A DNA stretch of 64,000 nucleotides from the NCBI RefSeq assembly GCF_019457905.1, contig NZ_JAHZSV010000001.1, positions 186,001 to 250,000 of the forward strand, written 5' to 3'. The notes below the pieces were generated by a model that did no database searches, was not told the DNA's origin, and worked only from the letters and a program-made list of their open reading frames with translations. Position 1 is the stretch's first letter, and the number at the start of each line of letters is the position of its first letter. This document shows positions 1-64,000 of the stretch, in pieces. The position numbers were made by a program, and so were the translations under genes. Source of the stretch: Flagellimonas abyssi. Its GTDB lineage: Bacteria; Bacteroidota; Bacteroidia; Flavobacteriales; Flavobacteriaceae.

Positions 1-1658
1 CTCCGGATGGCACAACGGCCTTGGCCAAAATCAACAATGATATTTACACGGTGACTGTTCCTAAATACGGAAAAACGCCAAAAGTATCTGTAGCAGATGC
101 CGATAAAGCGGCCTTCCCTGCAATGAAATTGACACTGTTGGGAGGTGAATTCCCAGCATGGTCCGGTGATGGCAAAGATGTGCATTGGTCTTTGGGCGCC
201 AGTCACTTTATTTATAATCTTCCGGCCGCCAAAGCATATGCTGACAGTGTGGCAATTGCTAAAAAGGAAGCCGAAAAATTAAAAAAGGAGAGCGAAGATG
301 ATGAGGAAGAAGATGAAAAGGATGAGGACAAAGAGGAAGACAAAGGATATCAAGCTAAAGAAATCAAGGTAAAGGTTAGTTATACCAAAGATATTCCCGA
401 GGGTACGGTGCTGATAAAAGGAGCTCGTATCATCACAATGAAGGATGACACCGTAATTGAGAACGGTGATATTCTTATCGAGAACAACAGAATAAAAGCC
501 ATCGGAAGCTCAGGCACCCTAGATGTTCCCAACGGTACCGTTGAGATTGATGCAACGGGCAAGACGGTTACCCCCGGCTTTGTGGACACCCACGCACACA
601 TGTGGCCCAACTGGGGCATCCATAAAAATCAGATTTGGATTTATTCAGCAAACTTGGCGTATGGGGTTACGACCACTAGAGATCCCCAAACTGCCACTAC
701 CGATGTATTGACCTATTCCGATATGGTTGATGCGGGGATGATGCACGGACCACGGGTCTACAGCACCGGGCCTGGTGTCGGCTATTGGTCGTACAAAATA
801 AAATCATTGGAACATGCCAAGGAAGTGCTAAAGCAATACAGCGAGTACTACGATACCAAGAGCATAAAAATGTATTTGGTGGGGAACCGACAGATGCGCC
901 AATGGATCATTATGGCGGCCAAAGAATTAAAATTGATGCCGACTACCGAAGGTGGATTGGATTTTAAATTGAACATGACCCAATTGTTAGATGGATATCC
1001 CGGACATGAGCATTCGTTCCCGATTTATCCAATTTATAATGACGTCGTACAATCCGTTGCAGAATCCAAAATGGCGGTCACCCCTACCCTTTTGGTATCC
1101 TACGGCGGACCATGGGCGGAGAACTATTATTATGCCACCGAAGACGTGTACCATGACAAAAAGCTACAATACTTTACTCCCTATGAAGAATTGGCACAAA
1201 AATCAAGACGAAGAGGAGCTTGGTTTATGCCCGAAGAACATGTTTTTCAAAAGCATGCCGAGTTTATGAAAGATCTGGTCGAAGCTGATGGTCTCGGAGG
1301 CATTGGAAGCCACGGTCAGTTACAGGGGTTGGGTTACCATTGGGAACTCTGGTCCGTGGCCAGTGGCGGTATGAAAAGCATGGATGCACTGAAAGTTGCC
1401 ACTATTTTGGGTGCAGAATCCCTTGGTTTGGACGGAGATTTGGGTAGTATCGAGGAAGGTAAATTGGCGGATATTTTGATCTTGGATAAAAATCCGTTGG
1501 AAGATATTCGAAATACCAACACAATTACCCACGTTATCAAAAACGGTAAGGTATACGATGCCGATACGTTAGATGAGGTGGCTCCTGTTAAAAAAGAAGC
1601 AGAGACATTCCATTGGCAAACGAAGAAACCAGAAGGAGTTCCAGGAATGAAAAAATAA
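1..1658 (+). CDS. Secreted amidohydrolase, C-terminal part (5' end outside window)
   Basis: C-terminal part of a metal-dependent amidohydrolase. The frame is open to the left edge (first whole codon at base 3), so the TTG at 21 is internal and the true start is outside the window. The first ~90 visible residues resemble the end of a TolB/PD40-type beta-propeller. A Lys/Asp/Glu-rich linker follows at about 260-345, then the amidohydrolase barrel: metal-ligand motif THAH near 590, GHEH near 1007, SHG near 1309, and the closing GSIEEGKLAD segment of imidazolonepropionase-like enzymes. Family members of this layout are large exported proteins. The substrate (a cyclic amide or a peptide-like compound) cannot be read from sequence. 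The gene is followed directly by a terminator. Confidence 0.85.
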   Translation, partial: PDGTTALAKINNDIYTVTVPKYGKTPKVSVADADKAAFPAMKLTLLGGEFPAWSGDGKDVHWSLGASHFIYNLPAAKAYADSVAIAKKEAEKLKKESEDDEEEDEKDEDKEEDKGYQAKEIKVKVSYTKDIPEGTVLIKGARIITMKDDTVIENGDILIENNRIKAIGSSGTLDVPNGTVEIDATGKTVTPGFVDTHAHMWPNWGIHKNQIWIYSANLAYGVTTTRDPQTATTDVLTYSDMVDAGMMHGPRVYSTGPGVGYWSYKIKSLEHAKEVLKQYSEYYDTKSIKMYLVGNRQMRQWIIMAAKELKLMPTTEGGLDFKLNMTQLLDGYPGHEHSFPIYPIYNDVVQSVAESKMAVTPTLLVSYGGPWAENYYYATEDVYHDKKLQYFTPYEELAQKSRRRGAWFMPEEHVFQKHAEFMKDLVEADGLGGIGSHGQLQGLGYHWELWSVASGGMKSMDALKVATILGAESLGLDGDLGSIEEGKLADILILDKNPLEDIRNTNTITHVIKNGKVYDADTLDEVAPVKKEAETFHWQTKKPEGVPGMKK

Positions 1659-1680
1659 AATACCCTAAATTTAAAAATGA

Positions 1681-1710
1681 AAGGCGCACAGATGGGTGCG
1701 CCTTTTTTAT
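1681..1710 (+). terminator. Rho-independent terminator after the amidohydrolase gene
   Basis: An 8-bp perfect stem, AAGGCGCA (1681-1688) with TGCGCCTT (1697-1704), has an 8-nt loop and a T-run at 1703-1708. It sits 22 bases after the amidohydrolase stop and separates it from the convergent LRR lipoprotein gene. Confidence 0.85.
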
Positions 1711-1729
1711 TGTCAAATTACTACTGCGT

Positions 1730-3424
1730 TTAAAAATTATCGTTGTTGAATGTCCAATCGTAATCTAGTGCTAATTCATTGATTTTAGCAATGGTGGTTT
1801 GATCAATCAAATCGGTGCCTGGGTTGTATTGATAATCTATATACCCACTATTGGTTGCATTTAGGATTACATGATCATAAACACCTGAAATTATTTCATC
1901 CAATTTCTCACCGATAAATTGGTTGCCACCTATGTAAAGATGGGACACTAAGGGATTGTTGGATAAATCCAAATCAGTTAAATTATTGTTGCGAATGGAC
2001 AATCTTTCAAAACGACTAAGTGCGCTTAGATCTATATTGTCCAACAAATTATCGGCTATATATAAAGCCCTTAGGTTTAGGTTTGCAGAAAGGTCTATCG
2101 TACTTATTTGATTTTCATATAAATCTATACGTTCCAAAATGACATTTTCAGAAAGGTCTATTTCTGTAAGGTTATTTGCCCCCACACTGATTTCCTGCAA
2201 TTTTAAATTTTGGGAAACATCAATATTTGAAATAGAATTATCACTTAAATCAATTCGCTTCAGAACTGGATTATTGGTAAGATCCACACTGGTTAAATTA
2301 TTCTGTTCTGCCTCTAGTATTTTTAACTTTGAATTATTGGAAACATCAAGCATTGAAATTTGATTTCCGTATATAGATAAATACTCTAACTCAATATTTT
2401 TAGTGACGTCGATTTCAGTCAACCGGTTATGTCTCGCCCAAAGCGTTTTTAAATTCACATTATTCGAAAGATTCAAATTTGTTATCTGATTATAACCAAC
2501 ACTCAATTTTTCCAGCACAATATTATTGGAAGTGTCCAATGATGTCAGTGCTCCTGCATAAAATTCGCATGTTTTCAGCAAAATCAGTTTATCGATTTCT
2601 GCGGATGTGATATTGCTTTCAAAGTTTTGTCCTTGATCACTGTTGTTAAAACTTAAATATTCTATGACCTCAACAGCTCCAGTTACTTTTATTTCATAAA
2701 TGCCGTTCTCCTGGTATTGATGAACTAGCTCATTCTCAATATTAATTGTACTTAGGGTAGACACATACTCTTCAATGGTTCCATCGCCCCAATCAATGGA
2801 ATATTTTGAACCGGTCAATGATTTTAAAACAATTGTTTTGGTGGTAAGAACCGCTGAATCATCAACAGTCATTGTAAAAAAGTCTTCGGAATCAGGGAAG
2901 GACAGTTCCGCTTCATCGTAACCAAATTCGACAAATGAATAACCATCCGCCCCAATATTTTCAACGGTTGTGGTTTCGGAATTCGCTGACTGAACCGTAA
3001 AATTGTAGGGCAACGATGTTCCCGAGAACAGAGATAAGGTCGAGGTCGCTGTAGGTACCAATGCTACAACTATATCATCGGAATCCACTAGAACAAACTC
3101 AGTTAAATTATAGTTCCCCGGATCCAGCATAACTTCTTCGGTCACAAAGCCATCTCCATGGACAAGAACATCTAACTTTTCGAAGTCGAGTACTTGGACT
3201 CCATTGTCGGTCTCAATGCTTATAAAGGCATATACTGGTACGTATTCCTTCCCCACACCGTGAGCAGTTTTGGCCGTTATTTCTTTATTTAAAATACTAA
3301 AGGATTGTCCTCCCTGTTCCACTGCTTGTGGCTCTTCCGGCCCTTCGGGGTCTATAGGACCTTCGTCCTCTGAGCAGGAAACCATAAAAATGAACATCAA
3401 TAGTAAATAGAAAGTTTGTTTCAT
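1730..3424 (-). CDS. Leucine-rich-repeat lipoprotein with PKD-like domain
   Basis: Predicted cell-surface or periplasmic lipoprotein of 564 residues. The N-terminus is a lipoprotein signal ending MVSCSEDE (Cys17), followed by a Pro/Glu-rich spacer. Residues about 30-195 form an unrecognised beta-rich region. About 195-260 looks like a PKD/Ig-like fold (SIDWGDGT, then HQYQENGIYEIKVTG). Residues 293-502 are ten leucine-rich repeats of exactly 21 residues each, pattern LTxLDLSxNxxLxxLxIxxNx, followed by a C-terminal cap ending DYDWTFNNDNF. I see no type IX secretion C-terminal domain, so retention by the lipid anchor is inferred. LRR arrays usually bind proteins or glycans; the ligand is unknown. 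It is transcribed alone and convergent with the amidohydrolase. Confidence 0.85.
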   Translation of the reverse strand: MKQTFYLLLMFIFMVSCSEDEGPIDPEGPEEPQAVEQGGQSFSILNKEITAKTAHGVGKEYVPVYAFISIETDNGVQVLDFEKLDVLVHGDGFVTEEVMLDPGNYNLTEFVLVDSDDIVVALVPTATSTLSLFSGTSLPYNFTVQSANSETTTVENIGADGYSFVEFGYDEAELSFPDSEDFFTMTVDDSAVLTTKTIVLKSLTGSKYSIDWGDGTIEEYVSTLSTINIENELVHQYQENGIYEIKVTGAVEVIEYLSFNNSDQGQNFESNITSAEIDKLILLKTCEFYAGALTSLDTSNNIVLEKLSVGYNQITNLNLSNNVNLKTLWARHNRLTEIDVTKNIELEYLSIYGNQISMLDVSNNSKLKILEAEQNNLTSVDLTNNPVLKRIDLSDNSISNIDVSQNLKLQEISVGANNLTEIDLSENVILERIDLYENQISTIDLSANLNLRALYIADNLLDNIDLSALSRFERLSIRNNNLTDLDLSNNPLVSHLYIGGNQFIGEKLDEIISGVYDHVILNATNSGYIDYQYNPGTDLIDQTTIAKINELALDYDWTFNNDNF

Positions 3425-3653
3425 GATAAAGGAAGGTTACTTAACCTAATATGCAAATTGAATCGAGGGCAAGATTGCCGTGTAGAAATACTCTCGTGAT
3501 GGTGGACAGGTCAGGGTTAAGGTTGATTTTGATTATAACTTTATGTGCTTTCTAAAAGTAGGATTTTTCTTTGAAATATGGAATGGTTAGTTGCGAAACA
3601 CCGTATTTTTCAGATAAAATACCGATGTATCCATCTAGATGCTTACTATACCT

Positions 3654-3684
3654 GAATAAAAAAGCGCACCCAATGGTGCGCTTT
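3654..3684 (-). terminator. Terminator after the M13 peptidase gene
   Basis: A perfect 10-bp stem (3661-3670 with 3675-3684) has a 4-nt loop. Read on the minus strand it is followed by a T-run (A-run 3658-3663 on plus). It lies 25 bases beyond the stop of the peptidase gene. Confidence 0.88.
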
Positions 3685-3709
3685 AATGTTTTAATCAAAA
3701 TATGATTTC

Positions 3710-5725
3710 TTACCAGATCTTTATTCTTTCCTCTTCTGGTTTATAGTTTTCTTCCCCCTCCTTTACATCAAAAGCCTCATAGAACGGAGTAAAATTCATT
3801 AACGGACCATTTACCCTCCAGATGGCCGGAGAGTGAGAATTGGTATTCACATAGTTCCTCATAAATTCATCACGTACTTTTACACGCCAAATACGGGCAA
3901 TGGACAAAAAAAACCGCTGATCAGGTGTGTATCCGCCAATTTTAACGGTATCTTGCCCTTGTTCCGTCATTTTAAAGGCATCGTAAGCGATTGCAATTCC
4001 CCCGTTGTCCGCCGTGTTCTCACCAATGGTCATCGCACCTTTCAAGTGAACGGTGTCCAACACTGTAAACGAGCTATATCTATCTATCAATTGTTGGGTT
4101 TTGCCTTTAAATTTTTCCAAATCTGATTTGGTCCACCAGTTTTTCAGGTTTCCTTCGCCATCGTATTGCGAACCATTATCATCGAACGCATGAGTAAGTT
4201 CGTGACCGATCACCATTCCGATACCTCCATAATTTACCGCATCATCAGCGGCCATGTCAAAATAAGGGAACTGTAGAATCCCAGCAGGGAAAACAATCTC
4301 ATTTAAAGAAGCATTGTAATACGCGGTTACAGTTGATGGCGTTGTGCCCCAAGCATCTTTATTCGGTGGCTTGTTAAGGTATTGGACGTTATACTCGTAA
4401 TTATTTTCCTGTAGGGCTACCACATTTTCAAAGTATTGGTCTCTTGCAATTTCAACATCATATTCCCTCCAAACATCTGGATATCCAATTTTTTTGGTGA
4501 TGGCATACAATTTTTCCTTGGCCTTTGTTTTGGTGCTATCGCTCATCCAGTCCAGTTCGGACATTCTGTTTTCAAAGGCTTTTTGAAGATTATTTACCAA
4601 ATCCAATACCCGTTGCTTCGCGGCTTCATCAAAATATCGTTTCACGTACAATTGTCCCAAGGCAAAGCCTAGATTCCTATCTACCTGTTGGGCCATGATC
4701 TGTGCCCTTGATTGTTGTTCGGACTGCCCCAACAAAATTTTGTTGTATTCAAACAGGGCATCTTCAAAAGGGACGCTCAAAAATCTGGAGTAATTGTCCA
4801 AGGTATGCGCCTTTAGGTAGGTTTTCCAATCATTCACAGAAAGGCTTCCAAGCAAATTGTCCAACTTATCATAATAAGCGGGCTGTCTCACATTGATGGA
4901 ATCTGCCTCTAACTCCAATTTTGCAAGCATAGATGCCCAATCAATATTAGGGTTTGATGCAGTAATAGAAGAAACCGCCAATTTATGATAGTTGGTCTGT
5001 GGGTCTCTTCTTTCGATACGGGTCTTATGCGATTCCGCCAGTTGTTTTTCTATATCGTACACCGTTTCTGCCTTTTCGGTACCATCTTCAATATCCGTTA
5101 AATCGAACAAGGTTGCCAAATAGGTTTTGTAGGCTTCCTGAATGCCAACTGTTGATTCATCTGTCTTAAAATAATAATCCCTGTCCGGCAGCCCCAAACC
5201 AGATTGTCCGGCATGTAAAATATTGATCTGACTGTTTTTGTTATCAGGTGCCACACGTAGTCCCATAATGGAGTTATTTCCTTTGGAAACTTGTTCAGTG
5301 ACAAAATCGACCAACTCATTTTTGTTGGAAATGGCATCGATTTCTTCCAAAATAGGCTTTATGGGTTCATATCCACGTTGGTTAAGGGTAGCCGTATCCA
5401 TCCCTGATGCAAAGAAATCCCCCACTTTTTGTTCCACGGTGCCTTTTTCATGCTCGGAGGATGAAACTTCTTCCAAAATATTCTGCAGCAATTGGCGCTG
5501 TGGTATGTTCAAGAAACTATAGGAGCCTACACCGACCTGATCATCGGCAATTTGGATTGTATCGTACCATGTTTTGTTCACATGGTCGAAAAAATTGTCG
5601 CCCGGTTTTATGGACTCCGTGATTCCTGTAAACGCAATTTTGGACGGTTCTTCTTCTTGCTTTTTTTCCTGTTGACAAGACAGCAACAGCATGCCCGCGA
5701 GGGCCATTCTTATTGAGTATTTCAT
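3710..5725 (-). CDS. M13 family (neprilysin-like) zinc metallopeptidase, lipoprotein
   Basis: Exported zinc endopeptidase of about 671 residues. The lipoprotein signal reads MKYSIRMALAGMLLLSCQQ. The large helical N-terminal domain (Peptidase_M13_N) is followed by the catalytic domain with HELTH (near residue 508) and ENTAD (third zinc ligand Glu, about 61 residues later). The protein ends in IKIW, matching the short basic/aromatic C-terminus common in the family. An upstream in-frame TTG at 5746 overlaps a good -7 promoter box at 5744-5751, so the ATG at 5725 is the better start. Neprilysin-like bacterial enzymes cut small peptides in the periplasm or at the surface. It is a single-gene unit with its own terminator. 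Confidence 0.9.
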   Translation of the reverse strand: MKYSIRMALAGMLLLSCQQEKKQEEEPSKIAFTGITESIKPGDNFFDHVNKTWYDTIQIADDQVGVGSYSFLNIPQRQLLQNILEEVSSSEHEKGTVEQKVGDFFASGMDTATLNQRGYEPIKPILEEIDAISNKNELVDFVTEQVSKGNNSIMGLRVAPDNKNSQINILHAGQSGLGLPDRDYYFKTDESTVGIQEAYKTYLATLFDLTDIEDGTEKAETVYDIEKQLAESHKTRIERRDPQTNYHKLAVSSITASNPNIDWASMLAKLELEADSINVRQPAYYDKLDNLLGSLSVNDWKTYLKAHTLDNYSRFLSVPFEDALFEYNKILLGQSEQQSRAQIMAQQVDRNLGFALGQLYVKRYFDEAAKQRVLDLVNNLQKAFENRMSELDWMSDSTKTKAKEKLYAITKKIGYPDVWREYDVEIARDQYFENVVALQENNYEYNVQYLNKPPNKDAWGTTPSTVTAYYNASLNEIVFPAGILQFPYFDMAADDAVNYGGIGMVIGHELTHAFDDNGSQYDGEGNLKNWWTKSDLEKFKGKTQQLIDRYSSFTVLDTVHLKGAMTIGENTADNGGIAIAYDAFKMTEQGQDTVKIGGYTPDQRFFLSIARIWRVKVRDEFMRNYVNTNSHSPAIWRVNGPLMNFTPFYEAFDVKEGEENYKPEEERIKIW

Positions 5726-5743
5726 AGGGTTGGTTAATTTACT

Positions 5744-5751
5744 CAAATATA
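5744..5751 (-). promoter_or_regulatory. -7 promoter box for the M13 peptidase gene
   Basis: The minus strand reads TATATTTG, a full match to the Bacteroidota -7 consensus TAnnTTTG. Its position implies a transcript starting near 5740, about 15 bases before the ATG at 5725. No convincing -33 TTTG box at the usual distance was found. Confidence 0.45.
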
Positions 5752-5920
5752 CCTATTTATCAAAAGTTGTTCTTTGACAAGCATGCCAAAAATTAGTTAA
5801 GGAATTTATAAAAACTTAAGAGTGAAATATTTGGTTATGGACTATTTGAGCCAAGAAATTTCTGACTAATTGGATTTGTTTGCTATTTTAGGGCAACATA
5901 ACCATTACCAAACTAGCCAA

Positions 5921-7993
5921 ATGTACAAGCCAATTGCCCTGATCATACTATTTTTATCTTTTTATCTATCCTACTGTCAAGTTTCAATTACCAAAGAGCC
6001 TTCTTGGATAATTAAAGAAGAATACAACCCTAATGCAGTAGCGCCTGAAAATAGCCTTTATGGAGGTACTCATGTACTATTGTATACCGAACAAGTACAT
6101 GTTGACCGTGAGGAAGCTTACATTAAAAATGTAGCAAAGGCAGTAGAGTATAGTGGTATCCAAACTATCTCCAGTGTTGTTGCAGATTACGACCCCAGCT
6201 ACCAAGAATTAAGGTTCCATCATATCGATGTAATCAGAAATGGGAAAAGGATTAATAGATTAAATCAACAGGATATTCAAACCGCCCGACGTGAAACCAA
6301 TGCTGAAAGTTATATTTATGATGGTTCCATTTCTGCTTTTGTGAATATTCCAGATGTGAGAATTGGAGATATTGTTATTTATAGTTATAGTGTGAAGGGG
6401 TTTAACCCTATTCAAAAGAATAAGTTCTCCACTAGTTTTGTTTTGAATTCTACCCAACCTATAGACCGTATTTCAGCACATGTTTTTTCCAAAAACCCAT
6501 TGCATTATAAAATGCTCAATTCGGATTTGGTGGCTGACCTTAAGAAAAGAGGGGGCATAAACCATTATAAATGGTTTCAAAAAAATGTTCCCGCAATACT
6601 AATGGAGGAACAAACACCGTCTTGGTATATCCAAAATGAAACTGTTTTGGTTACCGAATATGATTCTTGGGATCAAGTCATCGATTGGGGTAAAAATATT
6701 TTTACGTTTCAAGAACCTTTGAGCCAAGAACTTCAACAAGCCATTTCTGAAATTGAGACCAACAATAAAACGGAAGGGGAACGCATCAAATCTGCTTTAT
6801 CATTTGTTCAAAATGAGGTAAGATACCTCTCCATTTCTTCGGGTATAGGGGGATATAAACCTAATCCTCCGAACAAGGTCATGGAACAGCGTTTCGGTGA
6901 CTGTAAGGACAAAAGTGTTCTTTTCGCCACCATGCTCAACCAAATGGGTATTGAGGCCCACCCTACATTGGTAAATACTTCCCTAAAACAGGAATTATCA
7001 AATCTTACGCCATCATCCAAAATATTTGATCATTGTATTGTAAAAGTGGTGGACGAAAATGGTTCAACTTTATGGTACGACCCAACACTTACCGACCAAG
7101 GTGGCACATACGCCAATACTTATACTCCAGATTATAGATATGGTTTGGTGCTAGACCAAAATATGTCAGACTTGGATACCATAACGGATTTTCGAAGTAA
7201 TATGATAGAAACATTTAGCACCTTCACCTTGGAAAAAGATGGTTTGGGTGCTGAACTAGAGGTTCGTACGCATTATTACGAAGGTGAAGCAGATTTTATG
7301 CGTTCCGTATTTCGAAATAACAGTAAAGATCTTATTCAACAGGAGCTGATGTCTTATTACACTGATAATTATGGAAGAGTTTCATCTTTGGCTCCACCAA
7401 CCATTGAAGATGATACCATCAAAAATGAATTCTTGTTGTTGGAGCGTTATCATTTGGACTCCATTTGGAGCCCATCCGTAGAAAAGACAAACACTATGAA
7501 TTTATCCATCTTTCCCAACGGATTAATCTCCAATTTGAGTATGCCAACCCAGTTGCAACGATTAACACCATATGCACTTACCTATCCTTTCGTTCGAAAG
7601 GAACATATTAAAGTTAAATTAGCTGAGGCCATAAGGGTTAAACCTGAAAATGTGACTATTAATTCAGATTATTTTTATTATGATTTTAATTCCAAGTATA
7701 ATGCTAAGGAAAAAATCATTGATTTGGACTATTACTATAAACATCAAAATGACCATGTTCCTGTTTCGGGATTTGACACCTATTACAACGATATGGTCAA
7801 ATTGGATCAAAACATCGGGTACCTTATATTTACCAACAATGACACCCTCACTTCTTCAACCTACTCCTTGGGCTACTCCTTAGGAACCATCATTGGTATT
7901 GGAATCATAATTGCTATCCCTGTTGGATTGATAGCGTTGATAGTCATTTTTGTTGTCCGGTACAATAAACGAAAAACAGCTAATCCGTCTTAA
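5921..7993 (+). CDS. DUF3857 / transglutaminase-like membrane-anchored protein
   Basis: A 690-residue exported protein: signal sequence MYKPIALIILFLSFYLSYCQ, DUF3857 beta-rich region (about 45-230), transglutaminase-core domain (about 270-400), a C-terminal DUF3858-like region, and one membrane helix at the extreme C-terminus followed by RYNKRK. The Cys-His-Asp triad is visible: Cys328 in GDCKDK, His371 in FDHCIV, Asp387 in WYDPT. The frame extends upstream to a TTG at 5870, but that stretch is not signal-like, so the ATG at 5921 was chosen. Transglutaminase-like folds of this type may act as proteases or amidases; the substrate is unknown. The gene stands alone. Confidence 0.85.
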   Translation: MYKPIALIILFLSFYLSYCQVSITKEPSWIIKEEYNPNAVAPENSLYGGTHVLLYTEQVHVDREEAYIKNVAKAVEYSGIQTISSVVADYDPSYQELRFHHIDVIRNGKRINRLNQQDIQTARRETNAESYIYDGSISAFVNIPDVRIGDIVIYSYSVKGFNPIQKNKFSTSFVLNSTQPIDRISAHVFSKNPLHYKMLNSDLVADLKKRGGINHYKWFQKNVPAILMEEQTPSWYIQNETVLVTEYDSWDQVIDWGKNIFTFQEPLSQELQQAISEIETNNKTEGERIKSALSFVQNEVRYLSISSGIGGYKPNPPNKVMEQRFGDCKDKSVLFATMLNQMGIEAHPTLVNTSLKQELSNLTPSSKIFDHCIVKVVDENGSTLWYDPTLTDQGGTYANTYTPDYRYGLVLDQNMSDLDTITDFRSNMIETFSTFTLEKDGLGAELEVRTHYYEGEADFMRSVFRNNSKDLIQQELMSYYTDNYGRVSSLAPPTIEDDTIKNEFLLLERYHLDSIWSPSVEKTNTMNLSIFPNGLISNLSMPTQLQRLTPYALTYPFVRKEHIKVKLAEAIRVKPENVTINSDYFYYDFNSKYNAKEKIIDLDYYYKHQNDHVPVSGFDTYYNDMVKLDQNIGYLIFTNNDTLTSSTYSLGYSLGTIIGIGIIIAIPVGLIALIVIFVVRYNKRKTANPS

Positions 7994-8115
7994 TAGGATG
8001 ATTACACGTTAAAATTGTAATACTGAAAATCATATCGGTAGCACATGTGAAACATTATACAATTGAGATGGAAGCCTCAATTTACAAAATGTCAAAATTC
8101 TTAACCTGTTAGTTG

Positions 8116-9393
8116 CTAAGCCAGTTCTTTAATAAGAATCAAAGCCCTATCTATTTCTTCTTTGGAATTATAAATATGAACGGAATGCCGTATCATTTCG
8201 TTGCCTACCGAACGGGGCTGTAAACGTTCCTTGTCCCACATATATTTTTGCAGGTCAGGGCCACTCATGCCTATAACCCCGTAGGTGGTGATTCCCGCCG
8301 CCATATCCTCATTAGTGGACGAATAGAATGTAACATGGTCCATTTCCTTGAGACCGTCACGCAGGTATTTGCCGAGTTCCTTCACACGGTCCAACCACAC
8401 ATCATGACCTACGGTATTGAAGAAATCCACAGCGGCATCATACCCGGCCATTAGTCCTGCATTACCTGTTCCGTTTTGCATCAAACGGAAACCATGATCA
8501 TCTTGATTGTCCCAATTATAGCTGGCAATGGTGGTCCAGATATCCCCTACCACATCTTTATTAATGTACAACAATCCACTTCCTGAAGGTGCCAACAACC
8601 ATTTGTGCAAACTGGAGTAATACGCATCACAGCCAATGTCCTTTACATCCACGGGTATCTGCCCCACGCATTGAGCACCATCCAAAACGGTAAAAATGCC
8701 ACGCTTTTTTGCCTCGGCACAGATTTCCTTAACGGGCATTACCGTTCCAAATCCTGAAATTATGTGAGGTACGGCTATCACCTTGGTATTTGGCGTAACC
8801 TCTTTAAAAATGGCATCCACAATTTCCTGTGGGTCATTGGCAGGTTCGGGCATGGTGGCCTGTTTGTATACACAGCCTTTTCGTTTGGCCAACAATTGCC
8901 AAGCCCCAAAACCACCACCATGCTCTTGGTTGGTATTGAGAAGTTCGTCACCTTTTTGTAAATTAAGGCCCATCCCTACGTAGTTCATGCCAAAAGTGGC
9001 ATTTTGGGTCAGGGAGATTTCCTTAAAATTGCAATTGATGATTTTGCCCAATTTGGTGCGAAGCTCTTCATACGGAAAATAACCTGTCAACAATTCGGGG
9101 CCGGAGCCATTTTTATAATCTACGGTGGCAGCTTCCACGTTCCAATGCATCATATGGTCGAACATTTTGTCCAACACATATCCCGGTGTTGGCCCCATGG
9201 TGCCGTTGTTGAAGTAGGTCTGGCCTTCTTTTAGGGGAAATTGCTTGCGTACCATTCCCCAATACGCTTCATCTTTGGGGGCATTGACTTTTAGGGGTTC
9301 GATGGACCAATCTTTTTGGGGGTCAAAAGAAATAAACGGGAGCGACATCATGGCTGCCGTGCCTTGTTTTAAAAATTTTCTGCGTTGCGTCAT
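8116..9393 (-). CDS. Tat-exported class V aminotransferase (isopenicillin-N-epimerase-like)
   Basis: PLP-dependent fold-type I enzyme of 425 residues. The N-terminus MTQRRKFLKQGTAAMMSLPF is a twin-arginine export signal (RRKFLK), so the protein is expected to fold with its cofactor and then cross the inner membrane. The PLP-binding region shows the substrate/cofactor pattern LDGAQCVGQ and the Schiff-base Lys in SSLHKWLLAPSGSG (about residue 265). The closest functional families are the isopenicillin N epimerase/cysteine desulfurase-like class V enzymes. The reaction is not decidable from sequence. It has no obvious operon partner; the gap to the next minus-strand gene upstream (9430-10050) is 36 bases, so co-transcription with the YdeI/VOC group is possible. 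Confidence 0.85.
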   Translation of the reverse strand: MTQRRKFLKQGTAAMMSLPFISFDPQKDWSIEPLKVNAPKDEAYWGMVRKQFPLKEGQTYFNNGTMGPTPGYVLDKMFDHMMHWNVEAATVDYKNGSGPELLTGYFPYEELRTKLGKIINCNFKEISLTQNATFGMNYVGMGLNLQKGDELLNTNQEHGGGFGAWQLLAKRKGCVYKQATMPEPANDPQEIVDAIFKEVTPNTKVIAVPHIISGFGTVMPVKEICAEAKKRGIFTVLDGAQCVGQIPVDVKDIGCDAYYSSLHKWLLAPSGSGLLYINKDVVGDIWTTIASYNWDNQDDHGFRLMQNGTGNAGLMAGYDAAVDFFNTVGHDVWLDRVKELGKYLRDGLKEMDHVTFYSSTNEDMAAGITTYGVIGMSGPDLQKYMWDKERLQPRSVGNEMIRHSVHIYNSKEEIDRALILIKELA

Positions 9394-9429
9394 GGTTGGG
9401 TTGGTTATGGGTTAATTGTTTGTTGCTTT

Positions 9430-10050
9430 TCAGTCATGAAAACCGAGACCTTTCATTATTTTCGGTATATACTTTTCTACACGGGAGTCACGGGTCTTGG
9501 ATTGTTTGGCCCCGGAAAAATAGAGCAAATAACCTTTTTGCCTTCCGGGTGTCAATGCTTGGAATGCTTCTTTCAAATCTGCATCGGCATCCAAACGTTC
9601 TTGGAATTCTTTCGGCACCTTATAATCCCCAATACTTTTATAGGCTACTTTTTTGCCCTGTTCATCAATTTCCAGTGCTTCAAAAATGTATGTTTTCAAC
9701 ACATCCTCCAATGCAATTATCTCTTCAATATTGGTAAACCGGATTACCCTGCCCGCTTGAGAATTTTTCCCCGGTTTTTTCAAAATTCCATTTTCATCCT
9801 TTAAGAGTGCTCCCTTGAAAAAACTAAGGGTTGCATTTTCTTTAAAGGCCGCCATCATTACTATCACATGGCTATTATGGGTGTAACAGGGCACGCTCCA
9901 TTTTAATTCCTCCGTTAATCCACAGCTCAAAACAAGCTGTCTGAGATATTTGAGTTCCTCTTGCCAAGTATGCACCTTACAATCCGGTGTGCCGACCAGC
10001 GAACATCTACCGCATCCTTCCTGCAAATACGAGTCAATTTTGGGATTCAT
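9430..10050 (-). CDS. YdeI/OmdA-like protein with DUF1801-type core (copy 1)
   Basis: A 206-residue cytosolic protein. The central part (about 35-130, TEELKWSVPCYT then FKGALLKD) is the DUF1801/YdhG-like fold, followed by the YdeI/OmpD-associated tail ending ALTPGRQKGYLLY...AKQSKTRDSRVEKYIPKI. The first 30 residues carry four Cys (GCGRCSLVGTPDCK) that the second copy lacks; this could be a small metal site or just an extension. It is clearly paralogous to the 10415-10996 gene. The start overlaps the stop of the VOC gene by 4 bases, so the two are co-translated. The family's biochemical role is not established. Confidence 0.8.
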   Translation of the reverse strand: MNPKIDSYLQEGCGRCSLVGTPDCKVHTWQEELKYLRQLVLSCGLTEELKWSVPCYTHNSHVIVMMAAFKENATLSFFKGALLKDENGILKKPGKNSQAGRVIRFTNIEEIIALEDVLKTYIFEALEIDEQGKKVAYKSIGDYKVPKEFQERLDADADLKEAFQALTPGRQKGYLLYFSGAKQSKTRDSRVEKYIPKIMKGLGFHD

Positions 10051-10391
10051 AAGTGTGTCAAAAGATTAATTGTGGCCCCATTGGGGTCTTTTACAAAGAA
10101 TCGGCGTACGCCCCAACTTTCGTTCCTTAATTCGTAAACTATACCGAATTCATTTTCCTGGGCCTGCTCGTACAATTTATCCACGTTGGGCACCTCAATG
10201 GATATAAAGGATTCGTCAACTATGGACTTGTCATCCTTAAAGATATTGATTTGTGCCGTTGGATTTTCTTTGGAGGCAAATGTTATGACCCATCCAATAT
10301 CCATCACCAATTCCATCCCTAGAAAATCCATATAAAACAATTTGCTTGCTTCTAGGTCATTGGAATGGATGTTGGGAACAATTCTACGCAT
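10047..10391 (-). CDS. VOC superfamily (glyoxalase/bleomycin-resistance fold) protein
   Basis: A 114-residue single VOC module with paired beta-alpha-beta-beta-beta units: MRRIVPNIHSNDLEASKLFY at the start, and FFVKDPNGATINLL at the end carrying the usual DPxG turn. Members bind a divalent metal or a small hydrophobic ligand and range from glyoxalases to antibiotic-binding proteins; no specific role can be given. It lies between two YdeI-like paralogues (4-base overlap downstream, 23-base gap upstream), which suggests one transcript of three genes. Confidence 0.82.
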   Translation of the reverse strand: MRRIVPNIHSNDLEASKLFYMDFLGMELVMDIGWVITFASKENPTAQINIFKDDKSIVDESFISIEVPNVDKLYEQAQENEFGIVYELRNESWGVRRFFVKDPNGATINLLTHL

Positions 10392-10414
10392 TGCTATAAG
10401 GATTTATTTTAAAA

Positions 10415-10996
10415 CTACTGTTCGTTATACCCTTTACCCTCAAAAATTTTGGGAATGGATTTTTCAATTCTGGCTATTCTGGTCTTGGATTGTTTGGCTT
10501 GGGAAATATGGAGCATATACCCGCGTTGTCGACCCGGCGTCAATGCCTTAAATGCTGATTTAAACTCTGTATCCGAATCCATTTTTTTCTGAAGCTCTTC
10601 GGGCATATTAAACTCGGAGGTCTTTTTTAGTTTTACTTCCAAACCTGCTTTTTCCACCTCAATAGCTTCATAGATATAAGCCTTTAGAATTTTTTCTTGT
10701 TTTATAATTTCTTCAACATCAGTAAACCTAATCTGGCGTGCTGATTGCACATTCTCGGTCTGCTGCACCAAAATATGTTCTGTATCCTTCAACAAGACTC
10801 CTTTATGAAAAAGCAAAGCGCAATATTCCTTAAAACCATGCATCAAAAAAATATTGTTGCTATTCAAGGTATAGCAGGGCTTGCCCCATTTAAGCTCTTC
10901 GGTCAAACCCGTGTCGAGCGCAATTCTTCGCAATTCCCTGAATGCATTTTGCCATTGGGATGGCTTTTCAAAAAAGAAATCAACTTTTGGGTTCAT
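10415..10996 (-). CDS. YdeI/OmdA-like protein with DUF1801-type core (copy 2)
   Basis: A 193-residue paralogue of the 9430-10050 gene product. Both begin MNPK, share TEELKW.xPCYT.NS, G.LLKD, IRFT.xEEII and ALTPGRQ.GY, and end in the same Lys/Arg-rich helix. This copy lacks the Cys-rich N-terminal insert. It is the first gene of the YdeI-VOC-YdeI group. Upstream is a 28-base inverted repeat (11019-11046). Some YdeI relatives have been linked to stress or antimicrobial tolerance, but nothing here shows a mechanism. Confidence 0.82.
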   Translation of the reverse strand: MNPKVDFFFEKPSQWQNAFRELRRIALDTGLTEELKWGKPCYTLNSNNIFLMHGFKEYCALLFHKGVLLKDTEHILVQQTENVQSARQIRFTDVEEIIKQEKILKAYIYEAIEVEKAGLEVKLKKTSEFNMPEELQKKMDSDTEFKSAFKALTPGRQRGYMLHISQAKQSKTRIARIEKSIPKIFEGKGYNEQ

Positions 10997-11018
10997 GATA
11001 TTTATTTTTGAGGTTTCC

Positions 11019-11046
11019 TTTCAAAGAAAATGTAAATTCTTTGAAA
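11019..11046. promoter_or_regulatory. Inverted repeat, possible operator between divergent genes
   Basis: TTTCAAAGAA (11019-11028) and TTCTTTGAAA (11037-11046) are perfect 10-base arms around an 8-base spacer. They lie 23 bases upstream of the YdeI copy 2 start and 76 bases before the M28 peptidase start. There is no T-run, so it is not a terminator. The dyad suits a dimeric repressor. No regulator is encoded next to it. Confidence 0.4.
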
Positions 11047-11122
11047 ATTCGATACAGGTTCATCTCTTTTTCTTTCATTTACTTTAATCAAACCCTTAAA
11101 TTTAGGGAGCTAATTCAAAACA

Positions 11123-13318
11123 ATGAAAAATAAATTACTTCCCCTACTTCTACTTTTAGGAGTAGTCAGTGTCTCTGCCCAGGACAAAATTATTGGGTTC
11201 AGTGAAAAAGCTTCGCAGGAACAGGCCAAACTCGAAGCCGAATACGAAAAACAACTTTCCGCCGAAAATTTGGACGAATGGATGAAGCTCATGGCCGCCG
11301 AACCCCACTGGGTAGGTACCGAATATGGCGAAAAGAACGTAAAATGGATGGAAAAACAGTTCAAATCTTGGGGCTACAAAACCAAGATAGACACCTACCA
11401 CGTGCTTTTTCCCTATCCAAAAGTAAGGGTACTGGAATTAACAGGCCCAACCCAATACGCTGCCAAATTGGAGGCCGTTCCTGTTGAGGGCGACCCGTAC
11501 ACCGCCCAAGGTGATAAATTGTTGCCCAGCTACAATGCGTTCTCTACCGATGGCGATGTAGAGGCCAATTTGGTGTTCGTGAACTACGGAATCCCAAGCG
11601 ACTACGAAGAGCTCGAAAAATTGGGCATCGATGTAAAAGGAAAAATAGTGATTGCGAAGTACCAAGGTTCTTGGCGAGGCATTAAACCAAAATTGGCGGC
11701 CGAAAAGGGCGCCATTGGTTGTATTATCTACTCCGACCCTATGGATGATGGCTATTACCAAGGCGATGTATACCCAAAAGGACCGTACAAGAACAAAACC
11801 GGTGTGCAGCGTGGTTCCGTAATGGACATGCCGTTATATCCTGGCGATGTGTTGACTCCCGGCTATGCCGCGACTAAGGATGCCAAGCGTTTGGACCGTG
11901 AAGATGCACCAACAATCACGAAGATTCCTGTGTTGCCCATTTCCTACGAAGATGCACAGCCGTTGTTGGCCGCTTTGGAAGGCCCTGTTGCACCATCCAA
12001 CTGGAGAGGTGGATTGCCAATTACCTATCATATTGGCCCTGGACCGGCCAAAGTGCACTTAAAATTGGAGTTTGACTGGCAATTGAAACCGGCCCACAAC
12101 TTAATCGCCACTTGGGAAGGAAATGAATTCCCTGACGAGTGGGTGATTCGTGGAAACCACCACGATGCTTGGGTACACGGTGCCAGCGACCCCATCAGTG
12201 GTATGGTCGCTTTAATGGAAGAGGCCCGCGTGGTGGCCCAATTGGCCAAAGAAGGCAAAAAACCAAAACGTACCTTGGTGTACTGTGCCTGGGATGCCGA
12301 AGAACCTGGACTGATCGGGTCCACCGAATGGGTGGAGGAACATATTCCCGAATTGAAAGAAAAGGCCGTGGCCTACATCAATACCGATGGCAACAGCCGC
12401 GGTTATTTGGGTGCTGGAGGTTCCCACTCGTTGGAGGCTATGGTAAGCCAAGTGGCAAATGCGGTGACCGACCCACAAAAAGGGGTTTCCGTTGCGGAGC
12501 GTCGCAAAGCGGCCAATGTAATGCGTGGAGGCGACAACTCGTTTAAGCTGTCCGCCTTGGGTTCCGGTTCGGACTATACGCCGTTTATCCAACATACCGG
12601 TATCGCCTCGTTGAACTTGGGCTACGGTGGTGAAGGTTCTGGTGGTGAATACCACACCATTTACGATACTTACTCCCACTACACCCGTTTTAAAGATCCT
12701 GGGTTCCAATACGGTGTTGCCTTGGCAAATACCGCAGGACGTATCTCTTTGCGTTTGGCAAATGCCGAGGTTTTACCGTTTGAACTTACCCAGTGGCACA
12801 GTACCATCGAAGGCTATTTGGGCGAGGTGATGAAAACCTTGGAGGATATGCGTGCCGAGGTGGAAAAACACAACAAACTGGTCGCATCAGATGCCTACCA
12901 ACTGACCATGGACCCCAAAAAACCCGTAGCACCCGCAAAAATGAAGGAAGAAGTGCCCTATTTGGACTTCTCCCCCATCCAAAATGTGGTGGCCGAACTA
13001 AAAAAAAGTATCGAGACCTTTTCCAAGGCCGATGTACTTGCTTTGTCCAGCGCCAAAAAGGCGCAACTGAACGAAAAGTTGATGGGCTTGGAGCAGGTAT
13101 TGCTGCAGGATAAGGGTCTGCCCCGTAGAGATTGGTTCAAGCACCAGATTTATGCCCCTGGATTTTACACAGGGTATGGGGTAAAAACACTTCCAGGCGT
13201 GCGCGAGGCCATCGAACAGAAGGAATGGAAAGAAGCACAGGAACAAATTGGGGTATTGGCCACCACCCTAAAAGCTTTTGATGCGCAGGTACAAAAACTG
13301 AACAGCATTGTGCAGTAG
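11123..13318 (+). CDS. M28 family metallopeptidase (glutamate carboxypeptidase II-like)
   Basis: A 731-residue exported aminopeptidase/carboxypeptidase. The signal peptide MKNKLLPLLLLLGVVSVSAQ is followed by a helical cap, a protease-associated (PA) domain at about 110-300, the M28 catalytic domain at about 310-560 and a C-terminal transferrin-receptor-like dimerisation domain. Zinc ligands are recognisable in NHHDAW (His), GASDP (bridging Asp), DAEEPG (catalytic Glu and ligand), NTDGN (Asp) and EYHTIYD (His). Relatives release C-terminal glutamate or amino acids from peptides, so a nutritional role in peptide use is likely. The strong codon bias suggests good expression. Transcribed alone. 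Confidence 0.9.
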   Translation: MKNKLLPLLLLLGVVSVSAQDKIIGFSEKASQEQAKLEAEYEKQLSAENLDEWMKLMAAEPHWVGTEYGEKNVKWMEKQFKSWGYKTKIDTYHVLFPYPKVRVLELTGPTQYAAKLEAVPVEGDPYTAQGDKLLPSYNAFSTDGDVEANLVFVNYGIPSDYEELEKLGIDVKGKIVIAKYQGSWRGIKPKLAAEKGAIGCIIYSDPMDDGYYQGDVYPKGPYKNKTGVQRGSVMDMPLYPGDVLTPGYAATKDAKRLDREDAPTITKIPVLPISYEDAQPLLAALEGPVAPSNWRGGLPITYHIGPGPAKVHLKLEFDWQLKPAHNLIATWEGNEFPDEWVIRGNHHDAWVHGASDPISGMVALMEEARVVAQLAKEGKKPKRTLVYCAWDAEEPGLIGSTEWVEEHIPELKEKAVAYINTDGNSRGYLGAGGSHSLEAMVSQVANAVTDPQKGVSVAERRKAANVMRGGDNSFKLSALGSGSDYTPFIQHTGIASLNLGYGGEGSGGEYHTIYDTYSHYTRFKDPGFQYGVALANTAGRISLRLANAEVLPFELTQWHSTIEGYLGEVMKTLEDMRAEVEKHNKLVASDAYQLTMDPKKPVAPAKMKEEVPYLDFSPIQNVVAELKKSIETFSKADVLALSSAKKAQLNEKLMGLEQVLLQDKGLPRRDWFKHQIYAPGFYTGYGVKTLPGVREAIEQKEWKEAQEQIGVLATTLKAFDAQVQKLNSIVQ

Positions 13319-13506
13319 CTAGATTTTCCCTGAAAAACCTAGACCTGACCCCATTGTGCAAGCTCCTGTTGTATTTATGCCGCATTTCTTGAGTTAAAAA
13401 TTAGTTGCCTGACCTTTAGCGTCAATAATTTCTTGGTATGAATTAATTCAAAAACAACTCGCATTCTACTTTCGTGATGGATTAGAAACCCCAAAATATT
13501 TATATC

Positions 13507-14091
13507 ATGAAAAAGAATTTGATTTTATTAGGTGTCCTGTTTATAGGATTTACCACTTTTGCCCAGAATACGAACAATGTACAACTAGGAGTGCGTGGTG
13601 GTGCCAATTTTGCAACCGTGGCCGGTGACGATTTTGACAGCCCCGATTCAAGGACATCCTTTTACTTGGGTCTTTTGGCCGAAGCTCCTTTATCCGACCA
13701 TGTGTCGTTGCAGCCAGAGGTTTTTTACTCTGCACAAGGTTTTGATATTACCGATGAACCGGATACCCCAGATGCGCAATTTCAGGTAGACTATATACAA
13801 GTTCCTGTGCTTTTAAAGTTTTATATAGCAGATGGACTTAACATTCACGGTGGACCACAGTTCGGTTTTAAAGTGAACGAAGAACTTGATTTTAATCCAG
13901 GAGAGGATTCTGGTGATTTTGATTCGGATTCCATAAACAGCTTTGATTTTCAGGGAACAGCTGGTGTAGAATATAAATTCCCATCAGGATTCTTTATTCA
14001 AGGAAGATATTCTTATGGTTTTTCCGAGATGATCGAGGATGTAGACGTACATAACTCCGTATGGTCCGCAGGTCTTGGATTTATGTTCTAA
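13507..14091 (+). CDS. Small outer-membrane beta-barrel protein (PorT/OMP_b-brl family)
   Basis: A 194-residue protein with signal peptide MKKNLILLGVLFIGFTTFAQ. Alternating hydrophobic strands follow: VQLGVRGGANFATV at the start, LQPEVFYSAQGF, VPVLLKFYIADGLNIHGGPQFG, and a final strand ending in aromatic Phe (SAGLGFMF), the normal barrel-assembly signal. The pattern fits the eight-stranded Bacteroidota OMP family often annotated porin family or PorT-like. A disordered Asp-rich loop (EDSGDFDSDS) probably faces outward. It has its own terminator. No function can be assigned beyond being an outer-membrane protein. Confidence 0.85.
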   Translation: MKKNLILLGVLFIGFTTFAQNTNNVQLGVRGGANFATVAGDDFDSPDSRTSFYLGLLAEAPLSDHVSLQPEVFYSAQGFDITDEPDTPDAQFQVDYIQVPVLLKFYIADGLNIHGGPQFGFKVNEELDFNPGEDSGDFDSDSINSFDFQGTAGVEYKFPSGFFIQGRYSYGFSEMIEDVDVHNSVWSAGLGFMF

Positions 14092-14127
14092 AAGAACTGT
14101 ATAAAAAAATTGAAAAAGAAAATGGGA

Positions 14128-14162
14128 AACTTCATCTATTCGCTTAGATGGAGTTTTTTTTG
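14128..14162 (+). terminator. Terminator after the outer-membrane barrel gene
   Basis: A 10-bp stem with one G-T pair (AACTTCATCT at 14128-14137 with AGATGGAGTT at 14146-14155) has an 8-base loop and eight T residues to 14161. It lies 37 bases after the stop. Confidence 0.88.
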
Positions 14163-14286
14163 CTTAAAATGCTTTAATAAATCATTTGTTGGGTAATTTT
14201 ATTCTTTCAGGTAATTCATCTACAAAACTCAACTGTATTCAAAATAATGCTCAAGAGGTACAGTTTTATAGGGTATGACACTAAGG

Positions 14287-14333
14287 TGACATCTAAATGT
14301 CGTGGCGCTGTCCTGTACGCTCCGATAACTTTG
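14287..14333 (+). promoter_or_regulatory. Operator-like palindrome and -7 box upstream of the XRE fusion gene
   Basis: The plus strand carries GACAT-CTAA-ATGTC (14288-14301), preceded 11 bases earlier by another TGACA. Then, 24 bases on, comes TAACTTTG (14326-14333), a full TAnnTTTG -7 box. The dyad sits where a -33 element would be expected. The ATG follows at 14358, about 20 bases after the inferred transcript start. Autoregulation by the XRE domain encoded just downstream is a reasonable inference. Confidence 0.45.
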
Positions 14334-14357
14334 TTCCCGAACTAAAAATCATATATC

Positions 14358-16112
14358 ATGAACAATTCATCAATCGGGGAACGATTAAAATATCAAAGAA
14401 AAATTAAAGGTTACTCGCAAGAAGAACTAGCAGACAGAACCAATGTAACCGTCCGAACCATCCAACGAATAGAAAAGGAAGAGGTCTCCCCACATCTAAA
14501 TACCATCAAACTTTTGGCCATTGCCCTGGATATTGAAGTGGATGAACTTGTTGCTTTGGATGATCCAAAAGAAGAAACCGTAAAAAAGAAATGGTTACTC
14601 TTGATGCATGCAACACCTTTGGCCGGGTTGATCTTACCACTATTAAATGTGTTGATTCCACTTTTTTTGTGGATCCACAAGCGGGAAGATAACCCTGTGT
14701 ACAATGAACATGGCATCAAGGTCATTAATTTTCAAATTACCGTATTGATACTTGCGATTTTGTCTTTTATAAGCTTACTGACTATTGAAAAGTGGGGCTT
14801 TTTCATTTTCATTTCAGTGGTACCGATTTGTATTGGAATAATGCTGTTCAACATCGTTTATGTAGTGCAAAAAAATAAATGTTATTATCCGTTCTCCATT
14901 CCATTTATCAGATTGAAGAAAAGCAGAACATTTGTTTTGATGGCTTTGATAGGTATGACGCTACTGGGCAGTTGTACTGTTCAAAAGCAAGAAACCATTG
15001 AACGTTTGGACGGTTCTGTGATAACCAAGGACTCTGTAACCGCCAAAATCCACCAATTGATGGATGGTGCCAAAATATATGGTATTGCCATATCAGTTTT
15101 TAACGATAACCAACCCGTCTATCAAAAAGTTTTTGGTTATAAAGATTATCCAAACCGTATTCCATTGACCGATTCCACCAACATTTATGGGGCCTCCTTT
15201 AGCAAAGCGGTATTTGGTGTTTTGGTGATGAAATTGGTGGAGCAGGGTGTTATCGATTTGGATACGCCACTTGAATCTTACTTGCCACAAAAACTATATG
15301 AATACGAACCCCAAACAAGTTGGCACGATGATTTTTCTAGCTTAAAGGAAGATTCGCTCTACACCAAAATAACCGCTAGAATGTGTCTGGCCCACACCAC
15401 AGGTTTTAAAAATTACCGATGGTTCGAAGAGGATTATAAATTACGAACGCATTGGGAACCGGGTACCAAGTTTGGTTATAGTGGTGAAGGCTTCATTTAT
15501 TTACAAGTAGTACTGGAAAAATTGACCGGCAAAGGTCTGGAGCAGTTGGCCCAGGAAAATATATTTGAGCCTCTGGGCATGAAAAATTCCGCCTACGAGT
15601 GGAAAACCAGATTTGACAAGGATTTTGCATTGGGCCACGATGAAAATGCGAAAGCACTTAAAAAGGATAAGGACAATGAACCCCGGGGCGGAGGTACTCT
15701 GGAGACGACTGCCGAAGATTACACCAAATTTCTTACCGCTGTGTTCAACCAAGAATTGATCAGTAAGGAATCCTACGAAGAAATTTTCACCCCACATATT
15801 CGTATCAGAACAGAAAAACAATTTTATGAGGGTGAAGGCAAAATCACGGATAAATATGACGATATCAACCTAGGCTATGGATTGGGTTGGGGCTATTTTG
15901 AAACACCATATGGCAAAGCAGTTTTTAAGGAAGGTCATGGAAGCGGATTTGTACACCATTCCGTTTTATTTCCAGAAACCGGAAAAGGAATAATGATTAT
16001 GACCAATTTTGAGAACGGGAACAGTATCTTCAAGGAATTACTAGAGGTTATTTTGATGGATACTTACACACCCTGGGAGTGGGAAAATTATATTCCGTAC
16101 GATAAAAAATGA
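14358..16112 (+). CDS. XRE regulator - DUF4870 membrane domain - serine hydrolase fusion
   Basis: A 584-residue single reading frame with three modules. Residues 6-65 are an XRE/Cro-type helix-turn-helix (SQEELADRTNVTVRTIQRIE). About 78-185 is a DUF4870/Tic20-like membrane domain (PLLNVLIPLFLWI, NEHGIKVINFQI, closing YYPFSIPFIRL). Residues 187-206 look exactly like a lipoprotein signal (KKSR, hydrophobic core, LLGSC with Cys206), though buried mid-protein. The rest is a class C beta-lactamase/DD-peptidase-like domain with SFSK (Ser280, Lys283), YSG and HGS motifs. The likely topology is HTH in the cytoplasm and hydrolase in the periplasm. It could be a membrane-bound regulator sensing a cell-wall or beta-lactam ligand, or a polyprotein cut at Cys206. 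Reading and module calls are firm; the role is inference. Confidence 0.82.
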   Translation: MNNSSIGERLKYQRKIKGYSQEELADRTNVTVRTIQRIEKEEVSPHLNTIKLLAIALDIEVDELVALDDPKEETVKKKWLLLMHATPLAGLILPLLNVLIPLFLWIHKREDNPVYNEHGIKVINFQITVLILAILSFISLLTIEKWGFFIFISVVPICIGIMLFNIVYVVQKNKCYYPFSIPFIRLKKSRTFVLMALIGMTLLGSCTVQKQETIERLDGSVITKDSVTAKIHQLMDGAKIYGIAISVFNDNQPVYQKVFGYKDYPNRIPLTDSTNIYGASFSKAVFGVLVMKLVEQGVIDLDTPLESYLPQKLYEYEPQTSWHDDFSSLKEDSLYTKITARMCLAHTTGFKNYRWFEEDYKLRTHWEPGTKFGYSGEGFIYLQVVLEKLTGKGLEQLAQENIFEPLGMKNSAYEWKTRFDKDFALGHDENAKALKKDKDNEPRGGGTLETTAEDYTKFLTAVFNQELISKESYEEIFTPHIRIRTEKQFYEGEGKITDKYDDINLGYGLGWGYFETPYGKAVFKEGHGSGFVHHSVLFPETGKGIMIMTNFENGNSIFKELLEVILMDTYTPWEWENYIPYDKK

Positions 16113-16172
16113 CCCACTTTTATAACATTACAAGTATCTTTACTAGAACATAATAGAATTTTTCAGAAGAGT

Positions 16173-17060
16173 ATGGCAAAAAAAAAGTACATCATATCAG
16201 TAATACAATTAAACCTGAACAATACTCCGGAGAACAATTTGGTCAAATGTACCGAGTGGGTAAAAAAGGCAGCGAGTAAAGGAGCTGAGGTCATTTTGTT
16301 GCCCGAGCTGTACAGCAGCCATTATTTTTGCCAGAGCGAGGACACGGAGAACTTTGCGTTAGCGGAACCACTTTATGGCACTTCTTTCAAGGCGTTCAGT
16401 GCGTTGGCAAAAGAACTCGGTGTGGTCATAATAGTTCCGTTTTTTGAAAAACGAATGGCCGGAGTGTACCATAACAGTGCCTACATAATCGATACGGATG
16501 GAACAGAGGCCGGACTATATCGCAAAATGCACATTCCAGACGATCCACATTTCTATGAAAAATTCTATTTCACCCCAGGAGATCTCGGGTTCAAGAACAT
16601 TCCGACCAAAAAAGGAAATATCGGCACCTTGATCTGTTGGGACCAGTGGTATCCGGAAGCGGCAAGATTAACGGCTTTACAAGGAGCGGAAGTACTCTTC
16701 TACCCTACTGCCATTGGTTGGCATCCCCAGGAAAAAGAGGAATTTGGTGAAAAGCAGCACGGTGCTTGGATGAATGTAATGAAAGGACATGCCGTTGCAA
16801 ATGGGGTCTATGTGGCCGCCGCCAACCGAATCGGGCTTGAAAAATATCTTCCGGACACTAATGGTATCGAATTTTGGGGATCCTCCTTTATTTGTGGCCC
16901 CCAAGGAGAGATCTTGGCGCAAGCATCCAATGATCAGGAAGAAATATTAATGGCCGAAGTAGATTTGGATCTTCAGGAAAATGTAAGGCAAAATTGGCCG
17001 TTCCTCAGGGACAGGCGTATCGATATGTACGGATCCATTACCAAACGTGCCATCGACTAA
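16173..17060 (+). CDS. aguB: N-carbamoylputrescine amidase
   Basis: Nitrilase-superfamily carbon-nitrogen hydrolase of 295 residues that converts N-carbamoylputrescine to putrescine, CO2 and ammonia. The Glu-Lys-Cys triad is visible in LLPELYSS (Glu), YRKMHIPDD (Lys) and GTLICWDQWYPEAAR (Cys). The motifs around Cys and the length match AguB rather than generic omega-amidases. It is immediately followed by aguA (1-base gap), and the pair completes the agmatine route to putrescine. The arginine decarboxylase that would feed it is not in this window. Confidence 0.93.
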   Translation: MAKKKYIISVIQLNLNNTPENNLVKCTEWVKKAASKGAEVILLPELYSSHYFCQSEDTENFALAEPLYGTSFKAFSALAKELGVVIIVPFFEKRMAGVYHNSAYIIDTDGTEAGLYRKMHIPDDPHFYEKFYFTPGDLGFKNIPTKKGNIGTLICWDQWYPEAARLTALQGAEVLFYPTAIGWHPQEKEEFGEKQHGAWMNVMKGHAVANGVYVAAANRIGLEKYLPDTNGIEFWGSSFICGPQGEILAQASNDQEEILMAEVDLDLQENVRQNWPFLRDRRIDMYGSITKRAID

Positions 17061-17061
17061 T

Positions 17062-18102
17062 ATGAAGAAGGAAAATTGGGTATTTCCCGCAGAATGGGAA
17101 AAGCAAGAGGGCATTTTGCTTTGTTTCCCACATAATGGTAACGATTGGCCAGGTAAATACGGAGCCATTCAATGGGCCTTTGTGGAATTCATCAAAAAAG
17201 TTTCGCAATTTGAAAAGGTGATTCTTGTGGTGTCATCAAAAAAGCTTCAGGATAAAGTGGATGTTATGTTGTGCACGGCACACGTTAACATGGAGAAAGT
17301 TTCCTTTATCGTGCACAAGACCAACCGGAGTTGGATGAGGGACTCCGGCCCCATAATCGTCAAAAATGGAAAGAAACGGAAAGCGATCAACTTTAACTTT
17401 AATGGTTGGGCAAAATATACCAATTATAAGCTGGATAAACACGTGCCCAAAAAGGTCTCGGATTTTCTAAATATTCCTGTTGAAAAGGCAGTCTATAAAG
17501 GCAAGTCCATTGTTTTGGAAGGCGGAGCCATCGATGTGAATGGTAAGGGCACATTGATCACTACCGAAGAATGCCTTTTGGACCCTAAGGTTCAGGTTAG
17601 AAACAAAGGCTTTACCAAAGAAGATTATGAGGCCATTTTTAAGGAGTATTTTGGTGTTACCCATACCATATGGTTGAAAGATGGTATCAAAGGTGATGAT
17701 ACGCACGGACACATTGATGATTTAGCTCGATTTGTAAATGAAGAAACTATTGTCACCGTGGTTGAAAATGACCCAAAAGCAGCCAATTATGTTCCGCTAC
17801 AAGAAAATTTAAAGCGTTTGAAGCAGGCGAGGTTGGAAAATGGAAAATCACCTAGGATTATAAAGCTGCCAATGCCCCATCGCTTGGAATTCGATGGTTT
17901 GGAATTACCAGCAAGTTATGCCAATTTCTTGATTTTGAACAAAGCTGTTTTGGTGCCAACCTTTAATGATAGTCGTGATCGTGAAGCTTTGAATATCTTG
18001 TCAGAGGTATTCAAGGGTAGAGAAGTAATCCCAATAAATGCCATTGATTTAATATGGGGATTCGGAACTTTACACTGTCTAAGTCAGCAAATACCAGTTT
18101 AG
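17062..18102 (+). CDS. aguA: Agmatine deiminase
   Basis: Peptidyl-arginine-deiminase-fold enzyme of 346 residues that hydrolyses agmatine to N-carbamoylputrescine. Key motifs are the N-terminal FPAEWEKQEGILLCFP, SWMRDSGP, the metal-free catalytic segment GDDTHGHIDD (His/Asp) and the nucleophile Cys in GTLHCLSQQ close to the C-terminus. An in-frame GTG at 17047 would overlap aguB; the ATG at 17062, one base after the aguB stop, is preferred. Its 3' end overlaps the convergent glycosyltransferase gene by 4 bases. Confidence 0.93.
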   Translation: MKKENWVFPAEWEKQEGILLCFPHNGNDWPGKYGAIQWAFVEFIKKVSQFEKVILVVSSKKLQDKVDVMLCTAHVNMEKVSFIVHKTNRSWMRDSGPIIVKNGKKRKAINFNFNGWAKYTNYKLDKHVPKKVSDFLNIPVEKAVYKGKSIVLEGGAIDVNGKGTLITTEECLLDPKVQVRNKGFTKEDYEAIFKEYFGVTHTIWLKDGIKGDDTHGHIDDLARFVNEETIVTVVENDPKAANYVPLQENLKRLKQARLENGKSPRIIKLPMPHRLEFDGLELPASYANFLILNKAVLVPTFNDSRDREALNILSEVFKGREVIPINAIDLIWGFGTLHCLSQQIPV

Positions 18103-19340
18103 GTACAACCTTTATTCTTTGCCTCAATCCATTTCGCCATGTACTTAGTGCTCATCATGGTTTGATGTTGCAGCAACTTTCCAATGAAATTTTGTTCACG
18201 GTGAGTTTCCAACACGCTGCGTATTTGGTTTACACGCTCTTCCAGTAGGTCTTGTAAAAATGCTCTGCTATAAATAGTTTGAAGAAGTTCAAGCCCTTGC
18301 TCTTGAGCTGTCTCCCACAAATCTTTGCTTTGGTGAAGTTTCACGGAAATTTGGGCGAACGCTTTCCAGTTATTTGTGATTGCGCCGTTCCAGGGAAGGT
18401 CTTTGTGCATACCTTCCGCTCCTACCGTGGTAGTTACGCTGGGTGTTCCTGTTCGCATGGCATCTATTAGTTTCCCCTTTATGCCGGCTCCAAACTGCAA
18501 GGGTGCCAACAGTACTTTTGCGCTATTGAGTACGATATCCACATTTTCGGTCCATCCTTTCACATAAAACCCTGATTTAGGATGGTGCATTTGACTTACT
18601 TGTTGTGGTAAGTATGCACCATAAATGTGAATTTCAGCATCAGGTAATTCTTTTCGTATGCTAGGCCATATCTCTTGCTTTAGAACTTTAATGGCATCGA
18701 CATTTGGTGCATGCTTGCCGTTACCAATGCTTATGAAGCCTTTTCTATCATCAAAAGGGATAAACTTTTCTTTGGATATGGTCGAAACATCAACCATAAA
18801 AGGTAAATGCATGAGCAACTCCGATGGAATATGAAGTTCTTTTTGTAAAATTTCCATTTCATAAGTGGAAATTATTAAGCTAAGGTCACAACGATAGATA
18901 CTGGCTGTTTCCCGTAAGGTCATTGGGTGGTTTTTCCAATCATCGGTCACAAAGGGTCTTTGTTTTCTATAAGCTTCTTCCCTAGCCTTTCGTAAGGCAT
19001 GTAGATCTTCTGTATTCAGGATGCGTAACGCTTTTGGGGCAAATTCAGCGACTCGCCATCCAAATTGCTCTTCAACCATAAAGCGGTCAAAAATGACAAT
19101 GTTGGGCAAAAGTTTTTTAATAAAATCATCAAAACTGGAATGGTTGAGTTGAATGGTGACTTCGGTGACTCCGATTTTTTCTAAATCCAGACTATACTCT
19201 GTTCTGCTTGCCGTGCTCGCAAAGGTGATGTTGTAACCAAATCTTAAAAATGCTCCCAACAATTGTTGCATACGACAGCCGGCAGCAGTAGTGGTCGGCT
19301 CTGGCCATACAGACCCAATGACAAGGAGTTTTTTTGACAT
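18099..19340 (-). CDS. Glycosyltransferase, GT-B fold (group 1/4-like)
   Basis: A 413-residue cytosolic glycosyltransferase. The N-terminus has the GT-B nucleotide-fold start (KLLVIGSVWPEPTTTAAGCRM), and the C-terminal half carries the sugar-nucleotide-binding region: FISIGNGKHAPNVDAIKVL, the strand IHIYGAY, and LAPLQFGAGIKGKLIDAM, with the Gly-Lys motif typical of group 1 enzymes. Acceptor and donor are unknown; the gene is not in a polysaccharide cluster. It starts 62 bases downstream of the helicase stop on the same strand. Confidence 0.8.
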   Translation of the reverse strand: MSKKLLVIGSVWPEPTTTAAGCRMQQLLGAFLRFGYNITFASTASRTEYSLDLEKIGVTEVTIQLNHSSFDDFIKKLLPNIVIFDRFMVEEQFGWRVAEFAPKALRILNTEDLHALRKAREEAYRKQRPFVTDDWKNHPMTLRETASIYRCDLSLIISTYEMEILQKELHIPSELLMHLPFMVDVSTISKEKFIPFDDRKGFISIGNGKHAPNVDAIKVLKQEIWPSIRKELPDAEIHIYGAYLPQQVSQMHHPKSGFYVKGWTENVDIVLNSAKVLLAPLQFGAGIKGKLIDAMRTGTPSVTTTVGAEGMHKDLPWNGAITNNWKAFAQISVKLHQSKDLWETAQEQGLELLQTIYSRAFLQDLLEERVNQIRSVLETHREQNFIGKLLQHQTMMSTKYMAKWIEAKNKGCT

Positions 19341-19402
19341 ACTAAATTACAGGTACATGGGTAAAGGGTAAAAGTACTAAGTGAGAATCCAATAATCTAG
19401 AT

Positions 19403-20914
19403 TTACATTTTGGCCGCAAACATTTTGGAAATACTCGAACGCAATTTACGTTCATAATCCTCCTCCAGCCACTCTTTGTAGTTTTTTGTGTTGTTCATGA
19501 TGCAGTAGGAATACTGCTTTACTCGGTACTGGATTTCATCTTTGAGCTCTTTGGCCAAAATTCGGGCATCGAATACATCCTCACTGTTTTCCACGCATAT
19601 TTGGGCGTGCTGCTCAATACTTTTTTCAAGGACCAATTTTGATTTTTTGCCCTGCGCGAAAATCTTTTTATATTCTTCTTTTACATCAAAGGTGATGTTG
19701 TTCGAGTTACTGAATTTGGCACGAAGCTCATCTGGCATCTCATAAACAAAATCACGCTCGATTTCCTCATCATTTTTAATGTTCTCCAAATAAAAGTCAG
19801 GAAAAAGAAAAATTTCCTGCCAATCCACCGGTGCATCCCAAGGGCCAAAACGTGCAATATTGTTACCCATATCGATTACGTTGAACTCATTCTTGTTCGG
19901 AAGAACCCTAGAACCTCTACCGATCATTTGGAAATACAGGGTAAGTGACCTTGTGGCCCTGTTCAAAATAATGCTCTCAACCGTAGGTTCATCAAAACCT
20001 GTGGTAAGAATACTCACAGATGTCAGGATAGCATCCGGTGTTTCTGCAAACCACTCGAGGATATCCTTTCGCTCCGTGGCCGTGTTTTTATTGTCCAAGT
20101 GCCTAACGTTATAGCCTGCCTTTTTAAAGGTCTCGTAAACGTATAGGGAAGTGTTGATCCCGTTGTTAAAAATCAATGTTTTTGTACCCTTGGCTATTTC
20201 TTCGTATGCTGTGAGCAGTTTGCCGAGCATACTGTGGGCACTGTAGAATTCATCGGAAGATTTTACGGTATAGTCCCCATTGATGCCCAGTTTTAGGGTA
20301 CGTAGGCTGACATCGTAATTGTAAAGATTGGCCTTGGCCAAGAAATTTTTATCGATCAACGATTGTATGGACTCCCCAATGATCAAATGCTTGTAATTGT
20401 CCTTCATCGGGAGTTTAATGTTGGAACTCAACGGGGTTGCCGTTACGCCCAAAATGGTGGACTTATCAAAATATTTAAAGAGTTTCCTAAAGGAATTGTA
20501 GTGGGCTTCATCGATAATGACCAAGCCAATATTGTTGATTTTGACTTTTTCTTCCTGTAAACGGTTGTTCAAGGTTTCCACCATGGCAACAAAGCACATA
20601 TAATCGTCTTGATCATAAAGCTCTTTAACTTCACTGTTGATGACTTTGTTGGCTACTCCAAATCCCTTGAGCATTTTGGAAGTTTGTTTGCTAAGTTCTA
20701 TCCGGTGTGTGAGTACCATTACCTTTTTTCCGGTCTGCTCAATAAACCTGCGGGTGATTTCAGAAAACACCACTGTTTTTCCGCCTCCGGTTGGTAGTTG
20801 GTACAAAATGTTGGTACCCTCCGGAAGCTCGTCCAGTTGGGTGAAAATTTTGTTCAGGTCTTCTTCCTGATAACCGTATAATGTTTTCTTCTTGACTTTT
20901 TTGTTTACCTCCAA
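19403..20914 (-). CDS. SF2 DEAD/DEAH-box helicase
   Basis: A 503-residue superfamily 2 helicase with a Type III restriction/UvrB-like ATPase core: Q-like motif LYGYQEEDL, Walker A LPTGGGKTVVF, motif Ia VLTHRIEL, DEAH box IIDEAHYNSF, motif III GVTATP, and helicase C domain with LTTGFDEP and QMIGRGSR. A C-terminal ~110-residue helical extension is not recognised. No ATG precedes the Q motif; an in-frame stop lies about 50 bases upstream of the only plausible start, TTG at 20914. Probably an RNA or DNA helicase of general use. I see no restriction or defence partner nearby. Confidence 0.87.
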   Translation of the reverse strand: MEVNKKVKKKTLYGYQEEDLNKIFTQLDELPEGTNILYQLPTGGGKTVVFSEITRRFIEQTGKKVMVLTHRIELSKQTSKMLKGFGVANKVINSEVKELYDQDDYMCFVAMVETLNNRLQEEKVKINNIGLVIIDEAHYNSFRKLFKYFDKSTILGVTATPLSSNIKLPMKDNYKHLIIGESIQSLIDKNFLAKANLYNYDVSLRTLKLGINGDYTVKSSDEFYSAHSMLGKLLTAYEEIAKGTKTLIFNNGINTSLYVYETFKKAGYNVRHLDNKNTATERKDILEWFAETPDAILTSVSILTTGFDEPTVESIILNRATRSLTLYFQMIGRGSRVLPNKNEFNVIDMGNNIARFGPWDAPVDWQEIFLFPDFYLENIKNDEEIERDFVYEMPDELRAKFSNSNNITFDVKEEYKKIFAQGKKSKLVLEKSIEQHAQICVENSEDVFDARILAKELKDEIQYRVKQYSYCIMNNTKNYKEWLEEDYERKLRSSISKMFAAKM

Positions 20915-20940
20915 AGGGAATGCGTTATGGATTGTTAAAT

Positions 20941-20970
20941 AAAAAACCCTACAAAATTAGGGGTTTTTTG
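20941..20970. terminator. Two-way hairpin between divergent helicase and sigma genes
   Basis: AAAAAACCCTA and TAGGGGTTTTTT form a hairpin (one extra G) that carries T-runs on both strands. It sits 27 bases upstream of the helicase start and about 185 bases before the sigma factor start, a place where no known gene ends. It may end a short transcript, act as an attenuator, or be a relic. Confidence 0.5.
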
Positions 20971-21154
20971 CGCTTGAGACCAATCCTTCTTGGCTTTTCT
21001 ATCAAAATTGTATTAACAATTAAAATATCACTCCTTTTTTTGTGAATAGCTTATCTGCTCATAACATTTTGATAACAATAACATTTAGGACTTGGAAAAA
21101 TGCATATTATAATGTATAATGATAGTTTATAACACTAGTAAACCAGATACAAGA

Positions 21155-22018
21155 ATGAGGCAGCTAAAAATCATCAAACAGGTCACGAACCGGGAATCCA
21201 AATCACTTGACAAATACTTGCAGGATATCAGTAAAATCGATTTGATCACCGCGCAGGAAGAAGTTGAGCTAGCACAGAAGATCAGGGCCGGAGACCAAGC
21301 TGCTTTGGAAAAATTGACCAATGCAAACCTAAGGTTTGTGGTATCCGTTGCAAAACAGTACCAGAACCAAGGGTTGAAGCTCCCAGATTTGATCAATGAA
21401 GGAAATGTTGGATTGGTAAAAGCAGCCAAGCGTTTTGATGAAACCCGTGGGTTTAAATTTATTTCCTATGCTGTTTGGTGGATTCGCCAGTCCATTCTGC
21501 AAGCTTTGGCGGAGCAGTCCCGTGTGGTACGTTTGCCATTGAACAAAATTGGGTCAATAAATAAAATAAAAAAGACATTTTCCTATCTAGAGCAAGCCCA
21601 TGAGCGTCCGCCGTCCCCAGAGGAGATTGCCAAAGAATTGGACATGACGGTTTCCGAGGTAAAGCAGTCATTAAAAAATACAGGTAGACATGTATCTATG
21701 GATGCGCCATTAAAGGAAGGTGAAACTTCCAATCTATACGATGTTCTTAATGCCGGGGACTCTCCAAAACCTGACAAAGGGCTGATGCATCAGTCTCTGA
21801 ACACAGAAATAAACAGGGCTTTGGATACATTATCGCCAAGAGAAGCCGATGTGGTACGCCTGTATTACGGTATAGGTGACCAACCATCCATGACCTTGGA
21901 GGAAATTGGAAGCACTTTCGATTTGACCAGGGAACGTGTACGTCAGATTCGGGAGAAGGCAATCAGAAAATTAAGACATACATCAAAAAGTAAAATTTTG
22001 AAGTCCTATCTTGGATAA
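21155..22018 (+). CDS. Primary-type RNA polymerase sigma factor (RpoD/SigA family)
   Basis: A 287-residue sigma-70 lacking region 1.1, as usual in Bacteroidota. Region 1.2 ([25 protein letters not shown]), region 2 ([38 protein letters not shown]), region 3 and region 4 helix-turn-helix ([23 protein letters not shown]) are all intact. The ATG at 21155 gives the family's standard N-terminus MRQLKI; the longer frame from 21119 does not. Several positions differ from the flavobacterial RpoD I remember (for example [16 protein letters not shown] where FGLGNQHPMTLEEIG is typical), so it may be a second, RpoD-like paralogue rather than the housekeeping factor. Confidence 0.9.
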
Positions 22019-22038
22019 GTCAAGACAGTCAATAAATA

Positions 22039-22073
22039 GAAAAGGGGACGTTTTTTTACAACATCCCCTTTTC
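22039..22073. terminator. Terminator shared by the sigma factor gene and convergent small ORFs
   Basis: A perfect 10-bp stem, GAAAAGGGGA (22039-22048) with TCCCCTTTTC (22064-22073), has a 15-base loop. T-rich tails occur on both strands inside and after the arms. It lies between the sigma gene stop (22018) and the stop of the minus-strand small ORF (22093). Confidence 0.7.
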
Positions 22074-22092
22074 CATGATATACACTTAAACA

Positions 22093-22194
22093 TCATTGCT
22101 TGCTCAAAAGACTAATATCAAAGTCGGTGAGCATGTCTTTCAAATCTTGAATAAAATTCAAGTAAGCGGCGTTTTCTTTGTTAGGGTTTTTCAT
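22093..22194 (-). CDS. Predicted microprotein A (33 aa), paralogue of microprotein B
   Basis: Short open frame reading MKNPNKENAAYLNFIQDLKD and then MLTDFDISLLSKQ. It is acidic and probably one amphipathic helix. It lies directly downstream of a 32-codon frame on the same strand and shares with it the pattern YLxFxQxLxxxLT at the same relative position, which suggests two copies of one coding unit. ATG start, TGA stop, with a terminator just beyond at 22039-22073. No family was recognised. The paralogy is the main evidence that it is real. Confidence 0.5.
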   Translation of the reverse strand: MKNPNKENAAYLNFIQDLKDMLTDFDISLLSKQ

Positions 22195-22221
22195 GGTAAC
22201 AAGTTTTGGGTTGTTGGCTAA

Positions 22222-22320
22222 CTATAGGTAATCAAGTTCGGCAAGTTCGTTTACCGTCAAAATTTCGTTTAGTTCTTGTAAAAAGGCTAAGTACTCTTCT
22301 CCGTAGGTATCGTATAACAT
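22222..22320 (-). CDS. Predicted microprotein B (32 aa), paralogue of microprotein A
   Basis: Short open frame reading MLYDTYGEEYLAFLQELNEI and then LTVNELAELDYL; very acidic, single predicted helix. It precedes microprotein A by 27 bases on the same strand. The alignment YLAFLQELNEILT to YLNFIQDLKDMLT (7 of 13 identical, others conservative) supports descent from one ancestor. About 115 bases of non-coding DNA upstream contain a small palindrome AACATAATGTT that could be a binding site. Function unknown. Confidence 0.5.
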   Translation of the reverse strand: MLYDTYGEEYLAFLQELNEILTVNELAELDYL

Positions 22321-22434
22321 GGTAATCTTTGGTTTTGGTTCGGGGGTTTTTTAGGTATAACGCAGTTTCATACATAACATTATGTTACTTTCACAAATTG
22401 TGGTGAACATATCAAATTATGGAGTGAAATATTT

Positions 22435-22788
22435 TTATTTCATATTTAAAATGTCGAGTTCAACTTCAAAATCAAGTTCGTTGTCTATTTTGCTCGGCCT
22501 AATATTGAACTCGTCATAAATAAAACAAAGGTTCATGGGCAATCTTCGTCGTTCCGCATCGGACAACACGCCCAATTTTGACTGCAGTTCGTTTTTAACG
22601 GCAAAAGCCTTGTTACTGATTTTCGGATTGTGATGGGATTCCAATTCAGAAAGGAAGGGAATCTCTTTCCTATCCCCTACCTTCAACATTTCATCCAATA
22701 ACATTAATTGGCACTCCAAGTCTTCCGTATGCTGGAACAACGGATAAAATATGCTTTGGAGGTATTCGGGCAGTTGGTTGTTTTCCAT
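22435..22788 (-). CDS. Hypothetical protein, helical, partner of the Hpt-like gene
   Basis: A 117-residue soluble, mostly helical protein with no signal or membrane segment. It begins MENNQLPEYLQSIFYPLF and ends in an acidic tail ELDFEVELDIL. I do not recognise a family. It follows the 259-residue Hpt-like gene with a 12-base gap, so the two are very probably co-transcribed. Both proteins end in a similar DFE-acidic/hydrophobic stretch (DFEVELDIL here, DFEMEIFRAI in the partner), which may be a shared contact surface. No other context gives its job. Confidence 0.7.
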   Translation of the reverse strand: MENNQLPEYLQSIFYPLFQHTEDLECQLMLLDEMLKVGDRKEIPFLSELESHHNPKISNKAFAVKNELQSKLGVLSDAERRRLPMNLCFIYDEFNIRPSKIDNELDFEVELDILNMK

Positions 22789-22800
22789 CTTGACTGTGTA

Positions 22801-23580
22801 TTAGATTGCGCGGAATATTTCCATTTCAAAATCTATTTGCTCTTGAATGCGTGGATATTCCTGGAGAAATTGATCGTACAAAAAGTCAAGGTGCTTTTTA
22901 TCCCTATCCGTTTTGCACAACCTTGAAATTTGTTGGGTCACTTCCAAAAGCCCTGATGTCTTCATCATACGCAACGAAGGCATTATTTTTTGACAGGAAA
23001 GCTCGAGCTCTGTATAATTTTCGTTTATTAGATTGACTTTGGCACTTCCGACAAACTCAAAAATGTTTTGTTTGAACATGCGCACCAACTCTTCCAACAG
23101 TTCAATTTGCCCCATGCAATCCTCCAAAACAGGTTGGAGATCAATCTTTTGGGAAGAAAAACCAGCTTGAAGGCTCTTCTCAATAAATTCAAAATCGGTA
23201 GACATACGTTCTGTGTTTTTATTCTGATCCTGAGGCTTCTCTTGTATGTTCTGTATCCTTTTTTTAATCTCTTCCACAATACTTTTTTGTGGTTCAGAAA
23301 GATTTGTATCCTCCAAAGACTTTAAAAGCATCAAAATTTCACTATCATTTGGGGCAGTAAACGATTTGCTATCAGGGCCTTGGATGCCTACATTTTTGTA
23401 TAGGTCTTCGAGCTGCTTCATTTCGGAAATCCCAAAAACTTTGCTTTCAAGTCCAAACTTGAACATTTCAAAAGTCTTTTTAAGTTCTCCAGCCTCAACT
23501 ACTCCCAATTCTTCATAAGAAAAAGAACTCAAACCTATTTCAAGCTTTTCCAGATACGTTAACAATTCGCGTGTTCCCAA
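22801..23580 (-). CDS. Hpt-like helical protein lacking the phospho-accepting histidine
   Basis: A 259-residue soluble protein. Residues about 1-125 are helical with a charged linker. About 155-250 fit a four-helix histidine phosphotransfer (Hpt) bundle: LLEELVRMFKQNIFEFVGSA, then CQKIMPSLRMMKTSGLLEV. In true Hpt domains of this group the second helix reads like AHKMLPMFRQL; here the His position is Gln197. It therefore cannot relay phosphate in the ordinary way but might bind receiver domains. The start is TTG at 23580; an in-frame stop 12 bases upstream leaves no better choice. The gene is followed by the 117-residue partner. The domain call is by eye and moderate. Confidence 0.6.
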   Translation of the reverse strand: MGTRELLTYLEKLEIGLSSFSYEELGVVEAGELKKTFEMFKFGLESKVFGISEMKQLEDLYKNVGIQGPDSKSFTAPNDSEILMLLKSLEDTNLSEPQKSIVEEIKKRIQNIQEKPQDQNKNTERMSTDFEFIEKSLQAGFSSQKIDLQPVLEDCMGQIELLEELVRMFKQNIFEFVGSAKVNLINENYTELELSCQKIMPSLRMMKTSGLLEVTQQISRLCKTDRDKKHLDFLYDQFLQEYPRIQEQIDFEMEIFRAI

Positions 23581-23707
23581 TTTTTTGCGTTAATGGTTAT
23601 TAATCACATTAAAAATGTCGATTAAACTGAGGGATTACAATTTATTGTTCCGTAGCATTCGGATATTGTTGTCAAATTGCGTTATTTGTATGTGTAAAAA
23701 ACCAACC

Positions 23708-24994
23708 ATGAAATATTTTTATTTATTCCTTAGTATTACCCTGCTCATATCTTGCGGGGAGAAAAAAACCGAAACCAAAGAAGAAACCTTGGTAGAAAAA
23801 GCACAGAGAATCCACGATTCCGTAATTACGATTGATACGCACGATGATATCAACGTTCAAAATTTTACGGACAGTATCAACTACACTCAGAATTTGGATA
23901 CCCAAGTAAACATACCCAAAATGAAAGAGGGAGGTCTCGATGTAGCATGGTTAGTAGTGTACACAGGTCAAGATACCTTAACAACGGAGGGTTATGCCAA
24001 AGCATCTGAAAATGCAATCTCAAAATTCGAGGCTATCCACAAACTTTGTGAGGAAATAGCTCCTGACGAGATTGAGTTGGCCCTGACCTCTGAAGATGTT
24101 AGAAGAATTGTGGCCGCAGGCAAAAAAGTGGCCATGATCGGTGTTGAAAATGCCTACCCAATTGGCGAAGACCTTTCTAAAATTGAAGAATACCAAAAGC
24201 GTGGTGCCCGATATATGTCCTTGGCACACAATGGCCATAGCCAATTGAGCGATTCCAATACAGGGGAGCAAGACAGTGTTTGGCTTCATAACGGATTGAG
24301 CGACCTTGGCAAAGAAGCGGTTGCAGAAATGAACCGTGTTGGAATGATGATCGATGTTTCCCACCCATCAAAAGAAGCGATGAAACAAATGATCGAGCTT
24401 ACCAAAGCTCCGATAATCGCATCGCACTCATCGGCAAGAGCACTTTGTGGCCATAGCCGTAATCTTGACGATGAGCAATTAATGTTGATGAAGGAAAACG
24501 GAGGTGTTGTACAAACCGTAGCTTTTAGTTCTTACTTGAATACCGAGAAGCATGAAGCACGTTCCGCCTACATGTCGGAGGTGTACAAAAAAGTGGCAGA
24601 TTCCTTGGGTCTTGCTTGGTACGAGCGCTCCCAATTTGGTTCGTTGACCGATGAACAGCGCGAAGAGTTCTTTGCCAATTACGGAAAAATCAGAAATATC
24701 GGCGAAGAATTGGCCGAAACCGACCCCAACGTGCCACCTGCGGTGAACGTATCGGATTTTGTGGACCATATCGACTATATGGTGAAATTGATAGGTATCG
24801 ACCATGTGGGCATTAGCTCCGATTTTGATGGCGGAGGCGGTATTGAAGGATGGTCGGATGCATCCGAAACCTTCAACGTAACCTTGGAACTCGTAAAAAG
24901 AGGCTATACCGAAGAAGAAATTGCCAAATTATGGGGCGAAAATCTATTAAGGGTATTGGATGAAGTTCAAGCGGTCGCCAAAACAATGAACTAA
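23708..24994 (+). CDS. Membrane dipeptidase (renal dipeptidase family M19), lipoprotein
   Basis: A 428-residue zinc dipeptidase with a lipoprotein signal MKYFYLFLSITLLISCGEKK. The binuclear metal site is visible: IDTHDD (His, Asp), ENAYP (bridging Glu), DVSHPS (His) and ASHSSAR (His), with Asp in GISSDFDGGGG. The frame extends upstream to 23615, but only the ATG at 23708 gives a signal peptide. M19 enzymes hydrolyse dipeptides, including some with D-residues. It sits divergent to the Hpt-like gene and overlaps the convergent thioesterase gene by 4 bases. Confidence 0.9.
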   Translation: MKYFYLFLSITLLISCGEKKTETKEETLVEKAQRIHDSVITIDTHDDINVQNFTDSINYTQNLDTQVNIPKMKEGGLDVAWLVVYTGQDTLTTEGYAKASENAISKFEAIHKLCEEIAPDEIELALTSEDVRRIVAAGKKVAMIGVENAYPIGEDLSKIEEYQKRGARYMSLAHNGHSQLSDSNTGEQDSVWLHNGLSDLGKEAVAEMNRVGMMIDVSHPSKEAMKQMIELTKAPIIASHSSARALCGHSRNLDDEQLMLMKENGGVVQTVAFSSYLNTEKHEARSAYMSEVYKKVADSLGLAWYERSQFGSLTDEQREEFFANYGKIRNIGEELAETDPNVPPAVNVSDFVDHIDYMVKLIGIDHVGISSDFDGGGGIEGWSDASETFNVTLELVKRGYTEEEIAKLWGENLLRVLDEVQAVAKTMN

Positions 24995-25410
24995 GAAGTG
25001 GCTTTTTGCTCTTCTTTTTCTTTTTTGGCAAGTCGGTCCTTAACGTATTCTATTTTCGTTTTACCGTGAGCCTTGGGATTACCGTTCTCATCTAGATTCA
25101 CCATAATAATGTTGTCTACGGTAACAATACTTTCGTGGGTCATCTTGTTTCTAACTTCACAGTTGAGCGAAATTGAGGTGACCCCGAATTTTATTACTTC
25201 AATACCAATTTCTATGATGTCCCCTTCGTGGGCCGTGCTCATAAAATTGATTTCGGACATATATTTGGTTACGATTTTTTTGTTTTCAAGCTGTATAATG
25301 CTGTACAATGCAGCCTCCTCGTCTATCCAAGCTAGGACCTTGCCGCCAAAAAGAGTTCCATTGGCATTCAAATCTTCTGGCTTTACCCATTTTCGTGAAT
25401 GAAATCGCAT
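24991..25410 (-). CDS. Hotdog-fold acyl-CoA thioesterase
   Basis: A 139-residue single hotdog domain of the YciA/acyl-CoA thioesterase group. It shows the central motif NGTLFGGKVLAWIDEEAALYS with the catalytic Asp/Glu helix, and the strand IVTVDNIIMVNLD. The C-terminus is Lys/Glu-rich. Family members cleave medium or long acyl-CoAs; specificity is not readable. Transcribed alone. Confidence 0.85.
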   Translation of the reverse strand: MRFHSRKWVKPEDLNANGTLFGGKVLAWIDEEAALYSIIQLENKKIVTKYMSEINFMSTAHEGDIIEIGIEVIKFGVTSISLNCEVRNKMTHESIVTVDNIIMVNLDENGNPKAHGKTKIEYVKDRLAKKEKEEQKATS

Positions 25411-25580
25411 AATTGAAACTTTTATAATTCAAGTACAAAGTTAGCGGAATCCTTTGAAGATTTTCTTGATAAAACCTTTAATTTATGCGAATTACGAATT
25501 TGAAATATTTCATGGAGAGCAAATATTGAGTAAACAATTTTAAATGCCCCAGATTTTAAACTTGATCAATTTGTGCCATT

Positions 25581-26480
25581 TTAATCGAATAAACCTTTTT
25601 GGGCAGGTAAAGTAGTCTTGGGTATATGCAAATTACAATTCATTTTGGCATTTAGTTGCTCAATAAAATAAGCGGATAACAAAGGAGACTCAAGTTCAAG
25701 GTTTTGATGCACAAAAAAGTGAATATGCTCCAACCCCATGGATTTCCATGAATTTAAACGCTCTATCCAATCATCTAAACGGGGATAATCCGATTTATGG
25801 TTCGCTCCAACATATCTAATAAAGGCTTCATTCGTGGTCAATCGCATGTGCATAAGGTCCCTCCTGCCAGCGGTGTCTACCAAAACGTTGGCAATATTGT
25901 TCTCTTCAAGTAAGTGATAAAGCTCCTGCGCCACCTTGTCATCATTGAACCAATCGGTGTGCCGAAACTCCATGGCCAAGGGGAATTCCTTCGGCCAATA
26001 TTCCACAAAGCGCACTACCCTATCCCAGTTTTTTGGTCCAAAGTTATTGTGCATTTGTAAAAAGATGGTGCCCAGTTTTTCCCCGAGCAAAGAAGTTACC
26101 TCCAAATATCTATCGGCGATTTCATAAACTTTGTCGTTCATGCGACGAAGATGGCTTACTTCGTTGGTCATTTTTGGAAAAAACTTAAAGCCTTCAGGGG
26201 TTTTGTCACGCCACTTTTCGTACTGTTCTGCAGGGAAAATCCGATAAAAGGTGGCATTGAGCTCAATACAGTTAAATTGAGATGAGTAGTATTCCAATTC
26301 GTCTTTGGTACCCCTCGGATAAAAATTCTTCAGATCTTGCCGGTTCCACTTGGCACAACCCACGTACACCTCGGTGTTAGCACCCGTTTTGTTCTTTTTC
26401 AGGACTACCGCAGTATCCGGATGGTCGGGTGGTATGGTGAAATCTATATGTTCTGGGCGGTCTACTTTTCCGAATTTCAT
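25581..26480 (-). CDS. DUF72 family protein (YecE-like TIM-barrel)
   Basis: A 299-residue member of the DUF72 family, with the diagnostic blocks VYVGCAKWNRQDLKNFYP, YSSQFNCIELNATFYR, FKFFPKMTNEVSH, LGTIFLQMHNNFGPKNWD, PLAMEFRHTDWF and HIHFFVHQ. The frame extends to 26525, but the ATG at 26480 (MKFGKVDRPEHIDF) is the normal flavobacterial start. The fold is a TIM barrel with unknown reaction; a nucleic-acid or repair role has been proposed for distant relatives but is not established. Single gene. Confidence 0.85.
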   Translation of the reverse strand: MKFGKVDRPEHIDFTIPPDHPDTAVVLKKNKTGANTEVYVGCAKWNRQDLKNFYPRGTKDELEYYSSQFNCIELNATFYRIFPAEQYEKWRDKTPEGFKFFPKMTNEVSHLRRMNDKVYEIADRYLEVTSLLGEKLGTIFLQMHNNFGPKNWDRVVRFVEYWPKEFPLAMEFRHTDWFNDDKVAQELYHLLEENNIANVLVDTAGRRDLMHMRLTTNEAFIRYVGANHKSDYPRLDDWIERLNSWKSMGLEHIHFFVHQNLELESPLLSAYFIEQLNAKMNCNLHIPKTTLPAQKGLFD

Positions 26481-26566
26481 TTTGAATTCAATTTGATATA
26501 AAAATAAGGCTTTTGGTTCGTACAACGATTTAATACATTTTCTCTGTTTTTTCGGTATATTTAGTC

Positions 26567-26683
26567 ATGATACATTTTCACATACCTTCTAAATTGCCTA
26601 AACTGTTTAGATATTGGGTTCTCTTTGAATTTTCAGTTTGCCTCCTATGTTTAATCTTTTACTGGATTTCCAAATTATTCTAA
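26567..26683 (+). CDS. Possible small membrane protein (38 aa)
   Basis: ATG-to-TAA frame reading MIHFHIPSKLPKLFRYW and then a hydrophobic stretch VLFEFSVCLLCLIFYWI ending SKLF. It would form one membrane helix with a basic N-terminal side, a credible small-protein topology. It fills an otherwise empty 312-base gap between DUF72 and the next gene. A near-consensus -7 box (TATATTTA) ends only a few bases upstream. No homology can be claimed; it may be chance. Confidence 0.3.
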   Translation: MIHFHIPSKLPKLFRYWVLFEFSVCLLCLIFYWISKLF

Positions 26684-26792
26684 TACCCCTTTGTTTTTGA
26701 GGCTTCAAGTTGTTCATAACCTAGTTGACAACTATTACCATAATTAAAAATGTGCAATGCATCATTCTGTAATTTTAGTAAAAATCACAACC

Positions 26793-27209
26793 ATGGACTC
26801 ACAATCCGACCGTAGATTGGACATTCGTCCCACCATTCAATCATCACATTTTAACAGCCAAATGGGTTTTGATGAGCATTTTCAAAACAAAACCTTACGT
26901 CCTGTAATCAAACTCCAAAATGATTTGTTGGTAGAGGCTTTCAAAAACTATGCAAACAAGCACAAGGGAGCTTTTTACGAACTTTCTCTGGAGAAAAAGA
27001 TGGAGTATATAGAAAGGGCCATCCAAAAGGACATCAAATTCAGAAACTCTTTAAAAGGAATGATTATCGGTCAATTCACTGTAGAAGAGTACCGCGACTA
27101 TATTACCAACTCTTCGGCTCTCAACAAGCGCATGATGAATATGGTAGTGGAACGCCTCAAAGACCAAATTCAACTTTTAGAGGAAGAAGAAGCACTATTC
27201 CAAAATTGA
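26793..27209 (+). CDS. Conserved hypothetical protein of flavobacteria
   Basis: A 138-residue soluble helical protein (core FKNYANKHKGAFYELSLEKKMEYIERAIQKDIKFRNSLKGMIIGQFT). I recall near-identical flavobacterial proteins carrying the name glyoxalase, but I see no VOC fold or metal motif, so I do not adopt that name. The ATG at 26793 (MDSQSD) is preferred over the in-frame ATG at 26757. The strong conservation of the RPxIKLQN...NSSALNKRMM segments suggests a core cellular role. Its 3' end overlaps the convergent DUF2461 gene by 15 bases. Confidence 0.75.
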   Translation: MDSQSDRRLDIRPTIQSSHFNSQMGFDEHFQNKTLRPVIKLQNDLLVEAFKNYANKHKGAFYELSLEKKMEYIERAIQKDIKFRNSLKGMIIGQFTVEEYRDYITNSSALNKRMMNMVVERLKDQIQLLEEEEALFQN

Positions 27210-27878
27210 TTCCCCGTTCAGGTTGGTGGTGAGGATATCGCTCATCAAATCAAAATAAGGACGAATGGACTTAAAGGATTTGTCCACTTCACCCAAAAAA
27301 GAAGGGGACAGCACTTCTTCATCTGTAAGATTCCGAACAAATACAAACTGTTTTTTTCGAATCAAGTCAATATCTGGGTGTTCCTTGTCAAAACCTTTGG
27401 GTGCCGTTTTTAATTCATCACCACGCAATTCACCCCAAGTTTCTTTCAATTCTTTTTGGTTGATGACTTTACGGAAGTCGTCTGCATCCATTTCCAGTTC
27501 TTTTCGAATACGAAACAGGTCTTCCTTGTTCGGGTCCCAGAATCCCGTAGCCAATAAGGACTCTCCTGGTTTTAAGTGAATATAATAACCGCCCCGTAAA
27601 TGTGCCCCCAGTCGGGAAAAAGACCCTGCAAAATGACTTTTGTAGGGTGTTTTGTCCTTAGAAAACCGTATATCTCTGTAAATCCGGAACAGCTTCATTT
27701 TTTCAATATCATCGTGGTGGTTTAAGTTTGTCTTTACAGCTTCTAGAAATGACTTTACCTCGGACTGATGTTTTTTGAAATCAGTTTTATTTGCTTCAAA
27801 CCAATCCCGGTTGTTGTTGTTTTTTAGCTCCTTCAGAAAATCAAAAACTCCTTTGGATATCGTTACATTGGACGCCAT
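27195..27878 (-). CDS. DUF2461 domain-containing protein
   Basis: A 227-residue protein belonging to DUF2461 (TIGR02453). The opening FDFLKELKNNNNRDWFEANK, then LFRIYRDIRFSKDKTPYKSHFAG, and the GGYYIHLKPGESLLATGFW block are diagnostic. It is cytosolic with no membrane segment. The family is widespread and of unknown function. It is divergent from cysE, with 92 bases between. Confidence 0.88.
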   Translation of the reverse strand: MASNVTISKGVFDFLKELKNNNNRDWFEANKTDFKKHQSEVKSFLEAVKTNLNHHDDIEKMKLFRIYRDIRFSKDKTPYKSHFAGSFSRLGAHLRGGYYIHLKPGESLLATGFWDPNKEDLFRIRKELEMDADDFRKVINQKELKETWGELRGDELKTAPKGFDKEHPDIDLIRKKQFVFVRNLTDEEVLSPSFLGEVDKSFKSIRPYFDLMSDILTTNLNGESILE

Positions 27879-27920
27879 ATATCGATAATATGTTATTTTT
27901 AAACTAAAGTTAGCCTTTTA

Positions 27921-27928
27921 TATCTTCG
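27921..27928 (+). promoter_or_regulatory. -7 box for cysE-cysM
   Basis: TATCTTCG differs from TAnnTTTG at one base. A T-rich -33-like stretch (ATTTTT near 27895-27900) lies about 20 bases upstream. The implied start of transcription is about 38 bases before the cysE ATG. Confidence 0.4.
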
Positions 27929-27970
27929 CATGGTAAGGATTTCTATAATTTTAAGACAATATAGCGCAGC

Positions 27971-28762
27971 ATGGACAAGGAAAAAATCATAGCCGAACTC
28001 AACAGGCACAAAAAACTGCCCTATCTTGACTTTAGATTGAAGCAGGAAACGGAGGACTTTACCGATACTCTTTTTTATACCCTATTTGATGCCAACACCC
28101 CAGTTGCCGTAAACTTGGAGCTGTTGGAGAATAAATTCAATCAGCTAATGGATATGGCTTGTTGGGATTTGGAGAAGCCCAATGAAGAACTTTGGGGCAA
28201 TTATGTGGCCCATCTGCCACAGATTCTGGAGAATCTAAATTTAGACGCAGAGGCCATATTGAATTGTGATCCGGCATCCCTTTCCATGCAGGAAATTTAT
28301 ATGGCCTACCCCGGCTTTTATGCCATAGCCATTTATAGATTGGCGCACGAGCTTTATGAAGAAGGTGTTCCATTGATTCCTAGAATGATGACCGAATATG
28401 CGCATAGACAGACCGGTGTGGATATTAACCCAGGGGCAAAAATTGGCAAGTCTTTTTTTATAGATCATGCCACCGGTGTAGTTATCGGCGAAACTGCTGT
28501 AATCCATGACAACGTGAAAATTTATCAAGGGGTGACCTTAGGTGCCCTGTATGTGGCCAAGAACTTGCAGAAAACAAAGCGGCATCCCACCATAGAAAAC
28601 AATGTGACCATTTACGCCAATGCCACTATTTTAGGAGGCGATACCGTTGTAGGTGCCAATTCCGTAATTGGCGGGAACGCTTGGATAACTTCGTCTGTGC
28701 CTCCCAACTCCACCGTTTATCATAAACCAGAAATTAAAATAAAGACAACCCCAAATGTCTAA
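27971..28762 (+). CDS. cysE: Serine O-acetyltransferase
   Basis: A 263-residue enzyme that acetylates L-serine with acetyl-CoA, the committed step of cysteine synthesis. The N-terminal helical domain leads to the SATase core at about 130-255: YAHRQTGVDINPGAKIGKSF, FIDHATGVVIGETAVI, then left-handed beta-helix hexapeptides ending NSVIGGNAWIT. The catalytic His/Asp are in the DINPGA/FIDHATG region. It is of the plant/Bacteroidota EpsC-like type. It overlaps cysM by 8 bases, so the two are translationally coupled and may form the cysteine synthase complex. Confidence 0.92.
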   Translation: MDKEKIIAELNRHKKLPYLDFRLKQETEDFTDTLFYTLFDANTPVAVNLELLENKFNQLMDMACWDLEKPNEELWGNYVAHLPQILENLNLDAEAILNCDPASLSMQEIYMAYPGFYAIAIYRLAHELYEEGVPLIPRMMTEYAHRQTGVDINPGAKIGKSFFIDHATGVVIGETAVIHDNVKIYQGVTLGALYVAKNLQKTKRHPTIENNVTIYANATILGGDTVVGANSVIGGNAWITSSVPPNSTVYHKPEIKIKTTPNV

Positions 28763-29639
28763 CAGCATACTAGATCTTATCGGAAACACCCCAATGGTGG
28801 AATCCAACGTATTGAATACCAATCCAAATGTAAAAATCCTGTTTAAGCTGGAAGGAAATAACCCTGGCGGTAGCGTTAAGGACCGCCCAGCATACAATAT
28901 GATAAAAAGTGGGTTAGAGCGCGGCGATTTTACCAAGAAAACCAAATTAATCGAGGCCACGAGCGGTAACACAGGTATTGGCTTGGCCATGATAGCAGGT
29001 CTTTTTGGCCTTGATATTGAATTGGTGATGCCCGAAAATTCTACCAAGGAACGTGTCCAAACCATGCGGGCCTATGGAGCAAAAGTTACTTTGACCCCTG
29101 CCGATGTTGGAATCGAGGGGGCCAGGGACTATGCCGAAGCCAAAGTCAGGGAAGAAGGTTTCCAAATGTTGAACCAGTTTTCGAATGATGACAACTGGAA
29201 GGCACACTACAAAACCACAGGCCCTGAGATTTGGAGAGATACAGATGGGGAAATCACCCATTTTGTGTCCAGTATGGGCACTACGGGCACCATAATGGGA
29301 ACTTCCACTTATTTAAAGGAGCAAAATCCCAATGTTCAAATTGTGGGCGTACAGCCTACCGACGATTCCAAGATTCCGGGCATACGAAAATGGCCAAAAG
29401 AATATCTGCCCAAAATCTTTAATCCGGACAAAGTGGATGCCGTAATGGAGGTTAGCGAACACGATGCTACCGAAATGGCGAAGCGATTGGCCAAAGAAGA
29501 AGGTATTTTTTCTGGTATGAGCAGTGGCGGAGCGGCGGCTGTAGCCCTGCGTTTGGCCGAAACTTTGGAAAGCGGTACTATCGTATCCATTGTATGCGAT
29601 CGTGGTGACCGCTATTTGTCTTCTAATCTTTTTGATTAA
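28755..29639 (+). CDS. cysM: Cysteine synthase (O-acetylserine sulfhydrylase, CysM type)
   Basis: A 294-residue PLP-dependent beta-replacement enzyme that turns O-acetylserine plus sulfide (or thiosulfate) into cysteine. PLP Lys is in GGSVKDRPAYN, substrate loop EATSGNTGIGLA, phosphate-binding SSMGTTGT, and the C-terminal SGMSSGGAAAVAL with CDRGDRYLSS. The shorter length and RPAYNMI sequence favour CysM over CysK. It is directly downstream of and overlapping cysE. The following ~150 bases hold nothing recognisable. Confidence 0.9.
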   Translation: MSNSILDLIGNTPMVESNVLNTNPNVKILFKLEGNNPGGSVKDRPAYNMIKSGLERGDFTKKTKLIEATSGNTGIGLAMIAGLFGLDIELVMPENSTKERVQTMRAYGAKVTLTPADVGIEGARDYAEAKVREEGFQMLNQFSNDDNWKAHYKTTGPEIWRDTDGEITHFVSSMGTTGTIMGTSTYLKEQNPNVQIVGVQPTDDSKIPGIRKWPKEYLPKIFNPDKVDAVMEVSEHDATEMAKRLAKEEGIFSGMSSGGAAAVALRLAETLESGTIVSIVCDRGDRYLSSNLFD

Positions 29640-29791
29640 GTAGAGAAATACTTTTTAGCATCTATTTTTTGGGTTTTCACGTCGGATTTTTCGTATTATC
29701 CAACAATGTTTGCAGCTTGTCGATTTCTTTGAAATAGCAGGGTAAAACGCCCGTTCTTTATATCAAATTAAGTCGCAAATCCGAGATAGAT

Positions 29792-30274
29792 ATGAATACG
29801 TTGTCAAAGATAATTACCTGGAAACGAAACATACTTGCCAGTATAGCGGTGCTGTTGACTTTGATTGTATTAAGCTTTTACGGAGTTTATACGAATCAGT
29901 TTTACTTTTTAAAACCAGATAACTATATATTTCCCATCTTGAGCTCTGTGCATTTTTTATACTTATATGTAGTTTGGTTCAAAATTACTGAAGATGAACT
30001 GCCAGATCCCAAAATGCGAAACATTGAGTATGTTCTTTACGCCATTATGATCGTGTATATCTTTAAAATTTATGACTCTATCACGGTGTTGAATTCAATG
30101 GAAACCTATGGCGAACACGTGATTCCTGTCACTTTTAAACCTATGGCAACCCTTTCTGTGGTCCTTTATAGTGTTTTGCCAATTCTAACGCTCTACACCT
30201 TTTGGTTGAGAAAGCGCTACATCGGTGTCTACAACTTTGAAAACTACAACGACAACCTAAATATTTGGCAATAG
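29792..30274 (+). CDS. Hypothetical four-helix membrane protein
   Basis: A 160-residue integral membrane protein with four predicted helices (about 15-35, 46-64, 78-98 and 118-140), short loops and Lys/Arg near the ends. I do not recognise a family. It is 150 bases downstream of cysM and converges with the MoxR-like gene with one base between stops, so it is probably its own unit. Confidence 0.7.
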   Translation: MNTLSKIITWKRNILASIAVLLTLIVLSFYGVYTNQFYFLKPDNYIFPILSSVHFLYLYVVWFKITEDELPDPKMRNIEYVLYAIMIVYIFKIYDSITVLNSMETYGEHVIPVTFKPMATLSVVLYSVLPILTLYTFWLRKRYIGVYNFENYNDNLNIWQ

Positions 30275-30275
30275 T

Positions 30276-31745
30276 TTATAGTCCTCGGATATAGTTGCCA
30301 TACAGGTCTTTGAACTGGTACCCTTGCTGAAATCGATGTTTGCTCAGCTTTTTATGGGCTACCAATCCCCATAGCAACAGCTCTTTCAAGAAATATGAAT
30401 CCTCTTTTGGGGTGTCCGGTTGATATTCCTTTAAAAGATGGTTCAGTGGACCGATGGAGTCCAGCTTGGATTTATATTCGTCCTCTTTTTCATCGTCCAA
30501 AAGGTCGAAGCCCTCTCCGTCAAAGAACCAACTGATCAATTCATCATATTCGGTTTCCTCTTCCTTGCGCTGAAGCTTATCAATTTTCGGGAAATAACTC
30601 GGAAATAATGATTTTGCGGCATCTTCAATCAAATTCTCGGCTACGGAACCAGCTCCCTCCTGTTCTCCTTCGTACACCAACTCAATTTTACCCGTGATGG
30701 AAGGGACAACCCCCATAAAATCACTCAAGCGAACATTGGTTTTCTTGTCACCGGCAACAATGGCCCTACGTTCGGCGGTACTCAAAAGGTTTTCGAATGC
30801 CGTGATGCTCATACGTGCACTTACACCACTTTTGGCATCCACATATTCGCTGTTTCTGGCCTCAAAACTGATTTGTTCCAATAAATCCATTGCAATTTCG
30901 GGTACATACACAAAATCGGACTGACGTTTGTCCAGCTTCGCTTCCTGCTTTGTTATTTTCTTCGCAATCTCAATACTCTCTGGATAGTGCGTCAAAATCT
31001 GGGAACCTATCCTATCTTTCAAAGGAGTAACAATGCTTCCCCTATTGGTGTAATCTTCAGGGTTGGCAGTAAACACAAATTGAATATCCAAATGCAAACG
31101 AAGTTTAAAACCCCGAATTTGTATATCACCTTCTTGCAGTATATTAAACAACGCCACTTGAATCCTTGCTTGAAGGTCGGGAAGTTCGTTGATCACAAAA
31201 ATACAACGGTTGGCCCTCGGTATCATTCCAAAATGAATGACACGATCATCCGCGTAGGACAGTTTGAGGTTGGCCGCTTTTATGGGGTCCACATCTCCAA
31301 TCAAATCCGCTACGGTAACATCGGGTGTGGCCAATTTTTCATAGAAACGCTCGTTCCGGTGTATCCAACTTACAGGGGTATCATCCCCTTTTTCCTTGAT
31401 CAATTCCGTGGCATATCTTGAAATAGGTTCCAAAGGGTCATCGTGGATTTCAGAGCCCTCCACAATGGGCATCCATTCATCAAGCAGTTGCACCATTAAA
31501 CGGGCCAAACGGGTCTTTGCCTGCCCGCGCAAGCCCAATAAATTAATATTGTGACGGGAAAGAATGGCTCTTTCCAGTTCTGGAATTACCGAGTTTTCAT
31601 AACCCCAAACGCCTTCGAAAACTTGTTCGCCTTTGGATATTTTCTCCAAAAGGTTCTCCCGAAGTTCGTCCTTAATGCTTCTGTTTGTATATCCCGCTGA
31701 TTTTAATTCACCTAGCGTTGTAATGTTGGTATGATCCAAATTCAT
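30276..31745 (-). CDS. MoxR/magnesium-chelatase-like AAA+ ATPase
   Basis: A 489-residue AAA+ protein: Walker A in GLRGQAKTRLARL, Walker B/sensor region RCIFVINELPDLQARIQVALFNILQEG, sensor-1-like FVFTANPEDYTNRG and an arginine-finger region PLKDRIGSQI. It resembles the magnesium chelatase I subunit and MoxR ATPases. The VWA gene lies 8 bases upstream in the same operon; MoxR-VWA pairs act together in assembling or inserting cofactors into protein complexes. The C-terminal ~150 residues are acidic and helical. No chlorophyll or cobalamin genes are nearby, so chelation is unlikely. Confidence 0.85.
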   Translation of the reverse strand: MNLDHTNITTLGELKSAGYTNRSIKDELRENLLEKISKGEQVFEGVWGYENSVIPELERAILSRHNINLLGLRGQAKTRLARLMVQLLDEWMPIVEGSEIHDDPLEPISRYATELIKEKGDDTPVSWIHRNERFYEKLATPDVTVADLIGDVDPIKAANLKLSYADDRVIHFGMIPRANRCIFVINELPDLQARIQVALFNILQEGDIQIRGFKLRLHLDIQFVFTANPEDYTNRGSIVTPLKDRIGSQILTHYPESIEIAKKITKQEAKLDKRQSDFVYVPEIAMDLLEQISFEARNSEYVDAKSGVSARMSITAFENLLSTAERRAIVAGDKKTNVRLSDFMGVVPSITGKIELVYEGEQEGAGSVAENLIEDAAKSLFPSYFPKIDKLQRKEEETEYDELISWFFDGEGFDLLDDEKEDEYKSKLDSIGPLNHLLKEYQPDTPKEDSYFLKELLLWGLVAHKKLSKHRFQQGYQFKDLYGNYIRGL

Positions 31746-31753
31746 ATGTTGTG

Positions 31754-32917
31754 TTATCCTTTAATTCTTCTTTTTCTGTTTTGTTCGTAATCTTCAAAAA
31801 TCATTTCACCCAAACCTTTTAGTCCTGTATAAAAGGCTTTTCCCTTGTTTGCTTTGGTAAATTCACGCACAAACTGCATCAGGTAGGGGTCCTCTGCAAT
31901 CATAAAAGTGGTTATGGGGATATGAAGTTTCCGGGCCTGTTGGGCCATGGCGTAGCATTTTTCAACGATATATTCGTCCAAACCTACGCTGTTCTTGTAA
32001 TAATCTCCGTTCGGAAGTCGCAAACAAGATGGTTTTCCATCGGTAATCATAAAAATCTGTTTGTTCGTGTTCCGTTTTCTACGGAGCATATCCATCGCAA
32101 GTTGCAATCCGGCCACTGTATTGGTGTGGTATGGACCTACTCTTAAATAGGGTAAATCTTTGATGGGAATGGGCCAAGCATCGTTTCCGAACACCAAAAT
32201 ATCCAGCGTATCCTTTGGGTAACGGGTCGTAATAAGTTCAGCAAGGGCCATTGCCACTTTTTTTGCCGGTGTGATTCTATCCTCGCCGTACAAAATCATA
32301 CTATGGCTGATGTCAATCATCAGCACCGTGCTCATCTGGGCTTTGTGCTGGGTATCTTCGACCACCAAATCCTCTTCACTCAAAGTGAAGTTGTCCAATC
32401 CACGGTTTACTTGGGCGTTCTTGAGGCTTTCAGTCATACTGATGTGCTCCAAGGAATCCCCAAAGCGGTATTCACGGAACTCACCGGTATGCTCATCACC
32501 TTTACCTGATTTTCCTGTTTTGTGGTTTCCGGAGCCACTTCGTTTGATTTTTCCAAAGATTTGGTCCAAGGCCCGTTGGCGCAGCATTCGCTCCAACTTG
32601 GCGGTGACGGAAAGGCTTCCGCCTTTGCCCGTTTCATCCCCTTCTTCGCCTTCGCCGCCCTGTGGATCATCCATATCAAATTCCTCACGGATGTATCCCT
32701 TGGCCTTAAGGTCTTCTATAAAATCATCGATAGTGTAATCGTCGTCGGTAAGCTCGTATTCCTTATCCAATTCACGGAGCCAATCCAGCGCCTCCTCCAC
32801 ATCGCCCGAAGTGTGTGTAATCAGTTCCTGAAAAATCTCAAAGAGTTTTTCGAACGGAGTTTGGTCCGGGGCTTCGTAATTGGTAAAACGAAACCCTTTT
32901 CTTGTGTTCATAGCCAT
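31754..32917 (-). CDS. VWA domain protein, partner of the MoxR-like ATPase
   Basis: A 387-residue soluble protein. Residues about 1-190 include an acidic disordered region (GGEGEEGDETGKGG) and a Lys/Gly/Ser linker. About 195-370 is a von Willebrand A domain with an intact MIDAS: DISHS, the Thr region and TDGKPS. It corresponds to the D-subunit-like partner of MoxR ATPases, with which it is co-transcribed (8-base gap). A TAAATTTA box about 20 bases upstream is one mismatch from the -7 consensus. Its client complex is unknown. Confidence 0.83.
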   Translation of the reverse strand: MAMNTRKGFRFTNYEAPDQTPFEKLFEIFQELITHTSGDVEEALDWLRELDKEYELTDDDYTIDDFIEDLKAKGYIREEFDMDDPQGGEGEEGDETGKGGSLSVTAKLERMLRQRALDQIFGKIKRSGSGNHKTGKSGKGDEHTGEFREYRFGDSLEHISMTESLKNAQVNRGLDNFTLSEEDLVVEDTQHKAQMSTVLMIDISHSMILYGEDRITPAKKVAMALAELITTRYPKDTLDILVFGNDAWPIPIKDLPYLRVGPYHTNTVAGLQLAMDMLRRKRNTNKQIFMITDGKPSCLRLPNGDYYKNSVGLDEYIVEKCYAMAQQARKLHIPITTFMIAEDPYLMQFVREFTKANKGKAFYTGLKGLGEMIFEDYEQNRKRRIKG

Positions 32918-32982
32918 TACATAAATTTACGGTATTTCGCTGTAACGACTAAACGTTTAGAAAAAACTTAACGCGATGAACC

Positions 32983-33015
32983 AAAAAAAGCGCCGAACCA
33001 AGAAGCCCGACGCCT
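32983..33015 (-). terminator. Terminator after the TonB receptor/DUF4249 operon
   Basis: Minus-strand stem AGGCGTCG with CGGCGCTT (two G-T pairs) has a 12-base loop, followed by seven T residues (A-run 32983-32989 on plus). It lies 20 bases after the DUF4249 stop. Confidence 0.75.
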
Positions 33016-33035
33016 AAAATCCAACCAATCTAAAA

Positions 33036-33884
33036 CTAGTCTTCCACAAAGGTGTAGCTGGTTTTGACCACCTGTGTTAACCTGAAGTACCCAAAGGCAT
33101 AGTTTTCAGGATTTGTGGTATTGACACAGTTGCCTTTCACGTCCACTGGCGTGGACTCAAAAAGACCTACACCACCCAGTTGGGAAATGAGTATCTTGAT
33201 GTAATCGTAATAGGCCTTGGAGATCCCATACATTTCTATGTCCACTACATCACCAGGTTTAAAAGGCTCTATTTCAGTATCATCGTCCTCGTCGATTTCA
33301 TACCACCAATCAATCTCGTTGCCATTTAAAAATTCATCTTTGGCTGTTTCCAAATCAGGTAACAGATCACCTTCCCGCTGAAATTTGAAAAGATAATTGT
33401 TCCCTTCTACCTCCGGGTCGGTAAACACCACGTGTACTTCCAGTAGTTCATCATCAAACCCTTCTTTACGCCCCTGAAAAACACTGGTGATGTCCGTCAC
33501 GGCGGTCATAGTCTCCGTTGCAGTATATATCTCACCATTATATTCGATTCTAAGCATGTATTTCTGTTCCAAAACGGGCTCAAAATTTGTGGTCAGGTAT
33601 TCGCCGTTGCCCTGGTCCTCAAAATTATAGCTTGCCCCGCTGCCTTCATTGGTTACAACAACTGAGGCACCTGTTACTTCCATGTTGGTATTTGTGCTAA
33701 AAAATGGGGTGGATTCTCTCAATCGGATGGTCTGTACATTTCCTTCGGAGCCCTTTTCCCAGTCCAGAGATGCTTCCACCACCAATCGTTTTGGGCCTTC
33801 TTGGACCTCCACATCCACCACGTCCGAACATGAGGCAAATATGATCACAATAACCACCAATATAATTTTCTTCAATGTTTTCAT
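33036..33884 (-). CDS. DUF4249 lipoprotein
   Basis: A 282-residue surface-type lipoprotein with signal MKTLKKIILVVIVIIFASC. It is DUF4249: an N-terminal Ig-like unit (RLVVEASLDWEKG), a carboxypeptidase-regulatory-like central part, and the closing YAFGYFRLTQV motif. DUF4249 genes usually follow a TonB-dependent receptor and probably form its outer-surface lid or partner lipoprotein, as SusD does for SusC. Here it starts 3 bases after the receptor stop and shares its terminator and ECF-type promoter. Confidence 0.85.
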   Translation of the reverse strand: MKTLKKIILVVIVIIFASCSDVVDVEVQEGPKRLVVEASLDWEKGSEGNVQTIRLRESTPFFSTNTNMEVTGASVVVTNEGSGASYNFEDQGNGEYLTTNFEPVLEQKYMLRIEYNGEIYTATETMTAVTDITSVFQGRKEGFDDELLEVHVVFTDPEVEGNNYLFKFQREGDLLPDLETAKDEFLNGNEIDWWYEIDEDDDTEIEPFKPGDVVDIEMYGISKAYYDYIKILISQLGGVGLFESTPVDVKGNCVNTTNPENYAFGYFRLTQVVKTSYTFVED

Positions 33885-33887
33885 GAT

Positions 33888-36293
33888 TTAAAATTTAAAG
33901 TTGTAGGTCAATGAGGGCACAATGCCAAAAATCGCTGTTCGCGTAGCTTCGTTGGCCCCGGTCTCCATATTTTGACCGAAGGAAATCGAAGCGGCATTTT
34001 TTCTGTTGTAGAGATTATAGATGCTGAACACCCATTCGCCCTTGAAACGTTTATTTTGATATTTTCTTGGTTTGTAATTGACAGAAACATCCATCCGATG
34101 GTAGCTTGGCAAACGGTCTGAATTTCTTGGGGCGTAGCTTGCTATGGACAAATCCTCGTACACATATTGCCCATTGGGATAGGTCACCGGTCTCCCTGTT
34201 TGAAAAACCAGATTGGTTCCAAAACTCCATTGGTCGTCCAATTGGTAGGCTCCCGATATGGATATGTCATGCGTCCTATCAAAAGAGGCACTGTACCAAT
34301 CTCCATTGTTGATACCGGGTCCTCCGGCTGTTCCTCCCAAGGTTTGTTGCTCTGATTTTGAGAGGGTGTATGCAATCCAACCCGTAAAGTCGCCCTCGTT
34401 CTTCCGAAGCAACAGTTCCAACCCGTAGGCTCGCATTTTGCCATTCAAAATTTCAGTTTCAATGGTGTTTTGACCAACTAGCTCGGAACCATCTATATAA
34501 TCGATTCTGTTATCCACAGTTTTATAGTAGGTCTCCACTTCCAGCGAATAGGTCTTGTCCTTAAAATTGCGAAAGTATCCCAGCGCATACTGGTTGGCCA
34601 ATTGTGGTTTGATAAAGGGGCCACTGGGCGTCCAGACATCCAAAGGGGTGACAGAGGATGTATTGGACAGTAGATGAATGTACTGGGCGGTGCGTGAAAA
34701 ACCTGCTTTTAAGGATGAATCCTCGTTTAACAGGTATGCCAAGGAAACCCGGGGTTCAAAATTCCCGAAGGATTCAATGACATCCCTTTTTTCAAAATTG
34801 GTTTCGCCCGTTACCGTTCCCCTTTCATAAATGCCCAGTTCCGGATTGTACACTACGGGCTGATTGTTTGCGTAGGTGTTGATGGGTTGCCCACCAAATC
34901 TAGAGAAAGCACTGTATCGCAAGCCATATTGTGCGGTAAGTTTAGGGCCCAGTTTTTGCTCTGCGCTCAAATAAAATCCGCTTTCCAGCGCTTTTTTCTG
35001 GTCTAACTTTAATGGATTGACGGGTGATGTCTCGGCAGTGGGGTTCACTTCCCCTGGATTGAAATCATAATAAATACCGTTGATGCCAAAATCCAATTTG
35101 AAGTCATTGCTCAAATAATACTTAAAGTCATATTTAAGATTGTAGTTGGTGATGGAGGACACCCAATCAAATTCATCCTGTGCAAACTCCAGGTCGTAGT
35201 CATATCGACTTAAAATTGCCGAAAGATTGGAAAACAAGCGATCACTAAAAATATGGTTCCAACGTAGGTTGCCCGTGGCATTGCCATAACTACTGTCAAA
35301 ACTATTGCCCAGTTTAAAGGCATCCCGTCCAAAATAACCACTTAAGAAAAGTTTATTGTTACGATTGATGCTGTAATTAGTCTTTAGGTTCAGGTCGTAA
35401 AAGCTGACACTGTTATTTTCTCCTGCGGCCTTGAGCAACAGATCCACATAGGAACGCCGACCGGCAATCAAAAAGGAGCCCTTATCCCCAAAAACGGGTC
35501 CTTCGGCCGTCAGCCTGCTTGATAGGACGCCAATGCCCCCGTTCAGTTCAAAGTTTTTACTGTTCCCATCCTTTTGTCGAATGTCCAACACCGAGGAAAC
35601 CCTTCCCCCAAAGCTTGCTGGAATACCCCCTTTGTAGAGTTTTACATCTTTGATGGCATCCGCATTGAATACAGAGAAGAATCCGAACATGTGCGAAGTA
35701 TTGTAAATAATGGCTTCATCCAGCAGTACAAGATTTTGGTCCTGTGCGCCGCCCCTTACATGGAATCCTCCCGTTCCTTCTCCATTATTGGTGACCCCGG
35801 GCAGCATTTGAAGGGATTTCAATACGTCCAACTCCCCCAAAACCACGGGCATTTGTTTCACGGTGCCCATGTTCATCTTTACCACGCTCATTTCGGGTTT
35901 GCGCAATATGGCCCGTTCTGGTTCATCTGCCATAACGACCACTTCATCCAATTCTGTCGAGAATTCGGATATTTCCACATCTTGCACGATGTCACGATCC
36001 AAATTAACCTCAATATTTACCTCATTATACCCCATATAGGAAATGCTCAACACATATTCCCCTTCCGGAGCTGTAACGGAATAAAATCCATATTCATTGG
36101 TAACACCGCCAACGGTGGTACCATTCAAGAATACAGAGGCTCCGAAAAGAGTTTCCCCATTGCTTTTGTCGGTAATGGTACCGCTGATGGTGTGGCTGGT
36201 CTGGCCTATGGCCAGGATACAGCCCAAAAAGAAAAACCACAGCAACCAAACGTTACATTTGATTACCGGGTCCAACTGTGATTTACTGTTCAT
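33888..36293 (-). CDS. TonB-dependent outer-membrane receptor
   Basis: An 801-residue receptor. The signal sequence (hydrophobic core WLLWFFFLGCILAIGQ) is followed by a CarboxypepD_reg-like domain (HTISGTITDKSNGETLFGASV, about 33-115), a plug domain (MPVVLGELDVLKSLQMLPG to GGRVSSVLDIRQ) and a 22-stranded barrel ending SLTYNFKF with the terminal Phe. The substrate is unknown; DUF4249-linked receptors are not typical polysaccharide SusC proteins. It is transcribed with DUF4249 from a promoter (36336-36363) matching that of the divergent ECF sigma gene, so it is probably a target of that sigma factor. Confidence 0.92.
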   Translation of the reverse strand: MNSKSQLDPVIKCNVWLLWFFFLGCILAIGQTSHTISGTITDKSNGETLFGASVFLNGTTVGGVTNEYGFYSVTAPEGEYVLSISYMGYNEVNIEVNLDRDIVQDVEISEFSTELDEVVVMADEPERAILRKPEMSVVKMNMGTVKQMPVVLGELDVLKSLQMLPGVTNNGEGTGGFHVRGGAQDQNLVLLDEAIIYNTSHMFGFFSVFNADAIKDVKLYKGGIPASFGGRVSSVLDIRQKDGNSKNFELNGGIGVLSSRLTAEGPVFGDKGSFLIAGRRSYVDLLLKAAGENNSVSFYDLNLKTNYSINRNNKLFLSGYFGRDAFKLGNSFDSSYGNATGNLRWNHIFSDRLFSNLSAILSRYDYDLEFAQDEFDWVSSITNYNLKYDFKYYLSNDFKLDFGINGIYYDFNPGEVNPTAETSPVNPLKLDQKKALESGFYLSAEQKLGPKLTAQYGLRYSAFSRFGGQPINTYANNQPVVYNPELGIYERGTVTGETNFEKRDVIESFGNFEPRVSLAYLLNEDSSLKAGFSRTAQYIHLLSNTSSVTPLDVWTPSGPFIKPQLANQYALGYFRNFKDKTYSLEVETYYKTVDNRIDYIDGSELVGQNTIETEILNGKMRAYGLELLLRKNEGDFTGWIAYTLSKSEQQTLGGTAGGPGINNGDWYSASFDRTHDISISGAYQLDDQWSFGTNLVFQTGRPVTYPNGQYVYEDLSIASYAPRNSDRLPSYHRMDVSVNYKPRKYQNKRFKGEWVFSIYNLYNRKNAASISFGQNMETGANEATRTAIFGIVPSLTYNFKF

Positions 36294-36335
36294 TTTTGTG
36301 ATGTTTTGATGTTTGTACTTGAAATTTTCACCATC

Positions 36336-36363
36336 ATAGACAGGTCAAAAAATGAAGGGTTGC
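36336..36363 (-). promoter_or_regulatory. Predicted ECF-sigma promoter of the TonB receptor operon
   Basis: The minus strand has GCAACC (36363-36358), 16 bases, then GTCTAT (36341-36336). Two other copies with the same spacing precede the ECF sigma gene and the barrel gene. The start codon follows 42 bases later. Confidence 0.6.
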
Positions 36364-36442
36364 ATGCATTGGCTTTTTTACGGAAACTTTACGTCCATAT
36401 TTATAATAGATACATTTTTTATAAGTTTTTTTTCTTCATAGT

Positions 36443-36470
36443 GCAACCCTTTACTTTTGCGGTTGTCTTT
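36443..36470 (+). promoter_or_regulatory. Predicted ECF-sigma promoter of the sigma operon (autoregulation)
   Basis: GCAACC (36443-36448), a 16-base spacer, GTCTTT (36465-36470). A TACTTTTG box for the primary sigma lies inside the spacer (36452-36459), so two polymerases could use this region. The sigma start codon follows 30 bases after the -10 box, the same distance as in the 38670 copy. Confidence 0.62.
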
Positions 36471-36500
36471 AGCTACAGATAAGGCATCAACCTAAAACCT

Positions 36501-37040
36501 TTGGAGACCGAAATCCGTTTTACGCACAAGGCCATAGTGGAGCAATGCAAAGCCGGCCATAGCAACTCACAATACGAGCTGTATTCCCGCTATGTGGATG
36601 CCATGTACAATGTGGGATTCCGATTTTTGGGCAATGCGGAAGATGCAGAGGATATTGTACAGGATAGTTTTGTGGATGCCTTTAAAAACTTGGACAGCTT
36701 CAAGTACGAGAGCAGTTTTGGAGCATGGCTGAAGCGAATTGTCATCAATAAATGTATTAACTATTTAAAGGCCAAGCGTATCCCTGTAGTGCCGATGGAT
36801 GCACATGAGTTTCATCTGACGGATGAAGAGCCTGTTGAAGCTGAGGCGACAGATTTGGACAAGGTGAAAAAAGGGATTTCACGGTTACCGGACGGTTATA
36901 GGGAAATCATCAATCTGTACCTTATTGAGGGATATGACCATGTGGAGATTGCAGAAATCTTGGGTATTTCCACCAGTACTTCAAAATCACAATACCACAG
37001 GGCAAAGAAAAAATTATTGGAAATCATCAATGCAATGTAA
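36501..37040 (+). CDS. ECF-family RNA polymerase sigma factor
   Basis: A 179-residue sigma-70 of the ECF type. Region 2 (YELYSRYVDAMYNVGFRFLGNAEDAEDIVQDSFVDAF, with SFGAWLKRIVINKCINYL) and region 4 (LPDGYREIINLYLIEGYDHVEIAEILGISTSTSKSQYHRAKKKL) are complete. The only start after the in-frame stop at 36480 is TTG at 36501. The stop overlaps the next ATG by one base (TAATG), a coupled arrangement typical of sigma/anti-sigma pairs. It probably recognises GCAACC-N16-GTCTTT found at its own promoter, the divergent TonB operon and the barrel gene downstream. Confidence 0.92.
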   Translation: METEIRFTHKAIVEQCKAGHSNSQYELYSRYVDAMYNVGFRFLGNAEDAEDIVQDSFVDAFKNLDSFKYESSFGAWLKRIVINKCINYLKAKRIPVVPMDAHEFHLTDEEPVEAEATDLDKVKKGISRLPDGYREIINLYLIEGYDHVEIAEILGISTSTSKSQYHRAKKKLLEIINAM

Positions 37041-37582
37041 TGGACAATTTTGAAAAACATATTAGGGACCATGCAGCCCAGTTCAACGAACGTAGGGCGG
37101 ACAAGGACAAAATGTGGGCGAAGATTTCAGAGGAACTGGGCCAAGAAAAGCCCAAGGTAATCCCGCTCTGGAAAAGGCCACTATTTCGTGTGGCGGCCTC
37201 CGTACTATTATTGCTGGGTCTCGCTTTGTTTTTTGGACTTTCAGTATTGAGCAACAATGCTGAAAAAACACAATACGCCTCCAAAGAACTGATGGAAATA
37301 GACATGTATTACAAAGACCTGGTCTCCTACCAAGTGGAATTGGTAAAGAACAATCAGGCTCTTTCCGAAGAAAACAAGGCCGAATTCCTATCCTTCATGG
37401 ATGAACTCGATGCAGAATACGAAGTTCTTAAGAAAGAGATGCAAAAAAACCTTGACAATGAGCTAGTACTGGAAGCCATAGTGAGCAATTACAAAAAACG
37501 CATTGAACTCATTGAGAATTTGTTGCACCAGTTAAACGAATCTAAAAAACAAGATGAAGATGATCACGCATACACGTTATAG
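37040..37582 (+). CDS. Putative membrane anti-sigma factor
   Basis: A 180-residue protein with a short cytoplasmic N-terminus (about 1-50, charged helix DHAAQFNERRADKDKMWAKI), one membrane helix (about 53-73, VAASVLLLLGLALFFGLSVL) and a periplasmic coiled-coil-like region rich in Glu/Lys. Coupled start to the ECF sigma gene (TAATG) and single-pass topology make it the likely anti-sigma factor. It lacks the zinc HxxxCxxC motif of ZAS proteins, so recognition is by position and topology. It overlaps the next gene by 29 bases. Confidence 0.7.
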   Translation: MDNFEKHIRDHAAQFNERRADKDKMWAKISEELGQEKPKVIPLWKRPLFRVAASVLLLLGLALFFGLSVLSNNAEKTQYASKELMEIDMYYKDLVSYQVELVKNNQALSEENKAEFLSFMDELDAEYEVLKKEMQKNLDNELVLEAIVSNYKKRIELIENLLHQLNESKKQDEDDHAYTL

Positions 37583-38651
37583 AATGGTCCTATGGATAGC
37601 CTTGTTGCTGGTATCAGTGGATTGTGCCGTAGCACAGGAAAAGGTTCATAAAACCATAGAGGAAAGCTTTCCGTTCACCAACTCGGGGGCGTTTCAAATA
37701 GAGAACAAATATGGTACTGTAACGCTTAAGGGATGGGATCAGAACAAAGTCCAAGTGAATATTGAGGTTACCGTGAACCATCGTAAAAAAGAAAATGCAG
37801 AAGACTTGTTGGGACGTATCAGCCCAAAAATCAAAGCGAGCAACAGCTATATTTCCATTGTTTCTGAAATCAGCAATAAAAATACGGGGTGGCTTGCCGA
37901 TCTGTTGAATCGTGCCAATCCCATTGACTTTGACCGTAGCCACGTACAAATAGATTATGAGATCCATCTTCCCAAAAAAGCTGGACTTAAGGTCACCAAT
38001 CGTTTTGGGGATGTGATCATTGAAAACTGGACAGGCAGCCTAAACACCTTGATCGAGCATGGCGACCTTTGGATTGGGGAGAATCTGAACAAGGCGGATA
38101 TCGTTTTGAAATATGGAAAAGTCCGCGCCAAGGATTTAAACTATGCAGATCTTGACTTGAAAATCGGGGAATTGAACATGGAAAACTCAAAAAATCTGCG
38201 ATTGAAAAGCGATGGCTCGGAAATACATGTCCATTTAGTTAATTCGTTGGAGATATATTCCAACAAGGACAATATCTCCATAAACGAAGTAGCGTCCCTA
38301 TTTGGAAACTTGAATTTCACCACGTTCAAAGTGGAACGATTGGCAGGTGATGTAGACCTTACCATGAAAATTGCCGATTTTCAAGTGTACAACATTATAA
38401 ATCCATCTGCTGATATATCCATACAACAAGAATCGGCGGATATCACACTAACCGTCAATCATTTCCCCCACGACTTCACGGCAACATTGGAACAAGGTGT
38501 GGTCCGACTGCCCAAATCATTTGAGAACGTCAGTTCAGAAATGTTGGACAAGGGCCGTAGGCTCCGAAAAATCAATGCCACTTATGGCAAGGAGCGGAAA
38601 GGAAAGATTTCCATACAAGGCGAAAAAGGAATTGTGACCATAAACGATTAA
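37554..38651 (+). CDS. DUF4097-type exported beta-helix protein
   Basis: A 365-residue exported protein. Signal peptide MVLWIALLLVSVDCAVAQ lies within the first 28 residues (ATG at 37554; the ATG two codons on at 37560 is equally possible). The body has the repetitive short-strand pattern of DUF4097 adhesin-like proteins (FQIENKYGTVTLKGWDQN, LKVTNRFGDVIIENW). Such proteins are structurally akin to the DUF2807/GIN proteins and occur in ECF sigma operons, where an envelope-stress or surface-signal role is suspected. It overlaps the anti-sigma gene by 29 bases, hence translationally linked. Confidence 0.78.
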   Translation: MKMITHTRYRMVLWIALLLVSVDCAVAQEKVHKTIEESFPFTNSGAFQIENKYGTVTLKGWDQNKVQVNIEVTVNHRKKENAEDLLGRISPKIKASNSYISIVSEISNKNTGWLADLLNRANPIDFDRSHVQIDYEIHLPKKAGLKVTNRFGDVIIENWTGSLNTLIEHGDLWIGENLNKADIVLKYGKVRAKDLNYADLDLKIGELNMENSKNLRLKSDGSEIHVHLVNSLEIYSNKDNISINEVASLFGNLNFTTFKVERLAGDVDLTMKIADFQVYNIINPSADISIQQESADITLTVNHFPHDFTATLEQGVVRLPKSFENVSSEMLDKGRRLRKINATYGKERKGKISIQGEKGIVTIND

Positions 38652-38669
38652 AAAAAAAATCAAAAAAAT

Positions 38670-38697
38670 GCAACCCTTCATCAAATGGGTTGTCTTT
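38670..38697 (+). promoter_or_regulatory. Predicted internal ECF-sigma promoter before the barrel gene
   Basis: GCAACC (38670-38675), a 16-base spacer, GTCTTT (38692-38697): the same boxes and spacing as at 36443. The chosen start codon of the barrel gene (38728) again lies 30 bases after the -10 box. This argues against the earlier in-frame start at 38668, which would sit in the promoter. Confidence 0.6.
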
Positions 38698-38727
38698 AAA
38701 ACAAAATCAATCAAAAATCCAATAAAA

Positions 38728-39393
38728 ATGAACAATCAGAAAACTACGATTTTCTTACTTTTTTTGCTAATGGGCACTATGGGGTTTGCCCAAAACGATG
38801 ACGACCAATATATTACCTTCAATGACCGAAAGAATGTGGTGCACGGGGTCTACTTGGGGCTATCCACCTACTTTGGAGAAATTGAGGGAGAGGATACCTA
38901 CATCGGAGGACTAAAAGTGGCCTATGTGGCCAACAGACAGTTTGAAGTGGGTTTTATGGGCAACGTGCTATACTCCCAGCAGAACATCTTTAATCCTAGA
39001 ACAAACAACAACGATGATATTGTGGCTGTGTACGGAGGACTGCATTTGGAACCTATATTGTTTGGCAAGAAAAGGGTAAGTCTATCCTTTCCAATATTGA
39101 TTGGTGGTGGCGGTGTGGGCTACGTAGATCATAATGCCGTGGTGAACGATGAGAACGTTGATCTTAATGATGACGATATAGACGCTGTATTTGTGCTTGA
39201 GCCAGGAATGAATGTATTGTTCAATATTTCCAGATTCGTGCAATTGGAGGCTGGTTTCCGATATAGAATGTCCAGCAAAATAGAGTTGGCACAAAGCCCA
39301 GTGGACCGTCTCAATGGTTTTTCAGGTGGCATTGGGGTGAAATTAGGAGTGTTCAATATGGGGCGTAACCGTTACAAAAAGCAGTTGAACTAA
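38728..39393 (+). CDS. Outer-membrane beta-barrel protein of the ECF locus
   Basis: A 221-residue exported protein with signal MNNQKTTIFLLFLLMGTMGFAQ. Strands alternate in the manner of small barrels (KVAYVANRQFEVGFMGNVLY, FVQLEAGFRYRMSS, GGIGVKLGVFNMG). The C-terminus RNRYKKQLN lacks a terminal Phe, so barrel topology is likely but not certain. It is preceded by its own ECF-type promoter. Role unknown; as a probable target of the local sigma factor it may be part of an envelope response. Confidence 0.75.
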   Translation: MNNQKTTIFLLFLLMGTMGFAQNDDDQYITFNDRKNVVHGVYLGLSTYFGEIEGEDTYIGGLKVAYVANRQFEVGFMGNVLYSQQNIFNPRTNNNDDIVAVYGGLHLEPILFGKKRVSLSFPILIGGGGVGYVDHNAVVNDENVDLNDDDIDAVFVLEPGMNVLFNISRFVQLEAGFRYRMSSKIELAQSPVDRLNGFSGGIGVKLGVFNMGRNRYKKQLN

Positions 39394-39582
39394 TGGAAAA
39401 TTACAGCAACCGTCTTCACCATCCTATAAAAACACTACGGGTCTACACAAAAAATGAGCAAGTATTTGCCTTGTATGAAAATAGCGGATGGGCTGTCATT
39501 CCATTTCAATGGGTGCCTATTCCATTTTTCAACGTTTAGCATTTCTTGCGTACAGTATTACATCAATCAAAAATCAAAACAA

Positions 39583-40305
39583 ATGAAAAAACGAATCAGT
39601 TTTACACTGCTTTCCGTACTATTGACCCTTTTTTCTTCCTGTGATTACGAGAAGATATATGCCGAAGGCGAAGTGACCTCTATCAAGTATGACATAAATG
39701 ATTATAATGGACTCAGGATTTCTGATGCATTCCATGTTTATGTGCATTTTTCCGAATCTGAAGAAGAAATCCGTATTTCGGCCAACAACAATCTGCACGA
39801 AAAAATTGTCGTAGAAAAAGATGGTGACGAATTGATTATCCGATTAAAAGATCGCACTTCGGTAAGTGGTAAGGCTGTGATGAACGCATACATCACCACC
39901 AAAAATCTTTCCAAGTTCAATATTGATGGTGCGAGCAGATTGATTTTGGAAAATCAATGGGAAGTACAGGATGGACATATTACAGTCTCTGGGGCCTCTG
40001 ATTTTAAGGGGGAATTGCTCGCTGATCGATTACAAATGAATCTCGAAGGAGCCTCTTCCGTTGATCTTTTTGGTAGTGTCTCATTCTTGGATGCGGAAAT
40101 TTCAGGAAGCAGTGACTTGTTGGATTACGACCTTAATATTTCCAATCTGGACATAAACTTGTATGGGGCGAGCACGGCCTTTCTTTCTGTAAATGAAAGT
40201 ATTTCCATAAAAGCTTCAGGTGCCAGTGTATTAAACTACAAGGGAGATGCGACGATACAGGAAAGTGAGCTTTCTGGCTCCTCCAGTATTATAAAAAAGG
40301 ATTGA
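39583..40305 (+). CDS. DUF2807 (head GIN domain) lipoprotein
   Basis: A 240-residue lipoprotein: signal MKKRISFTLLSVLLTLFSSC, then DUF2807/GIN beta-helix (about 35-235) with repeated GAS turns (NIDGASRLILEN, TVSGASDFKGEL, NLEGASSVDLFG, NLYGASTAFLS, KASGASVLNYKG, LSGSSSIIKKD). The in-frame extension to 39454 is not signal-like and was dropped. GIN-head proteins accompany ECF sigma factors widely in Bacteroidota. No good copy of the GCAACC-N16-GTCTTT promoter is found directly upstream; readthrough from 38670 is likely. Confidence 0.85.
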   Translation: MKKRISFTLLSVLLTLFSSCDYEKIYAEGEVTSIKYDINDYNGLRISDAFHVYVHFSESEEEIRISANNNLHEKIVVEKDGDELIIRLKDRTSVSGKAVMNAYITTKNLSKFNIDGASRLILENQWEVQDGHITVSGASDFKGELLADRLQMNLEGASSVDLFGSVSFLDAEISGSSDLLDYDLNISNLDINLYGASTAFLSVNESISIKASGASVLNYKGDATIQESELSGSSSIIKKD

Positions 40306-40321
40306 ACACCACCTCATGTGG

Positions 40322-40918
40322 TCAATGTCTCTTTTCCAGAACTTTGACCACATCCTTGAGACTATAATTTTTTGCCTTCAGCAAAATCAAATAATGGAAC
40401 AACAGGTCGGCGCTTTCGTTCAAGAAAAGCTCCTCGTTGTCATCTTTGGCCTCTATCACAGTTTCCACAGCCTCTTCCCCTACTTTCTGGGCTATTTTGT
40501 TAATGCCCTTTCGGAACAGGGAAGCCACATAACTATCCGGATTCTCTTGGTCATTTTTTCTGGATTCGATGATGTTTTCCAGCGTTGACAAGAAACCGTA
40601 CCCTTGAATATTTTCTTCTGCCCAGCAGGTGTCGGTGCCCTCGTGGCAAGTAGGGCCAACTGGATTCACTTTAACCAAAAGGGTGTCGTTATCACAATCC
40701 ACTTGCATATCCACAAGGTTTAAGAAATTGCCACTTTCCTCACCTTTGGTCCATAAACGCTGTTTGGAACGGCTGAAAAAAGTGACTTTTTGGGTTTCTC
40801 GGGTTTTTTCAAACGCTTCTTGGTTCATGTAGCCCAACATCAACACATTTTTGGTGGTTGCATCTTGAACAATAGCTGGTACAAGTCCGTCTGAATTTTT
40901 ATTGAAGTCTATTTGCAT
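40322..40918 (-). CDS. hisIE: Bifunctional phosphoribosyl-AMP cyclohydrolase / phosphoribosyl-ATP pyrophosphatase
   Basis: A 198-residue fusion catalysing steps 2 and 3 of histidine synthesis. Residues 1-~108 are HisI, with LWTKGEESGN and the zinc-binding CHEGTDTCW region plus Asp/Cys in MQVDCDNDTL. About 110-198 are HisE (LENIIESRKNDQEN...KVGEEAVETVIEAKDD), the MazG-like pyrophosphatase with its Glu-rich metal site. It is the last gene of the his operon, 2 bases after hisF, and converges on the DUF2807 gene. Confidence 0.95.
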   Translation of the reverse strand: MQIDFNKNSDGLVPAIVQDATTKNVLMLGYMNQEAFEKTRETQKVTFFSRSKQRLWTKGEESGNFLNLVDMQVDCDNDTLLVKVNPVGPTCHEGTDTCWAEENIQGYGFLSTLENIIESRKNDQENPDSYVASLFRKGINKIAQKVGEEAVETVIEAKDDNEELFLNESADLLFHYLILLKAKNYSLKDVVKVLEKRH

Positions 40919-40920
40919 TG

Positions 40921-41676
40921 TTATATTCTTACAGGAATTCCTTCTTCCTTTAATTCTTTTTTGAGTGTATTGATTTCGATTTCCTTAAAATGAAAAACGC
41001 TGGCAGCCAAGGCAGCATCCGCTTTTCCATCTTTAAAAGTATCCGTGAAATGTGATATGTTTCCCGCACCACCTGATGCAATCACTGGAATGTTAACCAA
41101 TCCGGACAATTTTGCCAAAGCTTGGTTGGCAAAGCCATTTTTGGTGCCATCGTGGTCCATCGAAGTAAACAAAATTTCACCAGCACCACGTTCTTCCACT
41201 TCTTTAGCCCAATCAAAAAGATTCAGTTCCGTAGGTACCTTCCCTCCTACCAGATGGACTTTCCATTGTCCGTCTATTTGTTTGGCATCAATGGCAACAA
41301 CGATACATTGTGAACCGAATTTGCCGACCAATTCATTGATCAATTCCGGTTTTTTTACCGCGGATGAGTTGATGGAAACCTTATCGGCCCCGTTTTTGAG
41401 GAGAATATCCACATCTTCCACGGACGAAATCCCGCCGCCCACGGTAAAGGGTATATTGATGGTCTCCGCTACGTGATACACCAGTTCCGCTAAAGTTTTT
41501 CGTTTTTCTTCGGTCGCTGAAATGTCCAAAAAAACCAATTCATCGGCACCTTCTTTGGCATAAATGGATGCTAGTTCCACAGGGTCTCCTGCATCACGTA
41601 GATCAACAAAGTTGATTCCTTTTACGGTGCGTCCGTTTTTAATATCGAGACAGGGTATGATTCTTTTTGTAAGCAT
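40921..41676 (-). CDS. hisF: Imidazole glycerol phosphate synthase, cyclase subunit
   Basis: A 251-residue TIM barrel that, with HisH, makes imidazole glycerol phosphate and AICAR from PRFAR. Catalytic Asp11-equivalent in [14 protein letters not shown] and Asp130-equivalent in [12 protein letters not shown]; phosphate-binding loops VGGGISS and ASGGAGN. The C-terminal [14 protein letters not shown] is standard. It is separated from its usual partner hisH by four genes, including a transporter and a DinB protein. Confidence 0.95.
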
Positions 41677-41695
41677 TTATTTTTATTTGATTGAA

Positions 41696-42022
41696 CTAAT
41701 GTGAGACTACTTTTAAACCAATAATCGAAGCAATCAAGGTGGTTATAAAAAATAATCTCCAAAATGTTGCGGGCTCTTTAAAAACAAAAATTCCAAACAG
41801 TACGGTCCCCACTGCACCGATACCGGTCCAAACCGCATATGCTGTACCTATTGGTAATTCTTGTGTTGCTTTGACCAACAAAAACATGCTGATTGTAAGG
41901 CAAACTACAAATCCTATGTACCAATACGTCATTTCCGTCCCGGTTGTTTCCTTGGCCTTTCCAAGACAGGCTGCAAATGCAACTTCAAAGAGTCCTGCAA
42001 TTATCAATAGTATCCAGTTCAT
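41696..42022 (-). CDS. sugE: SMR transporter, SugE/Gdx-like (guanidinium exporter type)
   Basis: A 108-residue four-helix small multidrug resistance protein. The essential membrane Glu is Glu13 in LFEV. The core LPIGTAYAVWTGIGAVGTVL and C-terminus IIGLKVVSH are characteristic of the SugE/Gdx branch rather than EmrE, whose function is guanidinium export. The frame extends to 42058, but MNWILLIIAG is the family start. It sits inside the his operon between hisF (19-base gap) and the DinB gene (16-base gap). No guanidine riboswitch is visible upstream, so expression is presumably driven by the his promoter. Assignment to Gdx is by remembered motifs. Confidence 0.85.
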   Translation of the reverse strand: MNWILLIIAGLFEVAFAACLGKAKETTGTEMTYWYIGFVVCLTISMFLLVKATQELPIGTAYAVWTGIGAVGTVLFGIFVFKEPATFWRLFFITTLIASIIGLKVVSH

Positions 42023-42038
42023 AGGCTGTATTGGAATG

Positions 42039-42557
42039 CTAGCTTTCGTTTTTTGCATTCAGGTTGACCCCACCGTAAAAACCAAGGTCTTTATTTTGTA
42101 AAATTTTGGTCCATAATGCTATTTGCCCTGTGTGGTATGACAAATGTTCCGTAACATGGATAATGTTGCCCACTCCGGAAAAATTAAACCCTTGAACGTT
42201 TCGTTTACGCAATAATTCATTGAGCGGGGCATCGTAGAACGCTCTTTTGGCGTCCGAGATGGTGTTTTCCAGTTTTTTGACAAGCTCTGCTTTGGAATAG
42301 CCTGAATCTGTGGAAAATTCTTCATCCCTTATGCGTTCATCCTCCAAATTTTGAATGGATGCAATCCCATATTGGGTGATGTTTCCGCACAGGTGAAGAA
42401 TAAGATTGGCAATACTATTGCTCGATTCATTCGGTTTTCCCCAAAGTTGTTCCTCAGACAATTGATCTAAACAGATTTTGATCATGCGAAGACTCTCGTT
42501 CATTCGATAGCCTGCGTTCCATACCAATTCTTCCTGGAGTTCTCTTTCTTTATCCAT
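42039..42557 (-). CDS. DinB superfamily protein (DUF1572-like)
   Basis: A 172-residue four-helix bundle of the DinB/YfiT superfamily. Potential metal ligands are His in LILHLCGNI and the pair in [13 protein letters not shown]. Related proteins are metal-dependent thiol transferases or of unknown role. Its start overlaps the hisA stop by 8 bases, so it is translated from the his operon transcript although it has no known histidine function. Confidence 0.82.
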
Positions 42558-43281
42558 TTTTAAGAATATATTGTTCCAACTGTTTTAAACTGATCTTGCC
42601 TTCATAAATGGCTTTGCCTATGATTGTGCCCTCACAACCAATTTCTGCAAGTTTGGGGAGTTCGTCAAAGGTGGACACCCCACCACTGGCAATTAAATGT
42701 AAGCCTTTTTTGGTTTGGGCCAACATTTTTTGATACAAGTCGAACGCAGGCCCTTGCAGCATGCCATCCTTGCTTATATCCGTGCAAATCACATATTCGA
42801 TACCTTCGGATTGATACTGCTGAACGAAGGGAATCAGCTCCAAATCCGACTCTTCTTGCCAGCCCGAAACCGCCACTTTCTCGTTGTTGGCATCGGCACC
42901 TAGAATGATTTTTCTAGCCCCGTATGTTGACACCCAGCTCAAAAAAGTTTCCCTGTCTTTTACTGCAATGCTTCCACCGGTAATTTGATGTGCTCCGCTT
43001 TCAAAGGCAACATGCAGGTCGTCTCCTGATTTTAATCCACCGCCAAAGTCAATTTGCAAACTAGTTTTTAAGGCAATGGTCTCCAATACTTTGTAGTTGA
43101 CAATATGTTTGGATTTGGCCCCGTCCAAATCTACCAAATGTAGGTACTGGATACCGTGTGCCTCAAACTCCTTGGCCACTTCCAGCGGATTTTCATTATA
43201 GACTTTTTTGGTGCTGTAATCACCTTTAGACAGACGTACGCATTTTCCATCGATAATGTCTATGGCTGGAATCAATCTCAT
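42550..43281 (-). CDS. hisA: ProFAR isomerase
   Basis: A 243-residue TIM-barrel aldose isomerase of the histidine pathway (ProFAR to PRFAR). Catalytic Asp8-equivalent in [18 protein letters not shown], second Asp in [15 protein letters not shown], phosphate loops DFGGGL and ASGGVS. It overlaps the DinB gene by 8 bases and follows the GNAT gene by 3 bases. Confidence 0.95.
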
Positions 43282-43284
43282 TTT

Positions 43285-43701
43285 CTAATCATATTTTACT
43301 CGTTCTATGGACATCCACATTTTTGAATCTCCCACTTTTTTAAAGCCCAGGTTTTCATAAAAACTATGGGCATCCAATGTTTTTAGTGCTACGGTGTTGA
43401 CTTTCTTCACATCAGGTTGGTCCAAAATATATTGCACCAATTTTTTTCCAAGTCCTTTGCCCTTGTTGGGATCAAAGACGACAACATCCATAATATAGGA
43501 AAAAACCAAACCGTCTGTCATCATTCTGGCGTAAGCAACCTGCTCACCGTTCTTATTGAACATTCCAAAGCAGATACTTTTTTCAATGGTCATCAAGGTT
43601 TCGTCCCAGGTTCTTTCCTTTCCCCAGTATGTGGAGGTTACCTCTTTATGGATTCTTGGGATATCCAATTTCTCCTTGTCCTTCAAAATATGGAACTCCA
43701 T
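43285..43701 (-). CDS. GNAT family N-acetyltransferase
   Basis: A 138-residue single GNAT domain with the acetyl-CoA-binding loop VVVFDPNKGKGLGKKLVQYIL and the C-terminal LDAHSFYENLGFKKVG. The acceptor is unknown. It is embedded between hisH (1-base gap) and hisA (3-base gap), tightly co-transcribed. GNAT genes at this place occur in other flavobacterial his operons as far as I recall, but the link to histidine is not known. Confidence 0.85.
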   Translation of the reverse strand: MEFHILKDKEKLDIPRIHKEVTSTYWGKERTWDETLMTIEKSICFGMFNKNGEQVAYARMMTDGLVFSYIMDVVVFDPNKGKGLGKKLVQYILDQPDVKKVNTVALKTLDAHSFYENLGFKKVGDSKMWMSIERVKYD

Positions 43702-43702
43702 G

Positions 43703-44287
43703 TCAGGTAATATTTAGAAAATTGTTCAATATTTCACTACCTATATCGCTGCTTTTTTCGGGATGGAACTGTGTCCCATAAAAATTTTCTTTCTGCAGAG
43801 CTGCACTATATTCCACATCGTATTCGGATTTGGCAATAGTTTCAGAGCCAATCGGAGCATAAAAACTGTGCACCAAATAGATATAGGCTTTCTCAGGAAT
43901 ATTTTTGAACAGCTCACTTTTTAAATCCGAAATCTGGTTCCATCCAATTTGAGGGACTTTGACCTTATTGGAAAATTTGACTACATCCAAATCAAAAATA
44001 CCCAAGCCTTCCGTGTTCCCCTCTTCTGATGAGTGGCACATCAGCTGCATACCCAAACAGATGCCCAAGACGGGTTGTTTCAAAGTCGGAATCACCTGAT
44101 CCAGTCCAGTCGCCCTCAACTTTGACATGGCCGAACTTGCTTCCCCAACTCCAGGAAAAATTACTTTATCGGCATTTCGGATTTCTTCTGCATCATGGCT
44201 CAAAACAGCTTCGTAACCTAAGCGTTGTATGGCAAACATGATACTTTGAATATTTCCTGCTCCGTAATCGATTATTACAATCTTCAT
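43703..44287 (-). CDS. hisH: Imidazole glycerol phosphate synthase, glutaminase subunit
   Basis: A 194-residue class I glutamine amidotransferase supplying ammonia to HisF. Nucleophile Cys in LGICLGMQLM; His and Glu in GTQFHPEKS; oxyanion-type PGVGEA present. An 82-base gap with a dispersed palindrome separates it from hisB, the only sizeable gap in the operon. Confidence 0.95.
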   Translation of the reverse strand: MKIVIIDYGAGNIQSIMFAIQRLGYEAVLSHDAEEIRNADKVIFPGVGEASSAMSKLRATGLDQVIPTLKQPVLGICLGMQLMCHSSEEGNTEGLGIFDLDVVKFSNKVKVPQIGWNQISDLKSELFKNIPEKAYIYLVHSFYAPIGSETIAKSEYDVEYSAALQKENFYGTQFHPEKSSDIGSEILNNFLNIT

Positions 44288-44303
44288 GTATTCTTTAATC
44301 TTT

Positions 44304-44364
44304 TGTCATTTCGAGCAAAGCGTGAAATCTAGATTTATCAGTCGCAAGCTCCTTCGAAATGACA
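44304..44364. repeat. Dispersed palindromic element in the hisB-hisH gap
   Basis: Perfect 11-base arms TGTCATTTCGA (44304-44314) and TCGAAATGACA (44354-44364) flank an imperfect inner part (GCAAAGCGTGAAATC). I recall the sequence CATTTCGAGCnAAGCGnGAAATC as a common intergenic repeat in flavobacterial genomes. On RNA it would fold into a long hairpin within the his transcript. Confidence 0.6.
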
Positions 44365-44369
44365 GTTTT

Positions 44370-45506
44370 TTATAGCATACCCTTGGTAGAGGGCAGCACC
44401 ATTTTTTCAGCATCCCGTTTTACCGCCATTTTAATGGACTTGGCAAAAGCTTTGAATATGGCCTCGATTTTATGGTGTTCGTTGGTTCCTTCGGCCTTGA
44501 TGTTCAAATTGGCTTTGGCGCCATCGGTAAACGATTTAAAAAAGTGCATGAACATTTCCGTTGGCATATCACCCACTTTTTCACGTTTGAATTCGGTATC
44601 CCAGACCAACCAATTCCGTCCTCCAAAATCAATGGCAACTTGTGCAAGACAATCGTCCATGGGCAAGGCAAAACCATAGCGTTCAATGCCCAACTTATTG
44701 CCCAAAGCTTTGGAAAACAGCTCGCCCAAGGCAATAGCGGTATCTTCAATGGTGTGGTGTTCATCCACCTCTAAATCGCCATCTACTCTGATTTCCAAAT
44801 CCATTTGTCCGTGCCTAGCTAGCTGGTCCAACATATGGTCAAAAAACGCCAGACCTGTATTGATGTCACTTTTTCCTGTGCCGTCAAGGTTAATTTTGAT
44901 ATAGATATCGGTCTCGTTAGTTTTTCGGGTTATTTCCGCAACACGATTTTCCAATTTTAGAAATTCATAAATTTTCTCCCAATCGTTGCTTTCCAAGGCG
45001 ATGTACTCATCCAATTCTTCACGTTTTACTGTAATTTCCCCTGTGCCCAAATGTGTTTCATCATTGATAAAGATTCCTTTGGCACCCAGATTTTTGGCCA
45101 ATTCAACATCTGTCAAACGGTCACCGATCACAAATGAATTGGCTAAATCATATTCATCGGAAAAATAGGAGGTCAACATACCCGTACCTGGTTTTCGGGT
45201 ATTGGCGTTGTCTTTTGGAAAGGTCCTGTCAATAAAAACATTATCGAAATTTACACCTTCGTTCTCAAAAGCTTTGATGATGAAATTATGTACGGGCCAA
45301 AACGTATTCTCAGGAAAAATGTCGGTCCCAAGGCCATCTTGATTGGTGATCATCACCAGTTCATAGTCCAACTCTTTGGCAATTTTGCCCAAATAAGTAA
45401 ATACCTTAGGGTAAAAAACCATTTTTTCAAAAGCATCTATCTGCTCATCTACAGTTTCCTTGATGATGGTTCCATCACGATCAATAAACAATACTTTTTT
45501 GCCCAT
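44370..45506 (-). CDS. hisB: Bifunctional histidinol-phosphatase / imidazoleglycerol-phosphate dehydratase
   Basis: A 378-residue fusion. Residues 1-~165 form the HAD phosphatase ([11 protein letters not shown] nucleophile Asp; [23 protein letters not shown]). About 185-378 form the IGP dehydratase with the metal-binding [15 protein letters not shown] and a second HH ([14 protein letters not shown]). It performs steps 6 and 8 of the pathway. Its start overlaps the hisC stop. Confidence 0.95.
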
Positions 45507-46552
45507 TAGTTCAATTCTTTTAAAATGGCTATCAATTTTTTGTTCTCCTCTGGTGTGCCTACGGTAAATCGCAACGTATTCTCACAGAGCGGCTGCGTGC
45601 TTCGGTTACGCACCACCACTTGTTTATCCAATAATTGTTGGTAGCGTTTGTTGGCATCGTCAACTTTGGCCAATACAAAATTGGCGTCGGTTGGATATAA
45701 TTCCCTTACAAATTCCAAACCGTTCAAAGCATTGATCAATTCATCTCTTTCATCAAGAATCTGTTGCACCTCTCTATTGACCAAGTCTTGGTTCAACACC
45801 CGTTGTAAGGCACGTTGCTGCGTCAATTGGTTGACATTGTAGGGTGGTTTGATTTTGTTCAAAACACCGATAATTTCTTCTGATGCATAGCATATGCCCA
45901 ATCGGATACCAGCCAGTCCATAGGCTTTGGACAGCGTTTGGGTCACAATCAAATTGGGATAGTTATCCAATTTCGACAACCAACTTTCATCCTTTGAAAA
46001 ATCGATATAGGCTTCGTCAATCACCACCAAGCCCTGAAAGTATTTCAGCAATTTTTCGATGGCTTCTTCTTTGAAAGCGTTGCCCGTAGGATTATTTGGC
46101 GAACAAATGAATAACAACTTGGTTTTGATATTCACCGCCATTAAAATTTCATCCACATTGGGTTCGAAATCATTGGTTAACAGAACCTCCTTGTTTTTAA
46201 CTGCATTGATGCCTGCCAGCACCTTGTACATTCCGTAAGTTGGTGGCAGCGTGATAATATTATCCTGATTCGGTTCACAAAACGCCCTGTAGATCAAATC
46301 CAAGACCTCGTCGCTCCCATTCCCGAGTAAAATTTGATTTTCTGACACTCCTTTCTGCTCCGCCAACAACGATTTTAAACTTCGCTGGTAAGGGTCTGGG
46401 TAGCGGTTGACGCCATTATCGAAGGGATTTTCGTTGGCATCCAAAAATATCATCTCCGAACCATCCGAGACATATTCATCACGTGCGGAAGAGTACGGTT
46501 GTAGCTTAAGAACCGATTCCCTCACCAATTTATTTAAATCAAACCCTTCCAT
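45506..46552 (-). CDS. hisC: Histidinol-phosphate aminotransferase
   Basis: A 348-residue class I/II PLP aminotransferase. Key sites: [23 protein letters not shown], Schiff-base Lys in [16 protein letters not shown], and the C-terminal Arg in [12 protein letters not shown]. It overlaps hisD and hisB by one base at each end (ATGA/TAATG-like junctions). Confidence 0.95.
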
Positions 46553-47835
46553 TATTTTAAACTTTTTAATCTAAGGGTTACCGCATTTTTATGTGCCTGC
46601 AATCCTTCCGCTTCAGCCATCAGTTCAATGGCAGTTCCGATACCTTTGATGCCTTTTTCGGATATTTTCTGAAAGGTCATGCTCTTCATAAAACTATCCA
46701 GATTCACACCGCTATATTGCTTGGCGTAGCCATTTGTGGGCAAGGTATGATTGGTGCCCGAAGCATAATCCCCTGCACTTTCTGGCGTATAGTTTCCAAT
46801 AAAGACCGAACCCGCATTCTGAATGTTCTCGAGATAAAAGCCCTCATTTTCCACACAAACAATAAAGTGTTCAGGACCATATTCGTTAATCAAATCCAAA
46901 GCTTCTTGGTCATTTTTGGCTAGAATGAGCTTGCTGTTACCGATAGATTTACGGGCGATTTCTTCTCTGGGCAGGAGTTGTATCTGATTTTCAATTTCCT
47001 TTTCAACGGCCTTAACCAACTTTTCCGAAGTGGAGACCAAAATAACTTGACTGTCGACCCCGTGCTCGGCCTGACTCAACAAATCCGAAGCAACAAAAGC
47101 GGCATTGGCAGAATCGTCAGCAACCACCAACAATTCACTTGGGCCTGCGGGCATATCGATAGACACATTGTATTGAGTGGCCAGTTGTTTTGCGACAGTC
47201 ACATATTGATTCCCAGGACCAAAGATTTTGTACACTTTCGGAATGCTCTCCGTTCCAAAGGTCATCCCTGCAATGGCTTGAATGCCACCTACTTTAAATA
47301 TTTGTGTTACACCGCACAATTGGGCCGTATATAAAATCGCTGGATTGATTTCCCCATTTTTATCAGGTGGGCTACAGAGCACAATTTCTTCACACCCAGC
47401 AAGTTTGGCTGGAATAGCCAACATTAAAATTGTAGAAAAGAGTGGCGCTGTTCCTCCAGGAATGTACAATCCCACTTTCTGGATGGGGCGTTTTTCTTGC
47501 CAGCACTCCACACCAGGCATGGTTTCCACTTCTACTTTTGAAGTTTTCTGTGCCGCATGGAATTTTTCAATGTTGGATTTGGCCAGCGTAATGGCTTGTT
47601 TCAACGCATCAGAAACAGAATTACTGGCGTTATCAATCTCATCATCGTTCACTAAAAGTGATTCCAAACTCACTTTATCAAACTGGGCTGTATATTTTTT
47701 GATGAGGGTATCGCCCTCGGCCTGTACCTCCTTAAAAATACTGTTGACAATTTCCTCAATATCGGAAACGGTGTGGGTAGGACGCTTTAAGATTTCTTCC
47801 CACTCCGTGGGCTGTGGATAGTTGATACGTTGCAT
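46552..47835 (-). CDS. hisD: Histidinol dehydrogenase
   Basis: A 427-residue zinc-dependent NAD enzyme performing the last two oxidations to histidine. Signature GPGNQYVTVAKQLA, DMPAGPSELLVV, the base region EHGVDSQVILVS, the Glu-His pair in NEYGPEHFIV, and the HTLPTNGYAKQYSGV segment are all present. It overlaps hisC and hisG by one base at each end. Confidence 0.95.
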   Translation of the reverse strand: MQRINYPQPTEWEEILKRPTHTVSDIEEIVNSIFKEVQAEGDTLIKKYTAQFDKVSLESLLVNDDEIDNASNSVSDALKQAITLAKSNIEKFHAAQKTSKVEVETMPGVECWQEKRPIQKVGLYIPGGTAPLFSTILMLAIPAKLAGCEEIVLCSPPDKNGEINPAILYTAQLCGVTQIFKVGGIQAIAGMTFGTESIPKVYKIFGPGNQYVTVAKQLATQYNVSIDMPAGPSELLVVADDSANAAFVASDLLSQAEHGVDSQVILVSTSEKLVKAVEKEIENQIQLLPREEIARKSIGNSKLILAKNDQEALDLINEYGPEHFIVCVENEGFYLENIQNAGSVFIGNYTPESAGDYASGTNHTLPTNGYAKQYSGVNLDSFMKSMTFQKISEKGIKGIGTAIELMAEAEGLQAHKNAVTLRLKSLK

Positions 47836-48692
47836 TACAATACCATTTTTTCAATAGGACACACCAAAATACCTTCTGCACCAGCTGCTTTCAGCTCATC
47901 GATAACCTCCCAAAAAGTCTCCCGATTGATTACGGTGTGCACGGAGCTCCATCCTTCCTCCGCTAATGGCAAAACGGTGGGGCTGCGCATTCCGGGAAGA
48001 ATGGAAATAATCTCTTCCAACTTATCGTTCGGGGCATTCATCAAAACATACTTGTTGTTCCGCGCCTGCAATACCGATTTGATCCTGAATTGGATTTTTT
48101 TCAGCAGTTCCTTGCGCTCTTGGGAAATGGTGGGCGATACCGCCAATACGGCCTCACTTTTCAACATCACTTCCACTTCCTTTAAATTGTTTTTGAAGAG
48201 CGTGCTGCCACTGGAAACAATATCACAAATTCCATAGGCCAAGCCAATATTTGGTGCGATTTCCACCGAACCGTTGATGATGTGCAAATCTGCCGTTACA
48301 CCTTTGGATTCCAAATACTCCCTTACGGTGTTCGGGTACGAAGTGGCAATTTTTTTACCTTCAAAATCTTTGACTGAATTGTAGGTTACACCCTTGGGTA
48401 CGGCCAAGGACACGCGACATTTAGAAAAATTAAGACGCTCCGCGATGGAAATGTCTTTTCCTTTTTCAATCAAAACATTTTCCCCAATAATGGCAATGTC
48501 AACTACCCCATCCCTTAAATATTGAGGGATGTCGCCATTTCGTAAATAAAAAACTTCCAAAGGAAAATTTCTTGAGGTAGCCTTTAACTGATCCTTTCCA
48601 TTATCGATGGAAATACCACAATCTTTTAAAATAGCGAGGGAATCCTCGTTCAATCGGCCACTTTTTTGGACTGCAATTCTAATTTTTGTCAT
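47835..48692 (-). CDS. hisG: ATP phosphoribosyltransferase (long form)
   Basis: A 285-residue long-form HisG with the C-terminal ACT-like regulatory domain (about 215-285), so it should be feedback-inhibited by histidine without HisZ. The catalytic PRPP-binding motif lies in YGICDIVSSGSTLFKNNL. It is the first structural gene of the operon; the attenuator described at 48728-48846 lies 36 bases upstream. Confidence 0.95.
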   Translation of the reverse strand: MTKIRIAVQKSGRLNEDSLAILKDCGISIDNGKDQLKATSRNFPLEVFYLRNGDIPQYLRDGVVDIAIIGENVLIEKGKDISIAERLNFSKCRVSLAVPKGVTYNSVKDFEGKKIATSYPNTVREYLESKGVTADLHIINGSVEIAPNIGLAYGICDIVSSGSTLFKNNLKEVEVMLKSEAVLAVSPTISQERKELLKKIQFRIKSVLQARNNKYVLMNAPNDKLEEIISILPGMRSPTVLPLAEEGWSSVHTVINRETFWEVIDELKAAGAEGILVCPIEKMVL

Positions 48693-48727
48693 TTTTTTAT
48701 CGTTTTGTCCGAAAAATCAAATGGGTA

Positions 48728-48762
48728 CAAAAAATAAACCCGTTTGATTTCTCAAACGGGTT
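48728..48762 (-). terminator. Attenuator terminator of the his operon
   Basis: An 11-bp perfect stem (48737-48747 with 48752-48762) has a 4-base loop. On the minus strand it is followed by TTTATTTTTT (plus 48728-48736). It lies between the leader peptide and hisG. Its first arm on the transcript contains CCCGTTTGAG (plus 48751-48760), which can pair instead with CTCAAGCGAG in the leader (plus 48797-48806): nine of ten positions pair, one of them G-U. Confidence 0.85.
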
Positions 48763-48792
48763 AGAATATATTTTAAAAACAACAATACATTT

Positions 48793-48846
48793 CTATCTCG
48801 CTTGAGGGCAAGTATAAAAATGATGATGTGTGTTTCTATTTCTCAT
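48793..48846 (-). CDS. hisL: Histidine operon leader peptide (17 aa, three consecutive His)
   Basis: ATG-to-TAG frame reading MRNRNTHHHFYTCPQAR. Three adjacent His codons (residues 7-9) lie 15 bases before the segment that can form the antiterminator. A ribosome stalled on the His codons leaves CTCAAGCGAG free to pair with the terminator's first arm, and one that reaches the stop codon covers it. That is the standard logic of amino-acid attenuation. The gene is too short for normal gene callers. Evidence is the coincidence of His codons, terminator and pairing immediately upstream of hisG. Confidence 0.85.
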   Translation of the reverse strand: MRNRNTHHHFYTCPQAR

Positions 48847-48853
48847 TATGCTT

Positions 48854-48881
48854 CAAAAATAGGATATATTTTTATATCAAA
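48854..48881 (-). promoter_or_regulatory. Predicted his operon promoter
   Basis: The minus strand has TTTG (48881-48878), 16 bases, then TATTTTTG (48861-48854), a full TAnnTTTG -7 box. The leader ATG is at 48846, so the transcript would have only a few bases ahead of the start codon, close to leaderless. The spacer is at the short end of the known range. Confidence 0.5.
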
Positions 48882-48891
48882 AAAGAAGAAT

Positions 48892-49707
48892 TTAGTTATT
48901 TCCCAAAATTAATGGCAATCCGTCATCGCCGGAACCAACCACAACAATTTTAGCATTCGGAGATTCCGCTAATTTTAAGGTTGCATCTATACCTTTGTCC
49001 TGCAATATCTTATCTGTTAAAGATGCACTCAAAATACGGTTGGCATCGGCCTTACCCTGTGCTTCGATTCTAACTTTTTCAGCTTCCTTTTCTGCAGTCA
49101 CCAATCTAAATTCATATTCCAATGACTCCTGTTCCTGCTTCAATTTTCGCTCAATGGCATCCTTGATGGTTGGCGGTAAGGTAACATCTCTCACCAGTAC
49201 CTCATTGAGTTGAATATACTGGTCTTCCACAATTTTCTGGGTCTCCTCAAAAATCTCTTGTTGGATTGCATCACGTTTACTGGAGTATAATTGTTCGGGA
49301 GTATAACGCCCAACAACGCTACGTGCGGCAGACCTGATGGCAGGAAGTAGAACGCGCTCTATGTACTGTTCACTTTTTTCCTGATGTAACTTTCCGAGTT
49401 GCTCATATTTGGGCTGGAACCACACGGATGCCTCCAATTTAATGTCCAGACCATTGGATGAGAGTACGTTCATTTTTTCGAGTTGTTCTTGCTGCCGTAC
49501 TTCGTAAACAAAGACTTTGTTCCACGGTGCTACAAGATGAAAGCCTTCTCCCAAAGGTGGTTCGTCGGTAACAACCCCTCCACCGAAATATTTGTACAAA
49601 ACCCCAGCTTCACCGGAACCAATGGTCACCGTTGACCTAGATGCAAAAATGATTAAAAAAATAATCGCTGCCAAAGCCGGCAACGCAATCTTTGGTAATT
49701 TATCCAT
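48892..49707 (-). CDS. SPFH/Band 7 (prohibitin-like) membrane protein
   Basis: A 271-residue protein with an N-terminal membrane helix (ALPALAAIIFLIIFA), a SPFH domain (about 28-200; GEAGVLYKYFGGGVVTDEPP, SVVGRYTPEQLYSSKR) and an Ala/Glu-rich coiled-coil tail. It resembles bacterial prohibitin homologues that form large membrane rings and associate with FtsH-type proteases. It follows the VWA gene by 12 bases in an apparent fabG-VWA-SPFH unit. No terminator was seen between it and the his leader. Confidence 0.88.
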   Translation of the reverse strand: MDKLPKIALPALAAIIFLIIFASRSTVTIGSGEAGVLYKYFGGGVVTDEPPLGEGFHLVAPWNKVFVYEVRQQEQLEKMNVLSSNGLDIKLEASVWFQPKYEQLGKLHQEKSEQYIERVLLPAIRSAARSVVGRYTPEQLYSSKRDAIQQEIFEETQKIVEDQYIQLNEVLVRDVTLPPTIKDAIERKLKQEQESLEYEFRLVTAEKEAEKVRIEAQGKADANRILSASLTDKILQDKGIDATLKLAESPNAKIVVVGSGDDGLPLILGNN

Positions 49708-49719
49708 GTTTAGTTTGAT

Positions 49720-51753
49720 TTAAATTAATCCGTTATATTTTCTGATAAACCATTCCGCTGCAAGCGAAAGGATGATGAGTCCGAGTAAAATACGGAAATC
49801 TATTAAAGATACAACATTATCCCTGCTTTTTTGAACAGGTAAAAATTGTTGTGATAATGACAGATTGGTCTGTAGTTCTTCCAGTTTATCCAAATAATAT
49901 ATTTGCCCCCTATTTTTGAAGGCTAAACGTTCCATTTTTTTATAGTTTGAGGAAACAAGTTGCTTTTCTGGGTTAAAATCCAATATTTTAAAAGTTCCCG
50001 AGCGGCTCAAATTTTCATCCTGAACAGTTACAGTAAATTCATATTCCCCTGCTCCCAGATCACTCAGGTCCACTTCATAAAAAGAGCCTCTTAAGAGCAT
50101 TGGGGATATTCGTGAAAAACCATTTTCTTTTCCTTTAATGGTCATGGAAATACTGGCATTGCTATCAAACTGGTAACTTTCATCAAAATAAGAAGCCCTG
50201 ATTTTGGCCATACTTGCATTATCAAAAATCAATTCGTAATCCAGTTCCAAACGGTTCCGTTGCTTGCTGGAGCCCAGATACACCATCAAATTCCCGATAA
50301 ATTCATCAAAAATGTCAAAGCTTTGCTCATTTCGGTACACTTGGGCCCGCCAACGCCAAATATCCTCTCCAAAAAGAACGGCTTCCTTTGTGTTGGATTC
50401 GGTCAAAATTGAAAATAAAGGCTTTTCAAGGTTGATGCCCTGCAACTGTTGGAACATCAATGTTTCACTTTCTTTGTTCAACTGAATATCTGCCAAGGTT
50501 CCCTTTAAGGGTGGAAATCCGTCAACAGCAAAATTGCCAAGACCAAATAACCCGAAGGCGTTGTTTAAGACTGGTAAAATATCCTCTGGCTGTCGACTAC
50601 CTGAGACAGTAAAGCTCTTTTGGATTTGATTTAAAAAGTTCCAATCCGTTTTGCTTCCAGTGATGGTAAAATGGTTGGCACCTGAATTATTGATAAACTC
50701 GTAAATACTTCTAAAATTTCGGTTGGGCTGATACAAGATAATCAATCCCACATCCTCTAGTTCTGATTGACCGACGTTAGGTTTTAAAAGCTTTACGGAG
50801 CGTTGTTCGTTGGATTCAATAGACTTTTTTAATGCACCGATATCTGGATGCAGCATATCGGAAATAATGGCCACATTGGTTTTTTCATTAATAACTTCAA
50901 TGGCGGTTTCTTTGGAGTTGTTGGCTGTATTGCGCTCATTTTCAAGTGTGACCACTTCAATTTTGATGGTTTTGATGCCCACACTTTGCGCCTCCACCAA
51001 GGTATTCAAGGTTTGACTATTCTTGGTAGCACTAAAGTTTATGAGTTTTTGATGCACCCTGCTCCCATTAATGGAAATGGTGACGGTACTGGAGACTGGT
51101 CGACTCCCTTGATAACGAATGGTGGATTCAATGGGAAAGCTGTTTCGTAAAAAGGCATATTTATTCACATTGATGAGTCCTACGGAAAGGTCTTCATACT
51201 GAGTTGTATCCCCAACGACAACTGAGTTTACGATTAAATTTTGATTCAGATTGATGTACTCGTAATCTCTTCCCAAGGTCTGATTGCCATCGGAAAACAA
51301 TACAATGGCATTGTTTCCGTTGACAAATACTTCGTTTAAGGTATTGAGTGCATTGGAAATATCGGTATTGCTCTGATCAAATTGAATAGAATCGCTAGCA
51401 GAAATGGTATTGCCAAACCCGTATTGATGGATGTTGAATCTTTCGTTTATAGCATCATTCTGACTAATTTGTTGGATAGCTTGGGAAATATCAGTCTGGG
51501 ACAAAGCATCTTGCATAGAAGTGGAATTATCCACTAACAGAATCAAATTGGCTTTTTCAACAAAATAATCCTTACTGACAAACTTTGGGTTTATTAAAAG
51601 TAAAAGGCCGCAAAACAAGGTGATAAACCTTAATGCGGCCAATATTATTTTAAGTGAACCCTTTCTTGGGTTTTTATAGAAGTATTGAAAATAGACAAGT
51701 ATAAGCGCGGCAGCAACTGCTAAAATAATAAGAAGTACCGTGCTCAACTCCAT
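49720..51753 (-). CDS. Large membrane protein with VWA-like domain
   Basis: A 677-residue protein. Two N-terminal membrane helices (about 5-22 and 35-57, ending LLLLINPKF), a von Willebrand A-like domain at about 65-190 (LILLVDNSTSMQDAL with the DxSxS MIDAS; NAIVLFSDGNQTLGRDY), a periplasmic beta-rich region, and a C-terminal membrane helix (IDFRILLGLIILSLAAEWFIRKY). The layout resembles BatA-like and related VWA membrane proteins often paired with glutamine-amidotransferase-like folds (DVGLIILYQPN). The partner is unknown. It starts 4 bases after the fabG stop. Confidence 0.78.
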   Translation of the reverse strand: MELSTVLLIILAVAAALILVYFQYFYKNPRKGSLKIILAALRFITLFCGLLLLINPKFVSKDYFVEKANLILLVDNSTSMQDALSQTDISQAIQQISQNDAINERFNIHQYGFGNTISASDSIQFDQSNTDISNALNTLNEVFVNGNNAIVLFSDGNQTLGRDYEYINLNQNLIVNSVVVGDTTQYEDLSVGLINVNKYAFLRNSFPIESTIRYQGSRPVSSTVTISINGSRVHQKLINFSATKNSQTLNTLVEAQSVGIKTIKIEVVTLENERNTANNSKETAIEVINEKTNVAIISDMLHPDIGALKKSIESNEQRSVKLLKPNVGQSELEDVGLIILYQPNRNFRSIYEFINNSGANHFTITGSKTDWNFLNQIQKSFTVSGSRQPEDILPVLNNAFGLFGLGNFAVDGFPPLKGTLADIQLNKESETLMFQQLQGINLEKPLFSILTESNTKEAVLFGEDIWRWRAQVYRNEQSFDIFDEFIGNLMVYLGSSKQRNRLELDYELIFDNASMAKIRASYFDESYQFDSNASISMTIKGKENGFSRISPMLLRGSFYEVDLSDLGAGEYEFTVTVQDENLSRSGTFKILDFNPEKQLVSSNYKKMERLAFKNRGQIYYLDKLEELQTNLSLSQQFLPVQKSRDNVVSLIDFRILLGLIILSLAAEWFIRKYNGLI

Positions 51754-51757
51754 TCAT

Positions 51758-52507
51758 TTATGTTAACATTCCACCATCAACATTCAATACCTGTCCTGTT
51801 ACGTAGTCGGATAGGTCCGATGCTAAGAATACACATGCATTGGCAACATCTTCTGGGCTTCCACCTCGTTTCAACGGAATACCTTCTCTCCAACCTTGAA
51901 CTGTTTTTTCGTCCAATTTCTTGGTCATTTCAGTTTCGATGAAACCGGGAGCAATGGCGTTGCAACGGATATTTCTGGAACCTAGTTCCAAGGCCACGGA
52001 CTTGGTAAAACCAATCATACCGGCTTTAGAGGCTGCATAATTGGTTTGTCCAGCATTTCCTTTTACACCTACCACACTGCTCATATTAATAATGGAACCT
52101 TTGCGCTGCTTCAACATAGTACGTTGCACCGCTTTAGTCATATTAAACACTGATTTCAAGTTAATTTCAATTACGGTATCAAAATCTGCTTCGCCCATAC
52201 GCATCAACAAATTGTCCTTGGTGATACCTGCGTTATTAATCAGTACGTCGATTTTCCCATCAAAATCCTCCAAAACCTTGGCAACTAGTGCTTCGGATTC
52301 TTCAAAACTGGCGGCATTACTTTTATAGGCCTTGGCCTTTACGCCCATTTCGGACAGTTCTTTTTCCAATTCCAAAGCTGGAGCTTCGCTAGAACTGTAG
52401 GTAAAGGCCACATTTGCTCCGTGTTTTGCAAATACTTCGGCAATACCTCTACCAATTCCTCTACTAGCTCCTGTTATAATTACATTTTTCCCTTCCAAAA
52501 GTTTCAT
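51758..52507 (-). CDS. fabG: 3-oxoacyl-[ACP] reductase
   Basis: A 249-residue short-chain dehydrogenase that reduces 3-oxoacyl-ACP in fatty acid elongation. NADPH site TGASRGIGRGIAEVF, NNAGITKDNL, catalytic Ser/Tyr/Lys in NMSSVVGVKGNAGQTNYAASKAGMIGF, and the C-terminal YVTGQVLNVDGGM typical of FabG. First gene of the unit leading to the VWA and SPFH genes. Confidence 0.93.
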   Translation of the reverse strand: MKLLEGKNVIITGASRGIGRGIAEVFAKHGANVAFTYSSSEAPALELEKELSEMGVKAKAYKSNAASFEESEALVAKVLEDFDGKIDVLINNAGITKDNLLMRMGEADFDTVIEINLKSVFNMTKAVQRTMLKQRKGSIINMSSVVGVKGNAGQTNYAASKAGMIGFTKSVALELGSRNIRCNAIAPGFIETEMTKKLDEKTVQGWREGIPLKRGGSPEDVANACVFLASDLSDYVTGQVLNVDGGMLT

Positions 52508-52536
52508 ACAATGATTGTGTTTGAATGGTTAATAAC

Positions 52537-52544
52537 CAAATATA
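52537..52544 (-). promoter_or_regulatory. -7 box for fabG
   Basis: The minus strand reads TATATTTG (TAnnTTTG). A TTTTCG -33-like sequence lies 20 bases upstream. The start of transcription would be about 25 bases before the fabG ATG. A small dyad GGTTATTAACC overlaps the inferred start point. Confidence 0.45.
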
Positions 52545-52566
52545 GTTGTTGTTTTATGTTTAGACG

Positions 52567-52594
52567 AAAAAAAATCCCGCATAAAACGGGATTT
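52567..52594 (-). terminator. Terminator after sucD
   Basis: AAATCCCG (52572-52579) pairs with CGGGATTT (52587-52594) around a 7-base loop; on the minus strand a run of eight T follows (A-run 52567-52574). It lies 21 bases after the sucD stop. Confidence 0.85.
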
Positions 52595-52614
52595 AGTATG
52601 GTTTTAACGGTTGG

Positions 52615-53487
52615 TTACCCAACCACTTCTTTCACTTTTACGCCGATTTCGGCAGGAGAATCAACAACGTGGATACCACATTCTTTCATGATTCTTTTCT
52701 TGGCCTGGGCAGTATCATCGCTACCACCAACAATGGCGCCAGCATGCCCCATGGTACGTCCGGCAGGGGCGGTTTCACCAGCAATAAATCCAACAATCGG
52801 TTTTTTGCTTCCACTCTCTTTGTACCATCTAGCGGCTTCAGCTTCCAATTGACCACCGATTTCACCGATCATGACAACACATTCGGTTTCTGGGTCATTG
52901 ATCAATAGCTCAACGGCTTGTTTTGTAGTAGTTCCGATAATTGGGTCACCACCAATTCCAATGGCAGTTGTGATTCCCAATCCTTGACGAACTACTTGAT
53001 CAGCAGCTTCATAGGTCAACGTTCCTGATTTTGAAACGATTCCCACTTTTCCTTTTTTGAAGACAAATCCTGGCATGATACCAACTTTTGCTTCACCAGG
53101 GGTAATTACACCTGGACAGTTTGGACCGATCAATGTACAGTTCTTGTTCTTGATGTAATCGTTGGCCTTAACCATATCCGCTACGGGAATACCTTCGGTA
53201 ATCGTGATGATTACTTTTATTCCAGCATCGGCAGCTTCCATAATGGCGTCCGCAGCAAATGCGGGCGGAACAAAAATAATTGTGGTATCGGCACCAACTT
53301 CTTTTACAGCATCTTCCACTGTATTAAAAACTGGTTTTCCCAAATGTTCCTGTCCTCCTTTTCCTGGGGTCACACCACCAACCACGTTGGTTCCGTATTC
53401 AATCATTTGTTCGGCGTGGAATGTTCCTTCACTACCGGTAAATCCTTGTACAATTATGTTTGAATCCTTGTTTACTAAGACGCTCAT
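52615..53487 (-). CDS. sucD: Succinyl-CoA ligase, alpha subunit
   Basis: A 290-residue alpha subunit of succinyl-CoA synthetase (TCA cycle). CoA-binding start [42 protein letters not shown]; and the phosphohistidine loop [10 protein letters not shown] near residue 246. The beta subunit gene is not in this window. It has its own promoter and terminator, so it is monocistronic. Confidence 0.95.
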
Positions 53488-53510
53488 ATATTTAACTTAA
53501 TGTAGAGATA

Positions 53511-53518
53511 CAAAAATA
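53511..53518 (-). promoter_or_regulatory. -7 box for sucD
   Basis: The minus strand reads TATTTTTG, a full TAnnTTTG match, giving a leader of about 18 bases before the sucD ATG at 53487. No clear -33 box. Confidence 0.4.
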
Positions 53519-53549
53519 TGGTTTACTAAAGTTTTTATCTATTGATTTC

Positions 53550-54485
53550 TTAAATCTTTTTCAGTTTTTTCAAGATTTCGGGAATCTTTTTAATGTATGC
53601 TATCTGTTTGAGTTTTTCGCGTGCTTCCTCTGCCGGATACCCAAAATAGGTTTTGCCTCCTTCAAGGGATTTGGAAATACCTGATTGTGCCAAGATGACT
53701 GCTTTTTTACCAATGGTCGCACCGCTTGTGATACCAACTTGTCCCCAAAGTGTCACTTCATCTTCAATAATGCAACATCCGGCGATGCCAACATGGGATG
53801 CAATCAAGCATTTTTTGCCTATGATCGTATCATGCCCAACTTGGATTTGGTTATCCAGTTTGGAGCCTTCTTTAATTGTTGTTGAAGCTGTTACTCCACG
53901 GTCAATGGTACATCCAGCACCAATATCTACGTTATTCTCGATAACGACATTTCCTCCGGAAAGCAGTTTATCGAAGCCTTCGGGTCTGTTTTTGTAGTAG
54001 AACGCATCGGCGCCCAACACAGTTCCTGCGTGAATGGTTACGTTGTCGCCAAGAATACATCTATCGTAAATTGTTACGTTGGGATGGATTACGCAGTTTT
54101 TGCCAATTTTTACATGGTTGCCGATAAATACATTGGGCTGGATTACGGTTCCCTCTCCTATCTCCGCGGATTTAGCTATTGATGCAACTGCAGTTTCGAA
54201 GGGTTTAAAATGACGCGTAAGTTTGTTGAAATCCCTAAATGGGTCATCCGAAACCAATAATGCCTTACCATCAGGACACTCCACCTCTTTGTTGATGAGC
54301 ACCACGGTGGCTTTGGACTGAAGCGCCTTATCATAATATTTGGGATGATCCACAAATACGATATCCCCTTCTTCCACCACGTGGATTTCATTCATACCGA
54401 GTACAGGAAAATTTTCATCTCCTACAAAATCGCAGGCAATGATTTCCGAAATTTCCTTTAAAGTATGCGTTTTAGCGAATTTCAT
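53550..54485 (-). CDS. LpxD-like acyltransferase, second copy
   Basis: A 311-residue left-handed beta-helix protein of the LpxD family: N-terminal uridine-binding-like domain (about 1-95), hexapeptide repeats (about 100-270) with the catalytic His position in QVGHDTIIGKKCLIASHVGIAG, and a helical C-terminus. It is about 30% shorter in its helix and C-terminal part than a canonical LpxD and lies five genes downstream of the true lpxD in the same cluster, 5 bases after efp. Possibly a different acyl donor or acceptor; a degenerate or regulatory role is also possible. Confidence 0.85.
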   Translation of the reverse strand: MKFAKTHTLKEISEIIACDFVGDENFPVLGMNEIHVVEEGDIVFVDHPKYYDKALQSKATVVLINKEVECPDGKALLVSDDPFRDFNKLTRHFKPFETAVASIAKSAEIGEGTVIQPNVFIGNHVKIGKNCVIHPNVTIYDRCILGDNVTIHAGTVLGADAFYYKNRPEGFDKLLSGGNVVIENNVDIGAGCTIDRGVTASTTIKEGSKLDNQIQVGHDTIIGKKCLIASHVGIAGCCIIEDEVTLWGQVGITSGATIGKKAVILAQSGISKSLEGGKTYFGYPAEEAREKLKQIAYIKKIPEILKKLKKI

Positions 54486-54490
54486 TTAGG

Positions 54491-55057
54491 CTATTCTTTC
54501 GCACGTTCCAGGTAAGCTCCTTTTTCTGTGTCAATTTTGATCTTGTCACCTTCGTTGATGAAAAGAGGCACATTAACACTGGCCCCTGTTTCAACGGTAG
54601 CCGGCTTGGTAGCATTGGTCGCCGTGTTCCCTTTAACACCGGGCTCCGTATGAGTCACTTCCAAAACAACACTTGCTGGCATTTCAACAGAAAGCGGCAT
54701 GTTGTCCTCCGCGTTGAAAATGATTGTAACGACTTCGCTTTCTTTTAGCAAATCGTATGCATCAAGAGCATCCCTTTGCAAAGCAATCTGAGTGTAGTCG
54801 TCCGTATTCATGAAGTGATAGGTCTCACCTTCACTGTACAAAAATTGATAACTACGTGTTTCTACACGGACATCTTCAATTTTGTGTCCTGCGGAAAACG
54901 TATTGTCAATCACCTTTCCAGTGGTAACACTTTTCAATTTGGTTCGGACAAATGCGGGTCCTTTGCCAGGTTTTACATGAAGAAATTCTACAATCTTGTA
55001 GATATCATGATTGTACTTGATGCACAATCCCTTTCTTATATCAGAAGTACTTGCCAT
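54491..55057 (-). CDS. efp: Elongation factor P
   Basis: A 188-residue three-domain translation factor that relieves ribosome stalling at polyproline. The KOW-like domain I (LCIKYNHDIYKIVEFLHVKPGKGPAFVRTKLKS) carries the modifiable-residue loop PGKGPA with Lys at the tip. Domains II and III follow, ending GDKIKIDTEKGAYLERAKE. It lies 4 bases after lpxA. Confidence 0.95.
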   Translation of the reverse strand: MASTSDIRKGLCIKYNHDIYKIVEFLHVKPGKGPAFVRTKLKSVTTGKVIDNTFSAGHKIEDVRVETRSYQFLYSEGETYHFMNTDDYTQIALQRDALDAYDLLKESEVVTIIFNAEDNMPLSVEMPASVVLEVTHTEPGVKGNTATNATKPATVETGASVNVPLFINEGDKIKIDTEKGAYLERAKE

Positions 55058-55061
55058 AAAT

Positions 55062-55847
55062 TTAATTTGAACTGAAATAACCTTTCATAATTCCACGTTG
55101 CGAATCTCTTATAAATTGAAGAATCTCATCTCGCTCTGGAGTCGCCTCCATTTCAGCTTCAATAATGGATGCCGCTTGGGAATTGTTATAATTTTGTTGA
55201 TAGAGCAGTCTATAAATGTTTTGGATTTCACGAATTTTGTCGGACTCGAAACCTCTTCTTCGTAATCCAATGGAATTGATACCTACATAAGATAGGGGTT
55301 CCCTTGCCGCTTTTACGTAAGGAGGCACATCTTTACGCACCAAAGAACCACCTGTTACAAAAGCGTGGTTTCCAATAGACACAAATTGGTGCACGGCTAC
55401 CATTCCTGCCAAAACCACATTCTGACCAATGGTTACATGTCCTGCCAAAGTAGAGTTATTACTGAAGATACAGCCATCGCCCACAAAACAATCGTGTGCG
55501 ACATGGCAATAGGCCATAATCAAACAATTATTTCCGATCACTGTTTTCATACGGTCGGAAGTACCTTTATTGATCGTGGCACATTCTCTAATCGTTGTAT
55601 TGTCACCAATTACAACTGTTGTCTCCTCACCTTGATATTTAAGGTCTTGAGGCATTGCGGAAATTACGGCTCCAGGGAAAATACTACAGTTTTTTCCAAT
55701 TCGCGCTCCTTCCATGATGGTTACGTTGGAACCAATCCAAGTTCCTTCACCTATCGTTACATTATTGTGTATCGTGGTAAAGGGCTCTATCACCACATTT
55801 TTGGCGATTTTGGCTCCTGGGTGTACGTATGCTAGGGGTTGGTTCAT
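55062..55847 (-). CDS. lpxA: UDP-N-acetylglucosamine O-acyltransferase
   Basis: A 261-residue trimeric left-handed beta-helix enzyme, the first step of lipid A synthesis. Hexapeptide repeats from residue ~3 (AYVHPGAKIAKNVVIEPFTT), catalytic His in AYCHVAHDCFVGDG, and the C-terminal helical domain (GLRRRGFESDKIREIQNIYRLLY). It abuts lpxC-fabZ with no intergenic base. Confidence 0.95.
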   Translation of the reverse strand: MNQPLAYVHPGAKIAKNVVIEPFTTIHNNVTIGEGTWIGSNVTIMEGARIGKNCSIFPGAVISAMPQDLKYQGEETTVVIGDNTTIRECATINKGTSDRMKTVIGNNCLIMAYCHVAHDCFVGDGCIFSNNSTLAGHVTIGQNVVLAGMVAVHQFVSIGNHAFVTGGSLVRKDVPPYVKAAREPLSYVGINSIGLRRRGFESDKIREIQNIYRLLYQQNYNNSQAASIIEAEMEATPERDEILQFIRDSQRGIMKGYFSSN

Positions 55848-57266
55848 TTACGAATCTGTATTTTTTGTTTTTACGATCTGTGCCATCAATTCAGCTTCGG
55901 ACACCAATTTTCCATTGGCGTATGCATATGCTTGCATATGACAGATTCCTCTTCTAATAGGCGAAATCAAATCGCATTTGAATATAAGCGTATCCCCGGG
56001 AACTACTTGTTGTTTAAATTTCACCTTATCAATCTTCATAAAAAAGGTAAGGTAGTTCTCTGGGTCGGGAACCGTGCTCAACACAAGAATTCCTCCAGTT
56101 TGAGCCATAGCTTCAACCTGTAAGACGCCTGGCATAACGGGTGCTCCGGGAAAATGACCTACGAAGAAAGGTTCGTTCATCGTAACATTTTTGACCCCTA
56201 CTACATGTGAGTCGGAGAGTTCCAAAATTTTATCTACCAATAAAAATGGAGGGCGGTGTGGCAACCTCGCCATGATCTCGTTGACATCCATCAACGGTTC
56301 TTGATTTAGATCATAGCTCGGGACTTTGTTTCTTTTTTCGATTTTGATGATTTTAGAAAGCTTCTTTGCAAATTGTGTGTTTACAAAATGACCTGGTTTG
56401 TTCGCAATGACTTTTCCACGAATGCGGGTTCCAGCCAAGGCCAAATCCCCGATTACATCCAATAATTTATGTCTTGCCGCTTCATTGGGATGATGCAGGG
56501 TCAAGTTATCCAAGATACCATTGGGTTTTACGGAAAGTTTCTCTTTGCCGAAAGCTTTCTCCAATTTCTTCATGGTAGACTCCGAAATTTCTTTGTCTAC
56601 ATAAACAATGGCGTTATTCAGGTCACCACCTTTAATCAGGCCGTTCTCCAACAACATTTCTAATTCATGAAGAAAACTGAACGTACGAGAATCGGCTATT
56701 TCTTCCTTAAAATCAGACATTTTTTCCAAAGTGGCATTCTGAGTGCCCAAAACCTTGGTCCCAAAATCTACCATGGTAGTGATCTGATACTCATCAGAAG
56801 GAATAATGGTGATTTCACTGCCCGTGGCTTCATCTTTGTAGGAAATCACATCCTTTACAATGTATTCTTCCCTTTCTTCCTCTTGTTCAACTATACCGGC
56901 TTCCTCCAACGCTTTCACAAAAAACTTGGAGGAACCATCCATAATTGGTGGTTCCGGGGCATCGAGCTCAATTAGGACATTGTCGATATCCAGACCCACT
57001 AGTGCAGCAAGCACATGTTCGGAGGTATGAATTTTAACACCGTTCTTTTCTAGATTGGTGCCTCTTTGGGTGTTCACCACATAATTGGCATCGGCTTCAA
57101 TAATGGGTTCTCCTTCCAAATCAATTCTTTGGAATGCAAAACCGTGGTTTTCGTCCGCAGGTAAAAAGCTCATGGTTACATTTTCGCCTGTATGCAGTCC
57201 TACACCTTGTAGCGTTACTTTTTTGCCAATGGTGCGTTGTTTATTGCTTGGTTTGCTCACCTTCAA
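55848..57266 (-). CDS. lpxC-fabZ: Fused UDP-3-O-acyl-GlcNAc deacetylase / 3-hydroxyacyl-ACP dehydratase
   Basis: A 472-residue fusion that is usual in Bacteroidota. Residues 1-~310 are LpxC: LHTGENVTM, zinc His in HTSEHVLAAL, and the His/Asp ligands in LTLHHPNEAARHKLLDVIGDLAL. About 320-465 are FabZ: the catalytic His in PFFVGHFPGAPVMPG and Glu in VLQVEAMAQTGG. It joins the committed lipid A step to beta-hydroxyacyl metabolism. It overlaps lpxD by 26 bases. Confidence 0.95.
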   Translation of the reverse strand: MKVSKPSNKQRTIGKKVTLQGVGLHTGENVTMSFLPADENHGFAFQRIDLEGEPIIEADANYVVNTQRGTNLEKNGVKIHTSEHVLAALVGLDIDNVLIELDAPEPPIMDGSSKFFVKALEEAGIVEQEEEREEYIVKDVISYKDEATGSEITIIPSDEYQITTMVDFGTKVLGTQNATLEKMSDFKEEIADSRTFSFLHELEMLLENGLIKGGDLNNAIVYVDKEISESTMKKLEKAFGKEKLSVKPNGILDNLTLHHPNEAARHKLLDVIGDLALAGTRIRGKVIANKPGHFVNTQFAKKLSKIIKIEKRNKVPSYDLNQEPLMDVNEIMARLPHRPPFLLVDKILELSDSHVVGVKNVTMNEPFFVGHFPGAPVMPGVLQVEAMAQTGGILVLSTVPDPENYLTFFMKIDKVKFKQQVVPGDTLIFKCDLISPIRRGICHMQAYAYANGKLVSEAELMAQIVKTKNTDS

Positions 57267-58278
57267 CTCTTTTTTCTATGTTAGAGATTTGACTTGCCAA
57301 TTTTGGCAAATTCTTAAAGTGTACATATGATTTATTGAAGTCTCCATAGTTGAGTGCTGGCGACCCTTGGAGAGCTTCATCATCTTTTACGTTTCTTCCG
57401 ATTCCGGATTGGGCTTGGATTCGGACCCTATCACCTATGGTGATGTGCCCAACGATTCCTACCTGACCTCCTATTAAACAGTTTTTTCCTATTTTGGTGG
57501 AACCTGCCACCCCTGTCTGGGCTGCAATGGCAGTGTGTTCTCCAATTTCAACGTTATGTGCAATCTGTATCTGGTTGTCCAGTTTTACGCCCTTTCTCAA
57601 TATGGTGGAACCCAATGTGGCACGGTCAATCGTAGTGCCCGCACCAACATCCACATTGTCTTCTATGATTACGTTCCCTGTCTGGGGCACTTTACTGTAT
57701 TCGCCGTTGGAGTTTGGGGTAAAACCAAATCCGTCCGCCCCAATAATCGCTCCGCCATGGATTACACAATTGTTTCCGATAATGGTTTCCGAGTATATTT
57801 TTGCTCCGGCAAAAACAATAACGTTGTTGCCAATGCTCACATTATCGCCAATGTATGCGTTAGGATATATTTTTACATTGTCCCCTATTTTTACATTATC
57901 CCCTAAATAAGCGAACGCTCCCAGGTAAAATCCTTCACCATATTTAGCAGTTTCGGATATATGGCAAGGGTTTTCCACTCCTATCTTATTGTTTTTTACC
58001 TGATTGTAATATTCCAATAATTTGGAGAAGGATTTGTACGCGTCTTCCACTTTAATAAGTGTTGTGGAAACGGATTGCTCCGGTACAAAATCCTTGTTCA
58101 CAATAGTGATGGATGCTTTGGTGGAATAAATGTAAGAGGTGTATTTTGGATTGGCCAAAAAGGTCAGTGAACCTTTTTCACCTTCTTCGATCTTGGACAA
58201 TTTATGGACAGCGATTTGAGGATTTCCCTCAACTTCCCCTTCTAAGATTCCGGCAATTTGGGTAGCTGTAAATTTCAT
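57241..58278 (-). CDS. lpxD: UDP-3-O-(3-hydroxyacyl)glucosamine N-acyltransferase
   Basis: A 345-residue canonical LpxD adding the N-linked acyl chain. N-terminal domain (about 1-100; LTFLANPKYTSYIYSTKAS), hexapeptide beta-helix with the catalytic His in IQIAHNVEIGEHTAIAAQTG and the GADGFGF loop, and a C-terminal helix. First of the lipid A enzymes in this cluster, 24 bases after the HD gene. Confidence 0.95.
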   Translation of the reverse strand: MKFTATQIAGILEGEVEGNPQIAVHKLSKIEEGEKGSLTFLANPKYTSYIYSTKASITIVNKDFVPEQSVSTTLIKVEDAYKSFSKLLEYYNQVKNNKIGVENPCHISETAKYGEGFYLGAFAYLGDNVKIGDNVKIYPNAYIGDNVSIGNNVIVFAGAKIYSETIIGNNCVIHGGAIIGADGFGFTPNSNGEYSKVPQTGNVIIEDNVDVGAGTTIDRATLGSTILRKGVKLDNQIQIAHNVEIGEHTAIAAQTGVAGSTKIGKNCLIGGQVGIVGHITIGDRVRIQAQSGIGRNVKDDEALQGSPALNYGDFNKSYVHFKNLPKLASQISNIEKRVEGEQTKQ

Positions 58279-58301
58279 TGGTGCAAAAGTAACAAAATTT
58301 G

Positions 58302-59525
58302 TTAAACGGCTTTCTTTGGATAACAGCTGTAATATTTGGTCACAGTTTCGGCCAACGCTTTTAGGCTTAGCTGGTCCGATTCTTTAAGTACATCTGAAAT
58401 TTTACCGTTCTTTTTTAATATTTGAATAGCCTCGTCCTTACTGTATGCTTTGTTGGATATTTCTCCATTAAATACGAAATTGGATGCTTCTTCAACGGAA
58501 AGATCATGCTTTTTGATGATCCATTCCAACTTTTCATTTAATTTTTCTTGAGTTATAGGCCGCTTTTTTACTTTAATATGCAAAAGACGCCTGTTCAATA
58601 ACATTTCACAAAGTTTGGAAAGCACAAAATCATCATGGAACTGCCAATTCTTCAGAGCGCCCAAAATATCGATATCATCAAGTTTGGCAAAGGTTTTTAA
58701 AACGTCGGCAGTAAAGGTCAAAGTTCCATTGTTCTTCAAAAAAAACAATAAGGATTCACTTGCGGCAAGCGGTTCTCCATTACTGAGTAGAAATCTTGCT
58801 CGTTGCATTACACGAACCAATAATTGCTCCGCCACCAAGCCTGTTTTGTGCAGATACACCTGCCAGTACATAAACCTGCGGGCCATTAAAAACTTTTCTA
58901 CCGCATAAATGGCCTTCTCTTCTACAACTAGATTGCCTTCCACAACATTCAACATGGAAATCAACCTTTCTGAATTTATGTTGCCCTCGGTAACACCAGA
59001 GTAAAAACTGTCTCGTTTTAAGTAATCTAAACGGTCCATATCCAATTGACTGGAGACCAATTGATTTAAAAATGTTTTTGGGTAATCACCTTTGAAGATG
59101 GCGATGGCAGTATCCAACTGTCCGTTGAACTCTTCGTTCAATTCCATCATAAATTTCAAGGAAATCTGCTCATGGCTAATTTCTTTGGCCACAAAGCCTT
59201 CCAAAGCATGGGAAAATGGGCCATGACCAATATCATGAAGCAAAATAGCACACAATAATCCTTCTTCTTCTACTTCGGTTATCTCTACATTTTTTAATTT
59301 TAAAACCTGAATGGCCTTAGTCATTAAATGCATGCTACCCAATGCGTGATGGAATCGTGTATGATGCGCACCTGGATACACCAAATATGAAAGCCCCATT
59401 TGGGATATCCGTCTCAACCTTTGAAAGTAAGGATGTGATATCAGACTAAAAATTAGTTCGTTTGGAGTTCCAATAAAACCGTAAATTGGGTCGTTGAAAA
59501 CATTAAGTTTATTGGTTTTTACCAA
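58302..59525 (-). CDS. HD-domain phosphohydrolase (dNTPase-like)
   Basis: A 407-residue HD superfamily metal-dependent phosphohydrolase: N-terminal NDPIYGFIG...FSLISHPYFQRLRRISQMGL, substrate/metal His in HHTRFHHALG, and the HD signature HDIGHGPFSHALE. Relatives hydrolyse dNTPs or are of unknown specificity. An upstream TTG at 59549 falls inside a TATCTTTG -7 box (59547-59554), so the TTG at 59525, giving MVKTNKLNVFNDPIYGF, is the likely start. It probably heads the transcript that continues into the lipid A genes. Confidence 0.85.
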   Translation of the reverse strand: MVKTNKLNVFNDPIYGFIGTPNELIFSLISHPYFQRLRRISQMGLSYLVYPGAHHTRFHHALGSMHLMTKAIQVLKLKNVEITEVEEEGLLCAILLHDIGHGPFSHALEGFVAKEISHEQISLKFMMELNEEFNGQLDTAIAIFKGDYPKTFLNQLVSSQLDMDRLDYLKRDSFYSGVTEGNINSERLISMLNVVEGNLVVEEKAIYAVEKFLMARRFMYWQVYLHKTGLVAEQLLVRVMQRARFLLSNGEPLAASESLLFFLKNNGTLTFTADVLKTFAKLDDIDILGALKNWQFHDDFVLSKLCEMLLNRRLLHIKVKKRPITQEKLNEKLEWIIKKHDLSVEEASNFVFNGEISNKAYSKDEAIQILKKNGKISDVLKESDQLSLKALAETVTKYYSCYPKKAV

Positions 59526-59546
59526 GGATTTTTGTTTTAATTCCCA

Positions 59547-59554
59547 CAAAGATA
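59547..59554 (-). promoter_or_regulatory. -7 box for the HD gene and lipid A cluster
   Basis: The minus strand reads TATCTTTG, matching TAnnTTTG exactly, 21 bases before the chosen TTG start at 59525. It lies within the 37-base gap to the divergent porX ATG. Confidence 0.45.
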
Positions 59555-59562
59555 AACACTAT

Positions 59563-61107
59563 ATGAACAAGATAACAATTCTTTGGGTCGATGATGAAAT
59601 AGACCTATTAAAACCCCATATATTATTTCTTGAAAGCAAAGGCTACAAGGTAGTGACCAGCCAAAGTGGACAGGACGCCATCGAAGAAGTAACGAGCACT
59701 TTTTTTGATATTGTTTTTTTGGATGAGAACATGCCCGGACTGTCCGGCCTGGAAACCTTGACCGAAATTAAAAAATATGATGGCTCCATTCCTGTGGTAA
59801 TGATAACCAAAAGTGAAGAGGAGTATATTATGGACGAAGCCATTGGGTCCAAAATAGCAGATTACTTGATCAAGCCCGTAAATCCCAATCAAATTTTACT
59901 TTCCTTAAAAAAGAGTTTGGACAATTCCCGTTTGGTCTCAGAAAAGACCACGGCCAATTACCAACAGGAGTTCCGTAAAATAGCCATGGATCTTTCCATA
60001 ATCAACACACAAGAGGAATGGGTCGAACTCTATAAGAAATTGATTTATTGGGAACTGGAACTCGAACAAATCGAAGATTCCGGAATGTTCGAGATATTGG
60101 AATCCCAAAAGGTGGAAGCAAATTCGCAGTTCGGGAAGTTTGTAGATAAGAACTACAAGAATTGGTTCAAGGACGGTGAAGCTCCCGTAATGTCCCACAC
60201 TCTATTTAAAAACAAAGTAGTGCCCGAGCTGGATGATAGCAAAACTCTTATGGTTGTCATAGATAATTTAAGGTATGACCAATGGTTGGCCTTTGAGAAA
60301 ACATTGTCCGTTCATTATAAGAAGAAACAAGAATGCGCCTATTTCAGTATTCTGCCAACGGCAACACAGTATGCTCGTAATGCACTTTTTTCCGGTTTGA
60401 TGCCCTCTGAAATGGAAAAGCGTTATCCAGATTGGTGGAAAAACGATACGGACGAAGGCGGCAAAAATCTGCATGAATCCGATTTTTTGGGAGAACAGCT
60501 TAAAAGATTGGGATTGGACCTTAAATGGGAATACCACAAAATAAGCAATCTAAAACAGGGGAAACAACTCGCCCAAAACTTTAAGACCCAAAAGAATAAT
60601 GATCTAACCGTGGTGGTCTACAACTTTGTGGACATGTTATCCCATTCCAAAACCGAAATGGAAGTGGTGAAGGAACTGGCATCGAATGATAAGGCTTATC
60701 GATCATTAACCCTGAGCTGGTTCAAAAACTCCCCGCTGTTGGAAATTATCCAGCAAGCCCAAACATTGGGCATGAAACTGATTTTAACCACGGACCACGG
60801 AACCATTAATGTAAATCAGCCCTCCAAGGTCATAGGTGATCGTGAGACCAGTTTAAATCTTCGCTATAAAACTGGACGAAGTCTCACGTACCAGGAAAAG
60901 GACGTGTTAGCTACCAAGAATCCACAGGAAATCCATTTGCCCAACATTAATTTGAGCAGTAGTTTCATTTTTGCCAAGAACGACCTGTTCTTTGCCTACC
61001 CGAACAATTACAACCACTATGTTAGTTATTACAGAAATACCTATCAGCATGGCGGTGTTTCATTGGAAGAAATGATTGTTCCTTTTGTAGTTTTGGACCC
61101 TAAATAA
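59563..61107 (+). CDS. porX: PorX-type response regulator with PglZ phosphatase domain
   Basis: A 514-residue two-domain regulator of the type IX secretion system. Residues 1-~120 are a receiver domain: DD pair in WVDDE, phospho-acceptor Asp in VFLDENMPG, Thr/Ser in MITKS and Lys in IKPVNP. A helical linker leads to the PglZ domain (about 200-510), an alkaline-phosphatase-fold nuclease/phosphodiesterase with metal ligands in VVIDNLRYDQW, the TQYARNALFSGL nucleophile loop, and TTDHGTINV. In gliding bacteria PorX works with PorY and an ECF sigma to control T9SS genes. It is followed after 7 bases by tsaE. Confidence 0.92.
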   Translation: MNKITILWVDDEIDLLKPHILFLESKGYKVVTSQSGQDAIEEVTSTFFDIVFLDENMPGLSGLETLTEIKKYDGSIPVVMITKSEEEYIMDEAIGSKIADYLIKPVNPNQILLSLKKSLDNSRLVSEKTTANYQQEFRKIAMDLSIINTQEEWVELYKKLIYWELELEQIEDSGMFEILESQKVEANSQFGKFVDKNYKNWFKDGEAPVMSHTLFKNKVVPELDDSKTLMVVIDNLRYDQWLAFEKTLSVHYKKKQECAYFSILPTATQYARNALFSGLMPSEMEKRYPDWWKNDTDEGGKNLHESDFLGEQLKRLGLDLKWEYHKISNLKQGKQLAQNFKTQKNNDLTVVVYNFVDMLSHSKTEMEVVKELASNDKAYRSLTLSWFKNSPLLEIIQQAQTLGMKLILTTDHGTINVNQPSKVIGDRETSLNLRYKTGRSLTYQEKDVLATKNPQEIHLPNINLSSSFIFAKNDLFFAYPNNYNHYVSYYRNTYQHGGVSLEEMIVPFVVLDPK

Positions 61108-61114
61108 TACTCAA

Positions 61115-61531
61115 GTGAAGAGAACTTTTCAATTGAATGAAATCCACGATGTAGCCAAAGAGTTATTGGAAAAAGCACCGAACAAAGTTGTGTGCCTATA
61201 TGGTGAAATGGGTGTGGGCAAGACCACTTTGGTAAAAGCTTTGATAAAAGTACTTGGAGCGGTGGATGTCGCCAGCAGCCCCACTTTTGGTTTGGTTAAT
61301 GAATATTCCGATGCAAATGACACACCCCTTGCCTATCATTTCGATTTTTATCGACTCAATGATGAAATGGAGGCGTTGGACATGGGTTTTGAAGATTATT
61401 TAAACTCTGATGCTTGGTTGTTTATAGAGTGGCCAGAAAAAATACCTTCATTGCTTCCCAATGATGCCGTAAGCGTATTCCTGCACTTTATCGAGGAAAG
61501 CACACGTTCAATCGAGTTAAATATTTCCTAA
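61115..61531 (+). CDS. tsaE: tRNA threonylcarbamoyladenosine biosynthesis ATPase
   Basis: A 138-residue P-loop ATPase required for t6A modification of tRNA. Walker A YGEMGVGKTTLVKAL, the SSPTFGLVNEY segment, HFDFYRL and a Walker-B-like LFIEWPEKI are diagnostic. The start is GTG at 61115, the only start after porX in frame. It forms a probable two-gene unit with porX. Confidence 0.95.
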   Translation: MKRTFQLNEIHDVAKELLEKAPNKVVCLYGEMGVGKTTLVKALIKVLGAVDVASSPTFGLVNEYSDANDTPLAYHFDFYRLNDEMEALDMGFEDYLNSDAWLFIEWPEKIPSLLPNDAVSVFLHFIEESTRSIELNIS

Positions 61532-61581
61532 AATAGTATTGGTATATCTTCCAACAAATTATTGCACAGAGCAAGTCTTTT

Positions 61582-61634
61582 TCGATAAAACGTTGATTTT
61601 TTGCGTTTAAAAACCAATTTTATCGATAAAACGT
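61582..61634 (+). promoter_or_regulatory. Paired 12-base direct repeats and palindrome upstream of the secreted peptide
   Basis: TCGATAAAACGT occurs at 61582-61593 and again at 61623-61634, 41 bases apart start to start. The second copy lies within a perfect palindrome TTTTATCGATAAAA (61618-61631). Relative to the likely transcript start (~61668) the sites centre near -80 and -43, where activators commonly bind. No -33 box is visible, which agrees with activator dependence. Confidence 0.5.
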
Positions 61635-61656
61635 ATGGTAGGTTGAAATATTTTCC

Positions 61657-61664
61657 TACATTTG
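61657..61664 (+). promoter_or_regulatory. -7 box for the 44-residue secreted peptide gene
   Basis: TACATTTG matches TAnnTTTG exactly; the ATG follows at 61707, giving a leader of about 40 bases. Confidence 0.55.
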
Positions 61665-61706
61665 CAATGTGAATTAATTCATTTATTAACCAAAAACTCT
61701 TTTACG

Positions 61707-61841
61707 ATGAACACTAAAAAAGTTTTTTTTGGATTGCTAGCTGTTGCATTTTTGGCAATGACCGCTGTTTCAACAAGCGCTGTATCTATTGACAAAGACC
61801 AAACTACTAGCATCAGAAAAGATCAACTAAAGAAACTTTAG
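61707..61841 (+). CDS. Small secreted peptide (44 aa)
   Basis: ATG-to-TAG frame with a convincing Sec signal (MNTKKVFFGLLAVAFLAMTA then VSTSA) leaving a charged mature part of about 19 residues (VSIDKDQTTSIRKDQLKKL). It has its own promoter, upstream direct repeats, and a strong terminator 22 bases after the stop, so a stand-alone short message is well supported although the family is unknown. Possible roles include a signal peptide, an inhibitor or a stress marker; nothing in the sequence decides. Confidence 0.72.
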   Translation: MNTKKVFFGLLAVAFLAMTAVSTSAVSIDKDQTTSIRKDQLKKL

Positions 61842-61863
61842 TAATCTTTTTCCAAAGCGTACC

Positions 61864-61900
61864 AATAATCCCTTTTTTCGAGAAGGGATTATTTTTTTTT
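61864..61900 (+). terminator. Terminator after the secreted peptide gene
   Basis: A perfect 11-bp stem, AATAATCCCTT (61864-61874) with AAGGGATTATT (61883-61893), has an 8-base loop and nine T residues to 61900. Confidence 0.92.
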
Positions 61901-61935
61901 ACAATAATCTTTCATTTTTCTAGTTATCTACAACA

Positions 61936-62484
61936 ATGAAGGATAAAACTAGAATCAGGAAAAAGTTTGTTATTGAAGGGTTGGTAGCTTTATTTATAGC
62001 TGTTTCTCCCCTACTTTTTTATGGGTACAAGTATCTACCGGTCGGTGCCAAGTCATGGACATTTTTAGGTATTGAGTTTACGGACAATGGTTTTGATGAT
62101 GATGTCAGTTTGGCTTTCTATTACTACTTGAACAAGTTAGTCCCATTGCTTCTACTGATTATTTGGTTTGTTACCTCCAAAAATTGGTGGTACCATGCCA
62201 TATTGATTCCGATTGCTATGTACAGTTTTCAACTATATACTGTATTGAACTACACCAATAGCGAACGAATAGATGAAAACGAAATTCTTTATGTCATAGC
62301 TGTTACCATGGTAATAGTTCCTGTTGTTTACTTTATCAGGGTAAAACTCGTGGATAAACACGTACATGGCATCGACCTTGAAGCTATGGACACCGAACTT
62401 CAAATCTTAAAAGAGAAAGAAGAATTACGCAAGGAACGTGAGAAATTGGAACAGCGTCAAAAGAGCGTTTCAAAAAAAATGTAA
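61936..62484 (+). CDS. Hypothetical membrane protein with C-terminal coiled coil
   Basis: A 182-residue protein. Four predicted membrane helices (about 12-30, 66-80, 86-102 and 118-135) precede a C-terminal charged helix (ELQILKEKEELRKEREKLEQ) that should form a coiled coil in the cytoplasm. I do not recognise a family. It lies between the secreted peptide's terminator and the alanine dehydrogenase-family gene (45-base gap). Confidence 0.72.
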   Translation: MKDKTRIRKKFVIEGLVALFIAVSPLLFYGYKYLPVGAKSWTFLGIEFTDNGFDDDVSLAFYYYLNKLVPLLLLIIWFVTSKNWWYHAILIPIAMYSFQLYTVLNYTNSERIDENEILYVIAVTMVIVPVVYFIRVKLVDKHVHGIDLEAMDTELQILKEKEELRKEREKLEQRQKSVSKKM

Positions 62485-62489
62485 ATTTG
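62482..62489 (+). promoter_or_regulatory. -7 box for the alanine dehydrogenase-family gene
   Basis: TAAATTTG matches TAnnTTTG and overlaps the stop codon of the preceding gene; the ATG is at 62530. No good -33 box. Confidence 0.35.
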
Positions 62490-62529
62490 CTCAAATGTCA
62501 AATCGGCATCTTGCATAGATTTACTCCAT

Positions 62530-63729
62530 ATGAGCCACGCTTCCTCCCCATTTAGCAAACAACAATTGCTTCCCCAAGAAGAAACCTTGGAGGTCACCAA
62601 ACAAAAGGGCGAACTTTTTATTGGGATACCCAAAGAAAACCAATACCAAGAAAAGCGGGTTTGCCTTACACCAGATGCCGTAAATGCCATTACTGCGAAC
62701 GGACATCGGGTGTTGTTGGAATCCGGGGCTGGCGAAGGAGCCAATTTTTCCGATATCGATTATACCAATGCCGGGGCGGAAATTACCAGGGATACCAAAA
62801 AGGTGTTTTCCTGTCCGATAATTCTAAAAGTGGAGCCCCCCACCCTTTCCGAGATTGAGATGTTGAATCCGCAGACCATTGTTATTTCTGCGCTTCAAAT
62901 TAAGACCCAAAACAAAGAATATTTTGAAACCATGGCCAAACGAAGATTAACGGCCATAGCGTTTGAATACATACGGGATGAAGACGGAAACTATCCGGCC
63001 GTCCGCTCCCTTAGTGAAATTGCTGGTATTTCTTCAATCCTAATTGCTTCCGAATTGATGTCAAACCCTAATACGGGCAACGGCCTAATGTTCGGAAATA
63101 TTAGTGGTGTTCCACCCGTAGAGGTTGTCATTATTGGAGCTGGGACAGTAGGTGAATTTGCCGCCAGATCTGCGATTGGGCTTGGTGCCAACGTAAAGGT
63201 TTTTGATAACTCCATCAGTAAGCTGAGAACATTGCAGGCCAATTTGAAGCAAACCGTATATACCTCTACAGTACAGCCCAAAAATTTATTGAAATCCCTA
63301 AAACGTTGCGATGTGGCCATTGGCGCCACACGCGGAAAGGACCGTTCGCCCGTTGTTGTTTCCAAATCCATGGTGGAAAATATGAAGAAAGGGGCCGTGA
63401 TCATCGATGTGAGTATTGATATGGGAGGTTGTTTTGAAACTTCCGAAGTAACTACACATAGAAAACCCACTTTTGAAAAATACGGGGTCATTCATTACGG
63501 GGTACCAAATATTCCTTCTAGATACCCAAGGACTTCCTCCATTTCCATCAGTAATATCTTCACTCCATATTTATTAAAAATCGGGGAAGAAGGTGGTTTG
63601 GAACACTCAATTAGATTTGATAAAGGCTTGCGCAATGGACTTTATATGTACCACGGAATTTTAACGAACAAATCGGTTGGTGATTGGTTCGGCATGAGCT
63701 ACAACGATATTAACTTTCTTATTTTTTAA
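62530..63729 (+). CDS. ald: Alanine dehydrogenase / PNT-family protein
   Basis: A 399-residue member of the alanine dehydrogenase/pyridine nucleotide transhydrogenase family, expected to interconvert alanine and pyruvate with NAD. Substrate region EKRVCLTPDAVNAI with the conserved Arg, LKVEPP (Lys), and the Rossmann fold VVIIGAGTVGEFAARSAIGLGANV are present, as is the C-terminal SLGxxx-type VIIDVSIDMGGCFETS. The usual catalytic His (YLHLA-type motif) reads SALQIK here, so His is replaced by Gln. Activity may therefore differ from textbook Ald. The protein is about 25-30 residues longer at the N-terminus than typical. The next gene follows after 5 bases. Confidence 0.82.
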   Translation: MSHASSPFSKQQLLPQEETLEVTKQKGELFIGIPKENQYQEKRVCLTPDAVNAITANGHRVLLESGAGEGANFSDIDYTNAGAEITRDTKKVFSCPIILKVEPPTLSEIEMLNPQTIVISALQIKTQNKEYFETMAKRRLTAIAFEYIRDEDGNYPAVRSLSEIAGISSILIASELMSNPNTGNGLMFGNISGVPPVEVVIIGAGTVGEFAARSAIGLGANVKVFDNSISKLRTLQANLKQTVYTSTVQPKNLLKSLKRCDVAIGATRGKDRSPVVVSKSMVENMKKGAVIIDVSIDMGGCFETSEVTTHRKPTFEKYGVIHYGVPNIPSRYPRTSSISISNIFTPYLLKIGEEGGLEHSIRFDKGLRNGLYMYHGILTNKSVGDWFGMSYNDINFLIF

Positions 63730-63734
63730 TATAG

Positions 63735-64000
63735 ATGGCATTTTTGAAACGATTGGGATGGTACTTGGTTGGACTATCCATAGGATTGATTTTTTTAGTT
63801 TTTTTCTTGAAGAAAAAATCAGGCGAGGAAGGGTTTGATTTCTGCTATTTGCCCAATTGCAGGGTACTCAAGGACATGCGCTCCAAACCATTGATTTTCT
63901 CTGAATCGCTTCCAGAGCAATACCAAGACACCCTGATGGTTCAGGCCTTTTTAAAGGATGGAAATGTTGATTTTGGCAAGAGCGACACCAAATCCGAACC
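63735..64000 (+). CDS. DUF4258-like membrane-anchored protein, N-terminal part (runs off window)
   Basis: The reading frame starts at 63735 (MAFLKRLGWYLVGLSIGLIF) and is open to the right edge (88 codons visible). One N-terminal membrane helix (about 10-26) is followed by FFLKKKSGE and a soluble part (CYLPNCRVLKDMRSKPLIFS). The position right after an alanine dehydrogenase-family gene and the opening resemble flavobacterial DUF4258 proteins as I remember them; the domain itself lies beyond the edge. Confidence 0.6.
   Translation, partial: MAFLKRLGWYLVGLSIGLIFLVFFLKKKSGEEGFDFCYLPNCRVLKDMRSKPLIFSESLPEQYQDTLMVQAFLKDGNVDFGKSDTKSE

Follow-up and report, generated by a model that had tools for sequence, protein, structure and literature searches.

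Evidence for a ribosome-mediated attenuator of the histidine operon in Flagellimonas abyssi and related Bacteroidota, with a fifth strand complementary to the terminator apex

The element upstream of hisG in Flagellimonas abyssi very probably attenuates transcription of the his operon by a ribosome-mediated mechanism (probability roughly 0.93). The parts of the element, their conservation and pairing among relatives, the covariation of a protector hairpin (1:2) and of the terminator, and the modelled dependence of the alternative pairing on ribosome position support this reading, which had been put forward in a first-pass annotation of the same DNA. All coordinates (Table 1) refer to the window, the whole stretch of 64,000 nucleotides that was analysed.

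Table 1. Features of the attenuator and of the his operon in the window.
Feature	Positions	Strand	Basis
Leader ORF MRNRNTHHHFYTCPQAR, 17 codons and TAG (ATG at 48846, TAG end at 48793)	48793..48846	minus	conservation, shuffle test
Three regulatory His codons, CAT CAT CAT	48820..48828	minus	sequence; permissive zone of A-site scan
Predicted -7 promoter box TATTTTTG (consensus TAnnTTTG; predicted start site ~48849)	48854..48861	minus	consensus and position from PMC9723704
Hairpin 1:2 (protector), 14 bp, one bulged A, loop CCTCAA	48788..48822	minus	folding, covariation
Strand 2 CTCAAGCGAG of the antiterminator, within the final codons of the leader	48797..48806	minus	sequence, alignment
Strand 3 CCCGTTTGAG, common to antiterminator and terminator	48751..48760	minus	alignment, covariation
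Intrinsic terminator hairpin 3:4, 11 bp, loop GAAA	48737..48762	minus	script, covariation, folding
Terminator U-run TATTTTTT	48729..48736	minus	sequence
Strand 5 TTTGATTTTTCGGAC, complement of the terminator apex (loop with the tops of strands 3 and 4)	48707..48721	minus	duplex versus shuffles, permutation test
hisG, first structural gene	47835..48692	minus	PF01634, PF08029
hisD, hisC, hisB, hisH, GNAT gene, hisA, DinB-like, small transporter, hisF, hisIE	40322..47835	minus	ORFs, Pfam in part

Among the genes downstream of hisG, Pfam matches correspond to histidinol dehydrogenase, IGPD (hisB), PRA-CH/PRA-PH (hisIE) and a GNAT gene; a matching aminotransferase is taken as hisC, a glutamine amidotransferase as hisH, and two His_biosynth proteins as hisA and hisF. 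Which of the two His_biosynth proteins is HisA and which HisF is our assignment by order and sequence. Three genes outside the pathway lie within the his run on the same strand (41696-43701); a GNAT acetyltransferase sits between hisH and hisA, and what we take to be a DinB-like gene and a small multidrug-transporter-like gene lie between hisA and hisF.

The 17-codon His-rich frame that had been noticed upstream of hisG is present, with its HHH run. A short ATG-started ORF (8-40 amino acids) containing HHH arose in none of 5000 shuffles, in two-base blocks, of the 320 nt upstream of hisG, and the whole window holds one other short HHH-containing ORF, at 13657. Likewise found were the 11-bp terminator with its T-run, which reads AACCCGTTTGA-GAAA-TCAAACGGGTT followed by TATTTTTT, and the proposed pairing between the end of the leader and the terminator arm, in which CTCAAGCGAG matches CCCGTTTGAG at nine of ten positions with one G-U. 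Leader, terminator and alternative pairing had been regarded as the complete set of elements of classical attenuation; all three were located, and the mechanism additionally needs hairpin 1:2, which had gone unmentioned. This hairpin, CATTTTTATaCTTGC-CCTCAA-GCGAGATAGAAATG, starts with the third His codon and folds with a z-score of -5.3, while the 118-nt leader as a whole folds at -36.7 kcal/mol (z -7.9), as well as which none of 200 shuffles fold. Hairpin 1:2 completes the strand set of a classical trp/his-type attenuator. The trp attenuator of E. coli is described by a four-strand model with the pairings 1:2, 2:3 and 3:4, and the same mutually exclusive pairings are found here, for another amino acid, in a lineage that lacks Shine-Dalgarno sequences (PMC9723704), and with an extra strand 5.

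The conservation of the element was investigated in the best 80 of 530 relatives confirmed by a HisG protein scan, all of them named records, and in a family sample in which HisG was found in 166 of 199 genomes and the best-scoring 30 loci were examined. A His-rich leader precedes hisG in all 80 named relatives and in all 30 best-scoring other family genomes, and a script detected a terminator at all 111 loci, the window included. Of the 111 leader-to-terminator sequences, 105 are distinct. The distance from the His run to the stop codon is conserved, and the number of His codons ranges from two to five, with YHH in one leader (L053) and HTH in two (L088 and L091). The synonymous codon CAC accounts for 38 of 415 leader His codons, a tally that contains eight wrong triplets from L062 and L080. 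In three leaders (L034, L041 and L047) the Gln codon has become a stop, which makes the peptide three codons shorter, and the RNA strand is retained. It could be argued that the terminator belongs to the Band-7/SPFH gene (Pfam) that lies upstream on the same strand and ends at 48892, ~130 nt before the terminator, and that the His-rich ORF is accidental. This we consider extremely improbable, given that all 110 loci from relatives have conserved the leader His codons, the frame and the terminator distance, that His-rich leaders recur in the class, and that no shuffle out of 5000 produced such an ORF.

Pairing was evaluated in an alignment of 101 of the 111 loci, from which ten near-duplicates were excluded. 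For hairpin 1:2 and the terminator taken together, 91.9% of the cells are paired, versus 33-50% in slid registers (terminator 99.8%, hairpin 1:2 85.7%), and both sides have changed in 91 cells, compared with 29.6 ± 4.2 in shuffles, none of 500 of which reach the observed value; in hairpin 1:2 such changes affect six of the 14 pairs. For antiterminator 2:3, counted over nine of its ten positions with the conserved mismatch excluded, 96.1% of the cells are paired versus 17-55% in slid registers (maximum 54.9%). Neither the His codons, present in 110 of 110 leaders, nor this alternative pairing has thus been lost in close relatives, a loss that had been named as an argument against attenuation. 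Covariation in the alternative stems, which the first-pass annotation had proposed to look for, is found in hairpin 1:2 and the terminator and hardly in the antiterminator, where both sides have changed in three cells and 45 of 500 shuffles reach that number. This weakness is due to strand 3 being nearly invariant, as is expected of a strand with several partners.

The dependence on translation was investigated with a model in which only the RNA ahead of the ribosome is folded and the ribosome is assumed to cover 13 nt, counted from its A-site codon. The mean number of modelled 2:3 pairs is ~9 with the A-site on the His codons and 8.9 at codon -8 from the stop, after which it falls to 5.9, 3.6, 1.6, 0.6 and 0.3 at codons -7 to -3; the zero obtained with the ribosome at the stop codon is a consequence of the assumed footprint. 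A His codon is located at -9, adjoining the edge of the permissive stretch, in 105 of the 111 leaders, and a further one at -7 in 29. According to the model, the position of the regulatory His codons is such that strand 2 is free while the ribosome is on them and covered once it is at the stop. When no ribosome is modelled, at least five pairs of 2:3 form in a fraction of 0.50 of the 111 loci and 1.3 pairs in the window. As 2:3 still forms without a ribosome in half of the loci, protection by hairpin 1:2 is strong in the window, not everywhere.

In the proposed switch, RNA polymerase would start ~3 nt before the leader ATG, as predicted from the promoter box, and a ribosome would load on the near-leaderless leader. 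When His-tRNA is scarce, this ribosome would stall at the His codons and cover strand 1, so that hairpin 1:2 would be blocked; strand 2, which lies in the Gln-Ala-Arg codons, would then pair with strand 3, the terminator would be blocked and hisG would be transcribed. When His-tRNA is plentiful, the ribosome would reach the stop codon and cover strand 2, hairpin 3:4 would form, and transcription would end near 48729. With no ribosome on the leader, 1:2 and 3:4 would both form in the window and transcription would end as well. The start site, the ribosome stalling, the termination and the histidine response in this scheme are predictions from sequence.

A different explanation of the conserved leader end is that histidine causes the nascent peptide to arrest the ribosome by way of its Gln-Ala end, as arrest peptides do in other systems. 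The Gln and the Ala before the last codon are near-invariant (103 of 111 leaders at each position), but the last residue varies (R, S, W, N or K), the three leaders that stop at the Gln codon still retain the RNA strand, and class loci have unrelated leader ends with complementary RNA (by eye). Such variation of the leader end with retention of the RNA strand fits a constraint on RNA pairing, and an arrest peptide is in our judgement very improbable beside attenuation through His-codon stalling.

The predicted start site derives from a -7-like box that ends 7 nt upstream of the leader ATG in the window. Since TAnnTTTG has been located at -12 to -5 relative to the start site in Flavobacterium psychrophilum (available part of PMC9723704), a gap of 7 nt predicts a 5′ UTR of 3 nt. 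A strict TAnnTTTG with a gap of 7 or 8 nt to the leader ATG is present in the window and in 19 of 19 near relatives checked (L002-L018, L021 and L040), while the boxes of L019 and L025 depart from the consensus in the final G. Among 134 loci (the 111 and 23 of the class), counts that include close relatives and are compared with shuffles in two-base blocks, a good -7-like box lies within 70 nt before the leader ATG in 107 and is lacking in 27. The end of the box falls 4-20 nt from the ATG in 89 of the 134 loci, versus 13.4% in shuffles, at less than 4 nt in none, versus 3.7%, and at exactly 7-8 nt in 60. In the window the -33 element has a non-consensus spacing of 16 nt, as judged by eye against the consensus. 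A leader 5′ UTR of 3-4 nt is thereby predicted for the window and the 19 near relatives, and this predicted near-leaderless start looks new. For F. psychrophilum, the available text puts leaderless mRNAs at 5.5% and the median length of the 5′ UTR at 24 nt (PMC9723704), and in the Bacteroides thetaiotaomicron map, as far as available, ~3.7% of the 5′ UTRs are shorter than 10 nt (PMC7366714). A precedent is the ilvBNC attenuator of Corynebacterium glutamicum, whose leader is discussed as a case of leaderless initiation in the available part of PMC11857589, although that attenuator belongs to Actinobacteria and to branched-chain amino acids.

At the gathering threshold, no Rfam family matched the window. 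When E-values up to 10 were admitted for 361 nt, 35 matches were obtained, none at its family cut-off, and His_leader (RF00514) and T-box were absent from them. The best match, among unrelated sRNAs, was ncr1575 (29.2 bits, E 0.018, cut-off 60); this and a match to Phe_leader (22 bits, E 0.2, cut-off 55) are below their cut-offs and were taken as chance. Control of the terminator by a protein, such as a repressor or a DnaA-like factor, or by a T-box or riboswitch would have parallels, as his operons of other phyla are known to be controlled in these ways (PMC9413887 and PMC10989985, in the parts available) and a DnaA-like factor has been proposed for the E. coli his attenuator (PMC10989985, same part). 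Here, Rfam lists no T-box, His_leader or riboswitch at the locus, and control of this kind would leave unexplained a His-codon run at the position given by the ribosome model; we give it next to no credence compared with ribosome-mediated attenuation.

The his attenuator of E. coli and Salmonella (RF00514) likewise combines a His-codon run, an antiterminator and a terminator before his genes, according to the available part of PMC9413887. The element described here differs from it in having no Rfam match, in the location of its antiterminator strand in the last leader codons (in many class loci spanning the stop, by eye), in its predicted near-leaderless start, and in strand 5 between the terminator and hisG. 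We take the two leaders to be unrelated in sequence. His-codon leaders with terminator and antiterminator have also been described in the Bacillus cereus group, Peptostreptococcaceae and Erysipelotrichales (PMC9413887), but these are Firmicutes, with few species each, and the word stem “bacteroid” is absent from the available text of that paper. A paper of 2010 stated that proven leader-peptide systems were confined to Proteobacteria and Actinobacteria, and added bacilli to these (PMC2965389, available part). Short leader genes have been counted by distance in Bacteroidetes among other phyla, with no his case noted in the available part of PMC4833913, and the available text on B. thetaiotaomicron holds a general remark on leader-peptide-like ORFs (PMC7366714).

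The closest precedent is the 2021 work on F. psychrophilum, the available text of which reports strong clues to leader-peptide attenuation upstream of amino-acid operons, as well as 5′ elements of hisG and pheA, the one of hisG being structured, conserved in other genera of Flavobacteriaceae and without Rfam match (PMC9723704). That hisG element is very probably the same as the one described here, to which, relative to the available text, the sequence, leader, strands, proposed mechanism, extent beyond the family and strand 5 are now added. Because of these leader-peptide clues and the hisG element, the principle of attenuation in this lineage is not new, and the remark in the first-pass annotation that no description was known needs correction in this respect; it holds to the extent that, beyond PMC9723704, no other description of this attenuator in Bacteroidota was found in searches of open-access papers (subscription papers being outside their scope).

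The terminator is followed by a further conserved strand. In the window, strand 5 forms 15 consecutive pairs with the terminator apex GTTTGAGAAATCAAA, at -16.4 kcal/mol versus -6.2 in shuffles, and ends 14 nt upstream of the hisG ATG. In the 104 of 111 loci with a spacer of at least 30 nt (seven spacers were too short), the duplex was compared with dinucleotide-preserving shuffles and was better at p ≤ 0.01 in 76 and at p ≤ 0.05 in 86, with 18 above 0.05. Palindromic repeat-like DNA lengthens the spacer between terminator and hisG in L033, L056, L087, L102 and L111 (by eye); of these, L033, L056 and L102 have no significant strand 5, and that of L087 is far from hisG. For 28 of 35 distinct apices, the strand 5 of the same locus fits better than foreign strand 5 sequences do on average. 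After the addition of 40 loci from the order and the class, a duplex of -11 kcal/mol or better was found in 119 of 143 loci, a best-per-locus count that is biased towards pairing; in this set the partners at the first loop position are A-T in 37 loci, T-A in 36, C-G in 31 and T-G in six. The anchored permutation test is without that bias: strand 5 was placed by strand 3 alone (119 of 143 loci), and of the four further positions, which comprise the loop and the 3′ edge, 3.09 were complementary versus 2.01 ± 0.20 after permutation, with none of 2000 permutations reaching the observed value. This test uses one locus per loop class (23 classes) and a tree-free statistic. Among the 144 loci with a spacer of at least 30 nt, 140 of the terminator-plus-spacer sequences are distinct. 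A MAFFT alignment of terminator and strand 5 (79 of 93 loci) misplaced strand 5 in some rows, and no pair count was made from it.

Strand 5 could instead be a DNA operator or the remnant of a duplicated terminator. The apex is nearly palindromic, so that in some species strand 5 resembles it in either orientation, and the permutation test takes one locus per loop class and no tree. However, many species have only the complement of the strand 3 top and loop without a second half-site (by eye), which makes an operator unlikely; the complementarity reaches into the loop and covaries with it, as the anchored test indicates; and a directly duplicated terminator would carry the loop itself instead of the complement. 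We therefore consider this alternative unlikely. Strand 5 is a conserved addition that can form pairs with the terminator apex, most likely within the read-through mRNA. The covariation of strand 5 with the terminator loop looks new. To our knowledge, the covariation of an extra strand into the loop of a terminator has not been known from other attenuators.

In 93 of 120 loci, 13-17 nt separate the 3′ end of strand 5 from the hisG ATG. The distance is 24-34 nt in 14 loci (L099, L119-L127, L130, L131, L133 and L137, with L099 and L123 at the same place) and larger still in L087 and L095. Terminator and strand 5 are 13-17 nt apart in 74 of 120 loci and at least 25 nt apart in seven, in six of which the distance to the ATG is still 14-20 nt. 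Outside the family, strand 5 was found at p ≤ 0.05 in 14 of 15 loci with the same terminator type (L161 being the exception), a set that leaves out other terminator types such as those of L154, L155 and L163. Among the 30 class loci with the best HisG scores, none of the 22 testable ones has strand 5 at that level, which is a mild negative control since several spacers run into hisG through the choice of an inner ATG. Both of these sets were compared with shuffles in two-base blocks.

A role of strand 5 in controlling the first termination decision was ruled out, as it is transcribed after the U-run; for the same reason it can act only on the read-through mRNA or on another molecule. Computed stability is higher for 3:5 than for 2:3 in 78 of 104 loci; for the window, 3:5 with -15.1 comes close to 3:4 with -15.7. 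At equilibrium, the minimum-energy structure of the read-through RNA of the window retains the terminator in all three ribosome states, so that any role of strand 5 depends on the order of folding. Under equilibrium folding of 85 loci, the mean number of pairs between apex and strand 5 is 1.2 without ribosome, 2.4 with a stalled ribosome and 1.5 with the ribosome at the stop, and the mean accessibility of the hisG start is unchanged across these states (0.63, 0.62 and 0.62). In the genome itself, strand 5 has one exact place, its own, and eight with two mismatches versus five for the reversed control; this search thus does not point clearly to further copies or to targets in trans.

We tentatively suggest, with less than even confidence, that the his leader in much of Bacteroidota may be a five-strand switch, in which strand 5 would take over strand 3 and the loop after read-through, displace the antiterminator and add a second layer of control, or in which strand 5 would be the trans target of the terminated leader RNA. 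Translation of hisG would be the most plausible second layer, because strand 5 so often ends 13-17 nt before its ATG. For the trans reading there is a parallel in rnTrpL of Sinorhizobium, reportedly an attenuator RNA acting in trans, where the terminated leader RNA has such a second role; by comparison, trans action of the strand 5 system is conjectural, and the 4-nt loop of the window would be a poor foothold.

The distribution of the element beyond the family was investigated with a covariance model, which matched (E ≤ 0.01) in 94 of 196 genomes of the order and in 95 of 295 of the class, many of the matches being weak and not near hisG. HisG was found in 127 of the 295 class genomes, 31 of which have a model match directly upstream (hand comparison), including 11 from the order of the window itself; the model misses other sequence types. 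Among the 30 class loci with the best HisG scores of the 127, which are not a random sample, an ATG-started His-rich short ORF is present in 28, or 29 when the leader of L184 with GTG is added by eye, and a terminator was found by script in 25. In L189, neither His-rich leader nor terminator was seen by eye in 350 nt. Most class loci have another terminator, of the type GGGCTTACC...GGTAAGCCC, to the 5′ arm of which the leader end is again complementary (by eye), and the complement often spans the leader stop codon, as in GGTAAG and GGTAGG (by eye). The rewired leader ends GGCGAGCC and GGCGGGCC of L154 and L155 match a rewired arm GGCTTGCC over 8 bp (by eye). In L183 and L188 no terminator was detected by script behind the His-rich leader; their leaders end in HHSS, followed by GGAGGA complementary to the last codons, and these loci perhaps represent a translational or Rho-type variant. 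Judging from these genomes, an attenuator of this kind is widespread in related bacteria, in many of them with strand 5, and distant lineages retain the architecture with other terminators (partly by eye).

Further leaders were found in the genome of F. abyssi. The gene trpE (L194, contig C24) is preceded by a Trp-rich leader MINRISNNWWWINLRRTS with a terminator, and the end of a -7-like box TATATTTG lies 5 nt upstream of the leader ATG (by eye), so that a near-leaderless start may apply here as well. A Phe-rich leader MTNAYFWNRFYFYFFFGREAGLL precedes pheA (L197, contig C19) and a Val/Ile-rich leader MKRNKQVIVEVVIIPEME one ilvD (L195, contig C1), each followed by a terminator-like hairpin, that of ilvD identified by eye. 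Upstream of a second ilvD-like gene (L196), no terminator was found by script and an Ile-containing short ORF lies nearby. Attenuation may be a general strategy of the lineage.

Attenuation of this kind is known, and the element is a widespread variant of it, with a leader predicted to be near-leaderless and a fifth strand whose covariation is seen in the sequences compared. In ribosome-mediated attenuation, the first ribosome has to be tightly coupled to RNA polymerase. A leader ORF that seemingly begins almost at the 5′ end of the RNA, in a widespread attenuator, would provide a natural assay of this coupling, and annotators gain a model for hisG leaders that is absent from Rfam.
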